A DNA stretch of 64,000 bases, taken from positions 17,801-81,800 of the forward strand of contig JAGAQH010000001.1 of NCBI GenBank assembly GCA_017622815.1, read 5' to 3'. A model generated the notes under the pieces. That model did not search any database, was not told where the DNA came from, and was given only the letters and a program-made list of their open reading frames with translations. Position 1 is the first letter of the stretch. Every line of letters begins with the position of its first letter. Positions 1 through 64,000 of this stretch are shown here, piece by piece. The DNA comes from Bacteroidaceae bacterium. GTDB lineage: Bacteria > Bacteroidota > Bacteroidia > Bacteroidales > Bacteroidaceae. The translations under genes and the position numbers were made by a program.

Positions 1-1
1 G

Positions 2-1150
2 GCGGAAGCCAAGGAGAAGAACAGACTTTCCGACTCCAGAGACCGCTTCAACAAAAGGGAGGACAACCTGAAATACCCCGTTGCCCTGCATGCCGAGTTC
101 TCCCAACCCGGCAATGAAGGTGTGGAAGGAAACATGCGCAGCCAAGGGACCTTTGCCATGGACTTCCCCAGATATTACGAAGAATTCCTGTTTTTCCTCG
201 GCGCCAGCGACACCACGAAATGGAAGAAAGGGCAACCTCCCGTATGGACACAGAACGGCAGGACGAAGCGCGACGAAGTGGACTTCCCCGAGTTCTATGT
301 CAAGTTGGACCATGTCTATCCCCGTTTCCCCAAACCATACGACTACTACCAGTCGCACATAGCACCCATGCCGAAGGACAACCCCCTGTACAATAGCATG
401 AACGAACAGGTGCGCATGCTGTCTGAGGTCACCATAGGGGCACGTCGCAACGGGCGAAGGAAATTCGGCCACTGGAGGCCAGCCTTCATAATAGACGCCT
501 ACGATGCCTTCAATGCCACGTGCGATGCCGGATTTGCACCGGGCTACTTTATGGGCGCCAACCGCTTCGGCGAGGACGTGGCACGCACCTATATAGGCGA
601 CATGAAGACCGACCGCAGATACGATATCAGTTACCGCTTCGACGGAAAGATATATAGCGAAGGAACGGCTATGCAGCGCCACAAGGAACAGACAGACATA
701 CCTGATGCAATGCCCCGATGGAGCAGCAACATGCCGGACCTCAAACGAGACAAGTACAATTATCTGTGGAATCTATACAAAGTGGTAGTATATACCGACT
801 ACTCTCCAAGAAAAGACAGGCATGGCAAGTACCGCGGGAACGAGTTGCCCAGCGTAACCATAGACCTGCAACTGCTGGACGACGGTGTGGAGCGCCTTTA
901 CAGAAAAAACCGCTACTGGAAGATGAAGGGATTCTCCATTCCGGACGAATTCTACTCGCCCGACTACTCCAAGCAGCCACTCCCAAAGGAAGACTATCGC
1001 CGAACCTTGTATTGGAACCCCAATGTAAGACTGGATGCAGACGGGCGTGCCACCATAAATCTATACAACAACTCCTCCACCAGCATCCTGCAAGTGAGTG
1101 CCGAAGGATGGACGCCTGACGGCACCCCCCAGTGCGGAAATGTCAACTAA
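2..1150 (+). CDS. C-terminal part of a large cell-envelope protein (partial)
   Basis: The reading frame is open from the window edge, so the start lies upstream and at least 382 residues are present. The tail has YWNPNVRLDADGRAT, then NLYNNSS and SAEGWTPDG. This is the ending seen in large Bacteroidales envelope proteins that combine carboxypeptidase-regulatory-like or TonB-plug domains with alpha-2-macroglobulin-like domains. A GTG at 122 could be read as a start, but the residues before it are in frame and look coding. The function is unknown. The family assignment rests on the last 40 residues only. A likely promoter for the next gene follows within 80 bp. Confidence 0.55.
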   Translation, partial: AEAKEKNRLSDSRDRFNKREDNLKYPVALHAEFSQPGNEGVEGNMRSQGTFAMDFPRYYEEFLFFLGASDTTKWKKGQPPVWTQNGRTKRDEVDFPEFYVKLDHVYPRFPKPYDYYQSHIAPMPKDNPLYNSMNEQVRMLSEVTIGARRNGRRKFGHWRPAFIIDAYDAFNATCDAGFAPGYFMGANRFGEDVARTYIGDMKTDRRYDISYRFDGKIYSEGTAMQRHKEQTDIPDAMPRWSSNMPDLKRDKYNYLWNLYKVVVYTDYSPRKDRHGKYRGNELPSVTIDLQLLDDGVERLYRKNRYWKMKGFSIPDEFYSPDYSKQPLPKEDYRRTLYWNPNVRLDADGRATINLYNNSSTSILQVSAEGWTPDGTPQCGNVN

Positions 1151-1220
1151 TATTGGTCAAAAACACCGCTATTAACATAATTTACCCCACCATTGGGGCA
1201 TCTTTGTCATCAGAATTTAA

Positions 1221-1228
1221 TATATTTG
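1221..1228 (+). promoter_or_regulatory. -7 box (TATATTTG) upstream of the sugar-kinase-like gene
   Basis: TATATTTG fits the Bacteroidota -7 consensus TAnnTTTG and lies 34 bp before the ATG at 1263. No TTTG sits at the ideal 19-21 bp spacing. The call rests on the -7 element and its position. Confidence 0.45.
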
Positions 1229-1262
1229 TAGTCGCATACATTCATTTAACCCAATCAATACT

Positions 1263-2366
1263 ATGGAACAGAACGAACTGAAGAACATTGTTTCCCACTT
1301 TGCCATCCGTGGCACAGTAAGCGAAATCAAGCCCCTCGGCGCCGGTCTCATCAACGACACCCTGTTGGTCACAACAGCCGAGGCAGATGCACCCAACTAT
1401 GTGCTGCAACGCGTGAATACCAACGTATTCCCCGATGTGGATCTGGTAATGCGCAACATCTATGCCGTGACCACCCACATACGCAAGAAACTGGAAGCAG
1501 CAGGCGAAACAGAGATTGACCGCAAGGTGCTGACCTTCATGCCCGCCAAGGACGACGAGACAAAACTCTATGCCATCGTGGACGGCCAGTACTGGCGCAT
1601 GATGATATTCATTGAGAATGCCGTGACAAAGCAGGCAGTAAACCCCGAGAGTTCACGCGCCGCCGGTAAGGCATTCGGCCAGTTCCAGGCCATGCTTGCC
1701 GACATCCCCGTGGAGTTGGGCGAGACAATCAAGGACTTCCACAACATGGAGTTCCGTCTGCAGCAGTTGCGCGAAGTAATTGCCAAGGACCCCGTAGGCC
1801 GTGTTGCCGAACCCGAAGTTCAGGCCATGCTGAAGGAGATAGACGCCCGTGCCGAGTACATGTGCCAGGCAGAGCGTATGGGCCGTGAGGGCATCCTGCC
1901 CAAGCGTGTATGCCATTGCGACACCAAGGTGAACAACATGATGTTCGACCAGCAGGACAACGTCCTCTGTGTAATCGACCTTGACACCGTGATGCCCAAC
2001 TTCATCTTCTCCGACTATGGCGACTTCCTGCGCACAGGTGCCAACAAGGTAGCCGAGGACCATCAGGACATGGATGCCGTTTGCTTCGACGTGGACATCT
2101 TCAAGGCATTCACCGAGGGTTATCTGGCAAGCGCAAGCAGTTTCCTGACACGCGTAGAGATAGAGAACCTGCCCTATGCCGTGAAACTCTTCCCCTACAT
2201 GCAGTGCGTACGTTTCCTGTGGGACTACCTCAGTGGCGACAAGTACTGGAAGTGCCAGTATGCCAACCACAACTTCGTGCGTGCCAACAACCAGCTGCAC
2301 CTGCTGCTCAGCATAGAGAAGCACGAGCCTGAGATGGAGGCATTCATCGCAGATTGCTTGAAGTAA
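1263..2366 (+). CDS. Phosphotransferase of the APH/NahK-like family (possible N-acetylhexosamine kinase)
   Basis: This 367-residue protein has the aminoglycoside-phosphotransferase kinase fold. The catalytic loop reads HCDTKVNNMMFD, with the Asp as base and Asn as metal ligand, and is followed by the magnesium-binding VIDLDTVMP. Length and N-terminal pattern (LGAGLINDTLLV) resemble NahK-type N-acetylhexosamine 1-kinases. Bacteroidota relatives are often annotated as mucin-desulfation-linked MdsC-like proteins. An amino-sugar 1-kinase role would suit the sialic-acid/fucose genes about 9 kb away, but it is not in their operon and the substrate is inferred. nhaA follows after 35 bp on the same strand and may be cotranscribed. 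The kinase fold is sure; the sugar specificity is not. Confidence 0.75.
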   Translation: MEQNELKNIVSHFAIRGTVSEIKPLGAGLINDTLLVTTAEADAPNYVLQRVNTNVFPDVDLVMRNIYAVTTHIRKKLEAAGETEIDRKVLTFMPAKDDETKLYAIVDGQYWRMMIFIENAVTKQAVNPESSRAAGKAFGQFQAMLADIPVELGETIKDFHNMEFRLQQLREVIAKDPVGRVAEPEVQAMLKEIDARAEYMCQAERMGREGILPKRVCHCDTKVNNMMFDQQDNVLCVIDLDTVMPNFIFSDYGDFLRTGANKVAEDHQDMDAVCFDVDIFKAFTEGYLASASSFLTRVEIENLPYAVKLFPYMQCVRFLWDYLSGDKYWKCQYANHNFVRANNQLHLLLSIEKHEPEMEAFIADCLK

Positions 2367-2401
2367 TCATCCGCCCCGCAAAAAGCGTGGCATAAACATA
2401 A

Positions 2402-3787
2402 ATGAAACATAACTATAGTCTTATGTCCACTATCAGGAAGTATGCCGAGAGCGGCAAACTCCTGATAGTGGCAACAATCGCCGCCCTCTTTGCGGCAAAC
2501 CTGCCTTTAACACGCGACTGGTACAGCAGTTTCTGGCAGGAACCATTGAACCTTGTCGTTGCAGGCTATGACCTGCTTAGCCACAATGGCCAAAGCCTGA
2601 CCATAGGAGGTTTTATCAACGACTTTTTTATGGCCATATTCTTCCTCTCCGTGGGTTTGGAACTGAAGAGGGAGATTTTCTGTGGAGGAGAACTCTCCTC
2701 CCTGCGCAAAGCCCTACTTCCTGTTCTTGCGGCAATAGGTGGCATGATTGTGCCCACCATAGTATTTGGCATTGCATGTTACCTGACAGGCGACGCCAAA
2801 TACATGGACATCATGGAGCGAGGCATGCCCATCCCCATGGCCACAGACATTGCATTCTCGCTGGGTGTGCTGTCCATGTTCTCCAAACGTGTGCCCACAG
2901 GACTGAAAGTATTTCTTGCCACACTGGCCGTGGCAGACGACCTCGGCGGCATTCTTGTCATTGCCATAAATTACACCGACCACATCTCCCTGCCGCATCT
3001 TGGCGGAGTGCTCGGATGCATACTGGCATGCATGTATCTGTCGTATCGCAAGGTACATAGCAAGATTGGCTACTTCGGCATAGGTTTGTTCATGTGGTGG
3101 TTCATGTTCCAAAGCGGCATACATTCTACCATAGCAGGCGTGGCACTTGCCTTCTGCATACCCGCCAGGCTGAGCCGTGGAACAAAGTATTATATAGAGA
3201 AGATACGCGAGCAGATTGACAAGTTCCCTCAATATGAGGTTACCGCACACGACAAGCGTACACCGCACATGCTCACACAGACCGAGATACAGGACCTTCG
3301 CGCCATAGAATCCGCTTCCGACCATCTCATATCCACATTGCAGGATGCGGAAGACGTGCTGCGCAACCCTATCAGCATGCTCATCATCCCCATATTTGCC
3401 TTTGCCAATGCCGGCGTATGCTTCGAGGGCATGAGCATAGACAACCTCACCCAGGGCGTCGGGCTTGGCGTATTCCTTGGTTTGGTAATAGGAAAGTTCT
3501 CCGGTGTAATGATGGCATGCTGGCTCAGTGTAAAGGCAAAGATAGTACAGTTGCCGGACGGTGCCACTTGGGCCTCGTTGTCAGGAATAGCCATGCTTTG
3601 CGGCATCGGCTTCACCGTAAGCATGTTCATGGCAGAACTGTCCTATCCCCTGAATTTGGAAGGCCAGGAACCGGCCTTAATGAAACTGCTGCTTAACGAT
3701 GCCAAGTTGGGCATATTGTGTGGCACCATTACCAGTGCGGCGATAGGTTCCATAATATTAAAAAGAACCCTCCCCAGCAAAGGTTGA
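2402..3787 (+). CDS. nhaA: Na+/H+ antiporter NhaA
   Basis: A 461-residue inner-membrane antiporter that exchanges sodium for protons in pH and salt homeostasis. The two functional signatures are present: MATDIAFSLG (equivalent of E. coli Asp133) and VADDLGGI (Asp163/Asp164 pair). It is longer than the E. coli protein (388 aa). The extra length is a hydrophilic cytoplasmic insert around residues 260-310 (IREQIDKFPQ to STLQDAEDVL), common in Bacteroidota homologues. An internal ATG at 2423 is an equally reasonable start. A strong hairpin terminator follows at about 3901. Confidence 0.96.
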   Translation: MKHNYSLMSTIRKYAESGKLLIVATIAALFAANLPLTRDWYSSFWQEPLNLVVAGYDLLSHNGQSLTIGGFINDFFMAIFFLSVGLELKREIFCGGELSSLRKALLPVLAAIGGMIVPTIVFGIACYLTGDAKYMDIMERGMPIPMATDIAFSLGVLSMFSKRVPTGLKVFLATLAVADDLGGILVIAINYTDHISLPHLGGVLGCILACMYLSYRKVHSKIGYFGIGLFMWWFMFQSGIHSTIAGVALAFCIPARLSRGTKYYIEKIREQIDKFPQYEVTAHDKRTPHMLTQTEIQDLRAIESASDHLISTLQDAEDVLRNPISMLIIPIFAFANAGVCFEGMSIDNLTQGVGLGVFLGLVIGKFSGVMMACWLSVKAKIVQLPDGATWASLSGIAMLCGIGFTVSMFMAELSYPLNLEGQEPALMKLLLNDAKLGILCGTITSAAIGSIILKRTLPSKG

Positions 3788-4113
3788 GGCACAGTACCAG
3801 GAAAAGAAAGTCGGGAACACCGTTGCACCGACAGGCATGGCAAGACGACCGGCTGAAAATGCACCGATACATAATCATATTGCACTAACGACAAAAAAGA
3901 AAGGCTTCCTGCACAATAACAGGAAGCCTTTTATCGTTATAGGGATATAACAGACATGTTACCACCCGCCATGCCCTGCATGCGAATGACATGTCCCTAA
4001 ATACAACGCCTATGCCACTTCCTCTACCCCAACCTGTACTTTTACCGAAGAAAGAGGTGCTTGAAAGCCTGCGCCGTTTTGCAAGAGAATTCCGTCCCCA
4101 ATAGCGAACACGA
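3788..4113. other. Intergenic region between convergent nhaA and the ECF sigma gene
   Basis: 326 bp with no plausible gene. The only clear element is the bidirectional terminator at 3901-3930. The rest (3931-4113) shows no repeat or promoter that can be supported. Confidence 0.6.
3901..3930. terminator. Bidirectional intrinsic terminator
   Basis: Perfect 11-bp stem AAGGCTTCCTG / CAGGAAGCCTT with an 8-nt loop. Read on the minus strand the stem is followed by TCTTTTTTGTCG, a good U-tract, so it probably serves mainly the minus-strand ECF sigma gene. The plus-strand tail (TTATCG) is weaker but can serve nhaA. Confidence 0.85.
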
Positions 4114-4704
4114 CTAAACAGCCAGTTCCAAGGAGTTGTCCATTATCATCTTGCGCAAGTTCATGGTAGCATAGCGCATACGACCCAAAGCCGTATTTAT
4201 GCTCACATTAGTAATTTGTGCAATCTCCTTGAAAGACAAGTCCTCGTAGAACCTGAGATGGACGATCTCCTGCTGCACGGGAGGCAACATGCCAATCATT
4301 TTCGACAAGGTTGCCACATCGGCCCTACGCAACATATCATCCTCGCAACATTCTTGGGAAAGCCTTACATTATTATATAATACATTGCTTTGCATGTCTC
4401 CGTCGCATTGGGGCATGATCTTGCTATTGCGTACAGCGTCAATGACAAGATTATGAGCAATGCGCATGAGCCATGCCGAAAACTTGCCCGTGGCCCTGTA
4501 CTGGTGGCTACGTATGCACACAATGGCCTTCATGAAAGTTTCCTGAAATACATCATTCGCCTGCTCCACATCTTGGGTCAGACGCATCACATATGCATAA
4601 AGTGCTTCCTGATTTCTTTCGAGCAACACATCAAAAGCCTTGTCAACGCCTTGTTCATACAATTCCGCCAATTCGTGGTCGGACATTGCAGCAAATTTAC
4701 TCAT
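4114..4704 (-). CDS. ECF-type sigma-70 family RNA polymerase sigma factor
   Basis: 196 residues with region 2 (ANDVFQETFMKA, FSAWLMRIAHNLVIDAVR) and region 4 HTH (LPPVQQEIVHLRFYEDLSFKEIA, then NVSINTALGRMRYA). It would direct core RNA polymerase to a stress or envelope regulon. No anti-sigma gene is adjacent, so it is an orphan ECF of a type common in Bacteroidota. It is convergent with nhaA and divergent from the glutamine synthetase gene. The target regulon cannot be read from the sequence. Confidence 0.93.
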   Translation of the reverse strand: MSKFAAMSDHELAELYEQGVDKAFDVLLERNQEALYAYVMRLTQDVEQANDVFQETFMKAIVCIRSHQYRATGKFSAWLMRIAHNLVIDAVRNSKIMPQCDGDMQSNVLYNNVRLSQECCEDDMLRRADVATLSKMIGMLPPVQQEIVHLRFYEDLSFKEIAQITNVSINTALGRMRYATMNLRKMIMDNSLELAV

Positions 4705-4874
4705 ACCTCTGTTATAATTTCTATTTTGGAGTAGAGTTCTTGTCTATAGGCTTACGTGGTTTTTAATGTGAATTTAATACTAAATGCCCGCTTTCAATGC
4801 ACGGACTGGGCACAAAGTACGTCTTTTTTTTCCAATAAAACAAGAATAGCGAGAAGAAATACATCAAAAAACGC

Positions 4875-4882
4875 TATCTTTG
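4875..4882 (+). promoter_or_regulatory. -7 box (TATCTTTG) for the glutamine synthetase gene
   Basis: TATCTTTG matches TAnnTTTG and lies 62 bp upstream of the ATG at 4945. No clear TTTG at -33 spacing, as expected if the promoter needs an activator or another sigma factor. Confidence 0.5.
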
Positions 4883-4944
4883 TGCCTGTAGGCCCACATG
4901 CAACTGGGCGCAGACATTGATATTTCACAAAAAACGATACTACT

Positions 4945-6447
4945 ATGAACAAGGAACTTGCTATGAATCCCAACAAACTGGTAGCCTTCCTGGGCAAACC
5001 ATGCAAGGAATTCACAAAGGCGGACATCGTCCGCTTCATCGAAGAGAATGAAATAAGGATGGTGAACTTCATGTATCCCGCCGGCGACGGCAGGTTGAAG
5101 ACACTGAACTTCGTAATAAACAACCTGGCGTATCTGGATGCCATACTGACATGTGGCGAGCGTGTGGACGGCAGCAGCCTGTTCCCCTTCATCGAGGCAG
5201 GCAGCAGCGACCTCTATGTCCTGCCACGTTTCAGCACGGCCTTCCTGGATCCCTTTGCCGAGATCCCTACCCTGTCCATGCTTTGCTCCTATTTCAACAA
5301 GGACGGAGAACCTCTGGAGAGTTCGCCCGAGAACACCCTGCGCAAGGCATGCCGCGCCTTCAACGAAGTGACCGGCATGGAGTTCCAGGCTATGGGCGAG
5401 TTGGAGTACTACGTTATTGCTCCGGACACGGAAATGTTCCCTGCCACCGACCAGAAGGGTTATCACGAATCGGCTCCCTATGCCAAGTTCAATGAGTTCC
5501 GCACCCAGTGCATGGCATACATCGCACAGGCAGGCGGACAGATAAAGTACGGTCACTCCGAGGTGGGCAACTTCACCATCGACGGCATGATTTACGAACA
5601 GAACGAGATAGAGTTCCTGCCCGTACGTGCCGAGGATGCCGCCGACCAGTTGATGATTGCCAAGTGGATTATCCGCAACCTGGCATACGAACTGGGTTAT
5701 GACATCACCTTCGCCCCCAAGATTACCGCCGGCAAGGCAGGTTCAGGTCTGCACATACACATGCGCATCGTCAAGGACGGCCAGAACCAGATGCTGGAGG
5801 GCGGCGTACTCTCCGCAACAGCACGTCGTGCCATTGCCGGCATGATGGAGTTGGCACCTTCCATCACCGCCTTCGGCAATACCAACCCAACCTCATACTT
5901 CCGTCTGGTTCCCCATCAGGAGGCTCCCACCAATATCTGCTGGGGCGACCGCAACCGCTCCGTACTGGTGCGCGTGCCATTGGGTTGGGCGGCAAAGAGC
6001 GACATGTGCAAGATTGCCAACCCCTTGGAGAACGAGAGCAACTACGACACATCACAGAAGCAGACGGTGGAGATGCGTTCTCCGGACGGTTCTGCCGACA
6101 TATACCAACTGATTGCCGGTCTTTGCGTGGCATGCCGTCATGGCTTTGAGATGGAGAACGCTCTGGAAACAGCAGAGAAGACCTATGTGAACGTGAACAT
6201 CCACCAGAAGGAGAACGAGGACAAGTTGAAGGACCTGGCTCAGTTGCCCGACAGTTGCGAGGCAAGTGCCGATTGTCTGGAAAACCAGCGTGCCGTGTTC
6301 GAGCAGCACAACGTCTTCAGCCCCGCCATGATAGACGGTATCATAAAGCGTCTGCGCTCATACGGCGACAAGACCTTGCGTGCCGACATCAACGGCAATC
6401 AGGAGGAGATGCTGAAACTGGTGGAGAAGTATTTCCATTGCGGATGA
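4945..6447 (+). CDS. glnA: Glutamine synthetase family protein
   Basis: 500-residue enzyme of the type I-like class, about the size of bacterial GS-I and much shorter than the GSIII (GlnN) also common in Bacteroidota. It should join glutamate and ammonia using ATP in the cytoplasm. Visible signatures: VDGSS near residue 73, the ATP-binding loop PKITAGKAGSGLHIHM near residue 255, and the C-terminal VEMRSPDGSADIYQLIAGL, which corresponds to the active-site EFRxPD motif. A second start in frame (MNPNKL, residue 7) is possible. It stands alone; a -7 box precedes it and a repeat-rich region follows it. Confidence 0.9.
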   Translation: MNKELAMNPNKLVAFLGKPCKEFTKADIVRFIEENEIRMVNFMYPAGDGRLKTLNFVINNLAYLDAILTCGERVDGSSLFPFIEAGSSDLYVLPRFSTAFLDPFAEIPTLSMLCSYFNKDGEPLESSPENTLRKACRAFNEVTGMEFQAMGELEYYVIAPDTEMFPATDQKGYHESAPYAKFNEFRTQCMAYIAQAGGQIKYGHSEVGNFTIDGMIYEQNEIEFLPVRAEDAADQLMIAKWIIRNLAYELGYDITFAPKITAGKAGSGLHIHMRIVKDGQNQMLEGGVLSATARRAIAGMMELAPSITAFGNTNPTSYFRLVPHQEAPTNICWGDRNRSVLVRVPLGWAAKSDMCKIANPLENESNYDTSQKQTVEMRSPDGSADIYQLIAGLCVACRHGFEMENALETAEKTYVNVNIHQKENEDKLKDLAQLPDSCEASADCLENQRAVFEQHNVFSPAMIDGIIKRLRSYGDKTLRADINGNQEEMLKLVEKYFHCG

Positions 6448-6448
6448 G

Positions 6449-6484
6449 GTAAACGGAAAACGGAAATCGGAAAACGGAAAACTA
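6449..6484. repeat. Short tandem array after the glutamine synthetase stop
   Basis: Near-identical copies of CGGAAAA(C/T) with a period of about 8 bp (CGGAAAACGGAAATCGG, then CGGAAAACGGAAAACT), beginning right after the stop codon. One of several arrays placed directly after stop codons in this window. Confidence 0.7.
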
Positions 6485-6485
6485 A

Positions 6486-6605
6486 CATACCCCCTCCGTC
6501 GCTTCGCTCCTCGTCCCCCTGTCTCAGGGGGACAAAGAGGGTTTAGCGTTATTACCAACTTTCTCCCCCTGAGACAGGGGGAGTCCCGAAGGGGAGGGGG
6601 TATGA
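6486..6605. repeat. Long inverted repeat of the CATACCCCCTCCG family
   Basis: The left arm starts CATACCCCCTCCG and includes CCCCCTGTCTCAGGGGGAC, a hairpin by itself. The right arm contains CCCCCTGAGACAGGGGGAG and ends GGAGGGGGTATG, the reverse complement of the left end. Related units occur at 38619-38831 and near 39268-39320. Confidence 0.75.
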
Positions 6606-6650
6606 TGAAAACGGAATGGTGAAAACTGCGTGTAAGCGAGAGCATGGTAG

Positions 6651-6708
6651 GGACACGGCATGCCGTGTCCGATAACAATAGCAAAAGCGGACTCGGCATG
6701 CCGAGTCC
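6651..6708. repeat. Paired 20-bp palindromes (REP-like, opposite orientation)
   Basis: GGACACGGCATGCCGTGTCC at 6651-6670 is preceded by GTAG. GGACTCGGCATGCCGAGTCC at 6689-6708 is followed by CTAC. The two face each other like a bacterial interspersed mosaic element. The A/T change in the arm is matched on the other side, keeping the stem perfect. Confidence 0.85.
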
Positions 6709-6799
6709 CTACAACCCCGAGCGTGAGCAACTAAGACGATAGTCAAGACGACATAGCCGGATTAAAACGGGGAACTGCGATTGACCGAGAACATTGTAG

Positions 6800-6819
6800 G
6801 GACACGGCATGCCGTGTCC
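6800..6819. repeat. 20-bp palindrome (REP-like)
   Basis: GGACACGGCATGCCGTGTCC preceded by GTAG, identical to the copy at 6651, lying 28 bp before the start of the GH43-like lipoprotein gene. Confidence 0.85.
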
Positions 6820-6847
6820 GTTTTCCCCTAATAAAGTGGTGTATATC

Positions 6848-7861
6848 ATGAAAAGACTACTTAACTACCTTATGGTTCTGGGTGTCTTCATCCTTGCAGG
6901 TTGTTCGGCATCCAAAGGCACTTCATCCGAAAACGATTGGGTGCGGGTGACTAACGGCAACCTCTGGCTTACGGCCGAGGGAGACACCGTACAGGCACAC
7001 GCACCGGGTTTCCTGCGACAGGGGGACACTTGGTATATGGTAGGAGAAGACCGAGGACGTGAATGGCGTCCCGATGTGAACCTGTACAGCAGCAAGGATC
7101 TCCAGCACTGGCACTTCGAGAAGAAGATAATAGAGAACGGCGTCACCAGCCCCGACCTCGGCAAAAGCCGCATGATAGAGCGCGCCAAACTGCTCTACAA
7201 CAAGAAGACCAAGCGCTTCGTCGTATGGTGCCATTGGGAGTCGTCGAACTACGGAGCCTCCGAGGCGGCCTGTTTTTCCAGCGACAAGATAGACGGCACC
7301 TACCGTCTGGAATGGAGCGGACGTCCTCTGGGCATAAAAAGCAGGGACTGCAACGTGTTTGTGGATAGCGATGGCACGGCGTACTTCATCTCCACCACCG
7401 TGGAGAACCAGCACCTGGGACTTTTCCGTCTTTCGGACGACTATCTGTCCGTAGTGGAGCACACACGCTTGTTTGCCGGCCAGCGCCGCGAGGCACCTGC
7501 CATAGTCAAGTTGGGACAGCGCTACTTCATGTTCTCCTCTGCCTGCACGGGATGGGCGCCCAACCAGTGCAAACTCTCGTGGAGCGACAACCTGAAGGAG
7601 GGTTGGAGCCCTCTGGAGAACATAGGCGACAACAAGGCTTTCCGCACCCAACCGGCCGCCATACTGGAGGTCAAGGGAACAAAGGACACCACCTACCTCT
7701 ACGTGGGTGACCGCTGGAAAGACCCCAATCTGGCACAATCCAAGACTATCATCTTCCCAGTCACCTTCACGGACACATCGTGCGACTTCCGCTATCGCGA
7801 CAGTTTCGAGATAAACTTCAAGACCGGAGAGTGGAGAGAAGACACCAAAGCGAAGAAGTAA
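6848..7861 (+). CDS. GH43-like beta-propeller lipoprotein
   Basis: Starting at ATG 6848 gives 337 residues beginning MKRLLNYLMVLGVFILAGC, a lipoprotein signal with lipobox LAGC; the upstream in-frame ATG at 6809 would bury the signal and lies in a palindrome. The mature part looks like a five-bladed propeller of the GH43/GH117 clan: HAPGFLRQGDTWYMVGED, YSSKDLQHW, SRDCNVFVDSDGTAYFI and REAPAIVKLGQRYFMFSS. The SRDCNVF...DGTAYFI pattern resembles exo-beta-1,3-galactanase-type GH43 enzymes. It probably acts on an exported glycan at the cell surface or in the periplasm. A second GH43-like gene follows after 38 bp, so the two form an operon. Confidence 0.8.
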   Translation: MKRLLNYLMVLGVFILAGCSASKGTSSENDWVRVTNGNLWLTAEGDTVQAHAPGFLRQGDTWYMVGEDRGREWRPDVNLYSSKDLQHWHFEKKIIENGVTSPDLGKSRMIERAKLLYNKKTKRFVVWCHWESSNYGASEAACFSSDKIDGTYRLEWSGRPLGIKSRDCNVFVDSDGTAYFISTTVENQHLGLFRLSDDYLSVVEHTRLFAGQRREAPAIVKLGQRYFMFSSACTGWAPNQCKLSWSDNLKEGWSPLENIGDNKAFRTQPAAILEVKGTKDTTYLYVGDRWKDPNLAQSKTIIFPVTFTDTSCDFRYRDSFEINFKTGEWREDTKAKK

Positions 7862-7899
7862 GGCAACAAAGAGCGTGCCTCCACTCCCCCCCCGAAACT

Positions 7900-8850
7900 A
7901 TGCGAAGCCTGTTAACCATAATCCTGAGTCTCTCGGCATGTCTGTCAATACATGCCGGAGAACCCTATGTGGCCTATCTCTTCGCCTATTTTCAGGGCAA
8001 CCACATCAGCCAGGAGGCTGTATGCTTTGCCGTCAGCAAGGACGGATACAACTTCCGCGCCCTGAACGGGAACAAGCCTGTATTGGATTCCAAGACCATC
8101 AGTTCCACTGGTGGAGTGCGCGACCCGCATATCCTTAGGGCAGAGGACGGAAAAACCTTCTACATGGTACTGACGGACATGGTGTCAGCCAACGGCTGGG
8201 ACTCCAACCGCGCCATGGTAATGCTCCGTTCCACCGACCTGATACATTGGACCCATAGTGTGGTAAACATACAGAAACGCTTCCGTGGCAACAAGGATCT
8301 GAAACGTGTCTGGGCGCCACAAACCATCTATGACTCCAAGAAAGGGCGCTACATGCTCTACTGGTCAATGAAGCACGGTAACGGTCCCGACATCATCTAC
8401 TATGCCTATGCCAACAAGAATTTCACAGACCTCGCCACCAAACCGCGACCTCTCTTCCTGCCATCCGACGGCAAGTCGTGCATAGACGGTGACATTGTTT
8501 TCAAGGACGGAACGTATCACCTCTTCTATAAAACCGAGGGACACGGCAACGGCATACGCAAGGCCACCACTTCCGACCTCACCTCAGGATGCTGGACAGA
8601 AGAATCCGGCTACAAGCAACTGACCTCAGAAGCCGTAGAGGGTTCTGGCACTTTCCGCCTCATCGGACAGGACAAATACATACTCATGTACGACGTCTAC
8701 ATGAAAGGACAATACCATTTCACGGAAACCACAGACCTCAGTCATTTCCGTTTCACCGACCGTCCTGTCAACATGGATTTCCATCCACGACACGGCAGCA
8801 TCATCCCCATAACACAAACAGAACTGGACAGACTTGTGAAGGAATGGTAA
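7900..8850 (+). CDS. GH43 family glycoside hydrolase
   Basis: Starting at 7900 gives 316 residues with a cleavable signal (MRSLLTIILSLSACLSIHA). An upstream in-frame start at 7780 would overlap the preceding gene and mask the signal. GH43 hallmarks: GGVRDPHILRAEDGKTFYMV (blade II RDP motif), VWAPQTIYD (the WAPQ/E motif), CIDGDIVFKDGTYHLFYKTE and EGSGTFRLIGQDKYIL. Typical activity is removal of arabinose, xylose or galactose residues from plant or host glycans; the substrate cannot be fixed here. No SusC/SusD genes lie next to it, so this is not a classic polysaccharide-utilisation locus. Confidence 0.85.
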   Translation: MRSLLTIILSLSACLSIHAGEPYVAYLFAYFQGNHISQEAVCFAVSKDGYNFRALNGNKPVLDSKTISSTGGVRDPHILRAEDGKTFYMVLTDMVSANGWDSNRAMVMLRSTDLIHWTHSVVNIQKRFRGNKDLKRVWAPQTIYDSKKGRYMLYWSMKHGNGPDIIYYAYANKNFTDLATKPRPLFLPSDGKSCIDGDIVFKDGTYHLFYKTEGHGNGIRKATTSDLTSGCWTEESGYKQLTSEAVEGSGTFRLIGQDKYILMYDVYMKGQYHFTETTDLSHFRFTDRPVNMDFHPRHGSIIPITQTELDRLVKEW

Positions 8851-8883
8851 TACACACACCTCCATATATTGGATAATATTTCG

Positions 8884-8891
8884 TACCTTTG
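8884..8891 (+). promoter_or_regulatory. -7 box (TACCTTTG) upstream of the OB-fold lipoprotein gene
   Basis: TACCTTTG matches TAnnTTTG, 45 bp before the ATG at 8937. No TTTG at the ideal -33 position. Confidence 0.5.
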
Positions 8892-8936
8892 TCACGCATA
8901 ACAAACTACTAACAAATAAACACACAACACAAACAA

Positions 8937-9509
8937 ATGAAAACAAGATTCATGATCATCCTGGCCGCCATGGCCTTCGTGTTCACATCATGTGGTAACA
9001 ACGCCGCCAACAATGCAGAGCAGGCACAGGAGGCACCCGCCGCCCTGGAGATTGATAACGTGCTGGCATCTGCCGACAGTCTGGTAAACACAGAGATTAC
9101 TCTGGAGGGAGTATGCACCCACACCTGCAAGCATGGCGCAACCAAGATCTTCCTTATGGGAAGCGACGACACCAAGACCATCCGTGTGGACGCCGGCAGC
9201 CTTGGTTCCTTTGACCAGAAGTGTGTCAACAGCATCGTACGCGTAAAGGGTATCCTCAAGGAGGAGCGCATTGACGAAGCCTATCTCCAGCGCTGGGAGG
9301 CTTCCGCAGCCGCCAATACCGAGGAACACCATGGCGACGGCGAGGCCGGATGCAGCACAGAAAAGGCCGCACGTGGCGAGACCGCCAACAGCACAGAGGA
9401 GCGCATTGCCGACTTCCGCCAGAAGATAGCCGCACGCAAGGAGGCCACCGGCAAGGACTACCTTTCTTTCTATTTCGTAGAAGCACTGTCTTATGAAGTT
9501 GTCGAGTAG
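8937..9509 (+). CDS. Lipoprotein with probable OB-fold (tRNA_anti-like) domain
   Basis: 190 residues. The lipoprotein signal MKTRFMIILAAMAFVFTSC is followed by an acidic, Ala-rich linker and a small beta domain: LASADSLVNTEITLEGVCTH, then ATKIFLMGSDDTKTIRV and VRVKGILKEERIDEAYLQRWEA. This pattern fits the OB-fold family found in Bacteroidota lipoproteins. A CTHTCKHG motif with two Cys and two His could bind metal or heme. A charged helical tail follows. It overlaps the next gene (PepSY-type membrane protein) by 17 bp, so the two are translationally coupled and probably work together in the envelope. The exact function is unknown. Confidence 0.75.
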   Translation: MKTRFMIILAAMAFVFTSCGNNAANNAEQAQEAPAALEIDNVLASADSLVNTEITLEGVCTHTCKHGATKIFLMGSDDTKTIRVDAGSLGSFDQKCVNSIVRVKGILKEERIDEAYLQRWEASAAANTEEHHGDGEAGCSTEKAARGETANSTEERIADFRQKIAARKEATGKDYLSFYFVEALSYEVVE

Positions 9510-10062
9510 CAAACTCCGCATCTGGCTACGCACCATCCACCGCGACCTGTCGTTCTTCTTCTCCGGGATGATACTGATATACGCCATCTCGGGCTTTGTC
9601 ATGAACCACAGAGACAGCATCAATCCGCACTACTCCGTCAGCCTCACTCACCATGTGGTGAAGGACCTGCCGGAGCAGGCCGATTTCAACAAGGATGCCG
9701 TTCTGCAACTGATGGAAACCGTGGGTGTGGAGGAGAACTACACCAAGCACTATTTCCCACGTCCCGGCCATCTGAAGGTCTTCCTAAAGGGCGGCTCTTC
9801 ACTGGAGGCAGATATACAGACGGGAAAGGTTGCCTACGAATCCCTCACGCGCCGCCCGCTGATAAGCACAATGACCACATTGCACTACAATCCCGGACGC
9901 TGGTGGACATGGTTTGCCGATGCCTTTGCCGTGTCGCTTCTCATCATCACCCTCAGCGGCCTCTTCATGATTAAGGGTCCGAAAGGCATGTGGGGACGTG
10001 GCGGCATAGAGTTCGCACTGGGCATACTACTCCCCATAATACTGCTTCTGTTCGTAAAGTAG
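9493..10062 (+). CDS. PepSY-associated TM-helix membrane protein
   Basis: 189 residues with a short cytoplasmic start (SSSKLRIWLRTIHRDLSFFFSGMILIYAISGFVMNH), a periplasmic PepSY-like domain (about 45-125), then ISTMTTLHYNPGRWWTWFADAFAVSLLIITLSGLFM and a final helix (EFALGILLPIILLLFV). The His/Trp-rich helix pattern is that of PepSY-associated TM proteins, found near iron, heme or copper systems. Its ATG sits inside the end of the OB-fold lipoprotein gene, whose CTHTCKHG motif may bind a metal. A role in metal or electron handling is inference. Confidence 0.75.
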   Translation: MKLSSSKLRIWLRTIHRDLSFFFSGMILIYAISGFVMNHRDSINPHYSVSLTHHVVKDLPEQADFNKDAVLQLMETVGVEENYTKHYFPRPGHLKVFLKGGSSLEADIQTGKVAYESLTRRPLISTMTTLHYNPGRWWTWFADAFAVSLLIITLSGLFMIKGPKGMWGRGGIEFALGILLPIILLLFVK

Positions 10063-10127
10063 AGGTAGAGTTTCACAACCGATAGAGACACACATCCCCA
10101 CACAAGGGTGTGCAAACGACATAACAC

Positions 10128-10160
10128 AATCAGGCCCCGACTCATCATCGGGGCCTGATT
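10128..10160. terminator. Bidirectional hairpin terminator
   Basis: Perfect 13-bp stem AATCAGGCCCCGA / TCGGGGCCTGATT with a 7-nt loop, between convergent genes (PepSY-type gene ending 10062 and the small HTH gene ending 10183). The flanking T-tracts are short. Confidence 0.75.
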
Positions 10161-10182
10161 GGTTTCGTAATGTTACTTCATG

Positions 10183-10362
10183 TTACTGAGCAGGAGCCCA
10201 CTTGCAACGCACGGGAGAGACGATAGCGCCTTCTTCCTTCAACTGCTTCATAGCCTTGTCCACTTCCTTGCGGTCTATTCCGCTCAGTTCTGCTATCTTG
10301 CCTGCATTCAGTGGTGTACCGGCCTCCTTCATAACGGCAAGAACCTTGTCCTTTGTTTCCAT
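10183..10362 (-). CDS. Small winged-helix-like protein (59 aa)
   Basis: On the minus strand ATG at 10362 opens a 59-codon frame ending TAA at 10185-10183. It begins [17 protein letters not shown], continues [20 protein letters not shown] and ends [22 protein letters not shown]. This is a compact winged helix-turn-helix (helix 2-turn-helix 3 = [22 protein letters not shown]), similar to small Bacteroidota regulators. It has its own good promoter at 10435-10465 and shares a bidirectional terminator. Its DNA target is unknown. It could also be a nucleoid-type or transcription-elongation accessory factor. Confidence 0.85.
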
Positions 10363-10434
10363 AATCGTGTCTTTTATTTGTTAATAATATTCCTTGTTTG
10401 AGTCATCGGGCAGACACCCGAATTGTAACGATTG

Positions 10435-10465
10435 CAAATATACGACAATTAGGCATGCCGTACAA
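10435..10465 (-). promoter_or_regulatory. Promoter for the 59-aa HTH gene
   Basis: Read on the minus strand: GTTG, 20 bp, TATATTTG, 72 bp before the ATG at 10362. The -7 box is perfect and the -33 box is a near match to TTTG. Confidence 0.65.
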
Positions 10466-10507
10466 CTAATTTAGTTTGCTTTCAAGTATTTTAAAGAATA
10501 TTAGAGA

Positions 10508-10954
10508 TTACAGCAACACCTTTACGATGAGTTTACGCTGGGCGCCCTTGCCTACGAGGGGGGCATGTGTGTCCTCGGGATAAACGATGAGGAACTCACC
10601 AGGCTTGACCAGTGTCCATGTGGGACGCGAATAGGCGTAGAGGGCAAAGTCATTCTCTTCGTCGAAGGGTGCCTCGCTCTCTCCCACTCCAGAGATATGC
10701 TCCACTCCGATGAGTTCGGCCTGAGTGAGAGGGACATGGATGTCGATGTACTTGCGATGGGCTTCCAGTTTGGCACCGGCAACAGGAATAAGTTCGGTGT
10801 CCACCACATTGATGAAAAGACGGTTGCCGTCCAGTTCTATGCGGCCGGCAGGAACTTTGCTGAGATCGTTGGCCTTGATGTAGTCAAAGGCTTGCTTGAA
10901 CAGCGGATGCAGAGCCTCGTAGCGGGCACTGTCCTGAAGATGGGATTGTATCAT
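10508..10954 (-). CDS. YhcH/YjgK/YiaL (NanQ-like) sugar anomerase family protein
   Basis: The start at 10954 gives 148 residues (MIQSHLQDSARYEAL); an upstream frame to 11020 adds an AT-rich, unlikely leader. The family pattern is clear: AGRIELDGNRLFINV, EAHRKYIDIHVPLTQAELIGV, FDEENDFALY and FLIVYPEDTHAPLV, with the His/Asp/Glu cupin-like metal site. E. coli NanQ (YhcH) of this family opens sialic-acid rings. The same-strand sialic-acid genes at 13.1-17.9 kb make a sialate anomerase role attractive, but two unrelated genes and several repeats lie between, so cotranscription is not proven. EbgC-type beta-galactosidase partner is an alternative. Confidence 0.85.
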   Translation of the reverse strand: MIQSHLQDSARYEALHPLFKQAFDYIKANDLSKVPAGRIELDGNRLFINVVDTELIPVAGAKLEAHRKYIDIHVPLTQAELIGVEHISGVGESEAPFDEENDFALYAYSRPTWTLVKPGEFLIVYPEDTHAPLVGKGAQRKLIVKVLL

Positions 10955-11073
10955 GATTATAGGGGAAATGAAATTAGTCGGAGTAATCGGAGTGTTCAGA
11001 ATATTCGGAACCTTTGGCAAGGAACACTAAGTGCAGCGTCCTTCTAATGCGAGGATAGTTGTTGTATGTTTGC

Positions 11074-11093
11074 GGACGCTGCACGCTACGTCC
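11074..11093. repeat. 20-bp palindrome, GGACGCTGCACG variant
   Basis: GGACGCTGCACGCTACGTCC: the same GGAC-N3-GCAYGC-N3-GTCC layout as the GGACACGG copies. A half copy (GTGCAGCGTCC, 11031-11041) faces it 30 bp away. Confidence 0.75.
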
Positions 11094-11104
11094 CTGCTTT
11101 TGTT

Positions 11105-11138
11105 AATAAACGATTCGTTAATCATTAATCGTTAATCG
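11105..11138. repeat. Short tandem array after the sstT stop
   Basis: Copies of (C/G)TTAATC(A/G) with a period of about 8 bp (CGTTAATCATTAATCG, then TTAATCGTT), immediately beyond the sstT stop codon on its 3' side. Confidence 0.65.
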
Positions 11139-11139
11139 T

Positions 11140-12366
11140 TCAACCATTCCTCTTCCTCTCGTACATCTCTGCCGTAGCAGTGAAGAGGACATCGGCACTG
11201 GAGTTGAGGGCGGTCTCCAAAGAGTCCTGCACCACTCCGATGATAAAGCCTACGGCTACCACCTGCATGGCGATGTCATTACTTATGCCGAAGAGAGAGC
11301 ATGCCATGGGGATAAGCAACAGGGAACCACCTGCGACACCGGATGCCCCGCATGCGCCCAACGTGGCAATGATACTGAGCACAAGGGCACTGGCTAACGA
11401 TACCTCAAGACCAATGGTATGACATGTGGAAAGGGTCATTACGGTGATAGTGACCGCGGCTCCGTTCATGTTGACGGTACTGCCCAGGGGGATGCTGACG
11501 GAATAGAAGTCCTCATCCAATCCAAGGCGCTTGCACAGGGCCATATTCACAGGAATATTGGCGGCAGAAGAACGTGTGAAGAAGGCACTGACGGCACTCT
11601 CGCGCAGACACTGGAACACAAGAGGGTATGGATTGCGTCGAAGCATGACGGCTACGATGATGGGATTGAGCACCAAGGCTACCGTGAGCATGCATCCCAC
11701 AAGGAGCAGAAGCAGGCGGCCATAGGTGGTGAAGATTTCCAAACCGCTTTCTGATACGGTGGTAAATACCAAACCCATAATACCAAAGGGTGCACATTGG
11801 ATGACCCAACGGACAACCATGGATATGCACTCTGCCCACTCGTGCAGGATGTCCACGGTGCGGGGTGATGCAACCTTTTTCAGGGCAAGACCGATGATAA
11901 TGGCCCAAAGCAGGATGCTCAGGTAGTTGGCTTCCGCAATAGCACGTAGAGGATTGCTCATCAGATTGGACGCTATGGTACCAAAGACATTGGACAGTTC
12001 CTGTGGTGCCTGATTCTCGGCAGCCGACATGCCAGACAGTATCATCTCTACGGGGAAGTAACGACTTGCCAACACTGCCAGTACCGCCGCAAATAAGGTG
12101 CTGAGCATGTAAAGTGCAACAACGTTGCGAAAACGTCCACCAAGTCCATTACCGGCCTTGGAAACAGACGACACCACAAGCACCGCCACAAGGACAGGGG
12201 CAATGGCCTTGAGTGCACCGACAAAGAGTACACCAAGAATACCAATAAACTGAGCCTGGGGAAGGAACAATGCCAAAAGTGTGCCACATACTATACCAAT
12301 AAGTATGCGCGACATAAGGTTTAGTCTCTGCCATGCAGAAAGCAGGGGAAGAATGAGATGTTTCAT
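11140..12366 (-). CDS. sstT: Serine/threonine Na+ symporter SstT
   Basis: 408-residue inner-membrane symporter of the dicarboxylate/amino-acid:cation family that imports serine and threonine with sodium. Features: N-terminal RLNLMSRILIGIVCGTLLALFLP, about nine hydrophobic segments, the serine-rich re-entrant loop AFFTRSSAANIPVNMALC, the NMNGAAVTITVMTLS motif (sodium site) and the GACGASGVAGGSLLLIPMACSLFGI loop. Length agrees with E. coli SstT (414 aa). It lies 62 bp downstream of the nitroreductase gene on the same strand, separated by a C/G-rich repeat. Confidence 0.96.
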   Translation of the reverse strand: MKHLILPLLSAWQRLNLMSRILIGIVCGTLLALFLPQAQFIGILGVLFVGALKAIAPVLVAVLVVSSVSKAGNGLGGRFRNVVALYMLSTLFAAVLAVLASRYFPVEMILSGMSAAENQAPQELSNVFGTIASNLMSNPLRAIAEANYLSILLWAIIIGLALKKVASPRTVDILHEWAECISMVVRWVIQCAPFGIMGLVFTTVSESGLEIFTTYGRLLLLLVGCMLTVALVLNPIIVAVMLRRNPYPLVFQCLRESAVSAFFTRSSAANIPVNMALCKRLGLDEDFYSVSIPLGSTVNMNGAAVTITVMTLSTCHTIGLEVSLASALVLSIIATLGACGASGVAGGSLLLIPMACSLFGISNDIAMQVVAVGFIIGVVQDSLETALNSSADVLFTATAEMYERKRNG

Positions 12367-12375
12367 GGTAAAACG

Positions 12376-12425
12376 GCAAGCGCCACTCCCTTTGCCCCTC
12401 CCTGTATGGAGGGGCCGGGGGTGGG
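12376..12425. repeat. C/G-rich dispersed intergenic repeat
   Basis: Contains CCCCTCCCTGTATGGAGGGG (a 7-bp arm hairpin) between C-rich and G-rich flanks. Related units lie at about 27337, 27785, 27910, 32463, 32580, 46598 and 46755, always in or at the edge of intergenic gaps. Confidence 0.7.
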
Positions 12426-12428
12426 TCC

Positions 12429-13055
12429 TTATTCTACAAATCTATATTTCTGCTTGTCACGAGGCTTGGCATCGGGTGCCTCGTCGGCATAACCGAAACC
12501 TACACAAAGACTGAGTTCATAGCCCTCGGAGAAACCGAGTTTGTCCACCAAGGGCTTGCACAAGTCGTTGTCCGTGAGGAAACGTACAGGACTGCCCAGA
12601 CAGATGGAGCCCACGCCCATGCTCCATGCAGAGAGCATCATGTTCTCGGCCATAAGGCCACAATCGTAGGCAGAGAAGTCGTAGGACAGGTCGCGTGCTA
12701 TGAACACCATCACGGGTGCGCCACGGAAGCAGTCCTTGGCCATAGGTATCTGGGGATGTGCCTCGCCCATGGCCTTGCTCATTTCGGCAAGGAGTTCGGG
12801 ATTGTCCACCACGCGTATTTCCCACGACTGCTTGTTCTGTCCGTTGGGGGCATTGATACCGCAATCCAGTATCTGTGTCATCACCTCGCGAGGTACAACC
12901 TGATCCTTGTACTTACGGATGCTGCGACGTGCCATGATGGTCTCCACCACCTGGTTCTTGTCCTCTTTTGTGTCTGCCATTTCCTTGTTATCTTGAGGGG
13001 TGCATGCCATGAGCATTGCCATGAGGGCGGCACCGAAAAGAATATTTATCTTCAT
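12429..13055 (-). CDS. Nitroreductase-family lipoprotein
   Basis: The start at 13055 gives 208 residues with a lipoprotein signal (MKINILFGAALMAMLMAC). A longer frame reaches 13124 but crosses repeat DNA. The mature part is an FMN-dependent nitroreductase fold: TIMARRSIRKYKDQ (FMN phosphate-binding Arg-Ser-Arg), DCGINAPNGQNKQSWEIRVV, MAENMMLSAWSMGVGSICLG and VGFGYADEAP. The enzyme should reduce quinones, nitro compounds or related acceptors with NAD(P)H. A membrane-anchored, exported nitroreductase is unusual because NAD(P)H is cytoplasmic, though this form occurs in Bacteroidota. It lies between the sialic-acid genes and sstT. Confidence 0.85.
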   Translation of the reverse strand: MKINILFGAALMAMLMACTPQDNKEMADTKEDKNQVVETIMARRSIRKYKDQVVPREVMTQILDCGINAPNGQNKQSWEIRVVDNPELLAEMSKAMGEAHPQIPMAKDCFRGAPVMVFIARDLSYDFSAYDCGLMAENMMLSAWSMGVGSICLGSPVRFLTDNDLCKPLVDKLGFSEGYELSLCVGFGYADEAPDAKPRDKQKYRFVE

Positions 13056-13072
13056 CATTAATGTTTTTAAAA

Positions 13073-13133
13073 GGACGCTGCACGCAGCGTCCACTTTGTA
13101 ATTGTTTTCATTCGGACACGGCATGCCGTGTCC
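13073..13133. repeat. Two 20-bp palindromes in tandem
   Basis: GGACGCTGCACGCAGCGTCC at 13073-13092 and GGACACGGCATGCCGTGTCC at 13114-13133 (followed by CTACC). They have the same layout but different, internally complementary arms, so both base-paired forms of the family occur side by side. Confidence 0.85.
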
Positions 13134-13155
13134 CTACCATAGCTCACCGTTAACG

Positions 13156-14334
13156 TTAATCATGCTTCTCCGCTATGCGCTCGAGCGACTGGTAAACCTG
13201 CATGAGGCCACGGGGCACATGGAAGCATCCCTTCCACTTGCCGCCCTTGAGGGTGAGGAGCACTTCGCCCTGACGGTTGAGATAGCCGAACCATTCGGGA
13301 TGCTCGGGATCCATGAAGTGGCTCCACACATAGTCGTGTATGCGCTCGAACCATGCCAGACACTCGGCGTTGCCGGTCAGTTCGTAGCCCTTGATCATGG
13401 TGATGAGAGTCTCGATGTGTACCCACCACAACTTCTGGTCCCACTCCAACTGCTGGAGAGGACGTCCAAGACGGTCCATGAAGTAGAAGATACCGCCATA
13501 CTGCTTGTCCCAACCATACTCTGCCTCAGCCAGGGCTATCTTCACGGCCTTCTCTATAAGTGCCTGGTCGCCCAGACGCTTGCCGAGATCCATGATGAAC
13601 CACATGGCTTCGATGGCATGACCGGGATTGAGCAGACGGCCGTCCATGCAATCCACAAGTTCGTTGTCCGTGCCAAGATGCTCGACAATCAGTCCAAGTT
13701 CGGGACGGTAGAAGACGTCCATCACCTCGTGCACACAGGTCTCTATGGTCTTGTCCAGGAAGTCCTTGTCGAGCAGGGGCTCAATCTCCAGAGCCACGTT
13801 GCACAGAATCATGGGCAGAGCAAAACTCTTCAGCGAGCGTGCGCCTGGAGCCGCCTTGGACCAACGGCCCTTGGGATTGTCCACCTTGGAGAGGACTATG
13901 TCAAAGGTCTTCTTGGCTATATCGGCATACTCCTGGTTGCCGGTGGCGATGGACAACTGGCCGAAGGCTATGACAGCAAAGGTATAGGAGAAAATGTTGT
14001 AGGGCTCCACCAGAGGATGTCCCTCGCGGTCAAGGGCAAAGTACCAGTTAAGGTTGCCGTCGTGACCGTACTTCTTCAGGAACTCGGCACCCTGTATGGC
14101 GGCATCCAGCCATTCCTGACGCTTCTCTACCTTATTATATAATGTGGAAAGCATCCACACCTCACGACCCTGAAGCCAGATGAACTTGTCTGTGTCGAAC
14201 ACTTCACCGTCACGTTCCAGACATGTGAAGTAACCACCGAACTCCTTGTCAATGCTCTTATCCATCCAGAAGGGCATTACCCTGTCCAGGAGTTCTGACT
14301 TGTATTGCTGGGCAAGTTGTTTGAAATCTATCAT
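13156..14334 (-). CDS. AGE-family N-acylglucosamine 2-epimerase
   Basis: The start at 14334 gives 392 residues (MIDFKQLAQQYKSELLDRV); a frame to 14394 adds an unlikely leader. It is an (alpha/alpha)6-barrel epimerase: GGYFTCLERDGEV, KFIWLQGREVWMLSTLYN, WYFALDREGHPL, RLLNPGHAIEAMWFIMDLG and GKWKGCFHVPRGLMQVY, with the His residues of the catalytic centre. In this context it should convert ManNAc from the sialate lyase to GlcNAc, the same job as Bacteroides NanE. Cellobiose 2-epimerase relatives are similar, so the operon decides the assignment. It lies 72 bp after the Kelch-symporter fusion. Confidence 0.88.
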   Translation of the reverse strand: MIDFKQLAQQYKSELLDRVMPFWMDKSIDKEFGGYFTCLERDGEVFDTDKFIWLQGREVWMLSTLYNKVEKRQEWLDAAIQGAEFLKKYGHDGNLNWYFALDREGHPLVEPYNIFSYTFAVIAFGQLSIATGNQEYADIAKKTFDIVLSKVDNPKGRWSKAAPGARSLKSFALPMILCNVALEIEPLLDKDFLDKTIETCVHEVMDVFYRPELGLIVEHLGTDNELVDCMDGRLLNPGHAIEAMWFIMDLGKRLGDQALIEKAVKIALAEAEYGWDKQYGGIFYFMDRLGRPLQQLEWDQKLWWVHIETLITMIKGYELTGNAECLAWFERIHDYVWSHFMDPEHPEWFGYLNRQGEVLLTLKGGKWKGCFHVPRGLMQVYQSLERIAEKHD

Positions 14335-14406
14335 ATTCTTTATGTTTTTGTGAATGTTAAGGGTGCCTATAGTCGCTGTCGTTCCTATAGGCACCGTGAA
14401 ATAATC

Positions 14407-16938
14407 TTATTTACTACTCTTCAGGTACGAACCGATGGAGAGCAGCCATGCCACGATTACGGAAACCACGATACCTGTGGCACCGAACAGGAAGAGGTTG
14501 GCATCTGTACATTCGCTCATCCAGAACACCACAGCCTCACCTGCCACGAAACCTATGAGTGCGGCATAGCCCTTGACACGCTTCATGAAGACTGCCATGA
14601 AGAAGAGGCCGCCCAAACCGCTGGTCAGCAGGCCCAAGGCGCTATTGAAGAAGTCGAGGAAAGACTGCACGTTCCATGTGGCCATGAAGAGTGCCAAAAC
14701 CAGACCTATCAAACCGCTCAGCATGGAACTCCATCGTGCCACACCCAACAACTGATGGTCGGTGGTGCTGGGGCGGAAGCGCTTCCAGAAGTCTATGGAG
14801 AATGCCGTGGACACACTGTTGATATTGCTGGAGATGGTGCTCATGGTGGCCGCAAAGATGGCCGCAATGAGCATACCGGCAATACCGGCAGGCATCTGAC
14901 TCATCATGAAGAAGGGGAAGATGGCATCGGACTGACCCATGGTTACGTCCAACTCGGTGGGGTGTGTCTTGTAGAACGTGTACAGACCTGTACCTATCAT
15001 GTAGAAGGCAACAGAGACGAACACGCTCATAAGGCCGTTCACCAAAATGCCACGACCGGCTGATTTCTCGTCGGGGGTGGTCATGAAACGCTGGATCACC
15101 GTCTGGTCAGAGGTGTAGGAGATAAGGTTGTTGGCCAAACCTCCGATGATGATAACCCACCATGTGGCCTGCGACCACGAGTTGCTCCAATCGAAGAGGC
15201 GCAACTTGTCGTTCTCCAGTGCTATGTCTATGCATCCCGTCACACCGCCTTCGGTGTTCACGGCCAGGTATATTACGGCAAAGATGGCACCGCCCACCAG
15301 AATAAGGCCCTGCACCACATCGCCCCAGATAACGGCTTCCACACCGCCCATGGTGCAATAGACGATGGTGATAAGTCCCATGAGCACGATGCACAGGTAG
15401 ATGTCAATACCCGTTACCGCAGTCAGGGCCAGCGAAGGCAGATAAAGCACCATGGCCATGCGCACTATCATGAACACGCAGAAGAGGAACGATGCCAGCA
15501 GACGTGTGGCCAGATTGAAGCGTTGCTCCAATACCTCATAGGCACTGGTGACGTTCAGTTTGCGGAAATAGGGAAGATAGTACTTTATTACGGGGAAACT
15601 GATAAGCAGTATCATCCACAACATGGGATAGTACGTCCAGTCGGTGGTATATGCCTTGGCAGGGATGGTCATGTAGGTGATGGCCGAAAGCATGGTGGCA
15701 TAGATGCTGATACCTGCCGCCCACCAGGGTATGCGTCCGCCTCCCTTGAAGAAATCGTCGGCACCCTTTTCCTTACGCATGAAATAGAAGCCCATGCCAA
15801 GCATGGCCAGAAGGTAGATGGCAAGCACTGTCCAGTTGAGCCAGCCGAAGTTCTTCTCGTTGGTCAACTCCACGTGTGTCACGTCGGCACTGCGCACACC
15901 GGGCATCAGTTCGCCACCGCTATAACTCCAGCCTTTGCCGCCCACTTCGGGAGTGAGGCATGCACCTGCCCTTGCCAGGAGACTGTCGCCGGGGAGCAGG
16001 CCCCAGGCATCGGTGATGGTGTGATAGGTGAGCACATCCTTGCGGAAACGATACCATTCGGGGGTGTGGCGCAGATAGAGACTGTCCTGACGACCCTGTA
16101 TGGCACTGAGGAAAATTTCATAGTCGACACCACCGAAGAATGCCACATGGCTGTATCCGATGGACGTACAGGTACTGCCCACTATGGCCTGACGGCAGAG
16201 TTCACGTCCGCCGTCTTGGGTATTGTCCACCCATACGGATGCCGGTGCGGTACGCTTCCACTGGGACGCGGAAGCATTGCCCTTCTTCAGTTCGCTGACA
16301 GGCATGTACACGGCATCGGTGTGCACCGCCGGCGCCAACCCCAGGGAATCAATCTTCGGCTGATAGCCACCGAAGACAAACAGGCAATAGCCGGATGCGG
16401 TGTTCTGCACGGCCACACATGGCTGCAGACGGCACTCGTCGGGCAAGGTGGCAGCCAATGTCCATTCCTTGGCATCGCCTGGATATTGCAGAGAGTACAC
16501 CTCCTTGTTGGGCACGCCGAAACATTGTCCGCCTGCCACCCAGATGGTTCCGTCGTGATAGGTGGCCGCAAAGTTGTCAAGTGCCTTTGGCAGATAGGGG
16601 ATGGGGGAAATCTTGGCGTCTACGGCATTGTGGAAGACGCACTCGCTGAATGCCCCCATGGCATCCATACCTCCCATGTAGACGGCACCTCCGGGAACCT
16701 GCACACTGGCGCCATAGGCTCTGGGGTGATATACCTTCTGCCCGCCATCGGCACAGGGCACGTCGGGGAAGTTGCATCCGCCGGTAATCATCAGTTTGTC
16801 CATAATCCAACCTGCATAGTGGCCGGATACGGCTTGCTTCATGGGAATACCGGTGGGGGTGACGACAACACGGTTCTGTCCCATGCTAAGCAAGGGACAG
16901 AGCACTAATAACATTAACAGATATTTCTTCATCTTCAC
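14407..16938 (-). CDS. Kelch-repeat mutarotase (NanM-like) fused to a sodium:sialate symporter (NanT-like)
   Basis: 843 residues. A signal peptide (MKMKKYLLMLLVLCPLLSMGQ) leads into Kelch repeats up to about residue 355: AGWIMDKLMITGGCNFPD, RAYGASVQVPGGAVYMGGMD, TIWVAGGQCFG and CLFVFGGYQ. This matches NanM, the N-acetylneuraminate mutarotase. From about 366 (NWTVLAIYLLAMLGMGFYFM) a full SSS-family transporter follows, with GGGRIPWWAAGISIYATMLS and FAATMSTISSNINSVSTAF near the sodium site. One polypeptide could therefore equilibrate sialic-acid anomers outside the membrane and import the sugar. It lies 16 bp after the lyase gene in the same operon. The transport substrate is inferred from context. 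Confidence 0.9.
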   Translation of the reverse strand: MKMKKYLLMLLVLCPLLSMGQNRVVVTPTGIPMKQAVSGHYAGWIMDKLMITGGCNFPDVPCADGGQKVYHPRAYGASVQVPGGAVYMGGMDAMGAFSECVFHNAVDAKISPIPYLPKALDNFAATYHDGTIWVAGGQCFGVPNKEVYSLQYPGDAKEWTLAATLPDECRLQPCVAVQNTASGYCLFVFGGYQPKIDSLGLAPAVHTDAVYMPVSELKKGNASASQWKRTAPASVWVDNTQDGGRELCRQAIVGSTCTSIGYSHVAFFGGVDYEIFLSAIQGRQDSLYLRHTPEWYRFRKDVLTYHTITDAWGLLPGDSLLARAGACLTPEVGGKGWSYSGGELMPGVRSADVTHVELTNEKNFGWLNWTVLAIYLLAMLGMGFYFMRKEKGADDFFKGGGRIPWWAAGISIYATMLSAITYMTIPAKAYTTDWTYYPMLWMILLISFPVIKYYLPYFRKLNVTSAYEVLEQRFNLATRLLASFLFCVFMIVRMAMVLYLPSLALTAVTGIDIYLCIVLMGLITIVYCTMGGVEAVIWGDVVQGLILVGGAIFAVIYLAVNTEGGVTGCIDIALENDKLRLFDWSNSWSQATWWVIIIGGLANNLISYTSDQTVIQRFMTTPDEKSAGRGILVNGLMSVFVSVAFYMIGTGLYTFYKTHPTELDVTMGQSDAIFPFFMMSQMPAGIAGMLIAAIFAATMSTISSNINSVSTAFSIDFWKRFRPSTTDHQLLGVARWSSMLSGLIGLVLALFMATWNVQSFLDFFNSALGLLTSGLGGLFFMAVFMKRVKGYAALIGFVAGEAVVFWMSECTDANLFLFGATGIVVSVIVAWLLSIGSYLKSSK

Positions 16939-16954
16939 TCAGGGGCAAGGAGGC

Positions 16955-17881
16955 TTAGAACTTGTTGCAACGCTCAAAGAAACCTATTGCCTCCAGTTCG
17001 GCACGCATGGCATCCTCTTCCTCCTGGGTAAGGTTCTGGAAGGGGGTGCGGTTGGGACCGAGGTCGAGACCGATGAGTTTCATTATGCGCTTGCCACCCA
17101 CGATGTTGCCACGGAAATGGCAGATGACGTTGATAACCTCCTGAGAGAAGTTCTGCAACTCGCGTGCCTTCTCCAGGTCGCCCTGCTTCCAGGCATCAAT
17201 GATGCCCACGAGGTTGACACCGTTGTAGTTGGTGGTTCCGCCTATGCCGCCCTGTGCACCGCCCATGGCCAGCGAGGGCAGGATGGTCTCGTCCTGACCG
17301 TGAAGCATGTCAAACTTGCCACCGGCATAGAGACGGCACTGGTTGTATTCATAGATGCTCTCGTAGGTGTACTTGATACCGGCAAAGTTGGGTATGCGTC
17401 CGTCCACGGCCTCCAGCAACTTCACCATGGGCAGGAATGCACCGTTGAAGGCAGGGATGTGGTAGTAGTAGAACGGCAGGTCGGGAGCGCCGGCGGCTAT
17501 CTCCTCGCAGTATTTTACCAGTTCCTCTATACGTCCGATCTTTGGGAATGGAGGTGCCATGGCACCAATGCCCCATGCACCTATCTTCTGGGCGTGCTCG
17601 GCAAGCATGCGTGAGTTGCGCACACAACATGAGCCTACATGAACGATTACCTTGAATTCACATGGCAATGCCTTGGCAGCCTCCACCCAAGCCTCGGCCA
17701 GGCGCATGCGCTCGTCCTCGGTGAGCATGTAGCCCTCGCCGCTGCTACCGTTGATGAAAACACCCTGCATACCGTTCTTCTGCAACATGGCGGCATATGC
17801 GGGAATGGGTTCCAGGTTCACGTCTCCGTTGGCGTAGAACGGAGTGAATGGGGCATCGATAAGTCCGATTATCTTTTCCAT
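16955..17881 (-). CDS. nanL: N-acetylneuraminate lyase (DHDPS/NAL family)
   Basis: 308-residue TIM-barrel aldolase that splits N-acetylneuraminate to ManNAc and pyruvate. Visible sites: GSSGEGYML (carboxylate-binding GSxGE loop), YYYHIPAF (catalytic Tyr) and AGIKYTY with the Schiff-base lysine. YHIP and GIKYT are typical of lyases of the sialic-acid branch rather than lysine biosynthesis. The next gene, 16 bp away, is the sialate mutarotase-symporter, and an AGE epimerase follows. This reproduces the Bacteroides nanL-nanE-nanT logic, with gene order lyase, transporter, epimerase. Confidence 0.93.
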   Translation of the reverse strand: MEKIIGLIDAPFTPFYANGDVNLEPIPAYAAMLQKNGMQGVFINGSSGEGYMLTEDERMRLAEAWVEAAKALPCEFKVIVHVGSCCVRNSRMLAEHAQKIGAWGIGAMAPPFPKIGRIEELVKYCEEIAAGAPDLPFYYYHIPAFNGAFLPMVKLLEAVDGRIPNFAGIKYTYESIYEYNQCRLYAGGKFDMLHGQDETILPSLAMGGAQGGIGGTTNYNGVNLVGIIDAWKQGDLEKARELQNFSQEVINVICHFRGNIVGGKRIMKLIGLDLGPNRTPFQNLTQEEEDAMRAELEAIGFFERCNKF

Positions 17882-17915
17882 AATATCTGATGTTTTATGT
17901 TGTTTATAATGTTAG

Positions 17916-18025
17916 GGGAGAGGATGGGAGAGGATGGGAGAGGATGGGAGAGGATATGAGAGGATGGAAGAGGATTTCCTCTTTATCCTCTTGCTTCCTC
18001 TTGCTTCCTCTTGTATCCTCTTGTA
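17916..18025. repeat. Two facing 10-bp minisatellites forming a long hairpin
   Basis: Six 10-bp units GGGAGAGGAT (two slightly degenerate) at 17916-17975 are followed by five units TCCTCTTG(C/T)(T/A) at 17977-18025. The core AGAGGAT of the first array is complementary to the ATCCTCT core of the second, with the same 10-bp phase. The arrays fill the gap between the GH95 stop and the lyase gene start. Confidence 0.9.
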
Positions 18026-18027
18026 TC

Positions 18028-20496
18028 CTATAACTCTATCTCGTAGGTCTCTCCCACCTTGGTCTTCTTGATGACGATGGTGTTCTGGTCCTTCTTCTGG
18101 AGCTTCACCTTCTTGCCGACAGAGTTGCGTACGGTCTTGCCTGCAATGCCGGGATACTTGATATAGAGGGGCTGGCCGGCATGGCTCTCAACCTTTACCT
18201 TGGTGAGGTTGCCGTCCTTCCAGTCCTGGTCAACGGTGAAGTTGCCCACGGCCTTCAAACCGTGTACATGTCCCTCGGCCTTCCATGTGGAGGGCATGGC
18301 GGGCAGCAGTTGCAGGGTGTCAGTGTGGCTCTGCAGGAGCATCTCGGCTATACCGGCGCAACAACCGAAGTTACCGTCAATCTGGAAAGGAGCATGTGCG
18401 TCGTAGAGGTTGTAGTACACACCGCCGGCATACTGGTTCAGGCCATAGTCGGTGGAATGGCGCAGGGCATTCTTCAGGATGAGGTGGGCATGGTCGCCGT
18501 CCAATGCACGTGCCCAAAGGTTCACCTTCCAACCCATGCTCCAACCGGTAGCGGCATCGCCACGCAACTTCAATGAGTTGACGGCAGGCTGGAAGTAGGG
18601 ACTTGTGGGTGCTATCTGTGTGAGGGGATAGAGTGCCATCAGGTGGCTCATGTGACGGTGGTCGGGATCGTCGCTCACGTGGTAGGGGCTGTACTTCCAT
18701 TCGCGCAGGATGATGTCGCCCTTGTTTATGCCGTTGCGGCCGTCCACCCAAGCGCGGTGCTTGTCGGTGCGTGCATCATATACCTCGGTGTGCAGGCCCT
18801 TGTCGGTCTTGGCAAGATAGTCCTTCAACTTGGCCACATCCTCCTTGGTGAGGCCTGTCACCTTGCTGCCCAGGATATTCTGTGCCTCGTCCACGCTCAT
18901 CAGCAGATAGTGTATCAACTGCTGTGCGTGTGCGGTACCGTCCTCCTTGGGATGCGAGTTCTGCTCTGCACTGTACTCGTCGGGAGCCTCGTATGTTCCG
19001 TCCTGAGCCACCTTCATACGCTCGAACCAGAACTGTGCACAAGACCACATGGCAGGGAAAGCCTTGGCAAGGAAAGCCTTGTCCAGAGTGTAGCGGTAGT
19101 GCTGCCACAGGTGTGAGCAGTACCAGGCATTGGCCACGAAATAGTTGGTGCCCCAGATGCTCATGCCACCGAACAGGCTGCTCTCCGTGAAGACGGTCCA
19201 ACCGTTTTCCACACCGGCATACTTTCTGGCGGCCTTCTGCCAGTTCTCGTCACCGGCATTCTGGATGATGTAATCCAGCAGGGGCAGATGCAGTTCGCTC
19301 AGGTTGGTAGGCTCGGTGGGCCAGTAGTTCATCTGTATGTTGATGTTGGTATGCACGTCGGAGTTCCAGGGGGCATTGCTCATATTGTTCCAGATGCCCT
19401 GCAGGTTGTTGGGAGCCAGAAGTTCGCGGTTGCTGGAGATAGCCAGATAGCGGCCGTAGTAGAAATACAACTGCTCCAGGAAACGTGCCTCGGGATTGTT
19501 GAGGTCCTTCAGCGTGCTGTAGTGGTCGATGAGTTCGTTGGTGGGACGGTTGCTCTTGGCATTCAGATCCAGAGACACACGGCCTGTGTAGGACAGGAAA
19601 TTGGCAACGTGGTCCTTCTGTATGTTGGGGAAGCCCTTCTTGCAGGCAGCATCCACACGCGCCATCATCTCCTTGCCCAGGTCGTCAATGGAAACACCTG
19701 TGGTACGGCTCTTGGCATTGGGGGCAAAGTCCGTGCCGGCAGCCATGTACATCACCACCTCACTGGCACCGACAACCTCTATGCCGTTCTTTCTGGCCAA
19801 CACATGTCCTCCGCCTATGGGCACGACACGCATAGTAGCCTGATAGGCCACTGTCTCCAACTGACCGTGGAAGTTGGCATAGGGCAGGCTACCTGCATCT
19901 GTGGCATAAACCACGGGGCTGGCATTGATGTCCTTGCCGGGAGCGAAGGAGAAGAGCAGGTGCAACTTCTTCTTGCCGGAAGCCTGATAGCGTGCCACCA
20001 TCACCTTGTCGGGATTGCTGACAAAATATGTGCGGTCGTAGGCAGTCATGTATTCCGCGCTGGTGCAATGCACACGGCCGATGCCTTCCTGCAGGTCCAG
20101 GCTGCGGACATAGTCCTTCACCTCGCCGTCCTTGCCGGGCAGGAACACTCCGCTGAGGTCCTCCACAAAGATGCTGCCGAAGTTCTTGTACTGGCCATAG
20201 CCACCACCAAAACCCTGCATGTCGCTGGGTTTACCCGTCCAGAGGGTCTTCTCGTTGAACTGGATTTCATCCTTGTTCAGGCCTCCGAACAGGCTACCGC
20301 CCAACTGACCGTTACCGATGGGCAGAGAATACTCCATCCATACGTTCTTCACACCGGTAGCCGTAGAGGGCACGTCGTACCAAAGGGTCATTGGGTTTCT
20401 GGGGGTAAAATCCTCGGCACTTGCCGAAAGTCCCGCAATCAAAGCCATGCCCACGGCACATGCTCTGAGACCTTTCTTCATAGAAAATCTTTTCAT
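18028..20496 (-). CDS. GH95 family alpha-L-fucosidase (or alpha-L-galactosidase)
   Basis: 822 residues with a signal peptide (MKKGLRACAVGMALIAGLSASA; the first Met may be at 20496 or five codons later). GH95 features: LWYDVPSTATG, WMEYSLPIGNGQLGGSLFGG near the N-terminus, LQGIWNNMSNAPWNSDVHTN, then INIQMNYWPTEPTNLSELH, HMSHLMALYPLTQIAPTSP and FQIDGNFGCCAGIAEMLLQS. These enzymes remove alpha-1,2-linked fucose from host glycans by inversion. The gene is first in the same-strand block with sialate lyase, symporter and epimerase. This suggests uncapping of mucin-type glycans followed by sialic-acid use. A structured repeat separates it from the lyase gene. Confidence 0.92.
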   Translation of the reverse strand: MKRFSMKKGLRACAVGMALIAGLSASAEDFTPRNPMTLWYDVPSTATGVKNVWMEYSLPIGNGQLGGSLFGGLNKDEIQFNEKTLWTGKPSDMQGFGGGYGQYKNFGSIFVEDLSGVFLPGKDGEVKDYVRSLDLQEGIGRVHCTSAEYMTAYDRTYFVSNPDKVMVARYQASGKKKLHLLFSFAPGKDINASPVVYATDAGSLPYANFHGQLETVAYQATMRVVPIGGGHVLARKNGIEVVGASEVVMYMAAGTDFAPNAKSRTTGVSIDDLGKEMMARVDAACKKGFPNIQKDHVANFLSYTGRVSLDLNAKSNRPTNELIDHYSTLKDLNNPEARFLEQLYFYYGRYLAISSNRELLAPNNLQGIWNNMSNAPWNSDVHTNINIQMNYWPTEPTNLSELHLPLLDYIIQNAGDENWQKAARKYAGVENGWTVFTESSLFGGMSIWGTNYFVANAWYCSHLWQHYRYTLDKAFLAKAFPAMWSCAQFWFERMKVAQDGTYEAPDEYSAEQNSHPKEDGTAHAQQLIHYLLMSVDEAQNILGSKVTGLTKEDVAKLKDYLAKTDKGLHTEVYDARTDKHRAWVDGRNGINKGDIILREWKYSPYHVSDDPDHRHMSHLMALYPLTQIAPTSPYFQPAVNSLKLRGDAATGWSMGWKVNLWARALDGDHAHLILKNALRHSTDYGLNQYAGGVYYNLYDAHAPFQIDGNFGCCAGIAEMLLQSHTDTLQLLPAMPSTWKAEGHVHGLKAVGNFTVDQDWKDGNLTKVKVESHAGQPLYIKYPGIAGKTVRNSVGKKVKLQKKDQNTIVIKKTKVGETYEIEL

Positions 20497-20568
20497 TTTA
20501 GGGTATAAGTTAGTTTGGTTATTATTGTTCTATGTATAAGGGAGGTGCAGAATGCACAAAACCACGCG

Positions 20569-20600
20569 TAAAGATATAAAAATATGTTCTCCCCGACAAT
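20569..20600 (-). promoter_or_regulatory. Probable promoter of the fucosidase/sialic-acid block
   Basis: On the minus strand ATTG, 20 bp, TATCTTTA, about 70 bp before the GH95 start. One mismatch in the -7 box and one in the -33 box relative to TTTG-N19/21-TAnnTTTG. Confidence 0.4.
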
Positions 20601-20648
20601 GTCATATATAAAAAGCACTCTTTTCGGTGCAAAAAAGTGGCCGAAAGC

Positions 20649-20679
20649 TTTGTTAATTCCCACTTTTATCATACCTTTG
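20649..20679 (+). promoter_or_regulatory. Consensus promoter of tRNA-Thr
   Basis: TTTG (20649-20652), 19 bp, TACCTTTG (20672-20679): a complete match to the Bacteroidota vegetative promoter, ending 11 bp before the tRNA. Confidence 0.9.
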
Positions 20680-20690
20680 CACCCGATTTC

Positions 20691-20762
<72 letters not shown>

Positions 20763-20773
20763 CAGAAACAATG

Positions 20774-20812
20774 ACGGAGACACCTTTTCATCTGGGTGTC
20801 TCCGTTTTCTTT
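20774..20812 (+). terminator. Terminator of tRNA-Thr
   Basis: 11-bp stem ACGGAGACACC / GGTGTCTCCGT, loop of 10 nt, followed by TTTCTTTTCC. Confidence 0.88.
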
Positions 20813-20888
20813 TCCGGACTCCACGGTCTTGAGACCGGAGGACGGCATTATGGTTCAAACGGACATGAAAACGGTTCCCATTGAGGAC

Positions 20889-20985
20889 AGGGACGAGTCA
20901 CCGAGGGTGACAAGGGCGAGTCACCGAGGGTGACAGGGGCGAGTTGTCAGGGAGGACAAAATGTGTTGTCTGAGACAAGGGCAAG
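20889..20985. repeat. Cluster of four tandem mini-hairpins
   Basis: Units of about 22-24 bp, each with a small stem-loop: GTCACC-GAG-GGTGAC (20897-20911 and 20920-20934), TTGTC-AGGGAG-GACAA (20944-20959) and TTGTC-TGA-GACAA (20966-20978), joined by GGGCGA-type spacers. The stems differ in sequence but remain paired. A related cluster lies at 38961-39072. Confidence 0.75.
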
Positions 20986-21014
20986 ACAGCCTCATCACAT
21001 ACCTTTGCCGATGA

Positions 21015-21572
21015 CTACATAGTATGCTCCCAAAGTATCTTGCAACCGATGGCAATGAGGACGAGGCCACCCACAAATTCGGCCTTCGTGCGGAATCTGG
21101 TGCCGAAGAAACGTCCCAGATACACTCCGGCAAAGGAAAACACCATGGTGGTAAAGCCTATTATAAGCACAGGCATCCATATCCTCATGCTCAGGAAGGC
21201 AAAGGACACGCCTATGGCCAGGGCATCTATGCTGGTGGCTATGGCCAGGGGGAGCATCACCCGGTATGTAAAGCCGGAAGAAACAGGGGCTTCGTCTTCC
21301 TTACTCAGGGAAGAGCGCAGCATGTTTATGCCAATAAGTGTGAGCAGTGTCCATGCTATCCAATGGTCCCATTCGGCCACAAAGGAAGAGAAACCTATGC
21401 CCAGGGAATAGCCTATCAGGGGCATCAATGCCTGAAAACCGCCGAACCACAGGCCTGCCTGCAGGGCATGCCTCATCTTCATCTGCCTGGCAGATATTCC
21501 CTTGGCCACGGATACGGCAAAGGCATCCATGGAAACGCCTATGGCTATCAACAATACTTCTACTATTCCCAT
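21015..21572 (-). CDS. mntP: Manganese efflux pump MntP
   Basis: The start at 21572 gives 185 residues beginning MGIVEVLLIAIGVSMDAFAV; a frame reaching 21647 adds an unlikely charged leader. Six TM helices with the two MntP signature repeats: GVSMDAFAVSVAKGI and ATSIDALAIGVSFA, whose Asp residues bind Mn2+. It exports excess manganese. A -7 box (TATCTTTG, 21581-21588) lies only 8 nt from the ATG. No yybP-ykoY-type riboswitch can be placed in the short leader. It is convergent with the tRNA across the mini-hairpin cluster. Confidence 0.95.
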   Translation of the reverse strand: MGIVEVLLIAIGVSMDAFAVSVAKGISARQMKMRHALQAGLWFGGFQALMPLIGYSLGIGFSSFVAEWDHWIAWTLLTLIGINMLRSSLSKEDEAPVSSGFTYRVMLPLAIATSIDALAIGVSFAFLSMRIWMPVLIIGFTTMVFSFAGVYLGRFFGTRFRTKAEFVGGLVLIAIGCKILWEHTM

Positions 21573-21580
21573 TACGTTTG

Positions 21581-21588
21581 CAAAGATA
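21581..21588 (-). promoter_or_regulatory. -7 box (TATCTTTG) just before mntP
   Basis: Perfect -7 box, 8 nt from the ATG at 21572, which implies a very short or absent 5' leader. No TTTG at the ideal -33 distance. Confidence 0.5.
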
Positions 21589-21806
21589 GGCTTTTTTCGT
21601 TGCATTACCACAGGGCATGGCAAAGTATTCTCTGATTTGCCGGCCAAATGATGTTTTTACACCTCATCTTGCATTGAGTGCCATTGGGGGGGAGACAAGC
21701 GTTAACTACTAAGAATTCACGGCTTATTACTAATAACGAACGTTAAAAAACGGTGTCGTCCACGGGTTCTTTTCTTCTTTTTCTCGCACGGAAAACGTGA
21801 AGTGTC

Positions 21807-21814
21807 TAAATTTG
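21807..21814 (+). promoter_or_regulatory. -7 box (TAAATTTG) for the BlaI/BlaR1-like pair
   Basis: TAAATTTG matches TAnnTTTG and lies 14 bp before the ATG at 21829. No clear -33 box. BlaI-type repressors usually bind their own promoter, so this is the likely control point. Confidence 0.45.
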
Positions 21815-21828
21815 CGGTGTCAAAACCA

Positions 21829-22260
21829 ATGAAGGATATGAAGAAGAGAAATGACCTGCGCCCTCTGACAAAAGCCGAAATGGAGGTTATGAACGTGCTA
21901 TGGGATGCCACGGAGGCGCTTACGATACACGAGATAATAGAGCGATATCCGGAGCCCCGTCCTGCATACACCACCATTGCCACCTTCCTGAAAATCATAG
22001 AGGCAAAGGGATATGTGGAGCACTTCAAAAAGGAGGGGAGTAAACGTTGCTTCGTCTTTTCACCCATATTCACACGCGAGAAATATATCGCCAATGTAAT
22101 GGACGACGTCAAGGACTCGCTCTTTGGTAATTCCACCAAGAAACTCTTCTCTTTCCTCATCCGCACTGAGGACATCACGGACGAGGAACTGATGGAAATC
22201 ATGCAAATGGTGAGGATGTCCCCTATGAAGGGCATGGACACTCTTTCCGATGACTTGTAA
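21829..22260 (+). CDS. BlaI/MecI/CopY-family transcriptional repressor
   Basis: The start at 21829 gives 143 residues. A winged helix (LTKAEMEVMNVLWDATEALT, then IHEIIERYPEPRPAYTTIAT) is followed by the typical dimerisation/cleavage region (CFVFSPIFTREKYIANVMDD). The protein represses its operon until cleaved or released by the partner sensor. The partner is encoded 18 bp downstream. In Bacteroidota such pairs are abundant and mostly not linked to beta-lactamase genes; none is seen here, so the regulon is unknown. Confidence 0.93.
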   Translation: MKDMKKRNDLRPLTKAEMEVMNVLWDATEALTIHEIIERYPEPRPAYTTIATFLKIIEAKGYVEHFKKEGSKRCFVFSPIFTREKYIANVMDDVKDSLFGNSTKKLFSFLIRTEDITDEELMEIMQMVRMSPMKGMDTLSDDL

Positions 22261-22278
22261 TATATATTCCAATGGCTT

Positions 22279-23961
22279 ATGATATACTTCCTGCTGAAAT
22301 CCGCCATACTGTTGTCCGTGCTATACGGATGCTTCTTCGTACTCCTGAGTCGCGAGACCTTCCATAGGTTCAACCGTGGAGTACTGCTTGCCATACTCGT
22401 TTCCTCACTGGTGCTGCCTGCTTGGCAAATCACGCTGGACAGGTCGCTCCTTGTGCCCGAATGGGTGCTTCATCCCGATGACACACGCATCACGGAAACC
22501 GAGAACAACATAGCCGAGGCACAGGCACGGACGCCTGGAAGCACAGAGGAAAGGCATCGTCCCCACATAGCACCAGACAACAGAGAACACATCGGACATG
22601 TCCCCGCCTCCTCAAAACCATTCCCGTGGGATGCCGTCCTTTATACTTTGTATTTTATGGGGATAGCATGGCATTTTTTCTCCGTTCTCAGGCAGATACT
22701 GGCTTTCCGCCACGACATTCGGCACGGCATAAAGACAAGGGACAAATACGGCAACACTATAATCATACGCGGAGGCAACTTCGCACCATATAGTTTCTTC
22801 CGCCACATAGTGATGAGCGCCAAGGATTACGAAAACTCACGCCATCCCATCCTCACGCACGAACAGGCACACATCCGTTTGGGACATTCATGGGACATAC
22901 TCCTGCTGGAGAGCATATGCACCCTACAATGGTTCAACCCTCTCGTATGGATGCTGGCACGCGACCTCAGAGCCGTACACGAGTATGAGGCAGACAAGGC
23001 GGTACTGGATTTAGGCATCGATGCAACGAGATACCAACAATTATTGGTGATAAAGGCATTTGGCACACGTCTGCAGAGTGTGACAAACAGTCTGAGTCAC
23101 GGTTCGCTAAAAGACAGAATCATTATGATGAAGAAGACTAAATCATCAGGCCTGCTCATGCTCAAAGGCCTGTTCCTACCGCTATTCATGGGTATAGCCG
23201 TTATTGCATTCGCCAAGCCAAAGACGGAAGAGGCAAACCTGCCGGGCATGCCTGGCGAAGGCAATGCCGTGCAAGGTGTTCACGCCATGCCAAGCATGGC
23301 AGACGAGGAGAAAAGCAAAGAACAGAAAATGGTTACCGCATGGTTTCTAACAGATGAACAGAAGAAACATCCCATCATGAAAAAGTATGGAGATTTTTAC
23401 AGGGTATCATGGACAAAAGGAGCATGGATAGAAGCCTGGGGGAAATCGTTTGTTGAAGACAGACCAAAGTCAGAATACCCCTTTACAATTCCTGCCAAGA
23501 AAACAAAGATGCTTCTCGACGGAGTGGAGTTCAATCTTCACAATGTACCCGACCTTCCTGCCTCTGCCCTTAAGAAGATAGAACAGAGTAAAGAGGGAGA
23601 AACAGTTGTGATAAACCTCATCACCAAACCCGTTGAGATACCTGCCGGCATTCATGGAAGTGTGAACCCTCAGTTGACCATACTCCTTACCGGCACACCT
23701 CCCAAAGACGCCTCGTTCCGCGTCAGCATCTTTCAAAGCCAAGGCATAAAGGAGACCTTCGACCACAAGCAATACGAGTATATTTCATGGACTCAGAAAT
23801 CATATAACATCAAGAACCTGTTGAAGGACATTTCCTACAGGAAGGACCACCAGATACGCATCAACGTTTGCCATGGTGTCCCCCAGGAGCACATAAATCG
23901 CCTAACCGCCATGCTCAAGGAATGTGGTCTCACGAACTATGAGTTTGTGCACGAGAAATAA
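22279..23961 (+). CDS. BlaR1-like M56 family membrane metallopeptidase
   Basis: 560 residues. TM helices at about 3-24, 31-50, 117-140 and 292-313; the zinc protease motif HEQAH at 194-198 with the distal EYEAD at 235-239. The protein should sense a signal through its exported C-terminal region (about 315-560) and cleave the BlaI-like repressor encoded just upstream. The C-terminal part is not a penicillin-binding domain: no SxxK motif is visible, and it reads as a beta-rich Bacteroidota-specific module ending in a secretin/TonB-C-like stretch (ITLL...RVSIFQSQG, INVCHGVPQEHINRL). The ligand is unknown. Confidence 0.9.
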   Translation: MIYFLLKSAILLSVLYGCFFVLLSRETFHRFNRGVLLAILVSSLVLPAWQITLDRSLLVPEWVLHPDDTRITETENNIAEAQARTPGSTEERHRPHIAPDNREHIGHVPASSKPFPWDAVLYTLYFMGIAWHFFSVLRQILAFRHDIRHGIKTRDKYGNTIIIRGGNFAPYSFFRHIVMSAKDYENSRHPILTHEQAHIRLGHSWDILLLESICTLQWFNPLVWMLARDLRAVHEYEADKAVLDLGIDATRYQQLLVIKAFGTRLQSVTNSLSHGSLKDRIIMMKKTKSSGLLMLKGLFLPLFMGIAVIAFAKPKTEEANLPGMPGEGNAVQGVHAMPSMADEEKSKEQKMVTAWFLTDEQKKHPIMKKYGDFYRVSWTKGAWIEAWGKSFVEDRPKSEYPFTIPAKKTKMLLDGVEFNLHNVPDLPASALKKIEQSKEGETVVINLITKPVEIPAGIHGSVNPQLTILLTGTPPKDASFRVSIFQSQGIKETFDHKQYEYISWTQKSYNIKNLLKDISYRKDHQIRINVCHGVPQEHINRLTAMLKECGLTNYEFVHEK

Positions 23962-24393
23962 AGATTTCAGCATTGCTTAGCAGGCAAATCCCCGACATAG
24001 AAACCCTCGTACATGCTCGGTAACGGTTGCTTTTTGTTGTACTATCAACAAAGCCCTGTTGTCGTATCAACAAAGTTCTGTTGATACGACAACAAAAGTT
24101 TACCGTTACTATGGCCATCTTATATTAACCTCAGCAGAAACCTCTATGCCTCATTATCTGGAAGGCTATGATGACAAAGGTGATTATAAAGAATTCAATT
24201 GTCTTATTCCTGTAAGAGAATTGGCAATGATTAGCCCCCAAATGTTTAATTACAGTACCAACTCAATGTCAATATACTGACACTGGAGTTTCAGTACATT
24301 GGTACTGGAGTTTCAATATACTAAAACTACGATGAAACTGAGGTGTTCTGAAATTAGAGGTTCTTCTTCAACGAAATTGAGTAATAACTTTGA
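23962..24393. other. 432-bp intergenic region with strong secondary structure
   Basis: No gene can be supported. A short frame from ATG 24146 (MPHYLEGYDDKGDYKEF) has no family look and may be a remnant. The region holds the 16-bp stem at 24057-24094 and, near 24275-24330, two copies of TACTGGAGTTTCA-like sequence (ACACTGGAGTTTCAGTA and TACTGGAGTTTCAATA). Confidence 0.5.
24057..24094. repeat. Perfect 16-bp inverted repeat
   Basis: TGTTGTCGTATCAACA, loop AAGTTC, TGTTGATACGACAACA. A smaller hairpin TTTGTTG-TACTAT-CAACAAA lies just upstream and shares the TATCAACAAAG core. The sequence CGGTAA (24018) also pairs with TTACCG (24101), enclosing both. The lack of a T-tract argues against a simple terminator. 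Confidence 0.8.
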
Positions 24394-25332
24394 TTAGTCT
24401 TTCAAAGCTTTCCTTATCTCATTCTTATAATATTGGACAACATGTTCACCAAACCCCATGCTACGATAAACACAAATTCCATTCCTGTCATATATAAAAC
24501 TCTGCGGTATACCACTATGCTCCTCTATAGAAGGCAATCTGTCCCAATACTCCTTGTCCATTCGCAGATGATATCCCTTCATGCATGATATTTTCTTTTT
24601 CCACAACTCTTCAGGGCTGGTTGTGTTGGTAAGATATACAAATACCACGTCTTCATCCTTAAGTTCCTCCTTGACAGGTCCCATCGCATTGATTAGCTGT
24701 ACACATGGGCCACACCATGTTGCCCATAGGTCAATAAAGACAACCTTGCCAGGGAACCTCTCTACAATACTTTCAAAGAGCTTGTCCGGTGTCACATTTG
24801 GCATAGGAATAACACTTGCCTTGTTTTCTACAACCGCAGATTTGATAAGGCTTATGTCCTGAATGTCGTTGGAGAAATCAAACGATGTTGCCGTTTCAGG
24901 CAACGGTTCAAAGCAGAGTACCAAGGAATCCACCTGACTGGTACGCATATATATCTTTCCGTCTACAAAAGGCTCCTCCATTGGAACTAACCATTCTTCC
25001 GTACCATTTTGTGTCTGAACAGGCAGTTTCCTGTCTTCCGTGTAAATGATTCCATCACCATCAGTACTTATACGCCTACCGCACCTAAACGCATATTGTT
25101 TACCCTCAGACCTAAGCCACACCTTGGCTAATCCCCAAGGTTGACAAGAGCTGATGATACGCAAATGTACCACTGTTGCCGTGTCAGTCAAATCCACTCT
25201 GGTCACTTCAAACGGAGAATATTCATCCTTTTGGGGGTAATCAGGATTCAAGATTGTACGATTCTCTTTGGGAGCACATGCCACAAGGATAAGCAAGGGC
25301 AAGAAACAAAAAATAATTAGAATACGTTTCAT
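24394..25332 (-). CDS. TlpA/thioredoxin-like lipoprotein
   Basis: 312 residues. Lipoprotein signal MKRILIIFCFLPLLILVAC, an N-terminal beta-rich domain (about 30-170) and a C-terminal thioredoxin fold with the redox motif WATWCGPC and the cis-Pro loop SGIPQSFIYD. It should act as a thiol-disulfide reductase on the outer face of the cytoplasmic membrane or in the periplasm. Proteins of this type are very common in Bacteroidota. The next gene upstream on the same strand is a membrane-anchored HTH regulator, 232 bp away. Confidence 0.88.
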   Translation of the reverse strand: MKRILIIFCFLPLLILVACAPKENRTILNPDYPQKDEYSPFEVTRVDLTDTATVVHLRIISSCQPWGLAKVWLRSEGKQYAFRCGRRISTDGDGIIYTEDRKLPVQTQNGTEEWLVPMEEPFVDGKIYMRTSQVDSLVLCFEPLPETATSFDFSNDIQDISLIKSAVVENKASVIPMPNVTPDKLFESIVERFPGKVVFIDLWATWCGPCVQLINAMGPVKEELKDEDVVFVYLTNTTSPEELWKKKISCMKGYHLRMDKEYWDRLPSIEEHSGIPQSFIYDRNGICVYRSMGFGEHVVQYYKNEIRKALKD

Positions 25333-25395
25333 GTTTTTCCTTATAAGTTTTTATTAATAACGAAAGCCTATTAAAGGACGCTTGGTTTCATGGCG

Positions 25396-25403
25396 CAAAA
25401 ATA
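25396..25403 (-). promoter_or_regulatory. -7 box (TATTTTTG) for the TlpA-like gene
   Basis: On the minus strand TATTTTTG matches TAnnTTTG, 63 bp before the ATG at 25332. No -33 box at the right distance. Confidence 0.4.
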
Positions 25404-25564
25404 CTGACTTTTAACATGACCGACTAAAAAGTATCCTTGCAATGTTCTTGCAATCAACTCATGGCATGCTTGCAACAACCTTGCAATAGCTCTAAATCGT
25501 TATTATACATGAAATAAGGATTACCTCCACCCATGAAAGCAATCCTTACTACATATTACTAAAT

Positions 25565-26569
25565 TTAAAGAGACAGAACGAACTCATCCCATTCCTTGGC
25601 TCCACCATCCGACCCCAGGACCTTCTTATGCAAACGGCTACGTATGGAAGAGACACTATCTGGAGCACGGTTTACCACCATTGCAATGTCCCGATTAGAA
25701 ATACGCAGCTTTATGAGCATACATACTTGAAACTCCACTTCCGAAAAACGATGAAGCGAACGTAATTTACGAGAGAAACCTGTGTAGACGGCATTCAACT
25801 GACATTCCATTTCACTCCAATCCTCTGCACTCAGGTTATCCCCTGCCTCTAAACGCGGACGTATGGCATTATAATAGTCAGACATGAAAAAGTTATCCGA
25901 CACTTGTTTCATCGCGTCGGTCACAGGTGCAGGACGAGATTCCAATTCTTCCAAGATAGCAGAGAGACTCTGCTCAACCAGACGCTTGCGGTATGCTATA
26001 TTCAAGGCTATAACAATAATGAGCAGAACTACAAGGACCAATATTATAAAAACGTAGTGGTATGTGCTTATAATATCCTTCAGCTTACGCTCTCCCGTAG
26101 ATAGTACAAAATGCTTTACCGGAGTATCGCCGTCATTCGGATATTTTCTGACAAGTTCGCGTATCTCTTCCTTGCGCTCCTCCGTCATTGTATTGGAACG
26201 CACCATGGTTTCTTTGTACCCCTGAAATTCGAGAATATAGGTGGAGTCGTTAATCACTTGAAACGGCATCACACGTCCGTTCTCTATGTATACCGAATCA
26301 TCCAGATGATACCGTCCCATCTCATGCGCAATAATCATCATATCTTCACCAACTGCATGAAGCTGCACCGAGTAATATGTACTATCGGCATCATATATTT
26401 TGCATCTGGTATATTGGGCATATATGGACTCACGCCCTTCAGGGTCAAGTTCGCTTTTCAGCATCCATACACCCATAATGGAGAAGTCCTCGCTTTCATT
26501 TGAGGCATAAGAAGAAAAATGGTTCAAACCAAGAAGGAGTATTGCTATAAGTCTGCCTAGCATCATCAT
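25565..26569 (-). CDS. Membrane-anchored one-component regulator with LuxR-like C-terminal HTH
   Basis: 334 residues. Signal peptide or anchor (MLGRLIAILLLGLNHFSSYA), an exported beta-rich domain of about 120 residues (IMGVWMLKSEL, YSVQLHAVGEDMMIIAHEMG, YHLDDSVYIENGRVMPF; lipocalin-like in pattern), one TM helix (YHYVFIILVLVVLLIIVIALN, about 171-193), a cytoplasmic helical region and a C-terminal HTH (FSEVEFQVCMLIKLRISNRD, then VVNRAPDSVSSIRSRLHKKV). The layout implies direct signalling from an external ligand to DNA binding without phosphorelay. The adjacent TlpA-like lipoprotein gene is a possible target. Confidence 0.75.
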   Translation of the reverse strand: MMMLGRLIAILLLGLNHFSSYASNESEDFSIMGVWMLKSELDPEGRESIYAQYTRCKIYDADSTYYSVQLHAVGEDMMIIAHEMGRYHLDDSVYIENGRVMPFQVINDSTYILEFQGYKETMVRSNTMTEERKEEIRELVRKYPNDGDTPVKHFVLSTGERKLKDIISTYHYVFIILVLVVLLIIVIALNIAYRKRLVEQSLSAILEELESRPAPVTDAMKQVSDNFFMSDYYNAIRPRLEAGDNLSAEDWSEMECQLNAVYTGFSRKLRSLHRFSEVEFQVCMLIKLRISNRDIAMVVNRAPDSVSSIRSRLHKKVLGSDGGAKEWDEFVLSL

Positions 26570-26618
26570 ATTATCTCACATGAGGTATCAAAGTTCATAC
26601 GCAAATCTGCTTCCATCC

Positions 26619-27329
26619 TTACCCTTCCAACAACTCCTTCATGAACTGCGCCACGCCCTGGGATGCGCCCATCTGCAGGTGGCGGAAGGTGCTGGAGGAG
26701 TTCCATTGCACGGGTTTGGGGTCGATGAGCCAGATGGGCGTGCCGTGCGGAACACAACGGGTAAGGCCGGCGGCAGGATAGACATTGAGGCTTGTGCCGA
26801 TGACCACCAGCACATCGGCCTGCATGCAGAGTTCCGCCGCCACCTCTATGTTGGGTACCTCCTCGCCGAACCATACGATGTAGGGGCGCAGAGGACTGCC
26901 GTCGGGAGCCTCATCGCCATACTGCACATCGGCATTGTCGGGAGTGAGGGTGATGATTTGCGAGGGAGCGTTGGGCGCCTCGCTACTGGTCACCTTCATC
27001 AGCTCGCCATGCAGGTGGAGCACGTTGGTACTGCCGGCACGCTCGTGCAGGTCGTCCACATTCTGTGTGATAATCTGCACATCGTGGAAACGTTCCAACT
27101 CTGCAAGCAACTTGTGCCCCAGGCAGGGTTGAGCATCGAGCATCTGCTGACGGCGCAGGTTGTAGAACTCAGTGACAAGTTCGGGGTCTCTTGCCCACCC
27201 CTCGGGAGTGGCAACATCCTCCACATTGTACTGTTCCCAAAGACCTCCGCTATCACGGAAGGTGCTGATACCGCTCTCGGCACTCATGCCGGCACCGGTG
27301 AGGACGATGATACGTTTACGGACTCTCAT
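26619..27329 (-). CDS. NAD-dependent protein deacylase (Sir2 family)
   Basis: The start at 27329 gives 236 residues (MRVRKRIIVLTGAGMSAESG); an upstream ATG at 27362 lies in repeat DNA. Sirtuin motifs: GAGMSAESGISTFRDSGGLW, ITQNVDDLHERAGS, LHLHGELM (catalytic His) and VVIGTSLNVYPAAG. It removes acyl groups from lysines using NAD+. The four zinc-binding cysteines usual after the catalytic His are absent; the segment reads VTSSEAPNAPSQIITL. This zinc-less form occurs in Bacteroidota sirtuins. The gene ends 47 bp from the HTH regulator gene. Confidence 0.93.
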   Translation of the reverse strand: MRVRKRIIVLTGAGMSAESGISTFRDSGGLWEQYNVEDVATPEGWARDPELVTEFYNLRRQQMLDAQPCLGHKLLAELERFHDVQIITQNVDDLHERAGSTNVLHLHGELMKVTSSEAPNAPSQIITLTPDNADVQYGDEAPDGSPLRPYIVWFGEEVPNIEVAAELCMQADVLVVIGTSLNVYPAAGLTRCVPHGTPIWLIDPKPVQWNSSSTFRHLQMGASQGVAQFMKELLEG

Positions 27330-27336
27330 AAGCAAC

Positions 27337-27373
27337 AGACCCTCCCCCTTACCCCTCCACAAGGGAGGGGAGT
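27337..27373. repeat. C/G-rich dispersed intergenic repeat
   Basis: ACCCTCCCCCTTACCCCTCC followed by ACAAGGGAGGGGAGTA; nearly identical to the copy at 32463-32503. It lies between the sirtuin and DUF559 genes. Confidence 0.8.
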
Positions 27374-27383
27374 AGATACTATA

Positions 27384-27761
27384 TCACTCATAACATTGTA
27401 GTTCTGCCAATATCTTTTCTATTACATTATCTATATCATACAACACCTCTTCGTTGGTAAAACGAACGACGTTGTAATTCATTCTGTTCAAATCCCTCTC
27501 CCTGCATTCATCATTCTCTTCCTGCTGACGTTCGGCGTGGTATGCACCATCAACCTCTATCACCAGGTTTATGTCCGGCAAAAGGAAATCGACTATATAA
27601 TCTCCCACAACATGCTGACGAAGCACCTTAAGCCCTATCTGCCCTGCCCTAAGATTTTCCCATAGCACCAGTTCTGCCAACGTAGGGTTCATCCTGTTCT
27701 CGCGTGCGAATTCCTTCAGCAGATGGTACCTGTCCGGTGATGCCGTTTTGTAATCATGCAT
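27384..27761 (-). CDS. DUF559 domain protein (Vsr-like endonuclease fold)
   Basis: 125 residues: ARENRMNPTLAELVLWENLR, KVLRQHVVGDYIVDFLLPD, INLVIEVDGAYHAERQ and RDLNRMNYNVVRFTNEEV. The D...D...ExDG arrangement is the PD-(D/E)xK/Vsr-like nuclease core. These short proteins are widespread and spread horizontally, and their role is not established. Copies of the same C/G-rich repeat flank the gene at 27337 and 27785, which hints at a mobile cassette. Confidence 0.88.
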   Translation of the reverse strand: MHDYKTASPDRYHLLKEFARENRMNPTLAELVLWENLRAGQIGLKVLRQHVVGDYIVDFLLPDINLVIEVDGAYHAERQQEENDECRERDLNRMNYNVVRFTNEEVLYDIDNVIEKILAELQCYE

Positions 27762-27784
27762 AGCAATGCTTATCTGTCTTTTCT

Positions 27785-27952
27785 AAGTACAAGCCCCCCT
27801 CTCTTGCTCGCCACAAGAGAGGGGAGTATTATGTACGAAGAGCGGAGTCAATCATCAATTACTATTTTTCGGACACGTCATTCCGTATCCCTGCAATTTA
27901 TCTGTTGTAACCACTCCCCTCCCTTGTGGAGGGGTTGGGGGAGGGTCCTCTT
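27785..27952. repeat. C/G-rich repeats and a degenerate palindrome downstream of the sulfatase
   Basis: CCCCCCTCTCTTGCTCGCCA followed by CAAGAGAGGGGAGTA (27785-27827), the degenerate palindrome GGACACGTCATTCCGTATCC (27871-27890) and CCACTCCCCTCCCTTGTGGA / GGGGTTGGGGGAGGGTCC (27910-27948) fill the gap between the DUF559 gene start and the sulfatase stop. Confidence 0.7.
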
Positions 27953-27956
27953 TCTT

Positions 27957-29492
27957 TTACTTCTTCGCTATCGGATCCTTATACATCTTCTGCATCTGCG
28001 CAAGCTTCTTGTGCATCTGCTTGCGAACCTTGGCATAGGCAGGGTCGTCATAGACGTTCTTCATCTCTGTGGGGTCTTCCTGAAGGTCATAGAGTTCCCA
28101 TGTGTCTATGTCGTTGTAGAAGTGAATCAACTTGTAGCGTTCGGTGCGGACGCCATAATGACGCTTCACGGAATGCTCTGCGGGATACTCGTGGAAGTGG
28201 TAATAGATGGCATCGCGCCACTTGCCGATGGTCTTCTCGCCCTTCAGCAGGGGAACGAGGCTCTTGCCCTGTATGTCGGAGGGAACCTTAACGCCTGCCA
28301 TTTCCAAGAAGGTGGGGGCATAGTCGATGTTCTGCACCATGTCGGTAATCTCACCACGACGCTTGTAACCGTCGGGCAGACGCATGAGCAGAGGGGTAGA
28401 CAGGCTCTCCTCGTACATGAAGCGCTTGTCGAACCAACCGTGTTCGCCCATATAGAAACCCTGGTCGGAGGTGTAGACAACGAGAGTGTTCTCCAGCATA
28501 CCGTTCTCGCGCAAGTAGTCCATCAGTCGGCCCACGTTATCGTCCAGAGTGCGGGTCACCTTGGCATAGTCGCGCATGTAGCGCTGGTACTTCCATTCCA
28601 CCAGGTCCTTGCCTGTGAGGTTCTGACGCTTGAAGTCGCATGAAATGCTGTCGTAGAAGGTCCAGTACTGCTTCTTCAGTTCGGGTTCCAGGCGCTCCAC
28701 GTAGTTGATATAGGCCTGGGACAGACGTGTCTGGTCGCCGGGCAGATAAGCCTTGGTATCGTAGGCAAGGTCCATGTCGTGGTTGGAGGCGATGGCCATT
28801 TCCTGTTGCTGTGCGGCAATACGTCCCTCGTAGTTGTCCCAGAAGTTGGCAGGTTTCTCGAAGGTCTGGTCCTCATACTCGCGCAGGTACTTCAACTCGG
28901 GCAACCAGTTGCGGTGGCATGCCTTGTGGTGTACGAACAGGATGAAGGGACGGTCCTTGTCGCGCTGTTCCATCCAGTTGATGGCCTTGTCGGTGATGAC
29001 GTTGGTGCAATAACCCTTCTCTATGGACTTGCTGCCGTCCTGGTGGTGGAAAAGAGGGTTGTAGTATTCGCCCTGACCTATGAGGATGTCCCAGTGGTCA
29101 AAGCCTGTGGGTTCGCTCACCAGGTGCCACTTGCCTATGAGTGCCGTCTGGTAGCCGGCAGCCTGCAGGAGTTTGGGCATTGTCTGCTGTGAACCGTCGA
29201 AGATACCGTGCTCGTTGTTGGTAAAGCCATTGATGTGGCTGTGCTTGCCGGTGAGCATGCACGCACGGCTGGGACCTGAGAGGCTGTTGGCGACGAAACT
29301 GTTGCGGAACAGGACGCCCTCCTCGGCAATGCGGTCGAGGTTGGGTGTCTGCAAGTGACTGTTGCCGTATGCACTGAGTGCCTGGGCAGTGTGGTCGTCC
29401 GTCATGATGTAGACGATGTTCGGGCGCTGGCTCTGAGCCTGTGCCGACAGGGCCGCCATAGCAGCCATGGAGAGAACTGAGAGTTGTTTCAT
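27957..29492 (-). CDS. S1-family sulfatase, serine-type
   Basis: 511 residues with a signal peptide (MKQLSVLSMAAMAALSAQAQ). Sulfatase features: RPNIVYIMTDDHTAQALSAY (metal-binding Asp-Asp), the formylglycine motif SGPSRACMLTGKH, where Ser replaces the usual Cys, ALIGKWHL (Lys/His) and YTSDQGFYMGEHGWFDKRFM. The Ser form needs the anaerobic maturase (anSME); no maturase gene lies in the window. It probably desulfates host glycosaminoglycans or mucin in the periplasm, which matches the fucosidase and sialic-acid genes upstream. The exact sugar sulfate is unknown. Confidence 0.93.
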   Translation of the reverse strand: MKQLSVLSMAAMAALSAQAQSQRPNIVYIMTDDHTAQALSAYGNSHLQTPNLDRIAEEGVLFRNSFVANSLSGPSRACMLTGKHSHINGFTNNEHGIFDGSQQTMPKLLQAAGYQTALIGKWHLVSEPTGFDHWDILIGQGEYYNPLFHHQDGSKSIEKGYCTNVITDKAINWMEQRDKDRPFILFVHHKACHRNWLPELKYLREYEDQTFEKPANFWDNYEGRIAAQQQEMAIASNHDMDLAYDTKAYLPGDQTRLSQAYINYVERLEPELKKQYWTFYDSISCDFKRQNLTGKDLVEWKYQRYMRDYAKVTRTLDDNVGRLMDYLRENGMLENTLVVYTSDQGFYMGEHGWFDKRFMYEESLSTPLLMRLPDGYKRRGEITDMVQNIDYAPTFLEMAGVKVPSDIQGKSLVPLLKGEKTIGKWRDAIYYHFHEYPAEHSVKRHYGVRTERYKLIHFYNDIDTWELYDLQEDPTEMKNVYDDPAYAKVRKQMHKKLAQMQKMYKDPIAKK

Positions 29493-29588
29493 TGTTTTAT
29501 ATATTATATATAGATAATGTATTCGGTTAGGGGTTACTTTAGGTTGGCATGGAACACTGATGGCACAGATGCAACAGATTTACACGGC

Positions 29589-29630
29589 TTCCGCTCATCC
29601 GCTCACCGCTCACCGTTATCCGTTATCCGT
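29589..29630. repeat. Short tandem array after the uvrA stop
   Basis: CCGCTCATCCGCTCACCG then CTCACCGTTATCCGTTATCC: units CCGCTCA and CCGTTAT with a 7-bp period, ending at the uvrA stop codon (29631). Confidence 0.7.
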
Positions 29631-32450
29631 TCATTTCAACATTTCCTTCAAGTAGGGTGCCGTGTAGCCGATGCCGGCCTTTACCATCTCCTCGGGTGTG
29701 CCGGAGAAGAGTATCTGTCCGCCACGGTGGCCTCCTTCGGGACCCATCTCTATGATGTGGTCGGCAGCCTTGATGATGTCCAGGTTGTGCTCCACGATGA
29801 CCACGGTGTTGCCCTTGTCCACAAGGCGGTTCAGCACGGAGAGGAGCACACGGATGTCCTCGAAGTGCAGACCCGTGGTGGGTTCGTCCAATATGTATAA
29901 GGTACGGCCCGTGTCGCGCTTGGCCAGTTCGGTGGCCAGTTTCACGCGCTGGCTCTCGCCTCCCGACAGGGTGGTACTCGGCTGACCGAGTTTCACGTAG
30001 CCAAGGCCCACGTCCTGAAGCACCTTTATCTTCTGCAGGATGTTCGGTTGGTTCTCGAAGAACTCCACGGCCTGGTTTATGGTCATGTCCAGTATGTCGG
30101 CAATGCTCTTGCCACGGAAGCGCACCTCCAGTGTCTCGCGGTTGTAGCGTTTGCCACGGCACTCCTCGCAGGGGACCATCACGTCGGGCAGGAAGTTCAT
30201 CTCTATGCTCTTGTATCCGTTGCCCGAACAGGTCTCGCACCGTCCGCCCTTCACGTTGAAGGAGAAGCGTCCTGGCTTGTAGCCCCTTATCTTTGCCTCC
30301 GGCAGGTCCACGAAGAGGTTGCGTATGTCGTTGAACACGTTGGTGTACGTGGCAGGGTTGCTCCTCGGGGTTCGTCCCAAGGGAGTCTGGTCAACGTCCA
30401 CCACCTTGTCCACGTTCTCCAGTCCCTCCACCGAGTCGTATGGCAAGGGGTCGGTAAGCGAGCGGTAGAAGTGCTGCGAGAGGATGGGATGCAGGGTATC
30501 GTTGATGAGCGTGCTCTTTCCCGAACCGCTCACGCCTGTGATGCAGATGAGTTTGCCCAGGGGGAAGGTGGCGGTAACGTCCTTCAGGTTGTTGCCACGA
30601 GCCCCGTGTATGGTGATGCTCTTTCCGTTGCCCTCGCGGCGCACGACAGGAACCTCTATGCGGAGTCTGCCGGAGAGGTAGCCGCTGGTCAGGGTGTCTG
30701 CCTTGAGCATATCTGGATACGTGCCCTGGTACACCACATGCCCGCCGGCACGTCCGGCACGCGGACCTATGTCCACTATCCAGTCGGCATTCTCCATCAT
30801 CTCCTGGTCGTGCTCCACCACGATGACCGAGTTGCCGATGTCGCGCAGGGACTTCAGCGAGGCAATCAGGCGGCTGTTGTCCTTCTGGTGAAGGCCTATG
30901 GAGGGTTCGTCCAGAATGTATAGCACGTTCACCAGTTGCGAACCTATCTGTGTGGCCAGACGTATGCGCTGGCTCTCTCCGCCGCTGAGCGAGACGCTCG
31001 AACGGGAAAGCGACAGGTATTCCAGACCTATGTCCAGAAGGAAGCGCAGGCGTGTGCAGAGTTCCTTCAGTATCTCGGGCGCTATCTTGCGCTGGTGGTC
31101 GTTGAGGTGCCCGTCCAGGGACATTAGCCATTCGTAGAGTTCGCCCAGGTCCATTTCTGCCAGTTCGGCAATGTTCTTGCCGGCAATGAAGAAATGCAGG
31201 GACTCCTTTCTGAGGCGCTGTCCGTGACATTCGGGGCATTGTGCTGTACGGTTGAACTGGTCGGCCCACTTCTGTGCCGATGCGCTCATGTCAGAGTCCA
31301 GCATCTGTCGGATATACTTCACAAGACCGTCGTAGTCGGTGAAATAGTCGCTTGAGGTGCGTGCCACGGAGGCCGGAATGCGGAGACGCTCGGGACTGCC
31401 GTTCAGTATCTCGTCCACGGCCTCGCGCGGCAACTGCCCTATCGGGGTGTCCAGTGTGGCGTCGTACCGTTCCAGCACTGCCTGAATCTGCCAGAATATC
31501 ATGGCCTGGCGTGCCTTGCCCAGAGGGGCTATGCCTCCCTGGCGGACGCTCAGTTTCGGGTCGGGGAATACCTTTTCCTCGTCAATGAGGGACACCATGC
31601 CAAGACCCTTGCATCGGGGGCAGGCACTCTGGGGGGAGTTGAACGAAAAGTCGTGCGGAGCAGGGTCGCGGTATGCTATGCCGCTGGTGGGGCACATGAG
31701 GCGGCGGCTATAATGTCGCACCTCGCCCGTTTCCATGTCGAAGACCATGATGAGTCCCCCACCCTGCTGCATGGCGGTGGACACGCTTTGACGCAGGCGC
31801 TCGCCGTCCTTTTCGGCAACACGCAGACGGTCCACCACCACCTCTATGTCGTGGTTCTTGTAGCGGTCCAGTTGCATGTCGGGCAGGAGTTCCTCCATCT
31901 CCCCGTCAATGCGGGCATAGAGGTAGCCTTTCTTGCGCACGCTCTCCAGAAGTTCGCGGTAGTGTCCCTTGCGGTTCTGCACCACGGGGGCAAGGATGTA
32001 GACACGCCGTCCCTCGTACCTCTCCAGCAGGAGGGCAACAATCTGTTCCTCGGTGTAGCGGACCATCTTCTCTCCGCTAACATAGGAATAGGCCTCGCCC
32101 ACACGGGCATAGAGCAGGCGGAGGAAGTCGTAAATCTCGGTGGTGGTGCCCACGGTGGAGCGTGGATTGCGGTTGGTGGTCTTCTGCTCTATACTGATGA
32201 CGGGCGAGAGGCCGCTGACCTTGTCCACATCGGGGCGCGACATGCCTCCGAGGAAGTTGCGTGCGTAAGCCGAGAAGGTCTCTATGTACCTACGCTGACC
32301 CTCGGCATATATGGTATCGAAGGCAAGACTGGACTTACCCGACCCGCTCAGTCCCGTTATCACGGTGAGCGAGCCGCGGGGTATCTCCACGTCCACGTTC
32401 TTCAGGTTGTGTTCCCTGGCGCCTTCAACTATTATCTTGGTGTTTGACAT
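29631..32450 (-). CDS. uvrA: Excinuclease ABC subunit A
   Basis: 939-residue ABC-type damage-recognition ATPase of nucleotide excision repair. Two ATPase halves: Walker A ITGLSGSGKSS (about 31-41) and CITGVSGSGKSTLIN, signatures SLSGGESQRIRLA and TLSGGESQRVKLA, Walker B YILDEPSIGLH and YILDEPTTGLH. The second zinc finger (CETCSGNGY...CEECRGKRY) is intact. In the first, CPTSG...CPRC, one of the four expected cysteines is Ser. uvrB lies 4 kb away on the other strand, so they are not an operon here. Confidence 0.98.
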   Translation of the reverse strand: MSNTKIIVEGAREHNLKNVDVEIPRGSLTVITGLSGSGKSSLAFDTIYAEGQRRYIETFSAYARNFLGGMSRPDVDKVSGLSPVISIEQKTTNRNPRSTVGTTTEIYDFLRLLYARVGEAYSYVSGEKMVRYTEEQIVALLLERYEGRRVYILAPVVQNRKGHYRELLESVRKKGYLYARIDGEMEELLPDMQLDRYKNHDIEVVVDRLRVAEKDGERLRQSVSTAMQQGGGLIMVFDMETGEVRHYSRRLMCPTSGIAYRDPAPHDFSFNSPQSACPRCKGLGMVSLIDEEKVFPDPKLSVRQGGIAPLGKARQAMIFWQIQAVLERYDATLDTPIGQLPREAVDEILNGSPERLRIPASVARTSSDYFTDYDGLVKYIRQMLDSDMSASAQKWADQFNRTAQCPECHGQRLRKESLHFFIAGKNIAELAEMDLGELYEWLMSLDGHLNDHQRKIAPEILKELCTRLRFLLDIGLEYLSLSRSSVSLSGGESQRIRLATQIGSQLVNVLYILDEPSIGLHQKDNSRLIASLKSLRDIGNSVIVVEHDQEMMENADWIVDIGPRAGRAGGHVVYQGTYPDMLKADTLTSGYLSGRLRIEVPVVRREGNGKSITIHGARGNNLKDVTATFPLGKLICITGVSGSGKSTLINDTLHPILSQHFYRSLTDPLPYDSVEGLENVDKVVDVDQTPLGRTPRSNPATYTNVFNDIRNLFVDLPEAKIRGYKPGRFSFNVKGGRCETCSGNGYKSIEMNFLPDVMVPCEECRGKRYNRETLEVRFRGKSIADILDMTINQAVEFFENQPNILQKIKVLQDVGLGYVKLGQPSTTLSGGESQRVKLATELAKRDTGRTLYILDEPTTGLHFEDIRVLLSVLNRLVDKGNTVVIVEHNLDIIKAADHIIEMGPEGGHRGGQILFSGTPEEMVKAGIGYTAPYLKEMLK

Positions 32451-32462
32451 AGATAAGATTCC

Positions 32463-32627
32463 TCAGACCCTCCCCCTTACCCCTCCACAAGGGAGGGGAG
32501 TATAATGTATAGAGATTTGGAGGTTAAAATTTAGACTTCATGATTAGTAATAGCAGGGACGCTCTTTTCCCAGTTGTAACCACTCCCTCCCCTTGCGGGA
32601 GGGCTGGGGAGGGGGCTTCCCCTCACT
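32463..32627. repeat. C/G-rich dispersed repeats between uvrA and the CHU_C gene
   Basis: ACCCTCCCCCTTACCCCTCC + ACAAGGGAGGGGAGTATAAT (32463-32503) and CCACTCCCTCCCCTTGCGGG + AGGGCTGGGGAGGGGGC (32580-32617). Same family as 27337. Confidence 0.75.
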
Positions 32628-33360
32628 CCTCCACATAATCCTGGTTCTTGTGCGTGAACACATTTATGGTTTTCTTCAGGCGGTACTTGGTGCCGTCCGC
32701 TCCCTTGGCATTGACCACAAGGTAGTAGGCACCGTTGCGCACGTAATTGCCTCCTACACGTCCGTCCCAGCCCTCGGCTACATCGTCCCACTGGTAGAGG
32801 CGCTGGCCCCAACGGTTGAACACGGCGGCATGAAACTCCACTATGCTCTGGTATTCCTTGGCGCGAAGGATGTCGTTCTGTCCGTCGCCGTTGGGAGTGA
32901 ACGTGTTGGGGAACTCAAGTCTGCTTCCGCTTATCTGCAGGCGGAAGATTATGGAGTCCATGTCTTCCGAAGGGTACTCCCACTTCATTTCGCCATTGGT
33001 GAAGGTGGCCTTCAGCCGCACCTTGTAGGTACCCTTGTGTATGAAGTCATAGTCGAGATTTTCCTCAAAGCGGTGCACCAGTTCAAAGAAGTTGTTGCCC
33101 ATGGAACCGGTAACGGTATCCACCATCACCACCCAGTCGTACGTTACGTCCCAACCGTCCATATCCATAGGATTGGCCAGGAAGATGCCATTAAGCGGAG
33201 CGTTCTGTATCTCCGTCAGTTGCAGGTCATCGGGGTAACTGCCCGTCAGCACCGTACCCTCGGGATTGGTGTACGTCACCTCGGGACGAAGCGAGGGCAT
33301 CGTCTGTGCCATACCCATAAGGGACATGAGCATCAGAACCAATAAAGATATATATCGCAT
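32623..33360 (-). CDS. Exported protein with gliding-motility-type C-terminal domain (CHU_C)
   Basis: 245 residues. Signal peptide MRYISLLVLMLMSLMGMAQT, a middle beta-sandwich, and a C-terminal CHU_C module: FPNTFTPNGDGQNDILRAK, then FNRWGQRLYQWDDVAEGWDG and YVRNGAYYLVVNAKGADG. This module is a type-B targeting or surface-attachment domain of the type IX secretion system where that system exists. Whether this organism has T9SS cannot be told from the window. It has a strong promoter at 33395-33426. Confidence 0.85.
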   Translation of the reverse strand: MRYISLLVLMLMSLMGMAQTMPSLRPEVTYTNPEGTVLTGSYPDDLQLTEIQNAPLNGIFLANPMDMDGWDVTYDWVVMVDTVTGSMGNNFFELVHRFEENLDYDFIHKGTYKVRLKATFTNGEMKWEYPSEDMDSIIFRLQISGSRLEFPNTFTPNGDGQNDILRAKEYQSIVEFHAAVFNRWGQRLYQWDDVAEGWDGRVGGNYVRNGAYYLVVNAKGADGTKYRLKKTINVFTHKNQDYVEE

Positions 33361-33394
33361 GCGTAATAATATATTATATAAGGTATATCTGCGC

Positions 33395-33426
33395 CAAAGA
33401 TACGAAGAAGCGAGCGAAATCGCAAA
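33395..33426 (-). promoter_or_regulatory. Consensus promoter of the CHU_C gene
   Basis: Minus strand TTTG, 20 bp, TATCTTTG, 34 bp before the ATG at 33360. A full match to the Bacteroidota promoter. Confidence 0.85.
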
Positions 33427-33573
33427 TTAAATCTACTTTTTCCTATCGTGAGTATCCAAGACTGAAGGTCAAAGGTACAAATAATTATCCAATACCCATG
33501 CCATATTCTCCACTTTTTCGTACCTTTGAGGCTTCGTCTCTAAATTACTCACGCTCGGAAATCCTCAAATAAA

Positions 33574-33605
33574 TTTGGGATTTCGCTCACTTAATCGTAC
33601 CTTTG
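33574..33605 (+). promoter_or_regulatory. Consensus promoter abutting the PorT-like gene
   Basis: TTTG (33574-33577), 20 bp, TACCTTTG (33598-33605). Its last base is 4 nt from the ATG at 33610, so the transcript should start at or very near the start codon. A second TACCTTTG at 33521-33528 lacks a -33 box. Confidence 0.8.
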
Positions 33606-33609
33606 CAAC

Positions 33610-34362
33610 ATGAAGAAGCGCATACTACATATATTGCTACTATGCATCGTGCCACTCCTTGCCTCGGCACAGGTGGGCAAATACCGTTCCGACCTTGCCA
33701 TTGGTGTAAACGGAGGTTTATTGATGAACAGGGTTACATTCTCGCCCAGAGTGCAGCAGAGCATGCTCATGGCACCGGAATTCGGTGTCACTGTACGCTA
33801 CACCTGCGAGAAGTATTTTGCCATGGTATGTGCCCTGCAAGCCGAGGTGAACTACTCCCGACAGGGATGGAAAGAGGTTCCGGAAAATGGGAACTACACC
33901 TACCAGAGAAACATGGACTACATCCACGTTCCCTTCATGGCCCGCCTGGGTTTCGGCCGCGAGCGCAAGGGAGTGATGGGCTACCTCGTTCTGGGTCCAC
34001 AGATAGGTTTCTGCATTGGCGAGAGCGACACACGCACAGGCGAGTGGGAGGATGCCATCAACCCCTATGATCCCGAAGGACCAATGATAAACGTACCCAA
34101 GAATCCCGAAGGCCCATGGCAACATTACAACCTTGGCATCGAAAAGAAGTTTGAATATGGCATTGTCGGCGGTGCGGGCATAGAGTTCAGTCACCCGAAG
34201 ATTGGACATTTCGCCCTGGACGGCCGCTATTATTTCGGTCTTTCCGACATCTTCAACAACGGCAAGAAGGACTACTTCGGACGCTCGGCCAACTCCAGCA
34301 TCGTAGTGAAACTGACATACCTCTGGGATGTGAAGAAGACCAAGGACGACACTATAAAATAA
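33610..34362 (+). CDS. PorT-family outer-membrane beta-barrel protein
   Basis: 250 residues. Signal peptide MKKRILHILLLCIVPLLASAQ, then an eight-stranded barrel pattern: LAIGVNGGLLMNRV, FGVTVRYTCEKYFAMVCALQ, YIHVPFMARLGFG, YLVLGPQIGFCIG, IVGGAGIEFSHP and KLTYLWDVK. The family includes PorT and is annotated as outer membrane beta-barrel protein in Bacteroidota. The individual function is not known. The -7 box lies 4 nt from the ATG. Confidence 0.85.
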   Translation: MKKRILHILLLCIVPLLASAQVGKYRSDLAIGVNGGLLMNRVTFSPRVQQSMLMAPEFGVTVRYTCEKYFAMVCALQAEVNYSRQGWKEVPENGNYTYQRNMDYIHVPFMARLGFGRERKGVMGYLVLGPQIGFCIGESDTRTGEWEDAINPYDPEGPMINVPKNPEGPWQHYNLGIEKKFEYGIVGGAGIEFSHPKIGHFALDGRYYFGLSDIFNNGKKDYFGRSANSSIVVKLTYLWDVKKTKDDTIK

Positions 34363-34393
34363 GGGAAGGGACAGAATAGTGCACGACACAAAA

Positions 34394-34440
34394 AAGGGAG
34401 GCAACTACCGCACTGAAGCGATGGTTGCCTCCTTTTCTTC
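34394..34440. terminator. Terminator between the PorT-like gene and the small membrane protein gene
   Basis: 9-bp stem GGAGGCAAC / GTTGCCTCC with an 18-nt loop, plus tail TTTTCTTCC; on the minus strand the stem is followed by CTTTTTTGTG, so it works for both convergent genes. Confidence 0.85.
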
Positions 34441-34457
34441 CAATATGCCGTATATGC

Positions 34458-34643
34458 TTATGCCAGCATACCCATCAGCAAACTGACTACGAAACCAGCA
34501 CCGGCAGCGTAGAGATAGTTGACGGGGTCAGCAACCTTGTCCTTCTGAACAAAGTAGATGATAACGCCCACGATGGGGAACAGGAATGAACAAATCAGAG
34601 CGAAGATACCAGCCTTGCCCTTTTCTTGCATTTCGTTTGCCAT
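34458..34643 (-). CDS. Small two-helix membrane protein (61 aa)
   Basis: MANEMQEKGKAGIFALICSF followed by LFPIVGVIIYF and VNYLYAAGAGFVVSLLMGML: a short charged start and two TM segments joined by a charged turn (VQKDKVADP). No family function is known to me. It is an independent unit with its own terminator. Codon use and the clear start support a real gene. Confidence 0.75.
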   Translation of the reverse strand: MANEMQEKGKAGIFALICSFLFPIVGVIIYFVQKDKVADPVNYLYAAGAGFVVSLLMGMLA

Positions 34644-34705
34644 AATCTTTTATTTGTATTTTGGTTGGTTAATATATTTGTCTCTTTTCACGTGCCCGGA
34701 CAGTC

Positions 34706-35092
34706 CTATCTGAGTCTGTCCAGACTTCTCACCAGCATTTCGTCGCGCAGTATGCCACGGAAAGCCAGATACAGCAGTATGGCGTTTATGGCCGGTATGG
34801 AGGCCCACAACTGCGGGCGAAACTCGCCCACCAGTCCTTCGCCCACCATATAGGCAAAGGCCACATAAGTGGCATACCATCCCAACAGCAGGATGATGCA
34901 GAAGGTGCACACGCGCATCTGCAAGGCACGGCGGCGGAAGAGGAAGATGCCCATGAACTCCAGAACGCCAGTCACGGCCATTATTGCCGTCAGCGCCCAG
35001 GGGTGGTTCTCTGCCTTAACCTCGAAGACCACGCATACTACCGTCAGAACTAAGCATATCAGCAGATATAGGGTTTGTATTCTCTGTATCAT
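34706..35092 (-). CDS. DUF4293 family membrane protein
   Basis: 128 residues, four TM helices: MIQRIQTLYLLICLVLTVVCVV, ALTAIMAVTGVLEFMGIFLF, TFCIILLLGWYATYVAFAY and WASIPAINAILLYLAF, ending RDEMLVRSLDRLR. The MIQRIQTLYLL start and DEMLVRSLDRLR end mark DUF4293, a conserved Bacteroidota family of unknown function that lies beside the omega subunit gene, as here (30 bp away). Likely in one operon with rpoZ and bamD. Confidence 0.92.
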   Translation of the reverse strand: MIQRIQTLYLLICLVLTVVCVVFEVKAENHPWALTAIMAVTGVLEFMGIFLFRRRALQMRVCTFCIILLLGWYATYVAFAYMVGEGLVGEFRPQLWASIPAINAILLYLAFRGILRDEMLVRSLDRLR

Positions 35093-35122
35093 GACTGTAT
35101 ATCAATGCGGTCCGGACAGGAA

Positions 35123-35464
35123 TCAGTTTTCGTCCTCCAGAGCCATGTCCTGAACCAGTTTGCGGTGGTGCACACGTCCTTCCTCAAACTCCTCTATGGC
35201 AATCAGTGTAGCCTTGGGCATTCTCTCGTAGTAGCGGCTTATCTCTATCTGCTCGCGGTTCTCAAAGACTTCTTCCAAAGAATCGTTGGAAGTGGCAAAC
35301 TCCTGAAGTTTCTGGTTCAGTTCCTGCTTGATGTCGGCAGAAATCTGATTGGCGCGCTTGCCGATGATGGCCACGCTCTCGTAGATGTTGCCGGTTTCCT
35401 CACAAAGGTTCATGATGTCGCGTGTCACCGTATTGGTGGGCGCTTTGGTCTTCTTGTAATCCAT
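35123..35464 (-). CDS. rpoZ: RNA polymerase omega subunit (Rpb6-like)
   Basis: 113 residues: VTRDIMNLCEETGNIYESVA, IIGKRANQISADIKQELNQK and ENREQIEISRYYERMPKAT. This is the Rpb6/omega fold that stabilises beta-prime in RNA polymerase, in the form normal for Bacteroidota. It sits 45 bp after bamD and 30 bp before the DUF4293 gene, an arrangement conserved in the phylum. Confidence 0.93.
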   Translation of the reverse strand: MDYKKTKAPTNTVTRDIMNLCEETGNIYESVAIIGKRANQISADIKQELNQKLQEFATSNDSLEEVFENREQIEISRYYERMPKATLIAIEEFEEGRVHHRKLVQDMALEDEN

Positions 35465-35509
35465 ATCTTGTTAATGTATCTTTTTATTCGTTATCGTCTG
35501 TCTGCACAA

Positions 35510-36364
35510 TCAGTCCACCATTTCATTCTTGGAAGCATGCTTTTCCACGTAGTTCGTGCTCTTGCTCATGATCTTCTCGGCTTCCTTGATGTACTTGCTT
35601 TCAGGGAAATCGTTTACGAATGCATAATATTCGTCTATGCAGTCGCGATAGCGCGACAAGCGTTTTGAATCTACGCTCTGCTCTGCCAGAAGGAATCTGG
35701 AACGGAGTATCATGATGGAAAGTTCCTCACGACGCTCGGGCTTGGCAAAGGGGAAGTCGCGCAGGGCGTTCTGTGCCGTCACCACACATGCCTCGTAGTT
35801 GCTGCCTCCGTAGGTGCAGTTCATGGTGTACGAGCCGAGGTCGTAATACAGTTTGGCATTGAGGTATTCCTTCTCCACCAGTTTGTCCTGCAGGGAATAT
35901 ATCATTTCCATAGTGCTGGCCTTGATGGAGGTGTAGGGGTAGTAGTCGAGGAAGTCCTGGAACTCCTTTATGGCCTCGAAGGTGCTCTGCTGGTCCAGGC
36001 GCGGGTCGGGAGTCATGTTGTACAACGACAGGCCGCAATAGTAACGCGCATATTCCACGTACAGTCCCTTGGGGTACACCTGATAGTACTTGCGGAAGTA
36101 TTGGGATGCCGCATCGTAGTCCTTATTGCGGAAATTGCTCATGGCAGCCAGATACAGGCTTTCCTCGGCATTGGCTGTTCCCTTCATCACTGCCAGCACC
36201 TCGGCAAAGTACATGCTGGCCTGCCCGTACTTGCCCTCGGCATAGAGGGACTTGGCGGCCTCGTACTTGTATTCATAGTCCTGGGTATTCTGCAAGGCTG
36301 TCCACTTGGTACAGGAACCGAGGAATGTGGCCAGCACGGCTATCAGCAAACAATGTTTCTTCAT
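35510..36364 (-). CDS. bamD: Outer-membrane assembly lipoprotein BamD
   Basis: The start at 36364 gives 284 residues with lipoprotein signal MKKHCLLIAVLATFLGSC; in-frame Met codons at 36373 and 36388 are alternatives. TPR-type helices follow: YEAAKSLYAEGKYGQASMYF, YLAAMSNFRNKDYDAASQYF, RKYYQVYPKGLYVEYARYYC and DQQSTFEAIKEFQDFLDYYP. It belongs to the Bam complex that inserts beta-barrels into the outer membrane. First gene of the bamD-rpoZ-DUF4293 group. Confidence 0.93.
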   Translation of the reverse strand: MKKHCLLIAVLATFLGSCTKWTALQNTQDYEYKYEAAKSLYAEGKYGQASMYFAEVLAVMKGTANAEESLYLAAMSNFRNKDYDAASQYFRKYYQVYPKGLYVEYARYYCGLSLYNMTPDPRLDQQSTFEAIKEFQDFLDYYPYTSIKASTMEMIYSLQDKLVEKEYLNAKLYYDLGSYTMNCTYGGSNYEACVVTAQNALRDFPFAKPERREELSIMILRSRFLLAEQSVDSKRLSRYRDCIDEYYAFVNDFPESKYIKEAEKIMSKSTNYVEKHASKNEMVD

Positions 36365-36408
36365 TACTTTCATGTCTCGTACACGCATAGCGCGCGACTT
36401 TCAGCGTG

Positions 36409-36416
36409 CAAAGATA
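36409..36416 (-). promoter_or_regulatory. -7 box (TATCTTTG) for bamD-rpoZ-DUF4293
   Basis: Minus strand TATCTTTG, 44 bp before the bamD ATG; no TTTG at the ideal -33 distance. Confidence 0.5.
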
Positions 36417-36509
36417 CGAAAAATAAATGAAGATACGGCATGCTGACCGAACATTTTGAGCCGCCAGTCCCGTTTTAGCCCATTACAGGACGACAAAAAG
36501 GCCTTTGGG

Positions 36510-36541
36510 CTTGCTTATAAGAGGACATTTCAATACCTTTG
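36510..36541 (+). promoter_or_regulatory. Promoter abutting uvrB
   Basis: CTTG (36510-36513), 20 bp, TACCTTTG (36534-36541), with only 4 nt to the uvrB ATG at 36546. Same geometry as the PorT-like gene. Confidence 0.7.
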
Positions 36542-36545
36542 CAAT

Positions 36546-38564
36546 ATGAATTTCGAACTGACGTCCAAATTCCATCCTACCGGAGACCAGCCCGAGGCGA
36601 TACGTCAACTGACCGACGGAGTGCTGAGCGGAACACCTGCCCAGGTGCTGCTTGGCGTGACGGGCAGCGGAAAGACGTTCACCATTGCCAACGTGATTGC
36701 CAACGTGGGCAAACCCACCCTCATCCTCTCGCACAACAAGACGCTGGCGGCCCAACTCTACGGCGAGATGAAGCAGTTCTTCCCCAGGAATGCCGTGGAA
36801 TACTATGTCTCCTACTACGACTACTACCAGCCCGAGGCATACATCCCCAGCACGGACACCTACATAGAGAAGGACCTGGCCATAAACGGAGAGATTGACA
36901 AACTGAGGCTGGCGGCCACATCGGCCCTGCTTTCGGGCAGGAAGGATGTCATAGTGGTGGGGTCCGTGTCATGCATCTACGGTATGGGCAACCCTCTCAC
37001 ACTGAGCGAGAACAGCATAGACATACGGGTGGGCCAGCGGCTGGACCGCAACAACCTTCTGCGCAAACTCATAGCGGCGCTTTACGTGCGCAACGATGTC
37101 ACGCCCAACCGCGGCGACGTGCGTGCCATAGGCGACACGGTGGACATCTGGCTGGCTTATGCCGACACGGTGCTGAGGGTGACTTACTGGGACGACGAGA
37201 TAGAGGCCATACAGGAACTGGACCCTCAGAGCATGCAGGCAAGGGGTTCGTTCCAGGACTACCGCATCTACCCTGCCAACCTGTTCATGACCAGCAAGGA
37301 CACCCAGGAGGCCGCCATCCGCCAGATAGAGGAGGACCTGGAGAAGCAGGTGCAATTCTTCACGGAGATAGGCAAGACCTTCGAGGCCAAGCGTCTGGAG
37401 GAGCGCGTGCGCTACGACATAGAGATGATACGCGAACTGGGGCACTGCTCGGGCATAGAGAACTATTCACGCTATTTCGACGGACGCCAGCCGGGACAAC
37501 GCCCCTACTGCCTGCTGGATTTCTTTCCCGACGACTTCCTGCTGGTGGTGGACGAAAGTCACGAGTCCATACCGCAGATAGGTGCCATGTACGGTGGCGA
37601 CCAGGCCCGAAAGAAGAACCTGGTGGAATACGGTTTCCGCCTGCCTGCTGCCAAGGACAACCGCCCATTGCAATTCGCCGAGTTCGAGGAACTTACCCCG
37701 CAGACAATATATGTTTCCGCCACTCCTGCCGACTATGAACTGGAGAAGAGCGAGGGTGTGGTGGTGGAGCAACTCATCCGTCCCACGGGCCTGCTCGACC
37801 CGAGGATAGAGGTGCGCCCCTCCAAGAACCAGATTGACGACCTGATGGAGGAGATACAGTTGCGCGTGGAGCGTCAGGAGCGTGTACTCGTCACCACCAT
37901 TGCCAAGCGCATGGCGGAAGAACTCTCGGAGTACCTGTTGAGGCACGGCATAAAGACAACCTACATACATTCCGACGTGGACACACTGGAGCGTATCCGC
38001 ATAATGGACGCGCTGAGAAGCGGCGTGTACGACGTGCTTGTGGGTGTGAACCTCCTTCGCGAGGGTCTGGACCTGCCCGAGGTGTCGCTCGTGGCCATAT
38101 TGGATGCGGACAAGGAGGGTTTCCTGCGCAGTTACAGAAGCCTGACGCAGACCATCGGCCGTGCCGCGCGCAACCTCAACGGCCTCGCCATCTTCTATGC
38201 CGACAACATGACGGGGTCCATGCAGAAGACCATCGAGGAGACCGAGCGCCGGCGCGAGAAGCAGATGCGCTACAACATGGAGCACAACATCACGCCCACA
38301 CAGATACAGAAAGCGCGCACCATGACCAACCTGCTGGAAATCCAGAAGGAGATTGGCGACAAGCGTGCCTATGTGGAGGTGGAGGCTCCAAGCATGAAGG
38401 TGGCAGACCCGATAATAGAGAGCATGTCGCCCAAGCAACTGAAAAAGGCTATCGACACCACACGCCAGCGCATGCAGGAGGCGGCAAAGAAACTGGACTT
38501 CACCCTTGCCGCCCAACTTCGCGACGAGATGCTGCGCATGATGAACATGCTGGAGGAGGAGTAG
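36546..38564 (+). CDS. uvrB: Excinuclease ABC subunit B
   Basis: The start at 36546 gives 672 residues beginning MNFELTSKFHPTGDQPEAIR, the normal UvrB N-terminus; the frame stays open upstream to 36456 but that part holds the promoter. Helicase motifs: LLGVTGSGKTFT (Walker A, 37-44), LSHNKTLAAQLYGE, VVDESHESIPQI (DESH box) and LVGVNLLREGLDLPEVS. The damage-probing hairpin is YYVSYYDYYQPEAYIP and the C-terminal UvrC-binding helix is LKKAIDTTRQRMQEAAKKLD. It verifies damage handed over by UvrA. Confidence 0.98.
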   Translation: MNFELTSKFHPTGDQPEAIRQLTDGVLSGTPAQVLLGVTGSGKTFTIANVIANVGKPTLILSHNKTLAAQLYGEMKQFFPRNAVEYYVSYYDYYQPEAYIPSTDTYIEKDLAINGEIDKLRLAATSALLSGRKDVIVVGSVSCIYGMGNPLTLSENSIDIRVGQRLDRNNLLRKLIAALYVRNDVTPNRGDVRAIGDTVDIWLAYADTVLRVTYWDDEIEAIQELDPQSMQARGSFQDYRIYPANLFMTSKDTQEAAIRQIEEDLEKQVQFFTEIGKTFEAKRLEERVRYDIEMIRELGHCSGIENYSRYFDGRQPGQRPYCLLDFFPDDFLLVVDESHESIPQIGAMYGGDQARKKNLVEYGFRLPAAKDNRPLQFAEFEELTPQTIYVSATPADYELEKSEGVVVEQLIRPTGLLDPRIEVRPSKNQIDDLMEEIQLRVERQERVLVTTIAKRMAEELSEYLLRHGIKTTYIHSDVDTLERIRIMDALRSGVYDVLVGVNLLREGLDLPEVSLVAILDADKEGFLRSYRSLTQTIGRAARNLNGLAIFYADNMTGSMQKTIEETERRREKQMRYNMEHNITPTQIQKARTMTNLLEIQKEIGDKRAYVEVEAPSMKVADPIIESMSPKQLKKAIDTTRQRMQEAAKKLDFTLAAQLRDEMLRMMNMLEEE

Positions 38565-38618
38565 AGGGGAAAAGGCCTATTTCAACCGCCGCCGCAATGA
38601 AAGAAACGGACCATCCAC

Positions 38619-38831
38619 TTTGTCCCCTTGAGACAGGGGGACGAGCCCACAGGGCGGAGGGGGTATGATAAACGGGAAACGGGGAACGGGAAACGGGAAA
38701 GTAGCATACCCCCCTCCGTCGCTTCGCTCCTCGTCCCCCTAACTTAGAGGGACAAAGCAAAAAAGAAGCGTCCACATCCATTTTGTCCCCTTAAAATAGG
38801 GGACGTGCCCGCAGGGCGGAGGGGTATGATA
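38619..38831. repeat. Three alternating units of the CATACCCCCTCCG repeat family
   Basis: Unit 1 (38619-38668) ends GGGCGGAGGGGGTATGAT. Unit 2 (38703-38757) is inverted and starts GCATACCCCCCTCCGTCG. Unit 3 (38781-38831) ends GGGCGGAGGGGTATGAT. Each has an internal hairpin such as CCCCTTGAGACAGGGG or CCCCTTAAAATAGGGG, in which the loop and pairs vary but the stem persists. A tandem GGGAAAC array lies between units 1 and 2. Confidence 0.8.
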
Positions 38832-38960
38832 TAACAGAGAACAGGAAACACCTTTCAAGTTACACCACCCCACAGCCGTGTCATTTCTTTTCAATATTCA
38901 CTCCTACCCTTTCACCGCCCCTCGGCATAGTTTTTTCTGACTCTTTGGGAAGCCTTTGAC

Positions 38961-39072
38961 TCGTCCTCCCGAGGACAAGGGCTTGTCGTCCCGAGGACAA
39001 GGGCGAATCACCAATGAGGACAATGCCGTGTCGTCCCGAGGACAAAGGCGTGACAACACCGAGGGCAAAGAC
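38961..39072. repeat. Cluster of five tandem mini-hairpin units
   Basis: Units of 22-24 bp of the type TTGTCGTCCCGAGGACAAGG, with stems such as GTCCTC-CC-GAGGAC and TTGTCGTCCCGAGGACAA, repeated with changes (one unit reads ATCACCAATGAGGACAATG). Related to the cluster at 20889-20985. Confidence 0.75.
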
Positions 39073-39439
39073 AGGGCATACAGAAATACCTAACACCCTG
39101 ATAAAGAGCACTTCACGAATTCTTTCCGAAAACATGACTTACATATAGGGATCAGGGTGTCTTGATAGCCAAGCAAGCGAGGGAACGCCTTATTGTCTTG
39201 TCATTATTTTTCCATAGGCAAAGCATGCCGATGGGGCAAAGGGTAATTGCTCTTGGTTCAAGGAGTAGCATACCCCCTCCCCACTCCGTGGTACTCCCCC
39301 TGCCTCAGGGGGAGAAAGGAGGACGGGGGCGATTGCTTTAGGAGAGAAAAGGAGGGTTGCAACATTGACTCAGGAAGAAAAAGAGGATGCCCATCCCTGT
39401 CCTTGGGGCAAAGCGGATGGCACATGGGTGCACACCTAC

Positions 39440-39480
39440 AAGGAAGTCCCGCAACCGTTTGCCGGTTGCGGGACTTCCTT
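39440..39480. terminator. Strong hairpin downstream of hisS
   Basis: Perfect 18-bp stem AAGGAAGTCCCGCAACCG / CGGTTGCGGGACTTCCTT with loop TTTGC, 22 bp beyond the hisS stop. No long T-tract on the minus side. Confidence 0.8.
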
Positions 39481-39502
39481 ATTTCATTACGTTTGCAGGT
39501 AC

Positions 39503-40864
39503 TTAGCCTTGTATCATTGCAAGCATCTCGTCGGGTGTGACGAGGTTCTGCTCACCGCTGACCATGTTCTTCAGCATCACCTTGCCTTCGGCCATTTCCG
39601 TTTCGCCCACGATGGCAACGTATGGAATTTGCTTTACATTGGCATATTGCATCTGCTTCTTCATCTTAGCACTGTCGGGGTAAATCTCGGTGCGGATGCC
39701 TGCCTGGCGTGCCTTGCCTACGATGGGCAGGGAATAGGCCACCTCGGCATCGCCGAAGTTGACGAAAAGCAACTGAGTGGCGGTGCTCACCTGCTCGGGA
39801 TAGAGGTCCAACTGGTTGAGCACGTCATAGATACGGTCGGCACCGAAACTGATACCCACGCCACTGAGGCCGGGCATGCCGAAGATGCCGGTAAGGTTGT
39901 CGTAGCGTCCGCCACCCGTGATGCTGCCTATCTGTACGTCCAAAGCCTTCACCTCGAAGATACAGCCCGTGTAGTAGTTGAGGCCGCGTGCCAGGGTAAG
40001 GTCGAGTTCTATGGGATTGTTCAACGGGCACAGGTTGTTGAGGGCATTCAGCACAAACGCTACCTCCTCGACGCCCTTCAGGCCTGTCTCGCTCTGTGCC
40101 AGCACCTCGCGCATGGTCTGCAGTTTCTCCTCGTTGGTACCACTCAGGTTTATGATGGGCTGGAGTTTGTCCACACCTTCCTGGGGTATGCCTGCCGCAA
40201 GGAGTTCTTCATTGACCTTGTCCAGACCTATCTTGTCCAACTTGTCTATGGCCACGGTTATGTCCACAATCTTGTCGGCCTGCCCGATGATGTCGGCAAT
40301 GCCGGAGAGTATCTTGCGGTTGTTGATTTTCAGGCACACACGGATGCCGAAGCGTGTGAACACGGTGTCAACTATCTGCATCAGTTCCACCTCGTTCAGC
40401 AGAGAGTCGCTGCCCACCACGTCGGCATCGCACTGGTAGAACTCGCGGTAGCGTCCCTTCTGCGGACGGTCGGCGCGCCATACGGGCTGGATCTGATAGC
40501 GGCGGAAGGGCATCTGCAACTCCTCGCGGTGCTGGACAACGTAGCGTGCGAAGGGCACGGTGAGGTCGTAGCGCAGTCCCTTCTCCGACAACTGGGAGGT
40601 AAGGCGGCCCAAGGTGTTGCCCGTCCAGTCCTCGGCAGATACATGCGAACGGAAGTCGCCGCTGTTGAGAATCTTGAACAGAAGTTTGTCGCCTTCCTCG
40701 CCGTACTTGCCCATCAGCGTGGAGAGGTTCTCCATGGCTGGGGTCTCTATCTGCTGGAAGCCGTAGAGAGCATATACGGAACGTATGGTGTCGAAAATGT
40801 AGTTGCGGCGCGCCATTTCCACGGGGCCGAAATCGCGCGTGCCCTTTGGTATGCTTGGTTTCAT
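39503..40864 (-). CDS. hisS: Histidyl-tRNA synthetase
   Basis: 453-residue class II synthetase. Start [20 protein letters not shown]; motif 2 [20 protein letters not shown], then YQCDADVVG; histidine-binding [29 protein letters not shown]; motif 3 [14 protein letters not shown]-terminal anticodon-binding domain from about 350. It charges tRNA-His in the cytoplasm. A -7 box lies 50 bp upstream (40915-40922). Confidence 0.97.
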
Positions 40865-40914
40865 ATATATCCTGTTTGTTCTTGTTTACGGAAAAACGTC
40901 TCTATTATTTCGTG

Positions 40915-40922
40915 CAAAGATA
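40915..40922 (-). promoter_or_regulatory. -7 box (TATCTTTG) for hisS
   Basis: Minus strand TATCTTTG, 50 bp before the hisS ATG; no TTTG at the right distance. Confidence 0.5.
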
Positions 40923-41028
40923 AGGAATATTCGCATAATACACCGCATACACAACATAAATATTTACAAAAAGTAGGGACTATGTCAAATTATCGCCACG
41001 CAAACTCCCCATTGTGCATATAATTATA

Positions 41029-41036
41029 TATCTTTG
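41029..41036 (+). promoter_or_regulatory. -7 box (TATCTTTG) for the zinc-hook coiled-coil operon
   Basis: TATCTTTG ends 19 bp before the ATG at 41056; ATTG lies 14 bp upstream, too close for a standard -33 box. Confidence 0.5.
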
Positions 41037-41055
41037 CGAAAAATAAAAGCGACTG

Positions 41056-43578
41056 ATGACATCAAGCAATACAGACATAACCAGCGTGCAGCACCAGCGC
41101 CTGAGGGACACTCTACGCCTAGCACAGAGCCGCCAGCAGAACATAGAGGAAAGCCTGAAGCGCCTGCGCTCATTGCAGGAAAAACTATACCGACACCAGC
41201 AGTTGAACTCCGAACTGGACATAAACTCGCGTGAACTGTTCATCCTCAACAAGGAGTTCGCCTCCATATCCGACGAGGCGACGGAAATGGACCGCTTCGA
41301 GACCTTCGAAAGCATCATGGCCCCGTTCCTGAGGATGCAGATGCTGGAGGCCGAGGCCGAGGAGAACCGCCGCACGGGCATGGAACTGGAGCAACAACTC
41401 CGCCTGACGAGCAACAGGATAGAGGAACTGCGCAAGGTATTCATCAACAGCCGGGAAAACATCAAGACAACGGAGGTACAACACCAGGAACTTTGTGCCA
41501 TAGTGGAAGAATGCAGCCAGCACGACGGTGCGTGCGCCATCATCCAGGAGCAGATAAAAAGGTACGAGGATATCCTGGCGAAAGAGGAGGACCGCAAGCA
41601 CGTTATAGACAACAACATAGCCACACAGAACGCATCCATAGCCGACCTTGACAGAAGACTGGAGGGACTGAACAGCAAACTGCACACGCTGGAGAGCCAC
41701 GAGGCCATGCTGGAGCGTGCCGACCTGATACTGGGCATGCTGCACAGGCTGGAAGAACTTTCGGAGAACCTGAAACAGAAGAACCTCCAGTACAACAGGA
41801 ACCTCGAGGAACAGAGAAGGGCCGGAGAGGAACTGGCACGCACCATAGCACAGCATACCGACATAGAGCAGCAGATACAGACCCTGCAGGACGAAAGCGA
41901 GATACACCGCACAAACATACGCGGCATGCAGAGTTACGACGTACAGGAGAGGGTGATGAAACTGAAAAGCCGTCTGCTGATGCTTGCCGCGGCACAGAGC
42001 CTGTGGAAGCGCATAAGCAGCGGATATGCAAGCATAGAGGAGAAGACACAACTCATCAACTCTCTGCGTCTGGAGATAGAGCAGGACCTGAAGTACGAAC
42101 AGGAACTGACCGTAAACGTGGCCATGCTGAAACGCCTGGTGGCCGACAAGGAGTACTCCCTGAACATGAGCAAGAGCCAGAGCCTCATCAGCCTGAGAGG
42201 AGACCTGAAGGAGGGTACGGCCTGCTCGGTGTGCGGCGCCACGCACCATCCCTACCATAGCGACACGATGCAGGACCAGTACAAACTCATCAGCGACTTC
42301 CGCAGCGACTTCGAGACCATGTCCGGAGAACTGCAGGGACAGGAGAAGCAACTGGCCATACTGCACGACAAACTCACGCAGAACCTGGGACAGCAGATAG
42401 CCGAACAGAAGAACCTGGAGGCCGTACGGCTCAGGCAGAGCGAGGACGTGAAGGAGTGGAGGGTGTTCGCACAACTGGACCCCACATTCCACGACTGCTC
42501 GGCCAGCACTGACAGCGATGCGCGCATGGCCACCATACGCCAGTTGCTGGACAACGCGCAACGCGACCTGCAGGGTGCGGAGGCCGAACTGGGTGAGTTC
42601 AACTACCATACCACGCAGATAACCAACCTGTCTGGAAAGATAGCGCAGTTGGAAAGCAGGAAACTCGAGATAAGCCAGTACACCAACGAAGCCAAGTCGA
42701 GATGCAGGATACTGGCATCCGAGGGCAACAGACTGGACGACTCACGAAAACTGGCACAGGAAAAGTACCACAACCACTACGAACTCCTGCAACAGGACGT
42801 GACCATCCCCGAGTGGTTCAAGCAGTGGCAACAAAATGCGGACATGCTGTATCTGGACATCAGGCAGATGGCACAGGACTGGAAACAGACCAACAGGGAC
42901 ATTGCCGACACGAGGAAGGCACTGTCTGAAGCACATATAAAAAAGGAAATGCTCCAGGGCATGCTGAGCCAGTGCATGCTGAGCATAGACAACCTGAAAG
43001 AGGACCTCAGACTGCAACGCGGCAAATACGGGGAACTGCACGAACGCCGCCAACTGCTGCTCCCCAACATGAGCACAGGCGAGGCTCTGGACCGCTCGCT
43101 CAACGCCTACTACAATGCAAGGGCAGAGCATACCCGCTGTGCCGAGTCGCTGCAGAACATGGCACTGGAACAGAAGGAACACGAGGGCGCATACCGCAAT
43201 GCCAGAAAGAACGGTGAGATGCTGGACGACAAAGCCAGTGCACAACGCAACCTGGTGGACCTCTGGATAAGGGCATACAACGCCAACCACCCTCCCGTGC
43301 AATACAACGAACTGAATGCCGTACTGACACAGGACATCGACTGGAACGAGAAGCGGCGCCGCATACGCGAGAACCGTATGGCCACTTCCCTGCAACAGCA
43401 GAAGGTGAAGGCTCTGCAGGCGGAAATCATAGCATTGGAGGTGGACACCGGCACCCTGTCCAACAGCCAACTTGTAGAAAAACAGATAGCCACCGAGGCA
43501 CAGATTGAAGAACAGGAGGCCTTGCTCCGCGAGGTCCTCATGCAGATAGCAAGACTGAAATTAGACCTAGGGCTGTAA
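41056..43578 (+). CDS. Long coiled-coil protein with a central Rad50/SbcC-type zinc hook and no ATPase head
   Basis: 840 residues, almost all heptad-rich helix (for example SRQQNIEESLKRLRSLQEKL and QIAEQKNLEAVRLRQSEDVK). At residues 390-393, close to the middle, lies ACSVCGATHHPY, the CxxC hook of SbcC/Rad50 at the tip of the coiled-coil hairpin. Those proteins carry Walker A at the N-terminus and signature/Walker B at the C-terminus; here neither end (MTSSNTDITSVQHQRLRDTL; REVLMQIARLKLDLGL) shows any such motif. It is followed after 54 bp by an AraC-like gene. No SbcD-like nuclease is adjacent. It could tether DNA or proteins by hook dimerisation; this is inference. Confidence 0.8.
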   Translation: MTSSNTDITSVQHQRLRDTLRLAQSRQQNIEESLKRLRSLQEKLYRHQQLNSELDINSRELFILNKEFASISDEATEMDRFETFESIMAPFLRMQMLEAEAEENRRTGMELEQQLRLTSNRIEELRKVFINSRENIKTTEVQHQELCAIVEECSQHDGACAIIQEQIKRYEDILAKEEDRKHVIDNNIATQNASIADLDRRLEGLNSKLHTLESHEAMLERADLILGMLHRLEELSENLKQKNLQYNRNLEEQRRAGEELARTIAQHTDIEQQIQTLQDESEIHRTNIRGMQSYDVQERVMKLKSRLLMLAAAQSLWKRISSGYASIEEKTQLINSLRLEIEQDLKYEQELTVNVAMLKRLVADKEYSLNMSKSQSLISLRGDLKEGTACSVCGATHHPYHSDTMQDQYKLISDFRSDFETMSGELQGQEKQLAILHDKLTQNLGQQIAEQKNLEAVRLRQSEDVKEWRVFAQLDPTFHDCSASTDSDARMATIRQLLDNAQRDLQGAEAELGEFNYHTTQITNLSGKIAQLESRKLEISQYTNEAKSRCRILASEGNRLDDSRKLAQEKYHNHYELLQQDVTIPEWFKQWQQNADMLYLDIRQMAQDWKQTNRDIADTRKALSEAHIKKEMLQGMLSQCMLSIDNLKEDLRLQRGKYGELHERRQLLLPNMSTGEALDRSLNAYYNARAEHTRCAESLQNMALEQKEHEGAYRNARKNGEMLDDKASAQRNLVDLWIRAYNANHPPVQYNELNAVLTQDIDWNEKRRRIRENRMATSLQQQKVKALQAEIIALEVDTGTLSNSQLVEKQIATEAQIEEQEALLREVLMQIARLKLDLGL

Positions 43579-43632
43579 ACACTCACACACGCCCTACGGA
43601 CACCATACAGAAACCTGACTATAATCCTTATC

Positions 43633-44091
43633 ATGACAAAATACAACATTACAGAGAAGAAGAAGAAGGAGGCGGCATACATTACCGCCCTGAGCACCAC
43701 ACTTGTGGAGGAAATCTACGAGAAGATACTGCTGAAGTTCGTCGTGGAGAAGAAGTACCGCGATGCCACATACACTGCCGCCAAGATGGCCGAGGAGATA
43801 GACTGCAACGCACGCTACATCAGCGCCGTGGTGCACCTGAGATACAGGGACAACTTCTCGCAACTCATCAACGATTTCCGCATCAAGGAGGCCATGTACA
43901 TGATTACCGACAAGCACTTTGCCGACCTGAAGATGGAGGACATCGCATTGGCAACTGGCTTTGCCAACCGCCAGTGCTTCTATTCTGCCTTCTACCGCAA
44001 GAGCGGCATGACGCCCACGGAATACAGGACACTGCACAGCACTGGACAGAAGAAAAAGGACGAAAACCAAGACGACACAAATGAGGAATGA
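43633..44091 (+). CDS. AraC-type helix-turn-helix protein
   Basis: 152 residues. C-terminal AraC/XylS DNA-binding core: MAEEIDCNARYISAVVHLRY (first HTH), INDFRIKEAMYMITDKHFAD, LKMEDIALATGFANRQCFYS and YRKSGMTPTEYR (second HTH). The N-terminal 40 residues are a charged helix rather than a ligand-binding domain. The gene overlaps the next one (DPP III) by 11 bp and lies 54 bp after the zinc-hook gene, so all three are probably cotranscribed. Target genes unknown. Confidence 0.85.
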   Translation: MTKYNITEKKKKEAAYITALSTTLVEEIYEKILLKFVVEKKYRDATYTAAKMAEEIDCNARYISAVVHLRYRDNFSQLINDFRIKEAMYMITDKHFADLKMEDIALATGFANRQCFYSAFYRKSGMTPTEYRTLHSTGQKKKDENQDDTNEE

Positions 44092-46042
44092 CCTCTTTAC
44101 ATACGAAGACCTGAGGTTTGCCGACATACAGTTGCTCCGCTACCGTGTGCCTGCCTTCGAGGGCCTGTCCCTGAGGCAGAAGCAGTACGTGTACCACCTC
44201 GCCGAGGCGGCTCTGTCGGGGCGCGACATACTTTGGGACCAGAACTGCCGGCACAACCTGAACATACGGCATCTGCTGGAAGACATACTCCTGCACTCAG
44301 CCATAGCGCACGAGGGCAAGGACTGGGATGCCTTCCTCACCTACCTGCGCCAGGTGTGGTTTGCCAACGGCATACACCACCACTACAGCACGGACAAGTT
44401 CCTGCCTGCCTTCTCGGCCGAATGGTTCAGCGAGGCATACAGAATGATACCCGAACCCGTCGTGGCAGGGGAGCGGTTTGCGGAACTCCTGCCCGTCATC
44501 ACCGACCCCGGCGTCATGCCCAAGCGTGTGTGCCAGAGCGGAGAGGACCTCATTGCATCTTCTGCCTGCAACTACTACGGCGAGGGTGTCACACAACAGG
44601 AGGCCGAGCGTTTCTACGCCGCGAAGAAGGCTTCCGCTCCAGTGCCCGATCAACCCGTGATGTACGGCATGAACAGCCGTCTGGAGAAAGACGCGGAGGG
44701 CAACCTCACGGAAAACACATATTGCACCGGGGGACTCTACGGGCGCCAGATAGAGCGCATCTGCCAGCATCTGGAGAAGGCCATGGAGTTTGCAGAGAAC
44801 GACAGGCAGAGAGAGATTGTCTCCCTTCTGCTACAGTTCTACCGCACAGGATCGCTGGACACCTTCGACCAATACACCATCCAGTGGATTGCCGAAACGG
44901 AGGGCGTGGTGGACTTTGTGAACGGATTTACCGAGGTCTACGGCGACCCTCTCGGGCTGAAGGCTTCGTGGGAGGGATATGTGAACATTCTGGACCGTGA
45001 GGCCACCCGACGCACGGAGATACTGAGCCGGAACGCACAGTGGTTCGAGGACAACAGCCCCGTGGGCCCTCGCTTCAAGAAGAAGGAGTGCAAGGGCGTG
45101 ACGGCACGCGTGGTGCAGGCCGCCATCCTGGGCGGCGACCTCTATCCCAGTTCTGCCATAGGCATAAACCTGCCCAACAGCAACTGGGTGCGCTCCGTCT
45201 ACGGCAGCAAGAGCGTCACCATAGGCAACCTTACAGAGGCCTACGACCAGGCTGCCAAGGGCAACGGTTTCCGCAAGGAGTTCATCCCCGATGAGAAGGT
45301 TCTGGACATGGTGAACAGGTATGCCCACGAGTTGGACGACCTGCATACCGACCTGCACGAATGCCTCGGACATGGTTCGGGACAAATCCTGCCAGGCGTG
45401 GATGCCGATGCACTGGGCGTGCATGGCAGCACCATAGAGGAGACCAGAGCCGACCTGTTTGCGCTCTACTACATTGCCGACCACAAGATGCACGAACTGG
45501 GCCTCACACCCACACCCGAGGCGTGGAAGAGCAACTACTATACCTATATGCTAAACGGACTGATGACGCAACTCGTGCGCATAGAACCGGGACGGCAGAT
45601 AGAGGAGGCGCACATGCGCAACCGTGCCCTCATAGCACACTGGTGCCTGGAGCAGTCCTCCTATTGGGCCAAGGTCTTCGGCACCATACCCGCCATGGAA
45701 CTCGTCAAGAGGGAGGGCAAGACCGTGCTGGAGATTCACGACTACCCCACCCTGCGCCAGTTCATAGGCCAACTGCTGGCCGAGATACAGCGCATAAAGA
45801 GCGAGGGCGACACACTGGCGGCCAAGCACCTGGTGGAGAAGTACGGCGTGGAGGTGGACAGCGCCCTGCACCAGGAGGTACTCCAGCGCTACAAAGCTCT
45901 GGACCTCGCTCCCTACAAGGGTTTCATCAACCCCCGATACACACTTGTAACAGACACTGAAGGCACGGTCACGGACGTCAGCATAGCCTACGACGAGACC
46001 TTCGACCAACAGATGCTCAGATATGGAAGAGAATACAATTAA
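44081..46042 (+). CDS. Dipeptidyl peptidase III (M49 family)
   Basis: 653 residues. The zinc site HECLGH lies at 426-431 (DLHECLGHGSGQILPG) and the third-ligand region is TIEETRADLFALYYI. M49 proteases use HExxGH. The Cys variant HECLGH is the form known from Bacteroides thetaiotaomicron DPP III, and the length is close to that enzyme. It removes dipeptides from the N-termini of short peptides in the cytoplasm; no signal peptide is seen. The start overlaps the AraC-like gene, and the stop overlaps the AlkD-like gene. Confidence 0.93.
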   Translation: MRNDLFTYEDLRFADIQLLRYRVPAFEGLSLRQKQYVYHLAEAALSGRDILWDQNCRHNLNIRHLLEDILLHSAIAHEGKDWDAFLTYLRQVWFANGIHHHYSTDKFLPAFSAEWFSEAYRMIPEPVVAGERFAELLPVITDPGVMPKRVCQSGEDLIASSACNYYGEGVTQQEAERFYAAKKASAPVPDQPVMYGMNSRLEKDAEGNLTENTYCTGGLYGRQIERICQHLEKAMEFAENDRQREIVSLLLQFYRTGSLDTFDQYTIQWIAETEGVVDFVNGFTEVYGDPLGLKASWEGYVNILDREATRRTEILSRNAQWFEDNSPVGPRFKKKECKGVTARVVQAAILGGDLYPSSAIGINLPNSNWVRSVYGSKSVTIGNLTEAYDQAAKGNGFRKEFIPDEKVLDMVNRYAHELDDLHTDLHECLGHGSGQILPGVDADALGVHGSTIEETRADLFALYYIADHKMHELGLTPTPEAWKSNYYTYMLNGLMTQLVRIEPGRQIEEAHMRNRALIAHWCLEQSSYWAKVFGTIPAMELVKREGKTVLEIHDYPTLRQFIGQLLAEIQRIKSEGDTLAAKHLVEKYGVEVDSALHQEVLQRYKALDLAPYKGFINPRYTLVTDTEGTVTDVSIAYDETFDQQMLRYGREYN

Positions 46043-46619
46043 CTCGCAAGAGATGGACGAAACCATCCGTAATATAAAAAAGGAACTGCGTGCCAACATG
46101 AACGGCATAGCCTCCTCGCAGATGCGCCGCGGAGGCATGCCTCACCATGTGGTATGGGGCATAGAACTGCCACGGCTCAGGAACATCGCGTCCGAATTCC
46201 CCAAGGACCGGAGGCTGGCACAACGCCTCTGGAACGAGAACGTGCGCGAAAGCCAGTTACTGGGCATACTGCTCACACCTCCGCAGGAGTTCCTGCCCGA
46301 AGTGGCGGACATCTGGGTTCACGAGGCCAGCACGCCCGAGGCGGTGTCGCTCCTTGCCATGGAACTCGTTGCGCCGCAACCGTGGGCCACGGACATGGCC
46401 TTCCGCTGGATAGCGGGCACAGCCCCCTTGGCCTCCCTCTGCGGATGGCTCACCCTGTGCCGTCTGCTCCGACAGGGCGCCACGCTCATGCCACGCTCCG
46501 AAGAGGAACTGCGCGACCATGCCACGGCAATCACCCCCGATGCACCCCTATACCTCAGGAAAGCGGTAATGCAGACACTGGAGGCTATGGGAGGACCCGC
46601 CCCCAACCCCTCCCTATAG
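46023..46619 (+). CDS. DNA alkylation repair (AlkD-like) HEAT-repeat protein
   Basis: 198 residues: IRNIKKELRANMNGIASSQM, MPHHVVWGIELPRLRNIASE, DRRLAQRLWNENVRESQLLG and DIWVHEASTPEAVSLLAMEL. Helical-repeat pattern of the AlkD/AlkC family, which can excise alkylated bases; this short form may instead only bind DNA. It begins inside the 3' end of the DPP III gene (20-bp overlap; ATG at 46053 is an alternative), so translation is coupled. Its C-terminus (GGPAPNPSL) is encoded by part of a C-rich intergenic repeat, suggesting the repeat reached into the gene end. Confidence 0.75.
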   Translation: MEENTINSQEMDETIRNIKKELRANMNGIASSQMRRGGMPHHVVWGIELPRLRNIASEFPKDRRLAQRLWNENVRESQLLGILLTPPQEFLPEVADIWVHEASTPEAVSLLAMELVAPQPWATDMAFRWIAGTAPLASLCGWLTLCRLLRQGATLMPRSEEELRDHATAITPDAPLYLRKAVMQTLEAMGGPAPNPSL

Positions 46620-46790
46620 GGCGGGGAGTAGTTACAACTAACACTCACCAGACAAACAACGGAAAACTCAGATTACTCCGAAAACTCCGACTACTCCGAC
46701 TACTCCGAGAACTACCAACAGAAAACAACAAACAGAGAATTAAACAATAATAATCATAACCCCACCCCCTTGAAGGGGAAGGGGCCAACA
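46598..46790. repeat. C/G-rich repeats flanking a 9-bp tandem array
   Basis: CCCGCCCCCAACCCCTCCC + TATAGGGCGGGGAGTAG (46598-46631), a tandem array of (A)CTCCGAAA/ACTCCGACT units (about 46674-46712) and CCCCACCCCCTTGAAGGGGA (46761-46780). They fill the gap between the AlkD-like gene and purA. Confidence 0.7.
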
Positions 46791-46800
46791 AACAACTACT

Positions 46801-48069
46801 ATGGCAAAAGGAAAAGTTGATGCCCTCCTGGGCATCGTCTTCGGCGACGAAGGCAAAGGAAAGGTTGTAGACGTATTCACCCCACGCTACGACGTAGTGG
46901 CACGATTTGCCGGCGGTCCCAATGCCGGACACACCATCATCTTCGAAGGCAAGAAGTTTGTATTGCGCAGCATCCCCTCTGGCATCTTCGACGAAGGCAA
47001 ACTGAACATCATCGGCAACGGTTGCGTCATCGCCCCCGACCTGTTCATGGCAGAGGCAAAGGAACTGGAAGATGCCGGCTACGACCTGAAGAGCCGTCTG
47101 CACATCAGCCGACGCGCACACCTCATCCTGCCCACACACCGTGTGCTGGACCGCGCCTACGAGGCCGCCAAGGGCAAGAACAAGGTGGGCACCACAGGCA
47201 AGGGCATAGGCCCCACCTATAGCGACAAGGCAAGCCGCATAGGCTTGCGCGTGGGCGACATAGAGGAGAACTTCCTGCAGAAGTACCAGGCACTGAAGGC
47301 ACGCCACGAGCAGATACTGAGCGACCTGCACTTCACCGACTACGACATCACCGAGGAGGAAGAGAAGTGGATGGAGGGCATACGCTACATGAGCCAGTTC
47401 CCCCTGCGCGACACCGAGTTTGAAATCAACCAGGCACTCGCCGAGGGCAAGAACGTTCTGGCCGAGGGTGCACAGGGCACCATGCTGGACATAGACCACG
47501 GCACCTACCCCTTCGTGTCCTCTTCCAGCACCTGCACAGGCGGCGTATGCACAGGTCTTGGCGTGGCTCCCAACAGCATAGGCGAGATCTTCGGCATCTT
47601 CAAGGCCTACAGCACCCGTGTGGGTTCTGGTCCCTTCCCCGTGGAACTCTTTGACGAGACAGGCGAGAAGATCCGCGACATCGGTCATGAGTACGGAGCA
47701 GTAACCGGCCGTAACCGCCGTTGCGGATGGGTGGACATCGTAGGCCTCAAGTATGCCATCATGGTAAACGGCGTAACCCAACTCATCATGATGAAGAGCG
47801 ACGTGCTGGACACCTTCGAGACCATCAAGGCCTGCGTAGCCTATGAAAAGGACGGCGTGCGCACCACCGAGATGCCCTACGACACCGAAGGCTGGCAAGC
47901 CGTCTACGAGGAACTCCCCGGCTGGCAGACCGACCTCACACAGATGACCTCTCCCGACCAGTTCCCCAAAGCCTTCCAAGACTACATCGACTATCTGGAG
48001 AAGGCGCTCGAGCGCCCCATCACCATCGTCAGCGTAGGTCCCGACCGCGCACAGACGATTGAGCGATAA
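46801..48069 (+). CDS. purA: Adenylosuccinate synthase
   Basis: 422 residues. GTP loop GIVFGDEGKGKVVD, IMP/Asp sites GGPNAGHTIIFEG and TTGKGIGPTYSDKASRIGLR, SSSTCTGGVCTGLGVAP and GAVTGRNRRCGWVD. It joins IMP and aspartate with GTP in AMP synthesis. A long frame on the opposite strand is an artefact of codon bias. The gene stands alone between repeat-rich gaps. Confidence 0.98.
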   Translation: MAKGKVDALLGIVFGDEGKGKVVDVFTPRYDVVARFAGGPNAGHTIIFEGKKFVLRSIPSGIFDEGKLNIIGNGCVIAPDLFMAEAKELEDAGYDLKSRLHISRRAHLILPTHRVLDRAYEAAKGKNKVGTTGKGIGPTYSDKASRIGLRVGDIEENFLQKYQALKARHEQILSDLHFTDYDITEEEEKWMEGIRYMSQFPLRDTEFEINQALAEGKNVLAEGAQGTMLDIDHGTYPFVSSSSTCTGGVCTGLGVAPNSIGEIFGIFKAYSTRVGSGPFPVELFDETGEKIRDIGHEYGAVTGRNRRCGWVDIVGLKYAIMVNGVTQLIMMKSDVLDTFETIKACVAYEKDGVRTTEMPYDTEGWQAVYEELPGWQTDLTQMTSPDQFPKAFQDYIDYLEKALERPITIVSVGPDRAQTIER

Positions 48070-48097
48070 GAGGAAAACGGAAAACTGTTTATGGTAG

Positions 48098-48180
48098 GGA
48101 CACGGCACGCCGTGTCCGAAGAACAATAGCAAGCGGACGAAAGACCAACCATCATCAAGCGGACTCGGCATGCCGTTCCC
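48098..48180. repeat. Two 20-bp palindromes after purA
   Basis: GGACACGGCACGCCGTGTCC at 48098-48117 (preceded by GTAG) and the degenerate GGACTCGGCATGCCGTTCCC at 48161-48180. Same pair layout (ACAC copy then TCGG copy) as at 6651-6708. Confidence 0.75.
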
Positions 48181-48278
48181 CAACGTCGCAAGGGGAATTG
48201 CGCCTCTCACGATGTACCGATTGACATTTGGCCAATCTTCCAAGTCCACCGTTTGCCCTACCTTCATACAAAACAACA

Positions 48279-48314
48279 AATCCGCAGTACCTCGCCATTG
48301 AGGTGCTGCGGATT
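48279..48314. terminator. Bidirectional terminator between purA and the BspA-like remnant
   Basis: 15-bp stem AATCCGCAGTACCTC / GAGGTGCTGCGGATT (one G-T pair), loop GCCATT. On the minus strand it is followed by TGTTGTTTTG. Confidence 0.8.
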
Positions 48315-48347
48315 GTATATGTGTATTGGTCGTTTCTTGGCAAATGC

Positions 48348-49103
48348 TTACCTAACCATCACCACCTTGCCATTCTGGATGTAGACACCTTTCTGTGCAT
48401 TCTGCACACGTCGGCCGGAGAGGTCGTAAACGGCAGTTTTCACACTTCCGTTTTCTCCCTTCAAATCGTCAATGCCAGTGGCGTCAAAACTGATATTTTT
48501 ATTTAGTACAAACATGCAGGGCTTGCCATTGATGCTCAATCCATCTTCGGTATTTACAATGTCGATTACCATAGGAGTATCGGACAATGTCAAAACACCA
48601 TCCTCGCTAACGGTTCCGTATTTCTTGGCACCAATATTATACAGGTATGAAGCAGCACCGTCCTTCAGAACAGTCCAACAGGAACCATCGCTTTCCTCGT
48701 CCAGTGCATGTGTGTAGGCAATGTTCACCAGACAACCCTTTGCGCTGTCGTACACGCTGAAATTTCGTCCTATGGCATCTGCAATCATGTATGCCTTTCT
48801 CGATTCAAGGTCTTCCGTATCCATTGCCATTTCCTTGATTCGAATAAAATTACCCCAATCGGAGAAAGCATAATCCCAATAAGCACCTTCCGGAACATAA
48901 AGTTGGGTGTGGTTATACATATTGGTGCCACACACGACTCTGTCTTCATTCCCTCCATTAATTGTCGCTGGATTCATTGCGTTACAAACAATGGTCTGTA
49001 ACATACGGCCATAGAAAGCATACTTCCCTATGCTCGTCACACCATTGCCGATAGGCACCGAAGTCAAACCAGAGCAACCACGGTATTTGTAAATCGTTTT
49101 ATA
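48348..49103 (-). pseudogene. 5'-truncated BspA-like leucine-rich-repeat surface protein
   Basis: The frame is open from 49103, just inside a TGA at 49106-49104. It reads IYKYRGCSGLTSVPIGNG, then VTSIGKYAFYG, the middle of a BspA-type repeat, so the upstream repeats and signal peptide are missing. The rest has a beta domain and the ending ATGIDDLKGENGSVKTAVYD, then LSGRRVQNAQKGVYIQNGKV, the type-A T9SS sorting-signal pattern. The original protein would be a secreted or surface-attached LRR protein. The break point marks the start of the accessory region. Confidence 0.75.
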
Positions 49104-49460
49104 TCAATTACTTGCACTTTAAACGGTAGAAAAGTGATGACGTGGATTCTATGGATTATGAAAATGACGAAGATTTAACGTTTTTAACTTTTATTAGATT
49201 GTCCTGAATTCAAATTAATAACGCAACAACTTTATAATTGTTTTGTTCTCTCCATATTTTTGTCTGAACAATTCGACTGTCATTTTGTCACTTTGCAATA
49301 GCTGGCACGGCTCTTGCATAATGTATATTGGTGCATTGGGCACTCACGAGCCTATGATTTTATATCAGGATAACGTGACTGGGCTTTTTTAGACGCTTCC
49401 CCCATGAAAAACTGAAGATAAGAGACAATTAACTTGTTTAACTATTAGGGTAAAAAGATT
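49104..49460. other. 357-bp AT-rich intergenic region with a sigma-54 promoter
   Basis: No gene seen. The clear element is the -24/-12 promoter at 49303-49318. GGGCTTTTTT at 49381-49390 could end a short transcript, but the matching stem (AGCC at about 49351) is weak. Confidence 0.5.
49303..49318 (+). promoter_or_regulatory. Sigma-54 (-24/-12) promoter
   Basis: CTGGCACGGCTCTTGCAT holds TGGCACG-N4-TTGCA, an essentially perfect match to the RpoN consensus with correct GG/GC spacing. Transcription should start at about 49330, 130 bp before the GIY-YIG gene. No clear tandem activator-binding repeats are visible upstream. Confidence 0.75.
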
Positions 49461-49715
49461 ATGGCTGAAAGAGACACTATCAAATACCAAATAAAAGATG
49501 GTAACGAGATTGTTTATTACGGCATAACTAACGACCTGGAACGTCGCGAGCAGGAACATCGTAGTGAAGGTATGGACTTCACTTCTATCGAAAAGATAGG
49601 AAATGTTACAACTCGTGACGCAGCTGGCGATTGGGAAGAAGAACGCATAAGGCATTACATGAGCCAGCATAGTGGTCGTAGGCCAAGATACAATCAAAAC
49701 GATACTGGTAAGTAA
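49461..49715 (+). CDS. Small GIY-YIG-like domain protein (84 aa)
   Basis: IVYYGITNDLERREQEHRSE is a GIY-YIG module (YY...GIT...R...H), followed by WEEERIRHYMSQHSGRRPRY, which holds the usual C-terminal Glu and N. It is nearly the minimal nuclease domain with no DNA-binding extension. The gene is alone, behind a sigma-54 promoter and before a terminator. Proteins of this size occur in accessory DNA of Bacteroidota; whether it cuts DNA is unknown. Confidence 0.7.
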   Translation: MAERDTIKYQIKDGNEIVYYGITNDLERREQEHRSEGMDFTSIEKIGNVTTRDAAGDWEEERIRHYMSQHSGRRPRYNQNDTGK

Positions 49716-50047
49716 AGATTTGAATGTTCTTTGCTCATATCGTGTAGCAGCACGATAAAGAGCCTTATCAAACGACTGTCGGCATGCACCACGGCAGTCG
49801 CTTTTTTATAAACGTTGTTTGATTAATTTTATTGTATAATAATTGCGCCACACATCTGACTAAAGAAGCCACAACTGCATTACGCAAGGTTAAATAATTG
49901 TAACCTCAATTATTGCGTGATTATTTAGGGGGAACGCCACGGATTTCAGGGTTTTAACGTATATCGTCACCATCTTTTAATTTGTCTTCAATTATTTTGA
50001 TTCGTATCATGAACTATTTGCACGAACTTTAATGTCCAAACCATAAG
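49716..50047. other. 332-bp AT-rich intergenic region
   Basis: Contains the terminator at 49773-49807 and an interrupted inverted repeat at 49882-49918 (ACGCAAGGTTA ... TAACC ... TTGCGT). No gene or promoter can be supported. Confidence 0.5.
49773..49807 (+). terminator. Terminator of the GIY-YIG gene
   Basis: 9-bp stem CGACTGTCG / CGGCAGTCG (one G-T pair) followed by CTTTTTTATA. Confidence 0.85.
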
Positions 50048-50488
50048 TTATTCAGATATAACCCACTTTCCATCATTGTCTTTGCCTTCATGCTTCAGAA
50101 TACCTTTCTTCTGCAAAGCAGAAAGGTCACGTTCGATGGTGCGCTGGTTCATCGACAAAGTCTCCGACATTTGTTTGCCGGTGATTGTCGGAGAATCTTT
50201 GATAAGATTGAGTATTTTCTGCTGGCGCTCAGTGAGTTTCGTCTCTGACACGCCTCCGTCATGGTCTCCGACATTTTGTGTGTCGGAGGAGGCGAAGATA
50301 ACGGTCTGGAATTGGGTCGTAGTAGATTTGAACTTGGGTTTTAGCTCGTCCTTATAACCTTCCAAAGCTTTGGTCTCATTACAGATGCGTATGAGTCCAC
50401 TGCCTCGTTTCTCCATGTAGTAAAGTTGAGCCATTACGTTTGCAAGTATGGGATTGCGCCTCTCAGAAGACACATCTTTGATGTCCAA
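50048..50488 (-). pseudogene. 3' fragment of an AlbA_2/Schlafen-type ATP-binding regulator
   Basis: 146 codons from TTG 50488, with a TAA just upstream. It begins DVSSERRNPILANVMAQLYY, then MEKRGSGLIRICNETKALEG, the C-terminal half of AlbA_2-type putative regulators (RNPxLA...EKxGSGI...), and ends with a winged HTH (LTERQQKILNLIKDSPTITG, then LSMNQRTIERDLSALQKKGI). The N-terminal AlbA_2 domain is missing. The cut lies within 25 bp of the PfkB kinase stop, so incoming DNA probably replaced the 5' part. Confidence 0.75.
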
Positions 50489-50511
50489 ATCCTGTGTCCT
50501 TTATTGTTTCA

Positions 50512-51405
50512 TTACTGCATCATGCCTCGCGCCCCTTCATAAGAGCAACTCTCAGCACCCACTTTCTGTGCTTCATTCAGAGCTGTTTCCAAATCTGATT
50601 CTAAGAGATCGCATATTCCAAACATTACTTTGTCTTTGAACAAATTATTAATCAAAGCAGCCGCTGTCCAGTCACCCGCACCAGCGGTATCCACCACTTT
50701 TTCATTTGCAACAGGTTCCAAGTGCTTCCAATCGCCCCTCAAACGGTAGCTCAAGCCCTTTGCTCCTTGCGTCTGGATAAACAGCTTACCCTTATAGTCT
50801 TTAAACTGATTAATGTCTTTTATCCTCTGTTCCGAGAACTTGACTATATCGGACACCTCAACACATTTGTTGAACAGGCTGACATTACCTCCTCTGCTGG
50901 AAGGCTCAAAGAATATCACCGAACCCTTCTCCTTGAATGTAGTGGCTAGCTTCAAGATGGCGGGTGAAACCCTGTCAAAGAAGAATACCTTTGGCACAAA
51001 GTCTATCCTCTCGATCACCTCATTCACCTGTTTCAGCGTCAGCGACTTGAAGTCCAGATAGAACCGCCCGATATTGTTGCGCGATTCAAACTTGTGTGTG
51101 TGAACACCATCCTTGTTAATGAAGTTACGCTGCACGATCACCGGTGTCTTACCGTCTTGGGTAGAGACAAAATTAGTGTGTACACGGTGCTTTTTCATGT
51201 CATCCAACACCCTCACCCCGTCTTTCGTGCCATCCAGACGGGCTATTGGATAGGTATCCCAACCCATGTGGGAGAGAATCATCATCACATTACCGCATGT
51301 GCCACCCACGTAATAGGATATGGGGACTCTTTGCCCGTCCCAAATCAACACATCCAGGCTAATCAGGCCTGCTCCAACAACTATATTATTTGTTTCAAGT
51401 TTCAT
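50512..51405 (-). CDS. PfkB-family carbohydrate (ribokinase-like) kinase
   Basis: 297 residues. N-terminal GAGLISLDVLIWD and YVGGTCGNVMMILSHMGWDT (substrate GG motif), and the C-terminal signature VDTAGAGDWTAAALINNLF with the catalytic Asp in GAGD. It should phosphorylate a sugar or nucleoside with ATP. It lies immediately downstream, on the same strand, of the broken AbiE locus, which is followed upstream by the SIS-HAD/PRTase/ATPase operon. All genes from 59.1 to 50.5 kb point the same way. A role with the upstream sugar-phosphate genes is possible but unproven. Confidence 0.88.
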   Translation of the reverse strand: MKLETNNIVVGAGLISLDVLIWDGQRVPISYYVGGTCGNVMMILSHMGWDTYPIARLDGTKDGVRVLDDMKKHRVHTNFVSTQDGKTPVIVQRNFINKDGVHTHKFESRNNIGRFYLDFKSLTLKQVNEVIERIDFVPKVFFFDRVSPAILKLATTFKEKGSVIFFEPSSRGGNVSLFNKCVEVSDIVKFSEQRIKDINQFKDYKGKLFIQTQGAKGLSYRLRGDWKHLEPVANEKVVDTAGAGDWTAAALINNLFKDKVMFGICDLLESDLETALNEAQKVGAESCSYEGARGMMQ

Positions 51406-51428
51406 GATTCAAGTTTCAAGATTCAAAC
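51400..51428. repeat. Short tandem array at the PfkB start
   Basis: Copies of TTTCAAGATTCAA / TTTCATGATTCAA with a period of about 9-12 bp, spanning the PfkB ATG and the end of the AbiEii remnant. Confidence 0.55.
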
Positions 51429-52224
51429 TACAGGATTAAGTCTCTCCACCAACTCCGCTTTCACCTTTTCCCACGCCACCTGTGGGTCATACTCCACCTG
51501 TGGCCCAAGAATCATTTCCGTGTCCGTCAGGAATTCCTCATCCTGTAGTTTCCCGTCCATATTCAACAAAAACTCTTTGTATGTAGGCAGGTGCGATGCT
51601 GTAAAGCCCAGATACCGCTCATAGCTCTCCATCACTTTCCCTTTATCCAACTCGGGGTGCATTGATAGTATCTTCCACAGATCAAATAGGTCACGTCCTT
51701 TTCTCCGCTGATACACAGCCCTCAGTTTCGTCCCTGTCAGCTCTGCCAACTCATAGGTTAGCACTTCGCAAGCACCTTTGAACCACGAACTATTCACCGC
51801 AAAAGGTACCCTAACCATTGGAAATACCTAGAAATGCTCCTTGCAGTTAATCTCCACCTTCAAGTGAATCTCCCCCGCATCCATATCCGTCGGCTGCACC
51901 TTGAACACCAGCGTATTGTTGTGTTTCTTCTGCTTCACCACCGGCTCACCCAGCCAAGCCAACGCGTCCCTTAGATGGTCTATCGTCTCTTTGATGGGTT
52001 CTGCCTTCACTTGCACCAGATCGATGTCCTCCGAGTATCTGGGCTGCGGCTTCAGATACAACTCCCAATGCCGTGCCACCTCTGAACGCCAGATGCTCTG
52101 CAATAAATGCATCGCTATAAATAGACACTAACGCACGGCAGACTATCAAATCCTGTTCGATGAATTTATTAACCACCCACGGGGCCTGCTCGCTCCATTC
52201 CGTAATATATCGCTCTGGTATCAT
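51423..52224 (-). pseudogene. AbiEii nucleotidyltransferase toxin, inactivated by frameshift and stop codon
   Basis: The gene starts at 52224 with an ATGA overlap of the antitoxin stop: MIPERYITEWSEQAPWVVNK ... AEHLAFRGGTAL. There the frame is lost (about 52080); the next part continues in another frame as ELYLKPQPRYSEDIDLVQVK, the nucleotidyltransferase core, to INCKEHF. A TAG at 51828-51830 then interrupts the same frame, after which VFPMVRVPFAVNSSWFKGAC continues to the natural end. Two lesions mean no full-length toxin. AbiEii is the toxin of the type IV AbiE abortive-infection system. Confidence 0.88.
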
Positions 52225-53027
52225 AACTCGTCAATCTCGATGGTTTCGTTCACAATAATTCTCCACTTGGCATTCCTTTCGCATCCCTCGCTGCTCTTTC
52301 CTGCCTTTAAGGGCACATACTGGAGCACGAACCCGGAACACTTCAACAGACTGTACACCGACTCAGCCGCTTCACCTTCCTCCAGCACCTCGTCCAGAAT
52401 ATAGCCCAGACGCTGCAGACTGGTTACCGGCACCTCCTTCACGAAGTCAGCCCCCAAACGCCCGAAATCCAGTTTCTCTGCCAGTTCAGCCAGAACAGTA
52501 GCTGCCCTCGAAACGCTGCCTGTCTTAGCCTGATACGTCAGCAGATCTACTGCCGTCAGTTCAGGACACGACACGTTAATGTAGCCCGTCCGCGTCTGCC
52601 GTCTCTCCACGTATGCCTCAGGAATATGACTCTTGCAGAAATAATGCGTAAGGTATTTCTCTCCCTTCTTGTCACGCATGGCGGGAGGCTCTATCATCAC
52701 ACTGAACCGTAGCGGGACTTGATGCGAAGCTCCGTGATAACTTGCAGCACTCAACAGAGCCACATAATATTTGCGTCCCAAGTGGTGCATCATGTCGTCC
52801 AAGTAAAACGACTGCGGCACAGCCCCGCGCAGCACATACTCATCTGGCACTATAACATAGAAGCCGCGCAAGGGCGACATAATCCGTCCCTTGCTCACCT
52901 CTCTGGTCAGCGCCCGTGCAATGCTGCCGGCACTCATATCAGGGAATGCCTGTGCCACCTCATCGTGTGTGAAGGTGTAATTGCCTCTAAGCGGCTTATC
53001 ATATATCCAGCTTGCTATGCTTGCCAT
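52221..53027 (-). CDS. abiEi: AbiEi-type antitoxin (transcriptional regulator)
   Basis: 268 residues. N-terminal winged helix (FTHDEVAQAFPDMSAGSIAR, then EVSKGRIMSPLRGFYVIVPD) and the AbiEi antitoxin domain (RKYYVALLSAASYHGASHQV, INVSCPELTAVDLLTYQAKT, then VSRAATVLAELAEKLDF). AbiEi represses the operon and counters AbiEii. The reading frame is intact while the toxin gene is broken. A full promoter lies 26 bp upstream (53053-53085). Confidence 0.93.
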   Translation of the reverse strand: MASIASWIYDKPLRGNYTFTHDEVAQAFPDMSAGSIARALTREVSKGRIMSPLRGFYVIVPDEYVLRGAVPQSFYLDDMMHHLGRKYYVALLSAASYHGASHQVPLRFSVMIEPPAMRDKKGEKYLTHYFCKSHIPEAYVERRQTRTGYINVSCPELTAVDLLTYQAKTGSVSRAATVLAELAEKLDFGRLGADFVKEVPVTSLQRLGYILDEVLEEGEAAESVYSLLKCSGFVLQYVPLKAGKSSEGCERNAKWRIIVNETIEIDEL

Positions 53028-53052
53028 TATCTTGTATATAATATTTTGTTTG

Positions 53053-53085
53053 CAAAGATAGACATTTTTTGTCTAACTGCGCAAA
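53053..53085 (-). promoter_or_regulatory. Promoter of the AbiE operon
   Basis: Minus strand TTTG, 21 bp, TATCTTTG, 26 bp before the AbiEi ATG. Confidence 0.8.
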
Positions 53086-53157
53086 TAAACAACAAAAACT
53101 ATTCTTATTATTGTATTTTGACTATTATATTGATCAGCATCAACATTCACCTATACA

Positions 53158-54240
53158 CTACACGTATGGCTCACCATTTATCCACATCAAAAAAGGTTCG
53201 CTATGTTCATTCGCCTCAATAATCTTCTTCTTGTCTGCAATATCATACTTTGAAGAGTTCACATTATAAACCTGAACCTCGTCCTCATATTTCAGCCCTA
53301 TCAGCAGCACTCCAAGAGCCAAAAGTTTGCTCGTCAACAAAGCGAATCCGAAGCATATTTGTCCGTCAATCAGTTTCAACGTATCTTTATAGTCCTGCAT
53401 CAATTTTTCCAGTCGATTGTACAACTCGAACGGGTCACGCTCTGGCGCATATAGCAGGTTTTGCGGCTCCACTTTCAGGGTATCTGTTAGGAAATCATTA
53501 TACTCCCACAGCAATTGGTCTGAACGTCCAGGCTCTTTCGACGGGAAAGGCAAAACAGGGCAAACTTCTTTAGGATGGAATGTGTCATACACTAGTTTCA
53601 GATGCTCCTTTTTATCTTCACCCATCAGCGGAACAAAGATATTGATGGGGTTGAAAACCGACTCCATGCCGTAGGATGCCCTGAAATTGTACAGAGGAGT
53701 TATCGTTTCTTCGTTGTATTTCTTTTTGATCAACTTATCTATCTCCACATTCTCCGACACGGTGATGAAGAAATTGGTCTGGTCATACTGTGTCTTGTCA
53801 TAGAGCAATTTGGCGATATTGTAATAATACGCACAGGGGATGGCACTGACATCCAAGATGATATCAGTATATGCCGTATATGTAATCTGGTTCAATTGCC
53901 TGAGCATACTTTTGATACGGTTGTCCCATGAGAGCTTTGCGTCAATGGTTATCGTCTTATAGGATACGCTCTTTTCATTCATCAGTGCCTCAAACTCTGC
54001 CACATTCAGCTTATAGAATTCATCTCCGTCCGTTTCTTCCTGTGCTGGAAAGTCAACGGCCAAGCAATCCAGAGATTGGTAGGCCAAATCCTCAAATATC
54101 TTCTTCAAAGTATTGTTCATCCTAGGGTCAAAGCCTTTTCCCATCACGAACAACAACTTAGCGTTTCTTTGGGCATAGTAACTCTTCCAAAATTCAGAGA
54201 CTTTTTCCTGCTGAAAGAACATATAAGAATTCCACTTCAT
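53158..54240 (-). CDS. Uncharacterised Rossmann-like protein of the SIS-HAD/PRTase/ATPase operon
   Basis: 360 residues, no signal or TM segment before the C-terminal hydrophobic stretch FGFALLTSKLLALGVLLIGL (about 315-335). The N-terminal third has alternating strands and helices with AKLLFVMGKGFDPRM (28-41) and TDIILDVSAIPCAYYYNIAK (125-144), like a Rossmannoid domain with a Gly-rich loop and DxSxxP turn. I do not recognise the family. It is the last gene of the operon, 14 bp after the ATPase gene, so it may be the effector or a regulator. Confidence 0.7.
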   Translation of the reverse strand: MKWNSYMFFQQEKVSEFWKSYYAQRNAKLLFVMGKGFDPRMNNTLKKIFEDLAYQSLDCLAVDFPAQEETDGDEFYKLNVAEFEALMNEKSVSYKTITIDAKLSWDNRIKSMLRQLNQITYTAYTDIILDVSAIPCAYYYNIAKLLYDKTQYDQTNFFITVSENVEIDKLIKKKYNEETITPLYNFRASYGMESVFNPINIFVPLMGEDKKEHLKLVYDTFHPKEVCPVLPFPSKEPGRSDQLLWEYNDFLTDTLKVEPQNLLYAPERDPFELYNRLEKLMQDYKDTLKLIDGQICFGFALLTSKLLALGVLLIGLKYEDEVQVYNVNSSKYDIADKKKIIEANEHSEPFLMWINGEPYV

Positions 54241-54254
54241 AACTCACTCTTTCT

Positions 54255-56126
54255 TTATAACCAGGATTTAATCTGATCAACCTTCAACTTACGCCAGCCT
54301 CCGTAGTTCAACGGGATGCCTGCATATACACATAATGCACGGTTTAAATAGAACACCGACCACAACTGACCCTTCTTCCCTTGTAGTTCATCAAGTCTTA
54401 GTGTCAGAAGGTTGTAGGCCACACAAGTTCTCAATAAATCTATCAACTGTGCATTTTCAGGGTCTTTATGCCAAGGTACATTCTTTTTCTGCCGCCGCGT
54501 TCCAAAATCATCATTCACGGCAAAGCCGCTGACAGTCCTGTACGAATAACTATCTGTAAAAGTCTGCTTCCTACAGAAGTCAATCATCCTCAGCAGAAAG
54601 ACTTTCATTTCGTCGCCACGTGGCATCTTCTCTATTCTGGAAAAATACTCAGCAGCCTTATCCCTGATAACCTCATCTTGTTCCTTTGCCGTCAGCGAGT
54701 AATCCGTAGGGCTCGTTATCTTCTTCGCTGTAATACGGCTGAACAAGGCTGAAGAGAAATCGAGGAACTGCTCAACGTTCACATTTGCCACATTGATAAG
54801 CGTCTTCTCACCATAATACTTAGGCAACCCCAACTCCGCAGGCAGTATCTCTTCTGTAGCCTTCAAGGTTTCACCCAACAGGGAGTTAATTTCCTCCGGC
54901 TCATACGGGAACAGGCGCATGGTCTCAACCACTTCGGATTTGCGGTTGGCAAACATCAAAAGTGCTCTGGCATTGTAAGCCCGCTCCTTTATATCCATTA
55001 TTGATTCTATGGCTTTGATAAGGTTTTCGTATGATCGTATTTCAGGATTGGTGGAGAGTTTATGCAAATATTTCTGAGCTCCAGCCCAATATTTCTGTTC
55101 CCACTCCCCTTCATCACTATTGGCCAAAAGCATCATCAAGTCTATGTCTGCCATAGCGTATGTCGACCGCCTGTTGGCAATCAATTTGACCATCTTTTCG
55201 AACTCGATAGATTTTTTATCCTTATACTTGTCCAACTCTATGACTTGGTAGTCCCGTTCCTGCTTGTCAGTTTCCAGCAGTTCGCTTGACACCAGGTTGT
55301 CCAGCCTCTCTGCAATCCAAAAAGTGACGTTCAATCGCGTTTCAATGCATACTTTTTCAAGAGTACTGCGCTGTTCTTTTGTCAACTTATGGGCATCGTC
55401 AAGTTGGAAAATGAATTCTTCACAAAGAGTATGCCCCGGATAGGAAAACCACTGCACATTCATCAACGGCAGCACAAACAGCGACGAACAGGAGAACACA
55501 CTGTTCCCCTCCCGCTCGAAGGAGTTGATGGCTTTGTATATCTCTTTTTCTTTCTCCGAAGCCCAGTCCAACAGGTCTTTGCAACTGCATCTTGTTCTCG
55601 GGAAATCCAGTTCAGCATCCAGGATGTTGGCATCCTGTGGCGTGTACGCTATCTTATACAAGTCTTCAGAGCCCACTCCCGTTAACCTCATCAACGTTTT
55701 AATGGTGGCAATCACAAAGCGTACATTGAGCAATGCCAAAAACAGGGAAGTCTGCTCAGCCCTGGAGTACATCTCCTCGTCATCAATTAGGGCATAGTCG
55801 CTTCGCGTCAACAGATAGACAGCGCAGCGTTTGATTCTGTTCTTGTCCTTGACATCCAGTTTATTCAATGCCTCAAACACATCCCTCGTCTCCTTGTTGT
55901 GACTCACAATCTTCTTTAGGACGGTAGGATAGAAAATACGCAACAAGGAGGTCTTTCCAAATCCCGGAGGGCTTTGGATAAACGTCACGAAATGCCATAA
56001 CTTACCTTCATTGTTCTGTTTTTGCAGTTTCCTCATAGGCTCTGTGGAGAACAACTTCAAAAACAGTTCGTCAGAATCGATATTCTCGGTAGTGCGCAGT
56101 GCAAAAGGATTTGATGGTCTATCCAT
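54255..56126 (-). CDS. ORC/CDC6-like P-loop ATPase of the operon
   Basis: 623 residues. Walker A QSPPGFGKTSLLRIF at 51-65 and Walker B FIFQLDDAHKLTKEQR with the acidic pair at 243-244; sensor-like TFWIAERLDNLV about 30 residues later. The N-terminal segment (NPFALRTTENIDSDELFLKL) and overall pattern resemble ORC/CDC6-like AAA+ proteins found in bacterial conflict systems. The rest is helical with no obvious nuclease motif. It ends 14 bp before the Rossmann-like gene and starts one base after the PRTase-like gene stop. It would be the NTP-driven sensor or switch of the system. Confidence 0.8.
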   Translation of the reverse strand: MDRPSNPFALRTTENIDSDELFLKLFSTEPMRKLQKQNNEGKLWHFVTFIQSPPGFGKTSLLRIFYPTVLKKIVSHNKETRDVFEALNKLDVKDKNRIKRCAVYLLTRSDYALIDDEEMYSRAEQTSLFLALLNVRFVIATIKTLMRLTGVGSEDLYKIAYTPQDANILDAELDFPRTRCSCKDLLDWASEKEKEIYKAINSFEREGNSVFSCSSLFVLPLMNVQWFSYPGHTLCEEFIFQLDDAHKLTKEQRSTLEKVCIETRLNVTFWIAERLDNLVSSELLETDKQERDYQVIELDKYKDKKSIEFEKMVKLIANRRSTYAMADIDLMMLLANSDEGEWEQKYWAGAQKYLHKLSTNPEIRSYENLIKAIESIMDIKERAYNARALLMFANRKSEVVETMRLFPYEPEEINSLLGETLKATEEILPAELGLPKYYGEKTLINVANVNVEQFLDFSSALFSRITAKKITSPTDYSLTAKEQDEVIRDKAAEYFSRIEKMPRGDEMKVFLLRMIDFCRKQTFTDSYSYRTVSGFAVNDDFGTRRQKKNVPWHKDPENAQLIDLLRTCVAYNLLTLRLDELQGKKGQLWSVFYLNRALCVYAGIPLNYGGWRKLKVDQIKSWL

Positions 56127-56127
56127 A

Positions 56128-57261
56128 TCAATGTCTGCTTATACGTGGGAACAGCCCCCTGAATTTATTTGTATCTTCCCATATTACGGGCATCGTATTG
56201 TTTGGTGTGTTGTGGGATAGCACCAGCAGCAGGCCACACTCGTTAAAGCCCCAGTAGGGTTCATCGTGTTTGCCCTTCCGGTAACTGTCGGTCAGTATGG
56301 ATGACCAGTCGTAGTACTTATCTTTTTTCAGTACATTCTGGAGGCCAGGATGGGTCTTGATAAGATTTATCTCTTCCGTCTTAATTAGCTGGACACAATC
56401 CACATTGAACTGTATCAGATCATTCATACCGTTGTCGGATATATATTTTTCCACTTCACACTTGATATTCGCTATGGCCTCCTCTGTAGCCACACAGAAA
56501 AGGACGTTGACCTTGACTTGACCTTTCACGAAAAGGTCTGAAAGTTCTTTTGACTCATCATCAAGAGCTCCTTCAGAGCCTGTTTCCTTGGGTTTCATAC
56601 CTCTCAAGACTTTTATGATTTTGCCTTTGAACTTGTCGTCTTCCTTTCTAGCAAAACTGGTTCCGCTCGCGGTGAAGTCATCCACAAGAAACAAAGACTC
56701 AAACAGATTCCTATTGGTTCCTTTGAGCAAATCGTCCTTACGCAGTTCATCATACATATCCTGCAATTTCTCCTGATTGGGATAGTACATTGGGAGCACC
56801 TGCTCATTGCTGAAACTCGCCGTGCGTCTGAGAATATCTATGTGCGAACCATCGCTCAACCCCACTACTAAAGAGAGACGCTTCTGAATCTTGTATTCCT
56901 GTGAGTTCTCAATCTTGTTCAACTGGTATCTCGACAATCCAGCCTTGCTTGCAGCAAGGTCTCTAATGAACGGCTTTATCTTTGAACTGTACATCAAGTC
57001 CACAAGATACTTGATCTGCTCAGGGGATATGAACGTCAGATACTTATTGAATGCAGAATAGATGGTTTCCACATCCTCTTTGTCAAATTGTGACATCCAC
57101 TGGGCAAAACTCGAAATAAACCTGAAGCCAGGGTCAAACTGGCTATAGGAATCATATTTCGTCCTGGCCATGAAGGACAACTTAGGAAGCTCCTTGCTAA
57201 GGCGCTTGTCATCCCACTTTGTGACCTTTGCTAACAATGAAACTGCAAGATTGTCATTCAT
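56128..57261 (-). CDS. Phosphoribosyltransferase-like protein of the operon
   Basis: 377 residues. The PRPP-binding motif FLVDDFTASGTSFARKEDD (191-209) is the VDDxxxSGT signature of type I phosphoribosyltransferases; LFCVATEEAIANIK and NVDCVQLIKTEEINLIKTHP follow. The N-terminal 150 residues are helical. It may attach or remove a ribose phosphate on a base or protein. The start overlaps the SIS-HAD stop by 4 bp. PRTases next to ORC/CDC6-like ATPases have been proposed in computational surveys as immune components; I recall this but cannot verify it here. Confidence 0.82.
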   Translation of the reverse strand: MNDNLAVSLLAKVTKWDDKRLSKELPKLSFMARTKYDSYSQFDPGFRFISSFAQWMSQFDKEDVETIYSAFNKYLTFISPEQIKYLVDLMYSSKIKPFIRDLAASKAGLSRYQLNKIENSQEYKIQKRLSLVVGLSDGSHIDILRRTASFSNEQVLPMYYPNQEKLQDMYDELRKDDLLKGTNRNLFESLFLVDDFTASGTSFARKEDDKFKGKIIKVLRGMKPKETGSEGALDDESKELSDLFVKGQVKVNVLFCVATEEAIANIKCEVEKYISDNGMNDLIQFNVDCVQLIKTEEINLIKTHPGLQNVLKKDKYYDWSSILTDSYRKGKHDEPYWGFNECGLLLVLSHNTPNNTMPVIWEDTNKFRGLFPRISRH

Positions 57262-59153
57262 ACGCTAAACTTACACGTTATCTTTCCTTCGTTTGCCTTC
57301 ATGCGGCTTAGGTAATAGAGGGTTGCATCAAGTCCTTTCATGCCTGACGGGGCTATGTTCCAGCAACTCTCCGCATTCTTTGATACACGATCAACGCTCA
57401 ATGAGTACTTACTGGTCAGCATTTCATAGTCATTGCCTTCCACGGTTCCATAATCACCTATGCACAAAGTACGCTCCGGGTCTTCTATCACTCGTTGTTT
57501 GCTCACTTCATGGTAAACCACAATATCCACACTGTGACTGCTACGCCAAATACGGATGTCTTTCATCTGCTTGTCCCAGATGATTTCACGGCATGTCTCA
57601 TAAACAAGTTGTGATTCCGTCTGGGTCATTTCACCCTCAATGGACAGTTGAAGGCTGCGCTCAGCAAATTTGTAGTCCACACAGCCCTCGGGGAGTCTAA
57701 GTTTCAGTTCCTCCTCCAGTGCTTTCAGTTCACTATCAAAGGGCTGTTCCCTCCACACTTTCAGTTTATCCTCTTCGCCTAAAACCAACAAGCAGGCACC
57801 ATTATAGTAGCCCACCTTGATTTGCGGCCAGTATTTCTGGTCTATGGATTCTTGGAACGACTCGCCAACCGACTTGCCACGACCTGTGGCTACCACTATC
57901 AGTGCTCCATTTTCTAACAATGGAATCAACGCATCTCTTATCTCATCGCACAACCTATTCGTAAAACGGCTTTTGCGGTCGGGGGCAGAGAGCGTACCAT
58001 CGTAGTCGAAGGCTATGGTGGTAAACTTACCCCTGTTCAACTGGTGTACAAAACGTTGGCAGGCCACGCTGTAATGCTCCCACAAAGGGGTGTTGTCTCT
58101 ACCAGCTACGCCCAGTTTACGCAACACCGCCACATCGAGTGTCTTTTGTACGGGCAGGATACGGTTGGTTAACTTGAAATAGTTCAGGTTGTAGAGCACA
58201 CGACCGTATCCTGGCACACCTGGTTTTCCGGGGTCAATGCCACGAGCCTCGCCCAAGTCGTTGACAAAACGAAATGCTTTCAGCAGCATATCGATGGACG
58301 CTGCGGTGGTCTGCAACTCAGTTTCAATAAAGATAACCGGTACACTCTTGGGCAGGCAACCAATGGTTTTATAAGTCAGTTCGCGTTCAACGGGTGTGAC
58401 TAATGCAATAATGCAAGAGTTCTCGCCCCGCTTGTCAAACCAATGGTGACGGCCATGACCAAAGTTGCGGTAATCGCTAAGCAGGGCTGAGCCCAAAGCG
58501 GCCTCTGTCAGTTTGGATTCAATATCCCAAGCTACGGATTCGCCTGCTGCCCCATAAAGAACGATGAAGTTCTGAATGTTGGCAAGGTTAAACTCATAGT
58601 TTTTGGAATAGGTTCCGTCAAAGGCTATCTTGTCGCCTACAAGTTTGCCATCGAAACTGCGGTTCAAGAGGGTGAAAGTGGCAAGCAGTGAATTGGTGGC
58701 CAGAAAGCCATCTTTCTCGTTGGGGATGTCTTCACACCAGTGTAGCACCTTGGGATATTGATTCAGCAATTCCTCCGTGGGATTGTTCTTGCGGAGGGTC
58801 AGGCTCATCATGCCCGTCTCGTTATACTTTACGCCATACTTAACGGCATTCAGTATATCCTTATTCTTACCACTGGCACTAAGGAAAAGCAGTTTGCTGC
58901 TACGCAACACCTCACGCCCTGAATACATCAACTGCAAAGGAGTCATAGCCTGCGCCAACACACCATTGCGCTGCTGATAGAGTTGGACTGCATAATGGCA
59001 AGCACTAAGCGAACCACCAGAGCCAATGCACACCAGAGGTATCTGTTTGTTCTCTACAAACAAAAACCATGCAAGACGCGTCACATCCTGCTGCTCAGCC
59101 CATCGAATGGTATCCGAAAGCATCTTCAACTCTCCCTTAAATGGCTTTCCCAT
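57258..59153 (-). CDS. SIS-domain / HAD-hydrolase fusion protein of the operon
   Basis: 631 residues. Residues 1-340 form a double SIS-like sugar-phosphate-binding domain (IPLVCIGSGGSLSACHYAVQ, LLFLSASGKNKDILNAV, FGHGRHHWFDKRGENSC). Residues 375-615 form a HAD phosphatase: AFDYDGTLSAP (383-387 = DYDGT nucleophile), VVATGRGKS (motif II) and CIGDYGTVEGNDYEML (motif IV). It would act on a phosphorylated sugar or nucleotide. It is the first gene of the operon. A -7 box lies at 59198-59205. The GRHHWFD segment suggests a possible active-site His cluster in the SIS part. Confidence 0.85.
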   Translation of the reverse strand: MGKPFKGELKMLSDTIRWAEQQDVTRLAWFLFVENKQIPLVCIGSGGSLSACHYAVQLYQQRNGVLAQAMTPLQLMYSGREVLRSSKLLFLSASGKNKDILNAVKYGVKYNETGMMSLTLRKNNPTEELLNQYPKVLHWCEDIPNEKDGFLATNSLLATFTLLNRSFDGKLVGDKIAFDGTYSKNYEFNLANIQNFIVLYGAAGESVAWDIESKLTEAALGSALLSDYRNFGHGRHHWFDKRGENSCIIALVTPVERELTYKTIGCLPKSVPVIFIETELQTTAASIDMLLKAFRFVNDLGEARGIDPGKPGVPGYGRVLYNLNYFKLTNRILPVQKTLDVAVLRKLGVAGRDNTPLWEHYSVACQRFVHQLNRGKFTTIAFDYDGTLSAPDRKSRFTNRLCDEIRDALIPLLENGALIVVATGRGKSVGESFQESIDQKYWPQIKVGYYNGACLLVLGEEDKLKVWREQPFDSELKALEEELKLRLPEGCVDYKFAERSLQLSIEGEMTQTESQLVYETCREIIWDKQMKDIRIWRSSHSVDIVVYHEVSKQRVIEDPERTLCIGDYGTVEGNDYEMLTSKYSLSVDRVSKNAESCWNIAPSGMKGLDATLYYLSRMKANEGKITCKFSV

Positions 59154-59197
59154 AATTAAACTTTGAGTCCACTTAAAAGTGGCATTAATTTGATTTG

Positions 59198-59205
59198 CAA
59201 AGGTA
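59198..59205 (-). promoter_or_regulatory. -7 box (TACCTTTG) for the SIS-HAD operon
   Basis: Minus strand TACCTTTG, 44 bp before the ATG at 59153. No standard -33 box. Confidence 0.5.
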
Positions 59206-59322
59206 CAACTTTTTCTCGAAATGGAAGCTTAAAAACAATCACTACGCGCGTGATTTAAGCAAATTTAGTTTAAAACAAGGCTGTGGTATAGCAAAAAGAA
59301 ACGATTTGTGATGAAAAATGAC

Positions 59323-59330
59323 TACCTTTG
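59323..59330 (+). promoter_or_regulatory. -7 box (TACCTTTG) for the first Crp-like gene
   Basis: TACCTTTG 27 bp before ATG 59358 (18 bp before 59349). A TTTG at 59305 is too close (14 bp). Confidence 0.5.
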
Positions 59331-59348
59331 CACCCACGAATCAGATAA

Positions 59349-59945
59349 TTGACGAAAATGACAACGAACAAGCAATTCAACACCTACAAGGAGGGGCTGG
59401 ACCTGGAGTTCCTGCGCACGTACTGCATGGAGCATGGGGAACGGCGAACGTTCGAGCGGGGCGAGACGCTGGAGGAGGCGGGTGAGCCGGCACAGTGGGT
59501 GGCCTTCGTGGAGCGGGGCTGCTTCAAGTACATGGTTCACAACGACGAGGAGGGCAAGGACTACTGCACGGGCTTCGCCTTCGAGGGCGAGTTTGTAGCC
59601 GACTTCCCCTATTGCCTCGACGGTGACGTGTCGGAAGTGAGCATTGAGGCGGACATGCCCTGCGAGGTGCGCATCATCAGCGGACGCGAGCTGCAAGCGC
59701 TGTTCGACAGTGACCCGAAGATGATGCTCCACAACGTGCGGATACTGAAGAACCTGTTCAAGATGGTCTATGGACGTGACCTCGACCACTACCGCTACAC
59801 CGCCCGCAGCCGCTAACGTCGGCTCATCGACCGCTGTCCGCAGGTGATGCAGATGCTCTCGCTGAAGGATATCACCTCGTTCCTCAACATCACGCCCAGT
59901 TATCTGAGCACACTCCGCAAGGAAATGACGTTTGGGCAGAAATAA
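59349..59945 (+). pseudogene. Crp/Fnr-family regulator cut by an in-frame stop before its HTH
   Basis: Residues 1-155 form a cyclic-nucleotide-binding-like domain (FERGETLEEAGEPAQWVAFV, FKYMVHNDEEGKDYCTGFAF, then ADFPYCLDGDVSEVSIEADM) and the hinge LDHYRYTARSR. A TAA follows at 59814-59816. The same frame then continues for 42 codons as RRLIDRCPQVMQMLSLKDIT, then SFLNITPSYLSTLRKEMTFG, the expected Crp/Fnr HTH, to a TAA at 59943. The nonsense codon removes DNA binding. A shortened sensor domain could still be made. Confidence 0.85.
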
Positions 59946-60111
59946 TCCCCCTCTTATGGTACACCTTCTGTATATGTCCCCCCCTATTCAAACCGCTGTC
60001 GAAAATGCAAATAATAAAGAGCAAATAGTTTTATTTAATAAATTAAGGTGAAAAAGGACTCTGTTTTGGAAACGTTTTAGCCCATTAAGCAATTGTCTCA
60101 AAAAAAATGTG

Positions 60112-60119
60112 TAATTTTG
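60112..60119 (+). promoter_or_regulatory. -7 box (TAATTTTG) for the DUF262-ATPase-PLD operon
   Basis: TAATTTTG, 21 bp before the ATG at 60141; no standard -33 box. Confidence 0.45.
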
Positions 60120-60140
60120 TAGCCAAATTGCAATTTAATC

Positions 60141-61310
60141 ATGTCAGAAGATAAGAATATCAATATGGAAGAAGACCTTCTAGAAGGAGAATCTTATAAT
60201 TCTTCTGCGGAAGTGAATGAAGTTTATCCAAATGCTGAAGTTCGTGTCACGAGGGCTCAGTATAGCACCTTGCATATTAAGCGTTTGGTTGAAGACAGGA
60301 AAGAACTTATAATTGATCCCGATTTCCAACGAGGAAATGTTTGGGCTAAGAAACAAGGAGCCGAGCTTGTTGAGTCCATCCTCATGGGCATTCCCATTCC
60401 TGTCATGTATCTGTTTGAGATGCGTGACGGTAGTAAGCAAGTGGTTGATGGTCGCCAGCGAATAGCTGCTATCTTGGATTTTCTTAATGACAAATTAATA
60501 TTGAGAGACTTGAAAATTTTACCTGAATATAATAATTTCAAGTTCTCCGACTTAGATGCCAAAATGCAAGGTATATTTGAGGATTCTCAAATGTATTTCT
60601 ATATTATTCAGCCCCCCACTCCTGAGCGGGTTAAATATGATATCTTCGACAGAGTCAATAGAGGTGGTACGCGTTTGACAAATCAAGAGATGAGAAACGC
60701 TTTGTATCGTGGAAAATCGACAAGACTGATTTCAGAGTTAAGCAAGTCAGAAGAGTTTCTCAGGGCTACGGGGCATGGAATCAGTTCCAAACGCCAAAAA
60801 GACAATTATGTTGTCCTGCGTTCTATATCATTCTATCTTCTTTATAAGAAATCGGAAATTGTCTTGAAACAAAATGGTGAATCCATTGAGTATAAAAGTG
60901 ACATTGATGATTTCTTGGCCAAGATGATGATTTTCATTAACGAAAAGGCATCTGATGAACTCATTGCTGATTGTCGCGCCATGTTTTTACGTGCAATGAA
61001 CAATAGTTATGATATTATGGGTGAAGACGCATACCGCTTTGCCGCGTATGAAGACGAGAACGGGAAAAGTCGAAAGCGTCCCATCAATATGCCTCTTTTC
61101 GAAATGTTAGTTTTCATCTTCTCTGATGATTGTGTAACGACAAATAAGCTTGTTACTCGAAATGCCATAAACAAATTCAAGGAATCATACGACTATCAAA
61201 AGATGTTGATGTCGAATGTCGATTCTTCAACAAATGTAACAGAGAGATTCACAACCGCCCTGAAACTAATAAAACAAATTAAAGATGATACGTCAAATAA
61301 CAATCAATAA
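60141..61310 (+). CDS. DUF262 (ParB/GmrSD-N-like) protein, first gene of an AT-rich operon
   Basis: 389 residues. The DUF262 core is LIIDPDFQRGNVWAKKQGAE (about 58-77) and KQVVDGRQRIAAILDFL with DGRQR at 102-106, then FDRVNRGGTRLTNQEMRNAL. These motifs form a ParB-like nucleotide-binding/hydrolysis site as in GmrS. No GmrD-type HNH domain is fused. It overlaps the ATPase gene by 26 bp. Its base composition is clearly more AT-rich than the housekeeping genes, suggesting transfer. Role: probably the NTP-using control or sensor part of a defence module. Confidence 0.85.
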   Translation: MSEDKNINMEEDLLEGESYNSSAEVNEVYPNAEVRVTRAQYSTLHIKRLVEDRKELIIDPDFQRGNVWAKKQGAELVESILMGIPIPVMYLFEMRDGSKQVVDGRQRIAAILDFLNDKLILRDLKILPEYNNFKFSDLDAKMQGIFEDSQMYFYIIQPPTPERVKYDIFDRVNRGGTRLTNQEMRNALYRGKSTRLISELSKSEEFLRATGHGISSKRQKDNYVVLRSISFYLLYKKSEIVLKQNGESIEYKSDIDDFLAKMMIFINEKASDELIADCRAMFLRAMNNSYDIMGEDAYRFAAYEDENGKSRKRPINMPLFEMLVFIFSDDCVTTNKLVTRNAINKFKESYDYQKMLMSNVDSSTNVTERFTTALKLIKQIKDDTSNNNQ

Positions 61311-62298
61311 CTTCAGGGGGATAGAATCTGAAGTTTTAGATATAAAGCCATTAACCCTTTTGACAGGGCTTAACTCTACAGGCAAGTCTACATTTTTCCA
61401 AGCTATTTTGACTTCCTTGTATTATAATAATGGAACCAATGCAAATATAATGTTGTCATCATTTGATTTCTCCTTTGCAACAAATCGCAATAGGAATGTT
61501 AATGCGAAGTCTTCTTATATAGAGGTCGTTTGCGATAACGGAGAATCGTTTGAGACGGAAATGTTAGGTGAATATAAAGTCGTTTCAAAAAAGAATACTG
61601 AGGTAGATTTGGAAGATTCATTCTACTATCTTTCTGCTAATCGTTTGGCATTTAATCAAGATATGGAAACAGTTTCCCCTAAATACAAGGTTGGTGTTCA
61701 GGGAGAATATATATTCGGATCTTTTGAGACAGAAAAGTCAAGAAGTCTGGATGTAAAACTTGTTAAAGACAAAAATTCGGAAACGCTTTCCGCCCAATTG
61801 AATTGGTGGCTTACATATATTCTTGGCATTAAGTTTGAGTTGGAGACAGAGAAAATAACGTCCAACCGGGTTAAAGTCATTTACAAGAGCAACAATCTTC
61901 CAAATCTTGCTCCTCAGCAATTAGGTGTGGGAGTCAGCTATCTCGCCAAGATACTGATTACATGTCTTAGGGCAAAGAAAGGTGACACACTGATGCTTGA
62001 AAATCCAGAGATTCATTTGCATCCTGCTGCCCAGTCAAGACTTGGTGAATTCTTTGTGTATATAACCAATGCAGGTATACAACTTCTAATAGAGACACAT
62101 TGTGAGAATCTGTTAAATAAGATTCAGTATGAGGTCTATAAAAATCATATTAATCATACCGATGCCGTTCTCTATTATAAAGGTGGTATCACAGATCCCT
62201 TCCAGCGTTTGGATTTTATGAGCAATGGTAAATTCAACGCAGAATTCCCAGAAGGATTCTTCGATGCCACATTGGTCGAAATGCTTGAAATGGATTAG
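61285..62298 (+). CDS. ABC/OLD-like ATPase of the operon
   Basis: 337 residues. RecF/OLD-type architecture: INNFRGIESEVLDIKPLTLL then TGLNSTGKSTFFQAIL (Walker A), FYYLSANRLA, the ABC signature region QQLGVGVSYLAKILITC, Walker B LMLENPEIHLHPAAQSRLGE and H-loop IETHCENLLNKIQ. No TOPRIM domain follows, unlike OLD nucleases; the C-terminus is short (FPEGFFDATLVEMLEMD), as in DUF3696-type ATPases. It starts inside the DUF262 gene and ends 5 bp before the PLD-like gene. Confidence 0.85.
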   Translation: MIRQITINNFRGIESEVLDIKPLTLLTGLNSTGKSTFFQAILTSLYYNNGTNANIMLSSFDFSFATNRNRNVNAKSSYIEVVCDNGESFETEMLGEYKVVSKKNTEVDLEDSFYYLSANRLAFNQDMETVSPKYKVGVQGEYIFGSFETEKSRSLDVKLVKDKNSETLSAQLNWWLTYILGIKFELETEKITSNRVKVIYKSNNLPNLAPQQLGVGVSYLAKILITCLRAKKGDTLMLENPEIHLHPAAQSRLGEFFVYITNAGIQLLIETHCENLLNKIQYEVYKNHINHTDAVLYYKGGITDPFQRLDFMSNGKFNAEFPEGFFDATLVEMLEMD

Positions 62299-62303
62299 GA
62301 ACT

Positions 62304-63041
62304 ATGTCGAAAGGAAAATACCAAGTTGTTCTTGACGATGAACTTTTTAAGGACTATCACAAGTTCAAGAAAGGTGAGAAGTTGGAAAAAGACGAAGTTG
62401 AGCGAATCAAATGCCTGCTTCACTATTTCAAAGGAGAATTGATTACAAACATAGCTCAATATGAGAGAACTGGGTTACCTCTTGATATAGCACTAAAAAA
62501 GAAATTGGCTCAGAGTGGATTGAAGAAGCAGTCAAACGAAGAGCTGGCCCAGTCACATACCACCTACAAAGTTATTCTTTGTTGTGGACGATGTGATTTT
62601 CCTTATGTCAACGTCACATCAAGTGAAGAGAAAATTGAAAACAATCTCTCGTCCTTTTATGACATTGCAGAAAAGCGCGACAAAGCTATCAAGCACCTAA
62701 AGGCACTTTGCATAGGTGCAAAGAAAATTGTCGTTTATGACAAGTATTTTGCTGAACCAGACAAGGAAGCACGGAATATTGGAACTCTCATAAAGATTCT
62801 TCCACAAAAGAAACTCACCATTTTGCTTTCTGCAATTACTCCAAACGGCATACAAACATTGAAAGATACATGTGTTGACTGGGAGCCTCAGTTAGACAGC
62901 ACTTTAAAAGGCCGACATGACAGGTATGTTATAGTTGATGACAAATTGGAAATAGTGTTATCAAGCGGTTTTGACCATCTTAGTGCAGACTCCAGTGACT
63001 TCATGTATGTTGTGCGAGTTACTGATAAATCCAGATTCTGA
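62304..63041 (+). CDS. PLD-like nuclease candidate of the operon
   Basis: 245 residues. The C-terminal half has one phospholipase-D-like motif: KGRHDRYVIVDD (H205-x-R207-x4-D212) followed by IVLSSGFDHLSADSSDFMYV. This HxRx4D...SSGFDHL version, with Arg in place of Lys, appears in PLD-fold proteins of bacterial conflict systems. The N-terminal half (VERIKCLLHYFKGELITNIA, then YKVILCCGRCDFPYVNV) is unknown. As the last gene of a three-gene operon with an ATPase and DUF262, it is the best effector candidate. Two terminators follow. Confidence 0.7.
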   Translation: MSKGKYQVVLDDELFKDYHKFKKGEKLEKDEVERIKCLLHYFKGELITNIAQYERTGLPLDIALKKKLAQSGLKKQSNEELAQSHTTYKVILCCGRCDFPYVNVTSSEEKIENNLSSFYDIAEKRDKAIKHLKALCIGAKKIVVYDKYFAEPDKEARNIGTLIKILPQKKLTILLSAITPNGIQTLKDTCVDWEPQLDSTLKGRHDRYVIVDDKLEIVLSSGFDHLSADSSDFMYVVRVTDKSRF

Positions 63042-63058
63042 GTTTTTACCCATAGTAT

Positions 63059-63096
63059 TGGAGCCTTACCAGTTTTCGAAGAGGCTCCATTTTTTT
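63059..63096 (+). terminator. Terminator of the DUF262-ATPase-PLD operon
   Basis: 8-bp stem TGGAGCCT / AGGCTCCA, loop of 15 nt, then TTTTTTTCTG. Confidence 0.85.
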
Positions 63097-63130
63097 CTGA
63101 AATTTATCAAACTAGTTTTAGAGTTGCACC

Positions 63131-63168
63131 CTCGGCGACCTGTTTTCGGGCTTCGCCGAGTTGTTTTT
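63131..63168 (+). terminator. Second hairpin terminator upstream of the Crp-like gene
   Basis: 8-bp stem CTCGGCGA / TCGCCGAG with a 14-nt loop, followed by TTGTTTTTTA. It lies 43 bp before the next start codon. Confidence 0.75.
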
Positions 63169-63211
63169 TACGCCTTTTTTTGTTATTTTGTAGTCGCATA
63201 TCGCAACAACT

Positions 63212-63673
63212 ATGCAAAATCATGAGCGTATGAAACAAAAAACACATTATTCTGAGGCCCTGGCCTATCTGCGCGACTACTGTCTGCGCCATGGCAGGCT
63301 CATGCACTTCTCGCATGGCGACATCTTTGAGGCCGAGGGAGCCGCTGCCCGCCTCTTTGGTTACATTGAGAGCGGCAGTTTCCAGTACCTTGTCCGTAAC
63401 TACGAGGGTGGCGAGAGCACGGTCGAGACCGTAGCTGCTGGCGACCTTGTGGGCTGCTATCCCTACTGTCTCGACGGCGATGCCGCTCCCGTCACCGCCC
63501 GTGCCGACAAACCCTGCACTGTCTATGTCGTTGATAGTCAGCAGCTCAACCAGCATTTCCTTCAGAGCAAGGAGGCCGCCCAGGTTGCGCTCCAGTTCCT
63601 TAACTACCGCTTCGCCCAGCTCCATCAGCACCGTCGCCAGTATCATTTCACCCATCAGCCCGAGGACGAGTAA
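63212..63673 (+). CDS. Crp-like cyclic-nucleotide-binding-domain protein without HTH
   Basis: 153 residues: GDIFEAEGAAARLFGYIESG, SFQYLVRNYEGGESTVETVA, GDLVGCYPYCLDGDAAPVTA. It is clearly related to the Crp-like gene at 59349 (shared PYCLDGD and ADxPCxV). It ends LHQHRRQYHFTHQPEDE after the hinge helix, and no HTH is encoded in any frame before the next gene. So it is either a natural single-domain sensor or a truncated regulator. It lies 82 bp before an ECF sigma gene and could influence it. Confidence 0.8.
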   Translation: MQNHERMKQKTHYSEALAYLRDYCLRHGRLMHFSHGDIFEAEGAAARLFGYIESGSFQYLVRNYEGGESTVETVAAGDLVGCYPYCLDGDAAPVTARADKPCTVYVVDSQQLNQHFLQSKEAAQVALQFLNYRFAQLHQHRRQYHFTHQPEDE

Positions 63674-63754
63674 ACAAGTCCAAAAAGAGTTTTAACATTT
63701 ATTATGGGTGAAGATTTGGGGCTTTTTGCGTTAAACGGGCAGAAATCCCAAACA

Positions 63755-64000
63755 ATGGACACGATGGAAACAGACGTTATGACAGGACAAGAGTTCAAGC
63801 AGATGGTTGAACGGATGCGCCCCCGGCTGATGCAGATGGGACGCGAGTTCTTCGGCTCCGACACCGAGGCCGAGGAAGTGGTACAGGAGACATGGCTCAG
63901 GGCATGGAACGTGCGTGAGCGGGTGACGCTCACCGATGCCTACGTCATGCGCATTGCCCGCAACTGCTGCGTCTCGATGTGGCGCGGACAGCGTGCGGAG
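63755..64000 (+). CDS. ECF-type sigma factor, N-terminal part (runs off the window)
   Basis: The frame is open to the window end: MDTMETDVMTGQEFKQMVER then MRPRLMQMGREFFGSDTEAE, EVVQETWLRAWN and AYVMRIARNCCVSMWRGQRA. This is region 2 of an ECF sigma factor (AEEVVQETWLRAW core-binding helix, YVMRIARNCC). An in-frame ATG at 63704 could give 17 extra residues, but 63755 fits the family better. The rest, including region 4, lies outside. Confidence 0.85.
   Translation, partial: MDTMETDVMTGQEFKQMVERMRPRLMQMGREFFGSDTEAEEVVQETWLRAWNVRERVTLTDAYVMRIARNCCVSMWRGQRAE

Follow-up and report, generated by a model that had tools for sequence, protein, structure and literature searches.

The window, a 64,000-nucleotide stretch of DNA from a Bacteroidaceae bacterium, carries on its minus strand a set of five genes in which three neighbors, encoding a predicted phosphoribosyltransferase (PRTase), an ORC-CDC6-like ATPase, and a CARF6-family protein, have been replaced as one block amid nearly identical SIS-HAD, AbiE, and PfkB genes. 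We tentatively read the set, with close to even credence, as a mobile conflict system, probably directed against phages, in which the PRTase would be an effector that comes with its own repair enzymes and is controlled by the ATPase and a sensor.

Organization of the Gene Cluster

Four of the genes are tightly packed, as the first-pass annotation had stated. Gene A (57258..59153, minus strand, 631 aa) is a SIS-HAD fusion, gene B (56128..57261, minus strand, 377 aa) a predicted type-I phosphoribosyltransferase of the PRTase-CE family, gene C (54255..56126, minus strand, 623 aa) an ORC-CDC6-like AAA+/STAND-type ATPase, and gene D (53158..54240, minus strand, 360 aa) a CARF6-family protein and predicted ligand sensor. 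A and B overlap by 4 bp, while gaps of 1 and 14 bp separate B from C and C from D, respectively. The earlier view of a four-gene unit holds insofar as A–D belong together, but it misses gene K (50512..51405, minus strand, 297 aa), which lies outside the interval 53158..59153 assigned to the unit and encodes a PfkB/ribokinase-family sugar kinase (PF00294, E = 3.2e-18). Since K directly follows D in loci without AbiE, we consider it the fifth gene of the unit.

In the window, an AbiE pair is inserted between D and K. It consists of the AbiEi antitoxin gene (52221..53027, minus strand; PF09407, E = 5.1e-24) and the AbiEii toxin gene (51423..52224, minus strand), which is disrupted here and intact in relatives. 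Compared with the 267-aa homologue in L034 (PF08843, E = 6.6e-34), the window's AbiEii occupies two reading frames and is split over three ORFs, so that the description of the surroundings as an island of broken genes is borne out with regard to this gene. Nine of the 20 genome loci have an AbiEi match downstream of D. The D–K gap appears to be an insertion place, because AbiE has no match in loci L042–L049 and a PDC-S01 gene takes its position in L037; on the same grounds, AbiE was rejected as a working part of the system. A second defence-like operon had also been proposed nearby, and the region 60141–63041 indeed matches the PADLOC models NsnA, NsnB, and NsnC. A literature search on the Nsn and Menshen names gave nothing relevant, and a scan of window positions 40000–64000 found no tRNA genes.

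The sequence features pointed out in the first-pass annotation were all found, as DYDGT and GSGGS in A, VDDFTASGTS in B, and PPGFGKT and DDAH in C, and they stand above chance in that they are kept across the aligned loci. The residue counts given below refer to alignments of rows of at least 251 aa, after removal of the duplicate loci L001, L049, L051, L059, and L069 and of the other-type loci L002 and L053. The dN/dS ratio is 0.02–0.15 in all 14 comparisons, in which A, B, C, D, K, and AbiEi were each set against one to three relatives. Values in this range throughout indicate purifying selection, and the four genes A–D are real and intact.

Distribution of the Gene Set

Of 20 genome loci, 18 have all of A–D, as do all 12 of the plasmid loci fetched and one more genome from the class of L050. 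This distribution agrees well with the suggestion that the genes act as one unit. The set is rare and patchy. It was found in Bacteroidota, Pseudomonadota, Desulfobacterota, and one Actinomycetota plasmid, and also on viral contigs, and the gene order in distant groups is A-B-C-D-K, B-C-D-A-K, or A-K-B-C-D. The plasmid copies amount to 18 records, and several copies adjoin genes annotated as integrases, transposition genes, or transfer genes. No homologue was seen in a core metabolic locus. Among the 25 largest clusters listed, no further gene family is common to more than three loci within 6 kb, and thus there is no recurrent transport or catabolic partner in this range. An immune role of the cluster is probable, judging from its mobility, its patchy occurrence, and its position beside AbiE and Nsn genes.

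The L050 locus has the SIS and kinase genes, and B is absent from its whole genome. This may point to a separate function of A and K. Our first reading was that of an ancestral SIS-kinase pair, and L050 may equally be a decayed remnant.

Exchange of the B-C-D Block

The exchanged block corresponds to positions 53158..57261 of the window (minus strand) and is defined by the DNA identity profile, AU tests, and protein identities. For one locus pair, the DNA identity is 92–100% outside the block and 43–58% inside it, with edges near the A/B junction and in the intergenic stretch between D and AbiEi. The AU tests reject a shared history. A difference in rate alone, instead of an exchange, was rejected, as the identity ranking flips between the pairs L034/L035 and L035/L040. 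L034 and L035 come from metagenome assemblies; a chimeric assembly is nevertheless an unlikely source of the pattern, because the pattern is repeated over several locus pairs. Since B, C, and D are replaced together, the likeliest reading is that the three are co-adapted parts of a single unit of switch and effector, with A and K as the constant part.

The Encoded Proteins

The C-terminal half of gene A (residues ~375–631) is a HAD-IIB phosphatase, while we read the N-terminal half (~1–350) as double-SIS-like. The window's protein matches Pfam Hydrolase_3 (E = 1.1e-5), as do 13 of 15 aligned members, 2 of the 15 showing a SIS match. D383 and D385 of the HAD half are kept in 33 of 35 aligned rows (the other two being gaps), and G44–G47 of the SIS half in 35 of 35. 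The closest solved relative found with the gene A profile is the SIS protein 8eol (E = 2.5e-5), deposited as glucosamine-6-phosphate deaminase, the same chain being also named isomerizing transaminase; by sequence, the relation to this deaminase is a remote one. The predicted model of A has a pLDDT of 82.7 and a pTM of 0.55. A search of the phage collection gave no match to A. In gene K, residues D239, G242, G244, and D245 are kept in 30 of 30 aligned rows.

Genes B and C both exceed the Pfam cut-off of 27 bits, B for PRTase-CE (PF24390, E = 7.9e-20, 72.2 bits) and C for ORC-CDC6-like (PF24389, E = 1.7e-25, 90.3 bits), in line with the earlier mention of PRTase and ORC/CDC6-like conflict components: both are existing families. 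A theme of phosphosugars, PRPP, and nucleotides, as had been suggested, is compatible with the families found. B also matches PADLOC PRTase_III-A (E = 3.9e-19). The aspartates of its PRPP motif are kept in 34 (D194) and 35 (D195) of 35 aligned rows, and those of the Walker B motif of C in 35 (D243) and 32 (D244) of 35, with G55, G57, and K58 of Walker A kept in all 35. Profile searches with B, C, and D gave no useful relative among solved structures, the best hit of D having an E of 0.62.

The fourth protein had been described as Rossmann-like and of no known family; it turned out to match PADLOC CARF6 (PDLC01910) over residues 1–359, i.e., at full length, with E = 5.5e-100. The CARF6 label comes from the PADLOC models, which match 13 of 13 aligned D members. 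Six other ORC-CDC6-like loci were retrieved (L053–L058), and a check of L053–L057 for CARF6 revealed a separate CARF6 neighbor in four (L053, L054, L055, and L057), and in L056 a single 1236-aa chain combining kinase, ORC-like ATPase, and CARF6. On this sequence evidence, the ATPase and the CARF6 protein would go together as a pair beyond the five-gene system. Of the two synthase families searched, the Cas10 palm (PF22335) and SMODS (PF18144), neither has a match in the 88% complete genome of the window; among 13 genomes, the former occurs in one (that of L050) and the latter in three.

The window's B groups with the B proteins of 13 other systems (100/99), and a conserved LSDGxxID-RR stretch of B is unalignable with all nine other PRTase-CE proteins compared. 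B lies between A and C, and no reverse transcriptase is present among the nine proteins scanned in the region. For 8 of 16 other Bacteroidota PRTase-CE genes, a reverse transcriptase is adjacent or one small ORF away, and we read these loci as retrons. One source (PMC9122126) regards the PRTases of retrons as probable effectors with an unknown mode of action and reports that a DprA-PRTase pair, whose PRTase may or may not be a PRTase-CE, protects E. coli against T7 and lambda.

In five of the 16 loci, a NADAR gene directly follows the PRTase-CE gene to give a two-gene unit, and with the PRTase of such a pair as the only query, all 3 plasmid records retrieved had the NADAR partner as well. The PRTases of the NADAR pairs and those of the five-gene system form separate groups. 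Of the copies of the five-gene system, 8 of 12 on plasmids and 2 of 4 on viral contigs (10 of 16 together) also have a NADAR gene within or adjoining the set. A search of 13 genomes for NADAR, comprising the window's, that of L050, and 11 more that carry the system, gave no match, and the window's version would thus rely on A and K alone. The NADARs of the operon copies match YbiA (2b3w, E = 7e-29) better than they match 8bau (E = 2e-11), the second solved NADAR identified. The assignment of their glutamate 131 as the catalytic residue of the superfamily was dropped, as an Asp is found there in the YbiA alignment. According to PMC11543638, NADARs cut N-glycosidic bonds of riboflavin intermediates and of guanine-ADP-ribose.

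Proposed Mechanism and Alternatives

In the reading that we favor, C and D, the latter by binding a ligand, would keep B off or on and answer an infection cue. Active B would spend PRPP on the N-phosphoribosylation of an amine or a nucleobase, and either the product would be toxic or PRPP would be drained. The SIS and phosphatase domains of A, together with K, would dismantle, rearrange, or recycle the N-linked phosphosugar, with the NADAR N-glycosidase aiding or partly replacing A and K in other lineages. Such repair would make leaky B activity harmless. The reverse transcriptase neighbors of other PRTase-CE genes and the description of retron PRTases as probable effectors point to B as the effector, whereas the reversal chemistry is suggested by the recurrent PRTase-CE/NADAR pairing and the cutting of N-glycosidic bonds by NADARs. 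In its most specific form, which we regard as possible and somewhat short of probable, phosphoribosylation from PRPP would be a toxic immune act with dedicated undoing enzymes (NADAR in the two-gene pair and in plasmid copies, SIS-phosphatase and PfkB kinase in the five-gene set), and the ATPase/CARF/PRTase control block would be swapped between bacteria much as the specificity parts of restriction systems are.

We have also considered that, upon infection, PRPP is turned into a messenger resembling a nucleoside or nucleotide by B, K, and the HAD half of A. D would bind this messenger, C would execute or relay the response, and NADAR would be the off-switch by degrading the messenger. CARF proteins of known systems bind small nucleotides, and PRTases and HAD phosphatases of the Ter system are read as makers of nucleoside-like signals (PMC7824862); moreover, with no Cas10 palm or SMODS in the window's genome, the ligand of D must have another source. 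However, no CARF6-type partner lies directly beside the PRTase in the eight reverse transcriptase and five NADAR loci, a weak observation made with our own D profile, and B therefore seems to work there without D. We would also expect signal makers to belong to the constant part, yet B is exchanged together with D. Such signal synthesis is somewhat doubtful.

A role outside immunity is unlikely. The set would then be either a toxin-antitoxin-like unit for plasmid or island maintenance or an accessory unit for the metabolism of an unusual aminosugar, and mobile elements would retain it for reasons other than defence. Such a role would fit the many plasmid copies, the presence of AbiE, a toxin-antitoxin pair, inside the operon, the metabolic enzyme families of A and K, and L050 with SIS and kinase only, but reverse transcriptases, DNA methylases, and kinase-fused ATPases are recurrent companions of PRTase-CE, ORC-CDC6-like, and CARF6 proteins, and the lack of a recurrent transport or catabolic partner noted above also argues against it.

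It is very improbable that A, K, and B serve to poison phage replication with an altered nucleotide of their making: judging from the families, a sugar kinase, an SIS isomerase-like domain, a phosphatase, and a PRTase could yield an odd nucleotide, but the five genes include no maker of a pyrophosphorylated sugar donor or of a nucleotide triphosphate, and NADAR would destroy the product. SIS, PfkB, and HAD proteins also take part in ADP-heptose synthesis. A heptose pathway was dropped, as the closest solved SIS relative of A is glucosamine-6-phosphate deaminase and none of the five genes encodes a nucleotidyltransferase; no fitting literature on heptose and anti-phage defence was found. Likewise, cOA signalling from type III CRISPR was dropped for want of either of the two synthase families searched in the window's genome.

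Implications and Comparison with Known Systems

For the favored reading, we consider the PRTase-CE/NADAR link the most telling clue to the chemistry. The pairing leads to a chemical guess, namely that the PRTase forms an N-phosphoribosyl bond that NADAR cuts. If this is true, the PRTase effector class would be explained, and bacterial immunity would be seen to run on PRPP in addition to NAD+. From the block exchange it is predicted that B, C, and D contact one another, and also which part of the system answers the arms race.

Type III CRISPR and CBASS share with the unit a CARF-type sensor, as predicted for gene D, in contrast to which the window's genome has neither Cas10 palm nor SMODS synthase. 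The DarT-NADAR (DarTG1) toxin-antitoxin system, as portrayed in PMC11543638, follows a like logic of ribosyl attachment and subsequent removal by NADAR. The donor of DarT is NAD+, whereas that of the five-gene system would be PRPP, and the window's version is without NADAR. Retrons with a PRTase effector, if the reverse transcriptase loci are read as such, share the PRTase-CE family with the window's unit; the five-gene system differs in being without a reverse transcriptase, and its control would be exerted by C and D.

PRTase-CE and ORC-CDC6-like proteins have been named in print as predicted conflict systems, and two works of 2020 are reportedly the sources of these families. Both families stand side by side here, together with a CARF6 protein, and the same trio is present in L053, with a DNA methyltransferase where the window's unit has SIS-HAD and PfkB. 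Other ORC-CDC6-like/CARF6 loci share the ATPase and CARF6 pair with the window's unit and have another enzyme in place of the PRTase, a calcineurin-like phosphoesterase in L054 (and, by layout, in L055) or a Ser/Thr-kinase fusion in L056 and L057. The parts, PRTase-CE, ORC-CDC6-like, and CARF6, belong to existing families, and the block exchange and the PRTase-CE/NADAR link go further.

Composition of the Unit

The four minus-strand ORFs of the window, namely a SIS-HAD fusion (A, 57258–59153), a PRTase-CE protein (B, 56128–57261), an ORC-CDC6-like ATPase (C, 54255–56126), and D (53158–54240), were all found with the spacings and motifs given in the first-pass annotation, and none is truncated, each being full length. 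Family scans assign B to PRTase-CE (E 7.9e-20) and C to ORC-CDC6-like (E 1.7e-25), the one such match in the window's genome (2.57 Mb, 88% complete), and give a HAD hydrolase match in A (E 1.1e-5). Protein D, previously described as unknown and Rossmann-like, is in fact matched by the PADLOC family CARF6 (E 5.5e-100).

Scanning genome contigs for protein A yielded 20 loci (handles beginning with L denote homologous loci from other genomes, plasmids, or viral contigs), and A is followed by B, C, and D in 18 of them. The proposed linkage of the four genes is thus borne out, but not their number, as a PfkB sugar kinase (K, 50512–51405, minus strand), present in 16 of the 20, constitutes a fifth gene. 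The two exceptions to the A–D order are L032, whose contig stops after A, and L050, where A consists of SIS only and is accompanied by a kinase, and in whose genome a search found no B. Among the four loci without K, the contigs of L031, L032, and L036 stop before its place, while L037 has a different gene after D and then the contig end.

In L042–L049, K lies directly 3′ of D, overlapping or at most 18 bp away (measured for seven of the eight, L049 being near-identical to L045). AbiEi (52221–53027) and AbiEii (51423–52224), both on the minus strand, stand between D and K in the window, AbiEii being split over two reading frames there and intact in L034. An AbiEi match likewise follows D in 9 of the 20 loci, with K beyond it in seven and the contig ending there in the other two. 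A PDC-S01 gene replaces AbiE after D in L037 (L037:10202–11299), so the D–K gap (window 51423–53027) seems to accept other defence genes and to be a settling place for them.

The first half of A is similar to a SIS protein (E 2.5e-5) whose deposited names are glucosamine-6-phosphate deaminase and isomerizing transaminase, and in the second half the HAD residues D383/D385 are kept in 33 of 35 rows. The alpha/beta halves of the predicted model of A (mean pLDDT 82.7, pTM 0.55) appear to fit two SIS-like folds plus a HAD domain. All solved relatives of K with E values up to 1e-8 are sugar kinases, including ribokinase/PfkB, fructokinase, and ketohexokinase, and its residues D239, G242, G244, and D245 occur in 30/30 rows. 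The dN/dS values of A, B, C, D, K, and AbiEi against L034, L038, or L031 are 0.02–0.15 in 14 comparisons.

Beside the unit, a plus-strand three-gene operon (60141–63041) matches PADLOC NsnA (E 3e-100), NsnB (4e-72), and NsnC (2.5e-59), and is a putative Menshen system. Short ORFs of putative Crp-like regulators also lie nearby (window 59349–59816 and 63212–63673; L031:2–349), with one ORF of the window, and likewise that of L031, being divergent from A.

Exchange of B, C, and D

Loci L034 and L035 share 97, 99, and 98% protein identity in A, K, and AbiEi, but just 46, 40, and 45% in B, C, and D, whereas for L035 and L040 the pattern is reversed (A 86%, K 88%; B, C, and D 95, 98, and 97%). In 300-base steps, the DNA identity of L034 and L035 changes sharply from 92–100% outside the block to 43–58% inside, the changes falling close to the A/B junction on one side and in the D–AbiEi interval on the other. 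In L041 the whole A–D stretch is foreign to the window (A 46%, B–D 35–37%), while AbiEi (95%) and K (91%) are alike.

In trees of 14 rows (LG+G4), B+C+D groups the window with L034 and L038, L035 with L040, and L033 with L039, each at 100/100. AU tests reject these groups with the A data (p-AU 4e-104, 1e-5, and 0.004, respectively) and with the K data (0.0066, 0.0009, and 0.0003). Conversely, A (100/100) and K (99/99) unite L034 with L035, a group rejected by B+C+D (1e-77). L033, L034, L035, and L038–L041 are, according to their record titles, metagenome assemblies, in which single chimeras are possible, yet the pattern recurs over several pairs. On this evidence, B, C, and D are passed on and replaced together, as one co-adapted block.

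Distribution

The five-gene system is rare. Among 395 Bacteroidota genomes, that of the window alone has a full-length match to A, eight others matching short HAD stretches only; in the class of L048 it is found in 1 of 274 genomes, L048's own, and in that of L050 in 1 of 192, apart from the SIS-only centre genome. Beyond the 20 loci, a genome of the class of L050, a Desulfobacterales record, has A-B-C-D-K. No record of an annotated phage collection matches A. Each of four viral contigs has B, C, and D; A is on three of them (L070 begins at B) and K on three.

When plasmids were searched with L048's homologue of A, 18 records matched; the 12 that were fetched come mainly from Rhizobiales but also from Paraburkholderia, Sphingomonas, Sulfitobacter, and the actinobacterium Paenarthrobacter. 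All 12 have A, B, C, and D (some in pieces in L084), and 11 have K. In L073, L080, and L083, K, or K plus more, sits between A and B; such variable gene order speaks for selection on the linkage. L079 also holds a second B-C-D set (L079:12892–17025), preceded by genes for NADAR and a helix-turn-helix protein; the B of this set is shorter (315 aa).

Partner Enzymes and NADAR

ORC-CDC6-like matches occur in 102 of the 395 genomes at E 0.001, with 25 over the cut-off. Six other such loci were fetched (L053–L058), the CARF6 results covering the five up to L057, and a neighbour matches CARF6 in four of the six. The pair is accompanied by PRTase-CE and a DNA methylase in L053 and by a calcineurin-like gene in L054 and L055 (Pfam-tested in L054), while in L057 CARF6 adjoins a kinase-fused ATPase. 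In L056 (6060–9770), kinase, ORC-like ATPase, and CARF6 form one 1236-aa protein, preceded by a DNA methyltransferase gene. It thus seems that different enzymes can be placed under the control of the ATPase/CARF6 pair, the one in the five-gene system apparently being B.

PRTase-CE itself occurs at E 1e-8 in 17 of the 395 genomes. Of the 16 besides the window's, eight have a reverse transcriptase adjoining or one small ORF away (four by Pfam, four by BLAST), five have NADAR directly after, two place the domain within long ORFs (L118 and L124, the latter containing an HD domain), and one is L053. According to PMC9122126, retron PRTases probably act as effectors, their mode of action being unknown, and a DprA-PRTase pair protects against T7 and lambda.

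The two-gene PRTase-NADAR unit was defined on the five Bacteroidota loci and then sought in plasmids by PRTase similarity alone, which gave three records, all with an annotated NADAR 1–5 bp downstream. In these units (L119:7772–9373, L120:8003–9620, L121:7756–9544, L122:7428–9144, L123:8083–9766, L133, L134, and L135), from Bacteroidota, Gamma- and Alphaproteobacteria, the genes overlap or lie at most 16 bp apart. The PRTase tree places the proteins of the two-gene unit (8 rows, 96/95) and those of the five-gene system (14 rows, 100/99) in distinct groups, and does not unite the reverse-transcriptase-associated PRTases.

Eight of the 12 plasmid loci and two of the four viral contigs likewise carry NADAR within the five-gene system or adjoining it (Pfam-tested in L077 and L079), and in L077 and L071 it comes first in the operon, K not being found there. 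Against this link, NADAR was found in none of the 13 genomes searched (those of the window, L050, L048, and 10 Bacteroidota with the system), while the same search found it in 3 of 14 control genomes. Of the two solved NADARs found, YbiA is the closer match to those of the operons. According to PMC11543638, PMC11125620, and PMC9503650, NADARs hydrolyse N-glycosidic bonds of riboflavin intermediates and guanine-ADP-ribose. The two-gene unit is a candidate for a toxin-antitoxin pair that works by phosphoribosylation.

Proposed Mechanism and Relation to Known Systems

The comparisons establish gene linkage, block exchange, conserved active sites, a mobile and patchy spread, and recurrent PRTase-NADAR pairing. 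We propose that C and D would act as a switch and that B would convert PRPP into an N-phosphoribosyl product, which A and K, or NADAR, might reverse or recycle. The main rival is that B with A and K makes a signal read by D, resembling how PMC7824862 interprets PRTase and HAD in Ter systems; neither Cas10 palm nor SMODS was found in the window's genome, so neither synthase family is the ligand source there.

No paper was found on the combination of SIS-HAD, PRTase, ORC, CARF6, and PfkB, on the block exchange, or on the PRTase-CE/NADAR pair, although two 2020 works may cover part of this. The DefensePredictor work (PMC13092281) names NADAR domains and PRTase domains, each in a different place. 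The component families carry Pfam or PADLOC names, so the kind of system is already known.
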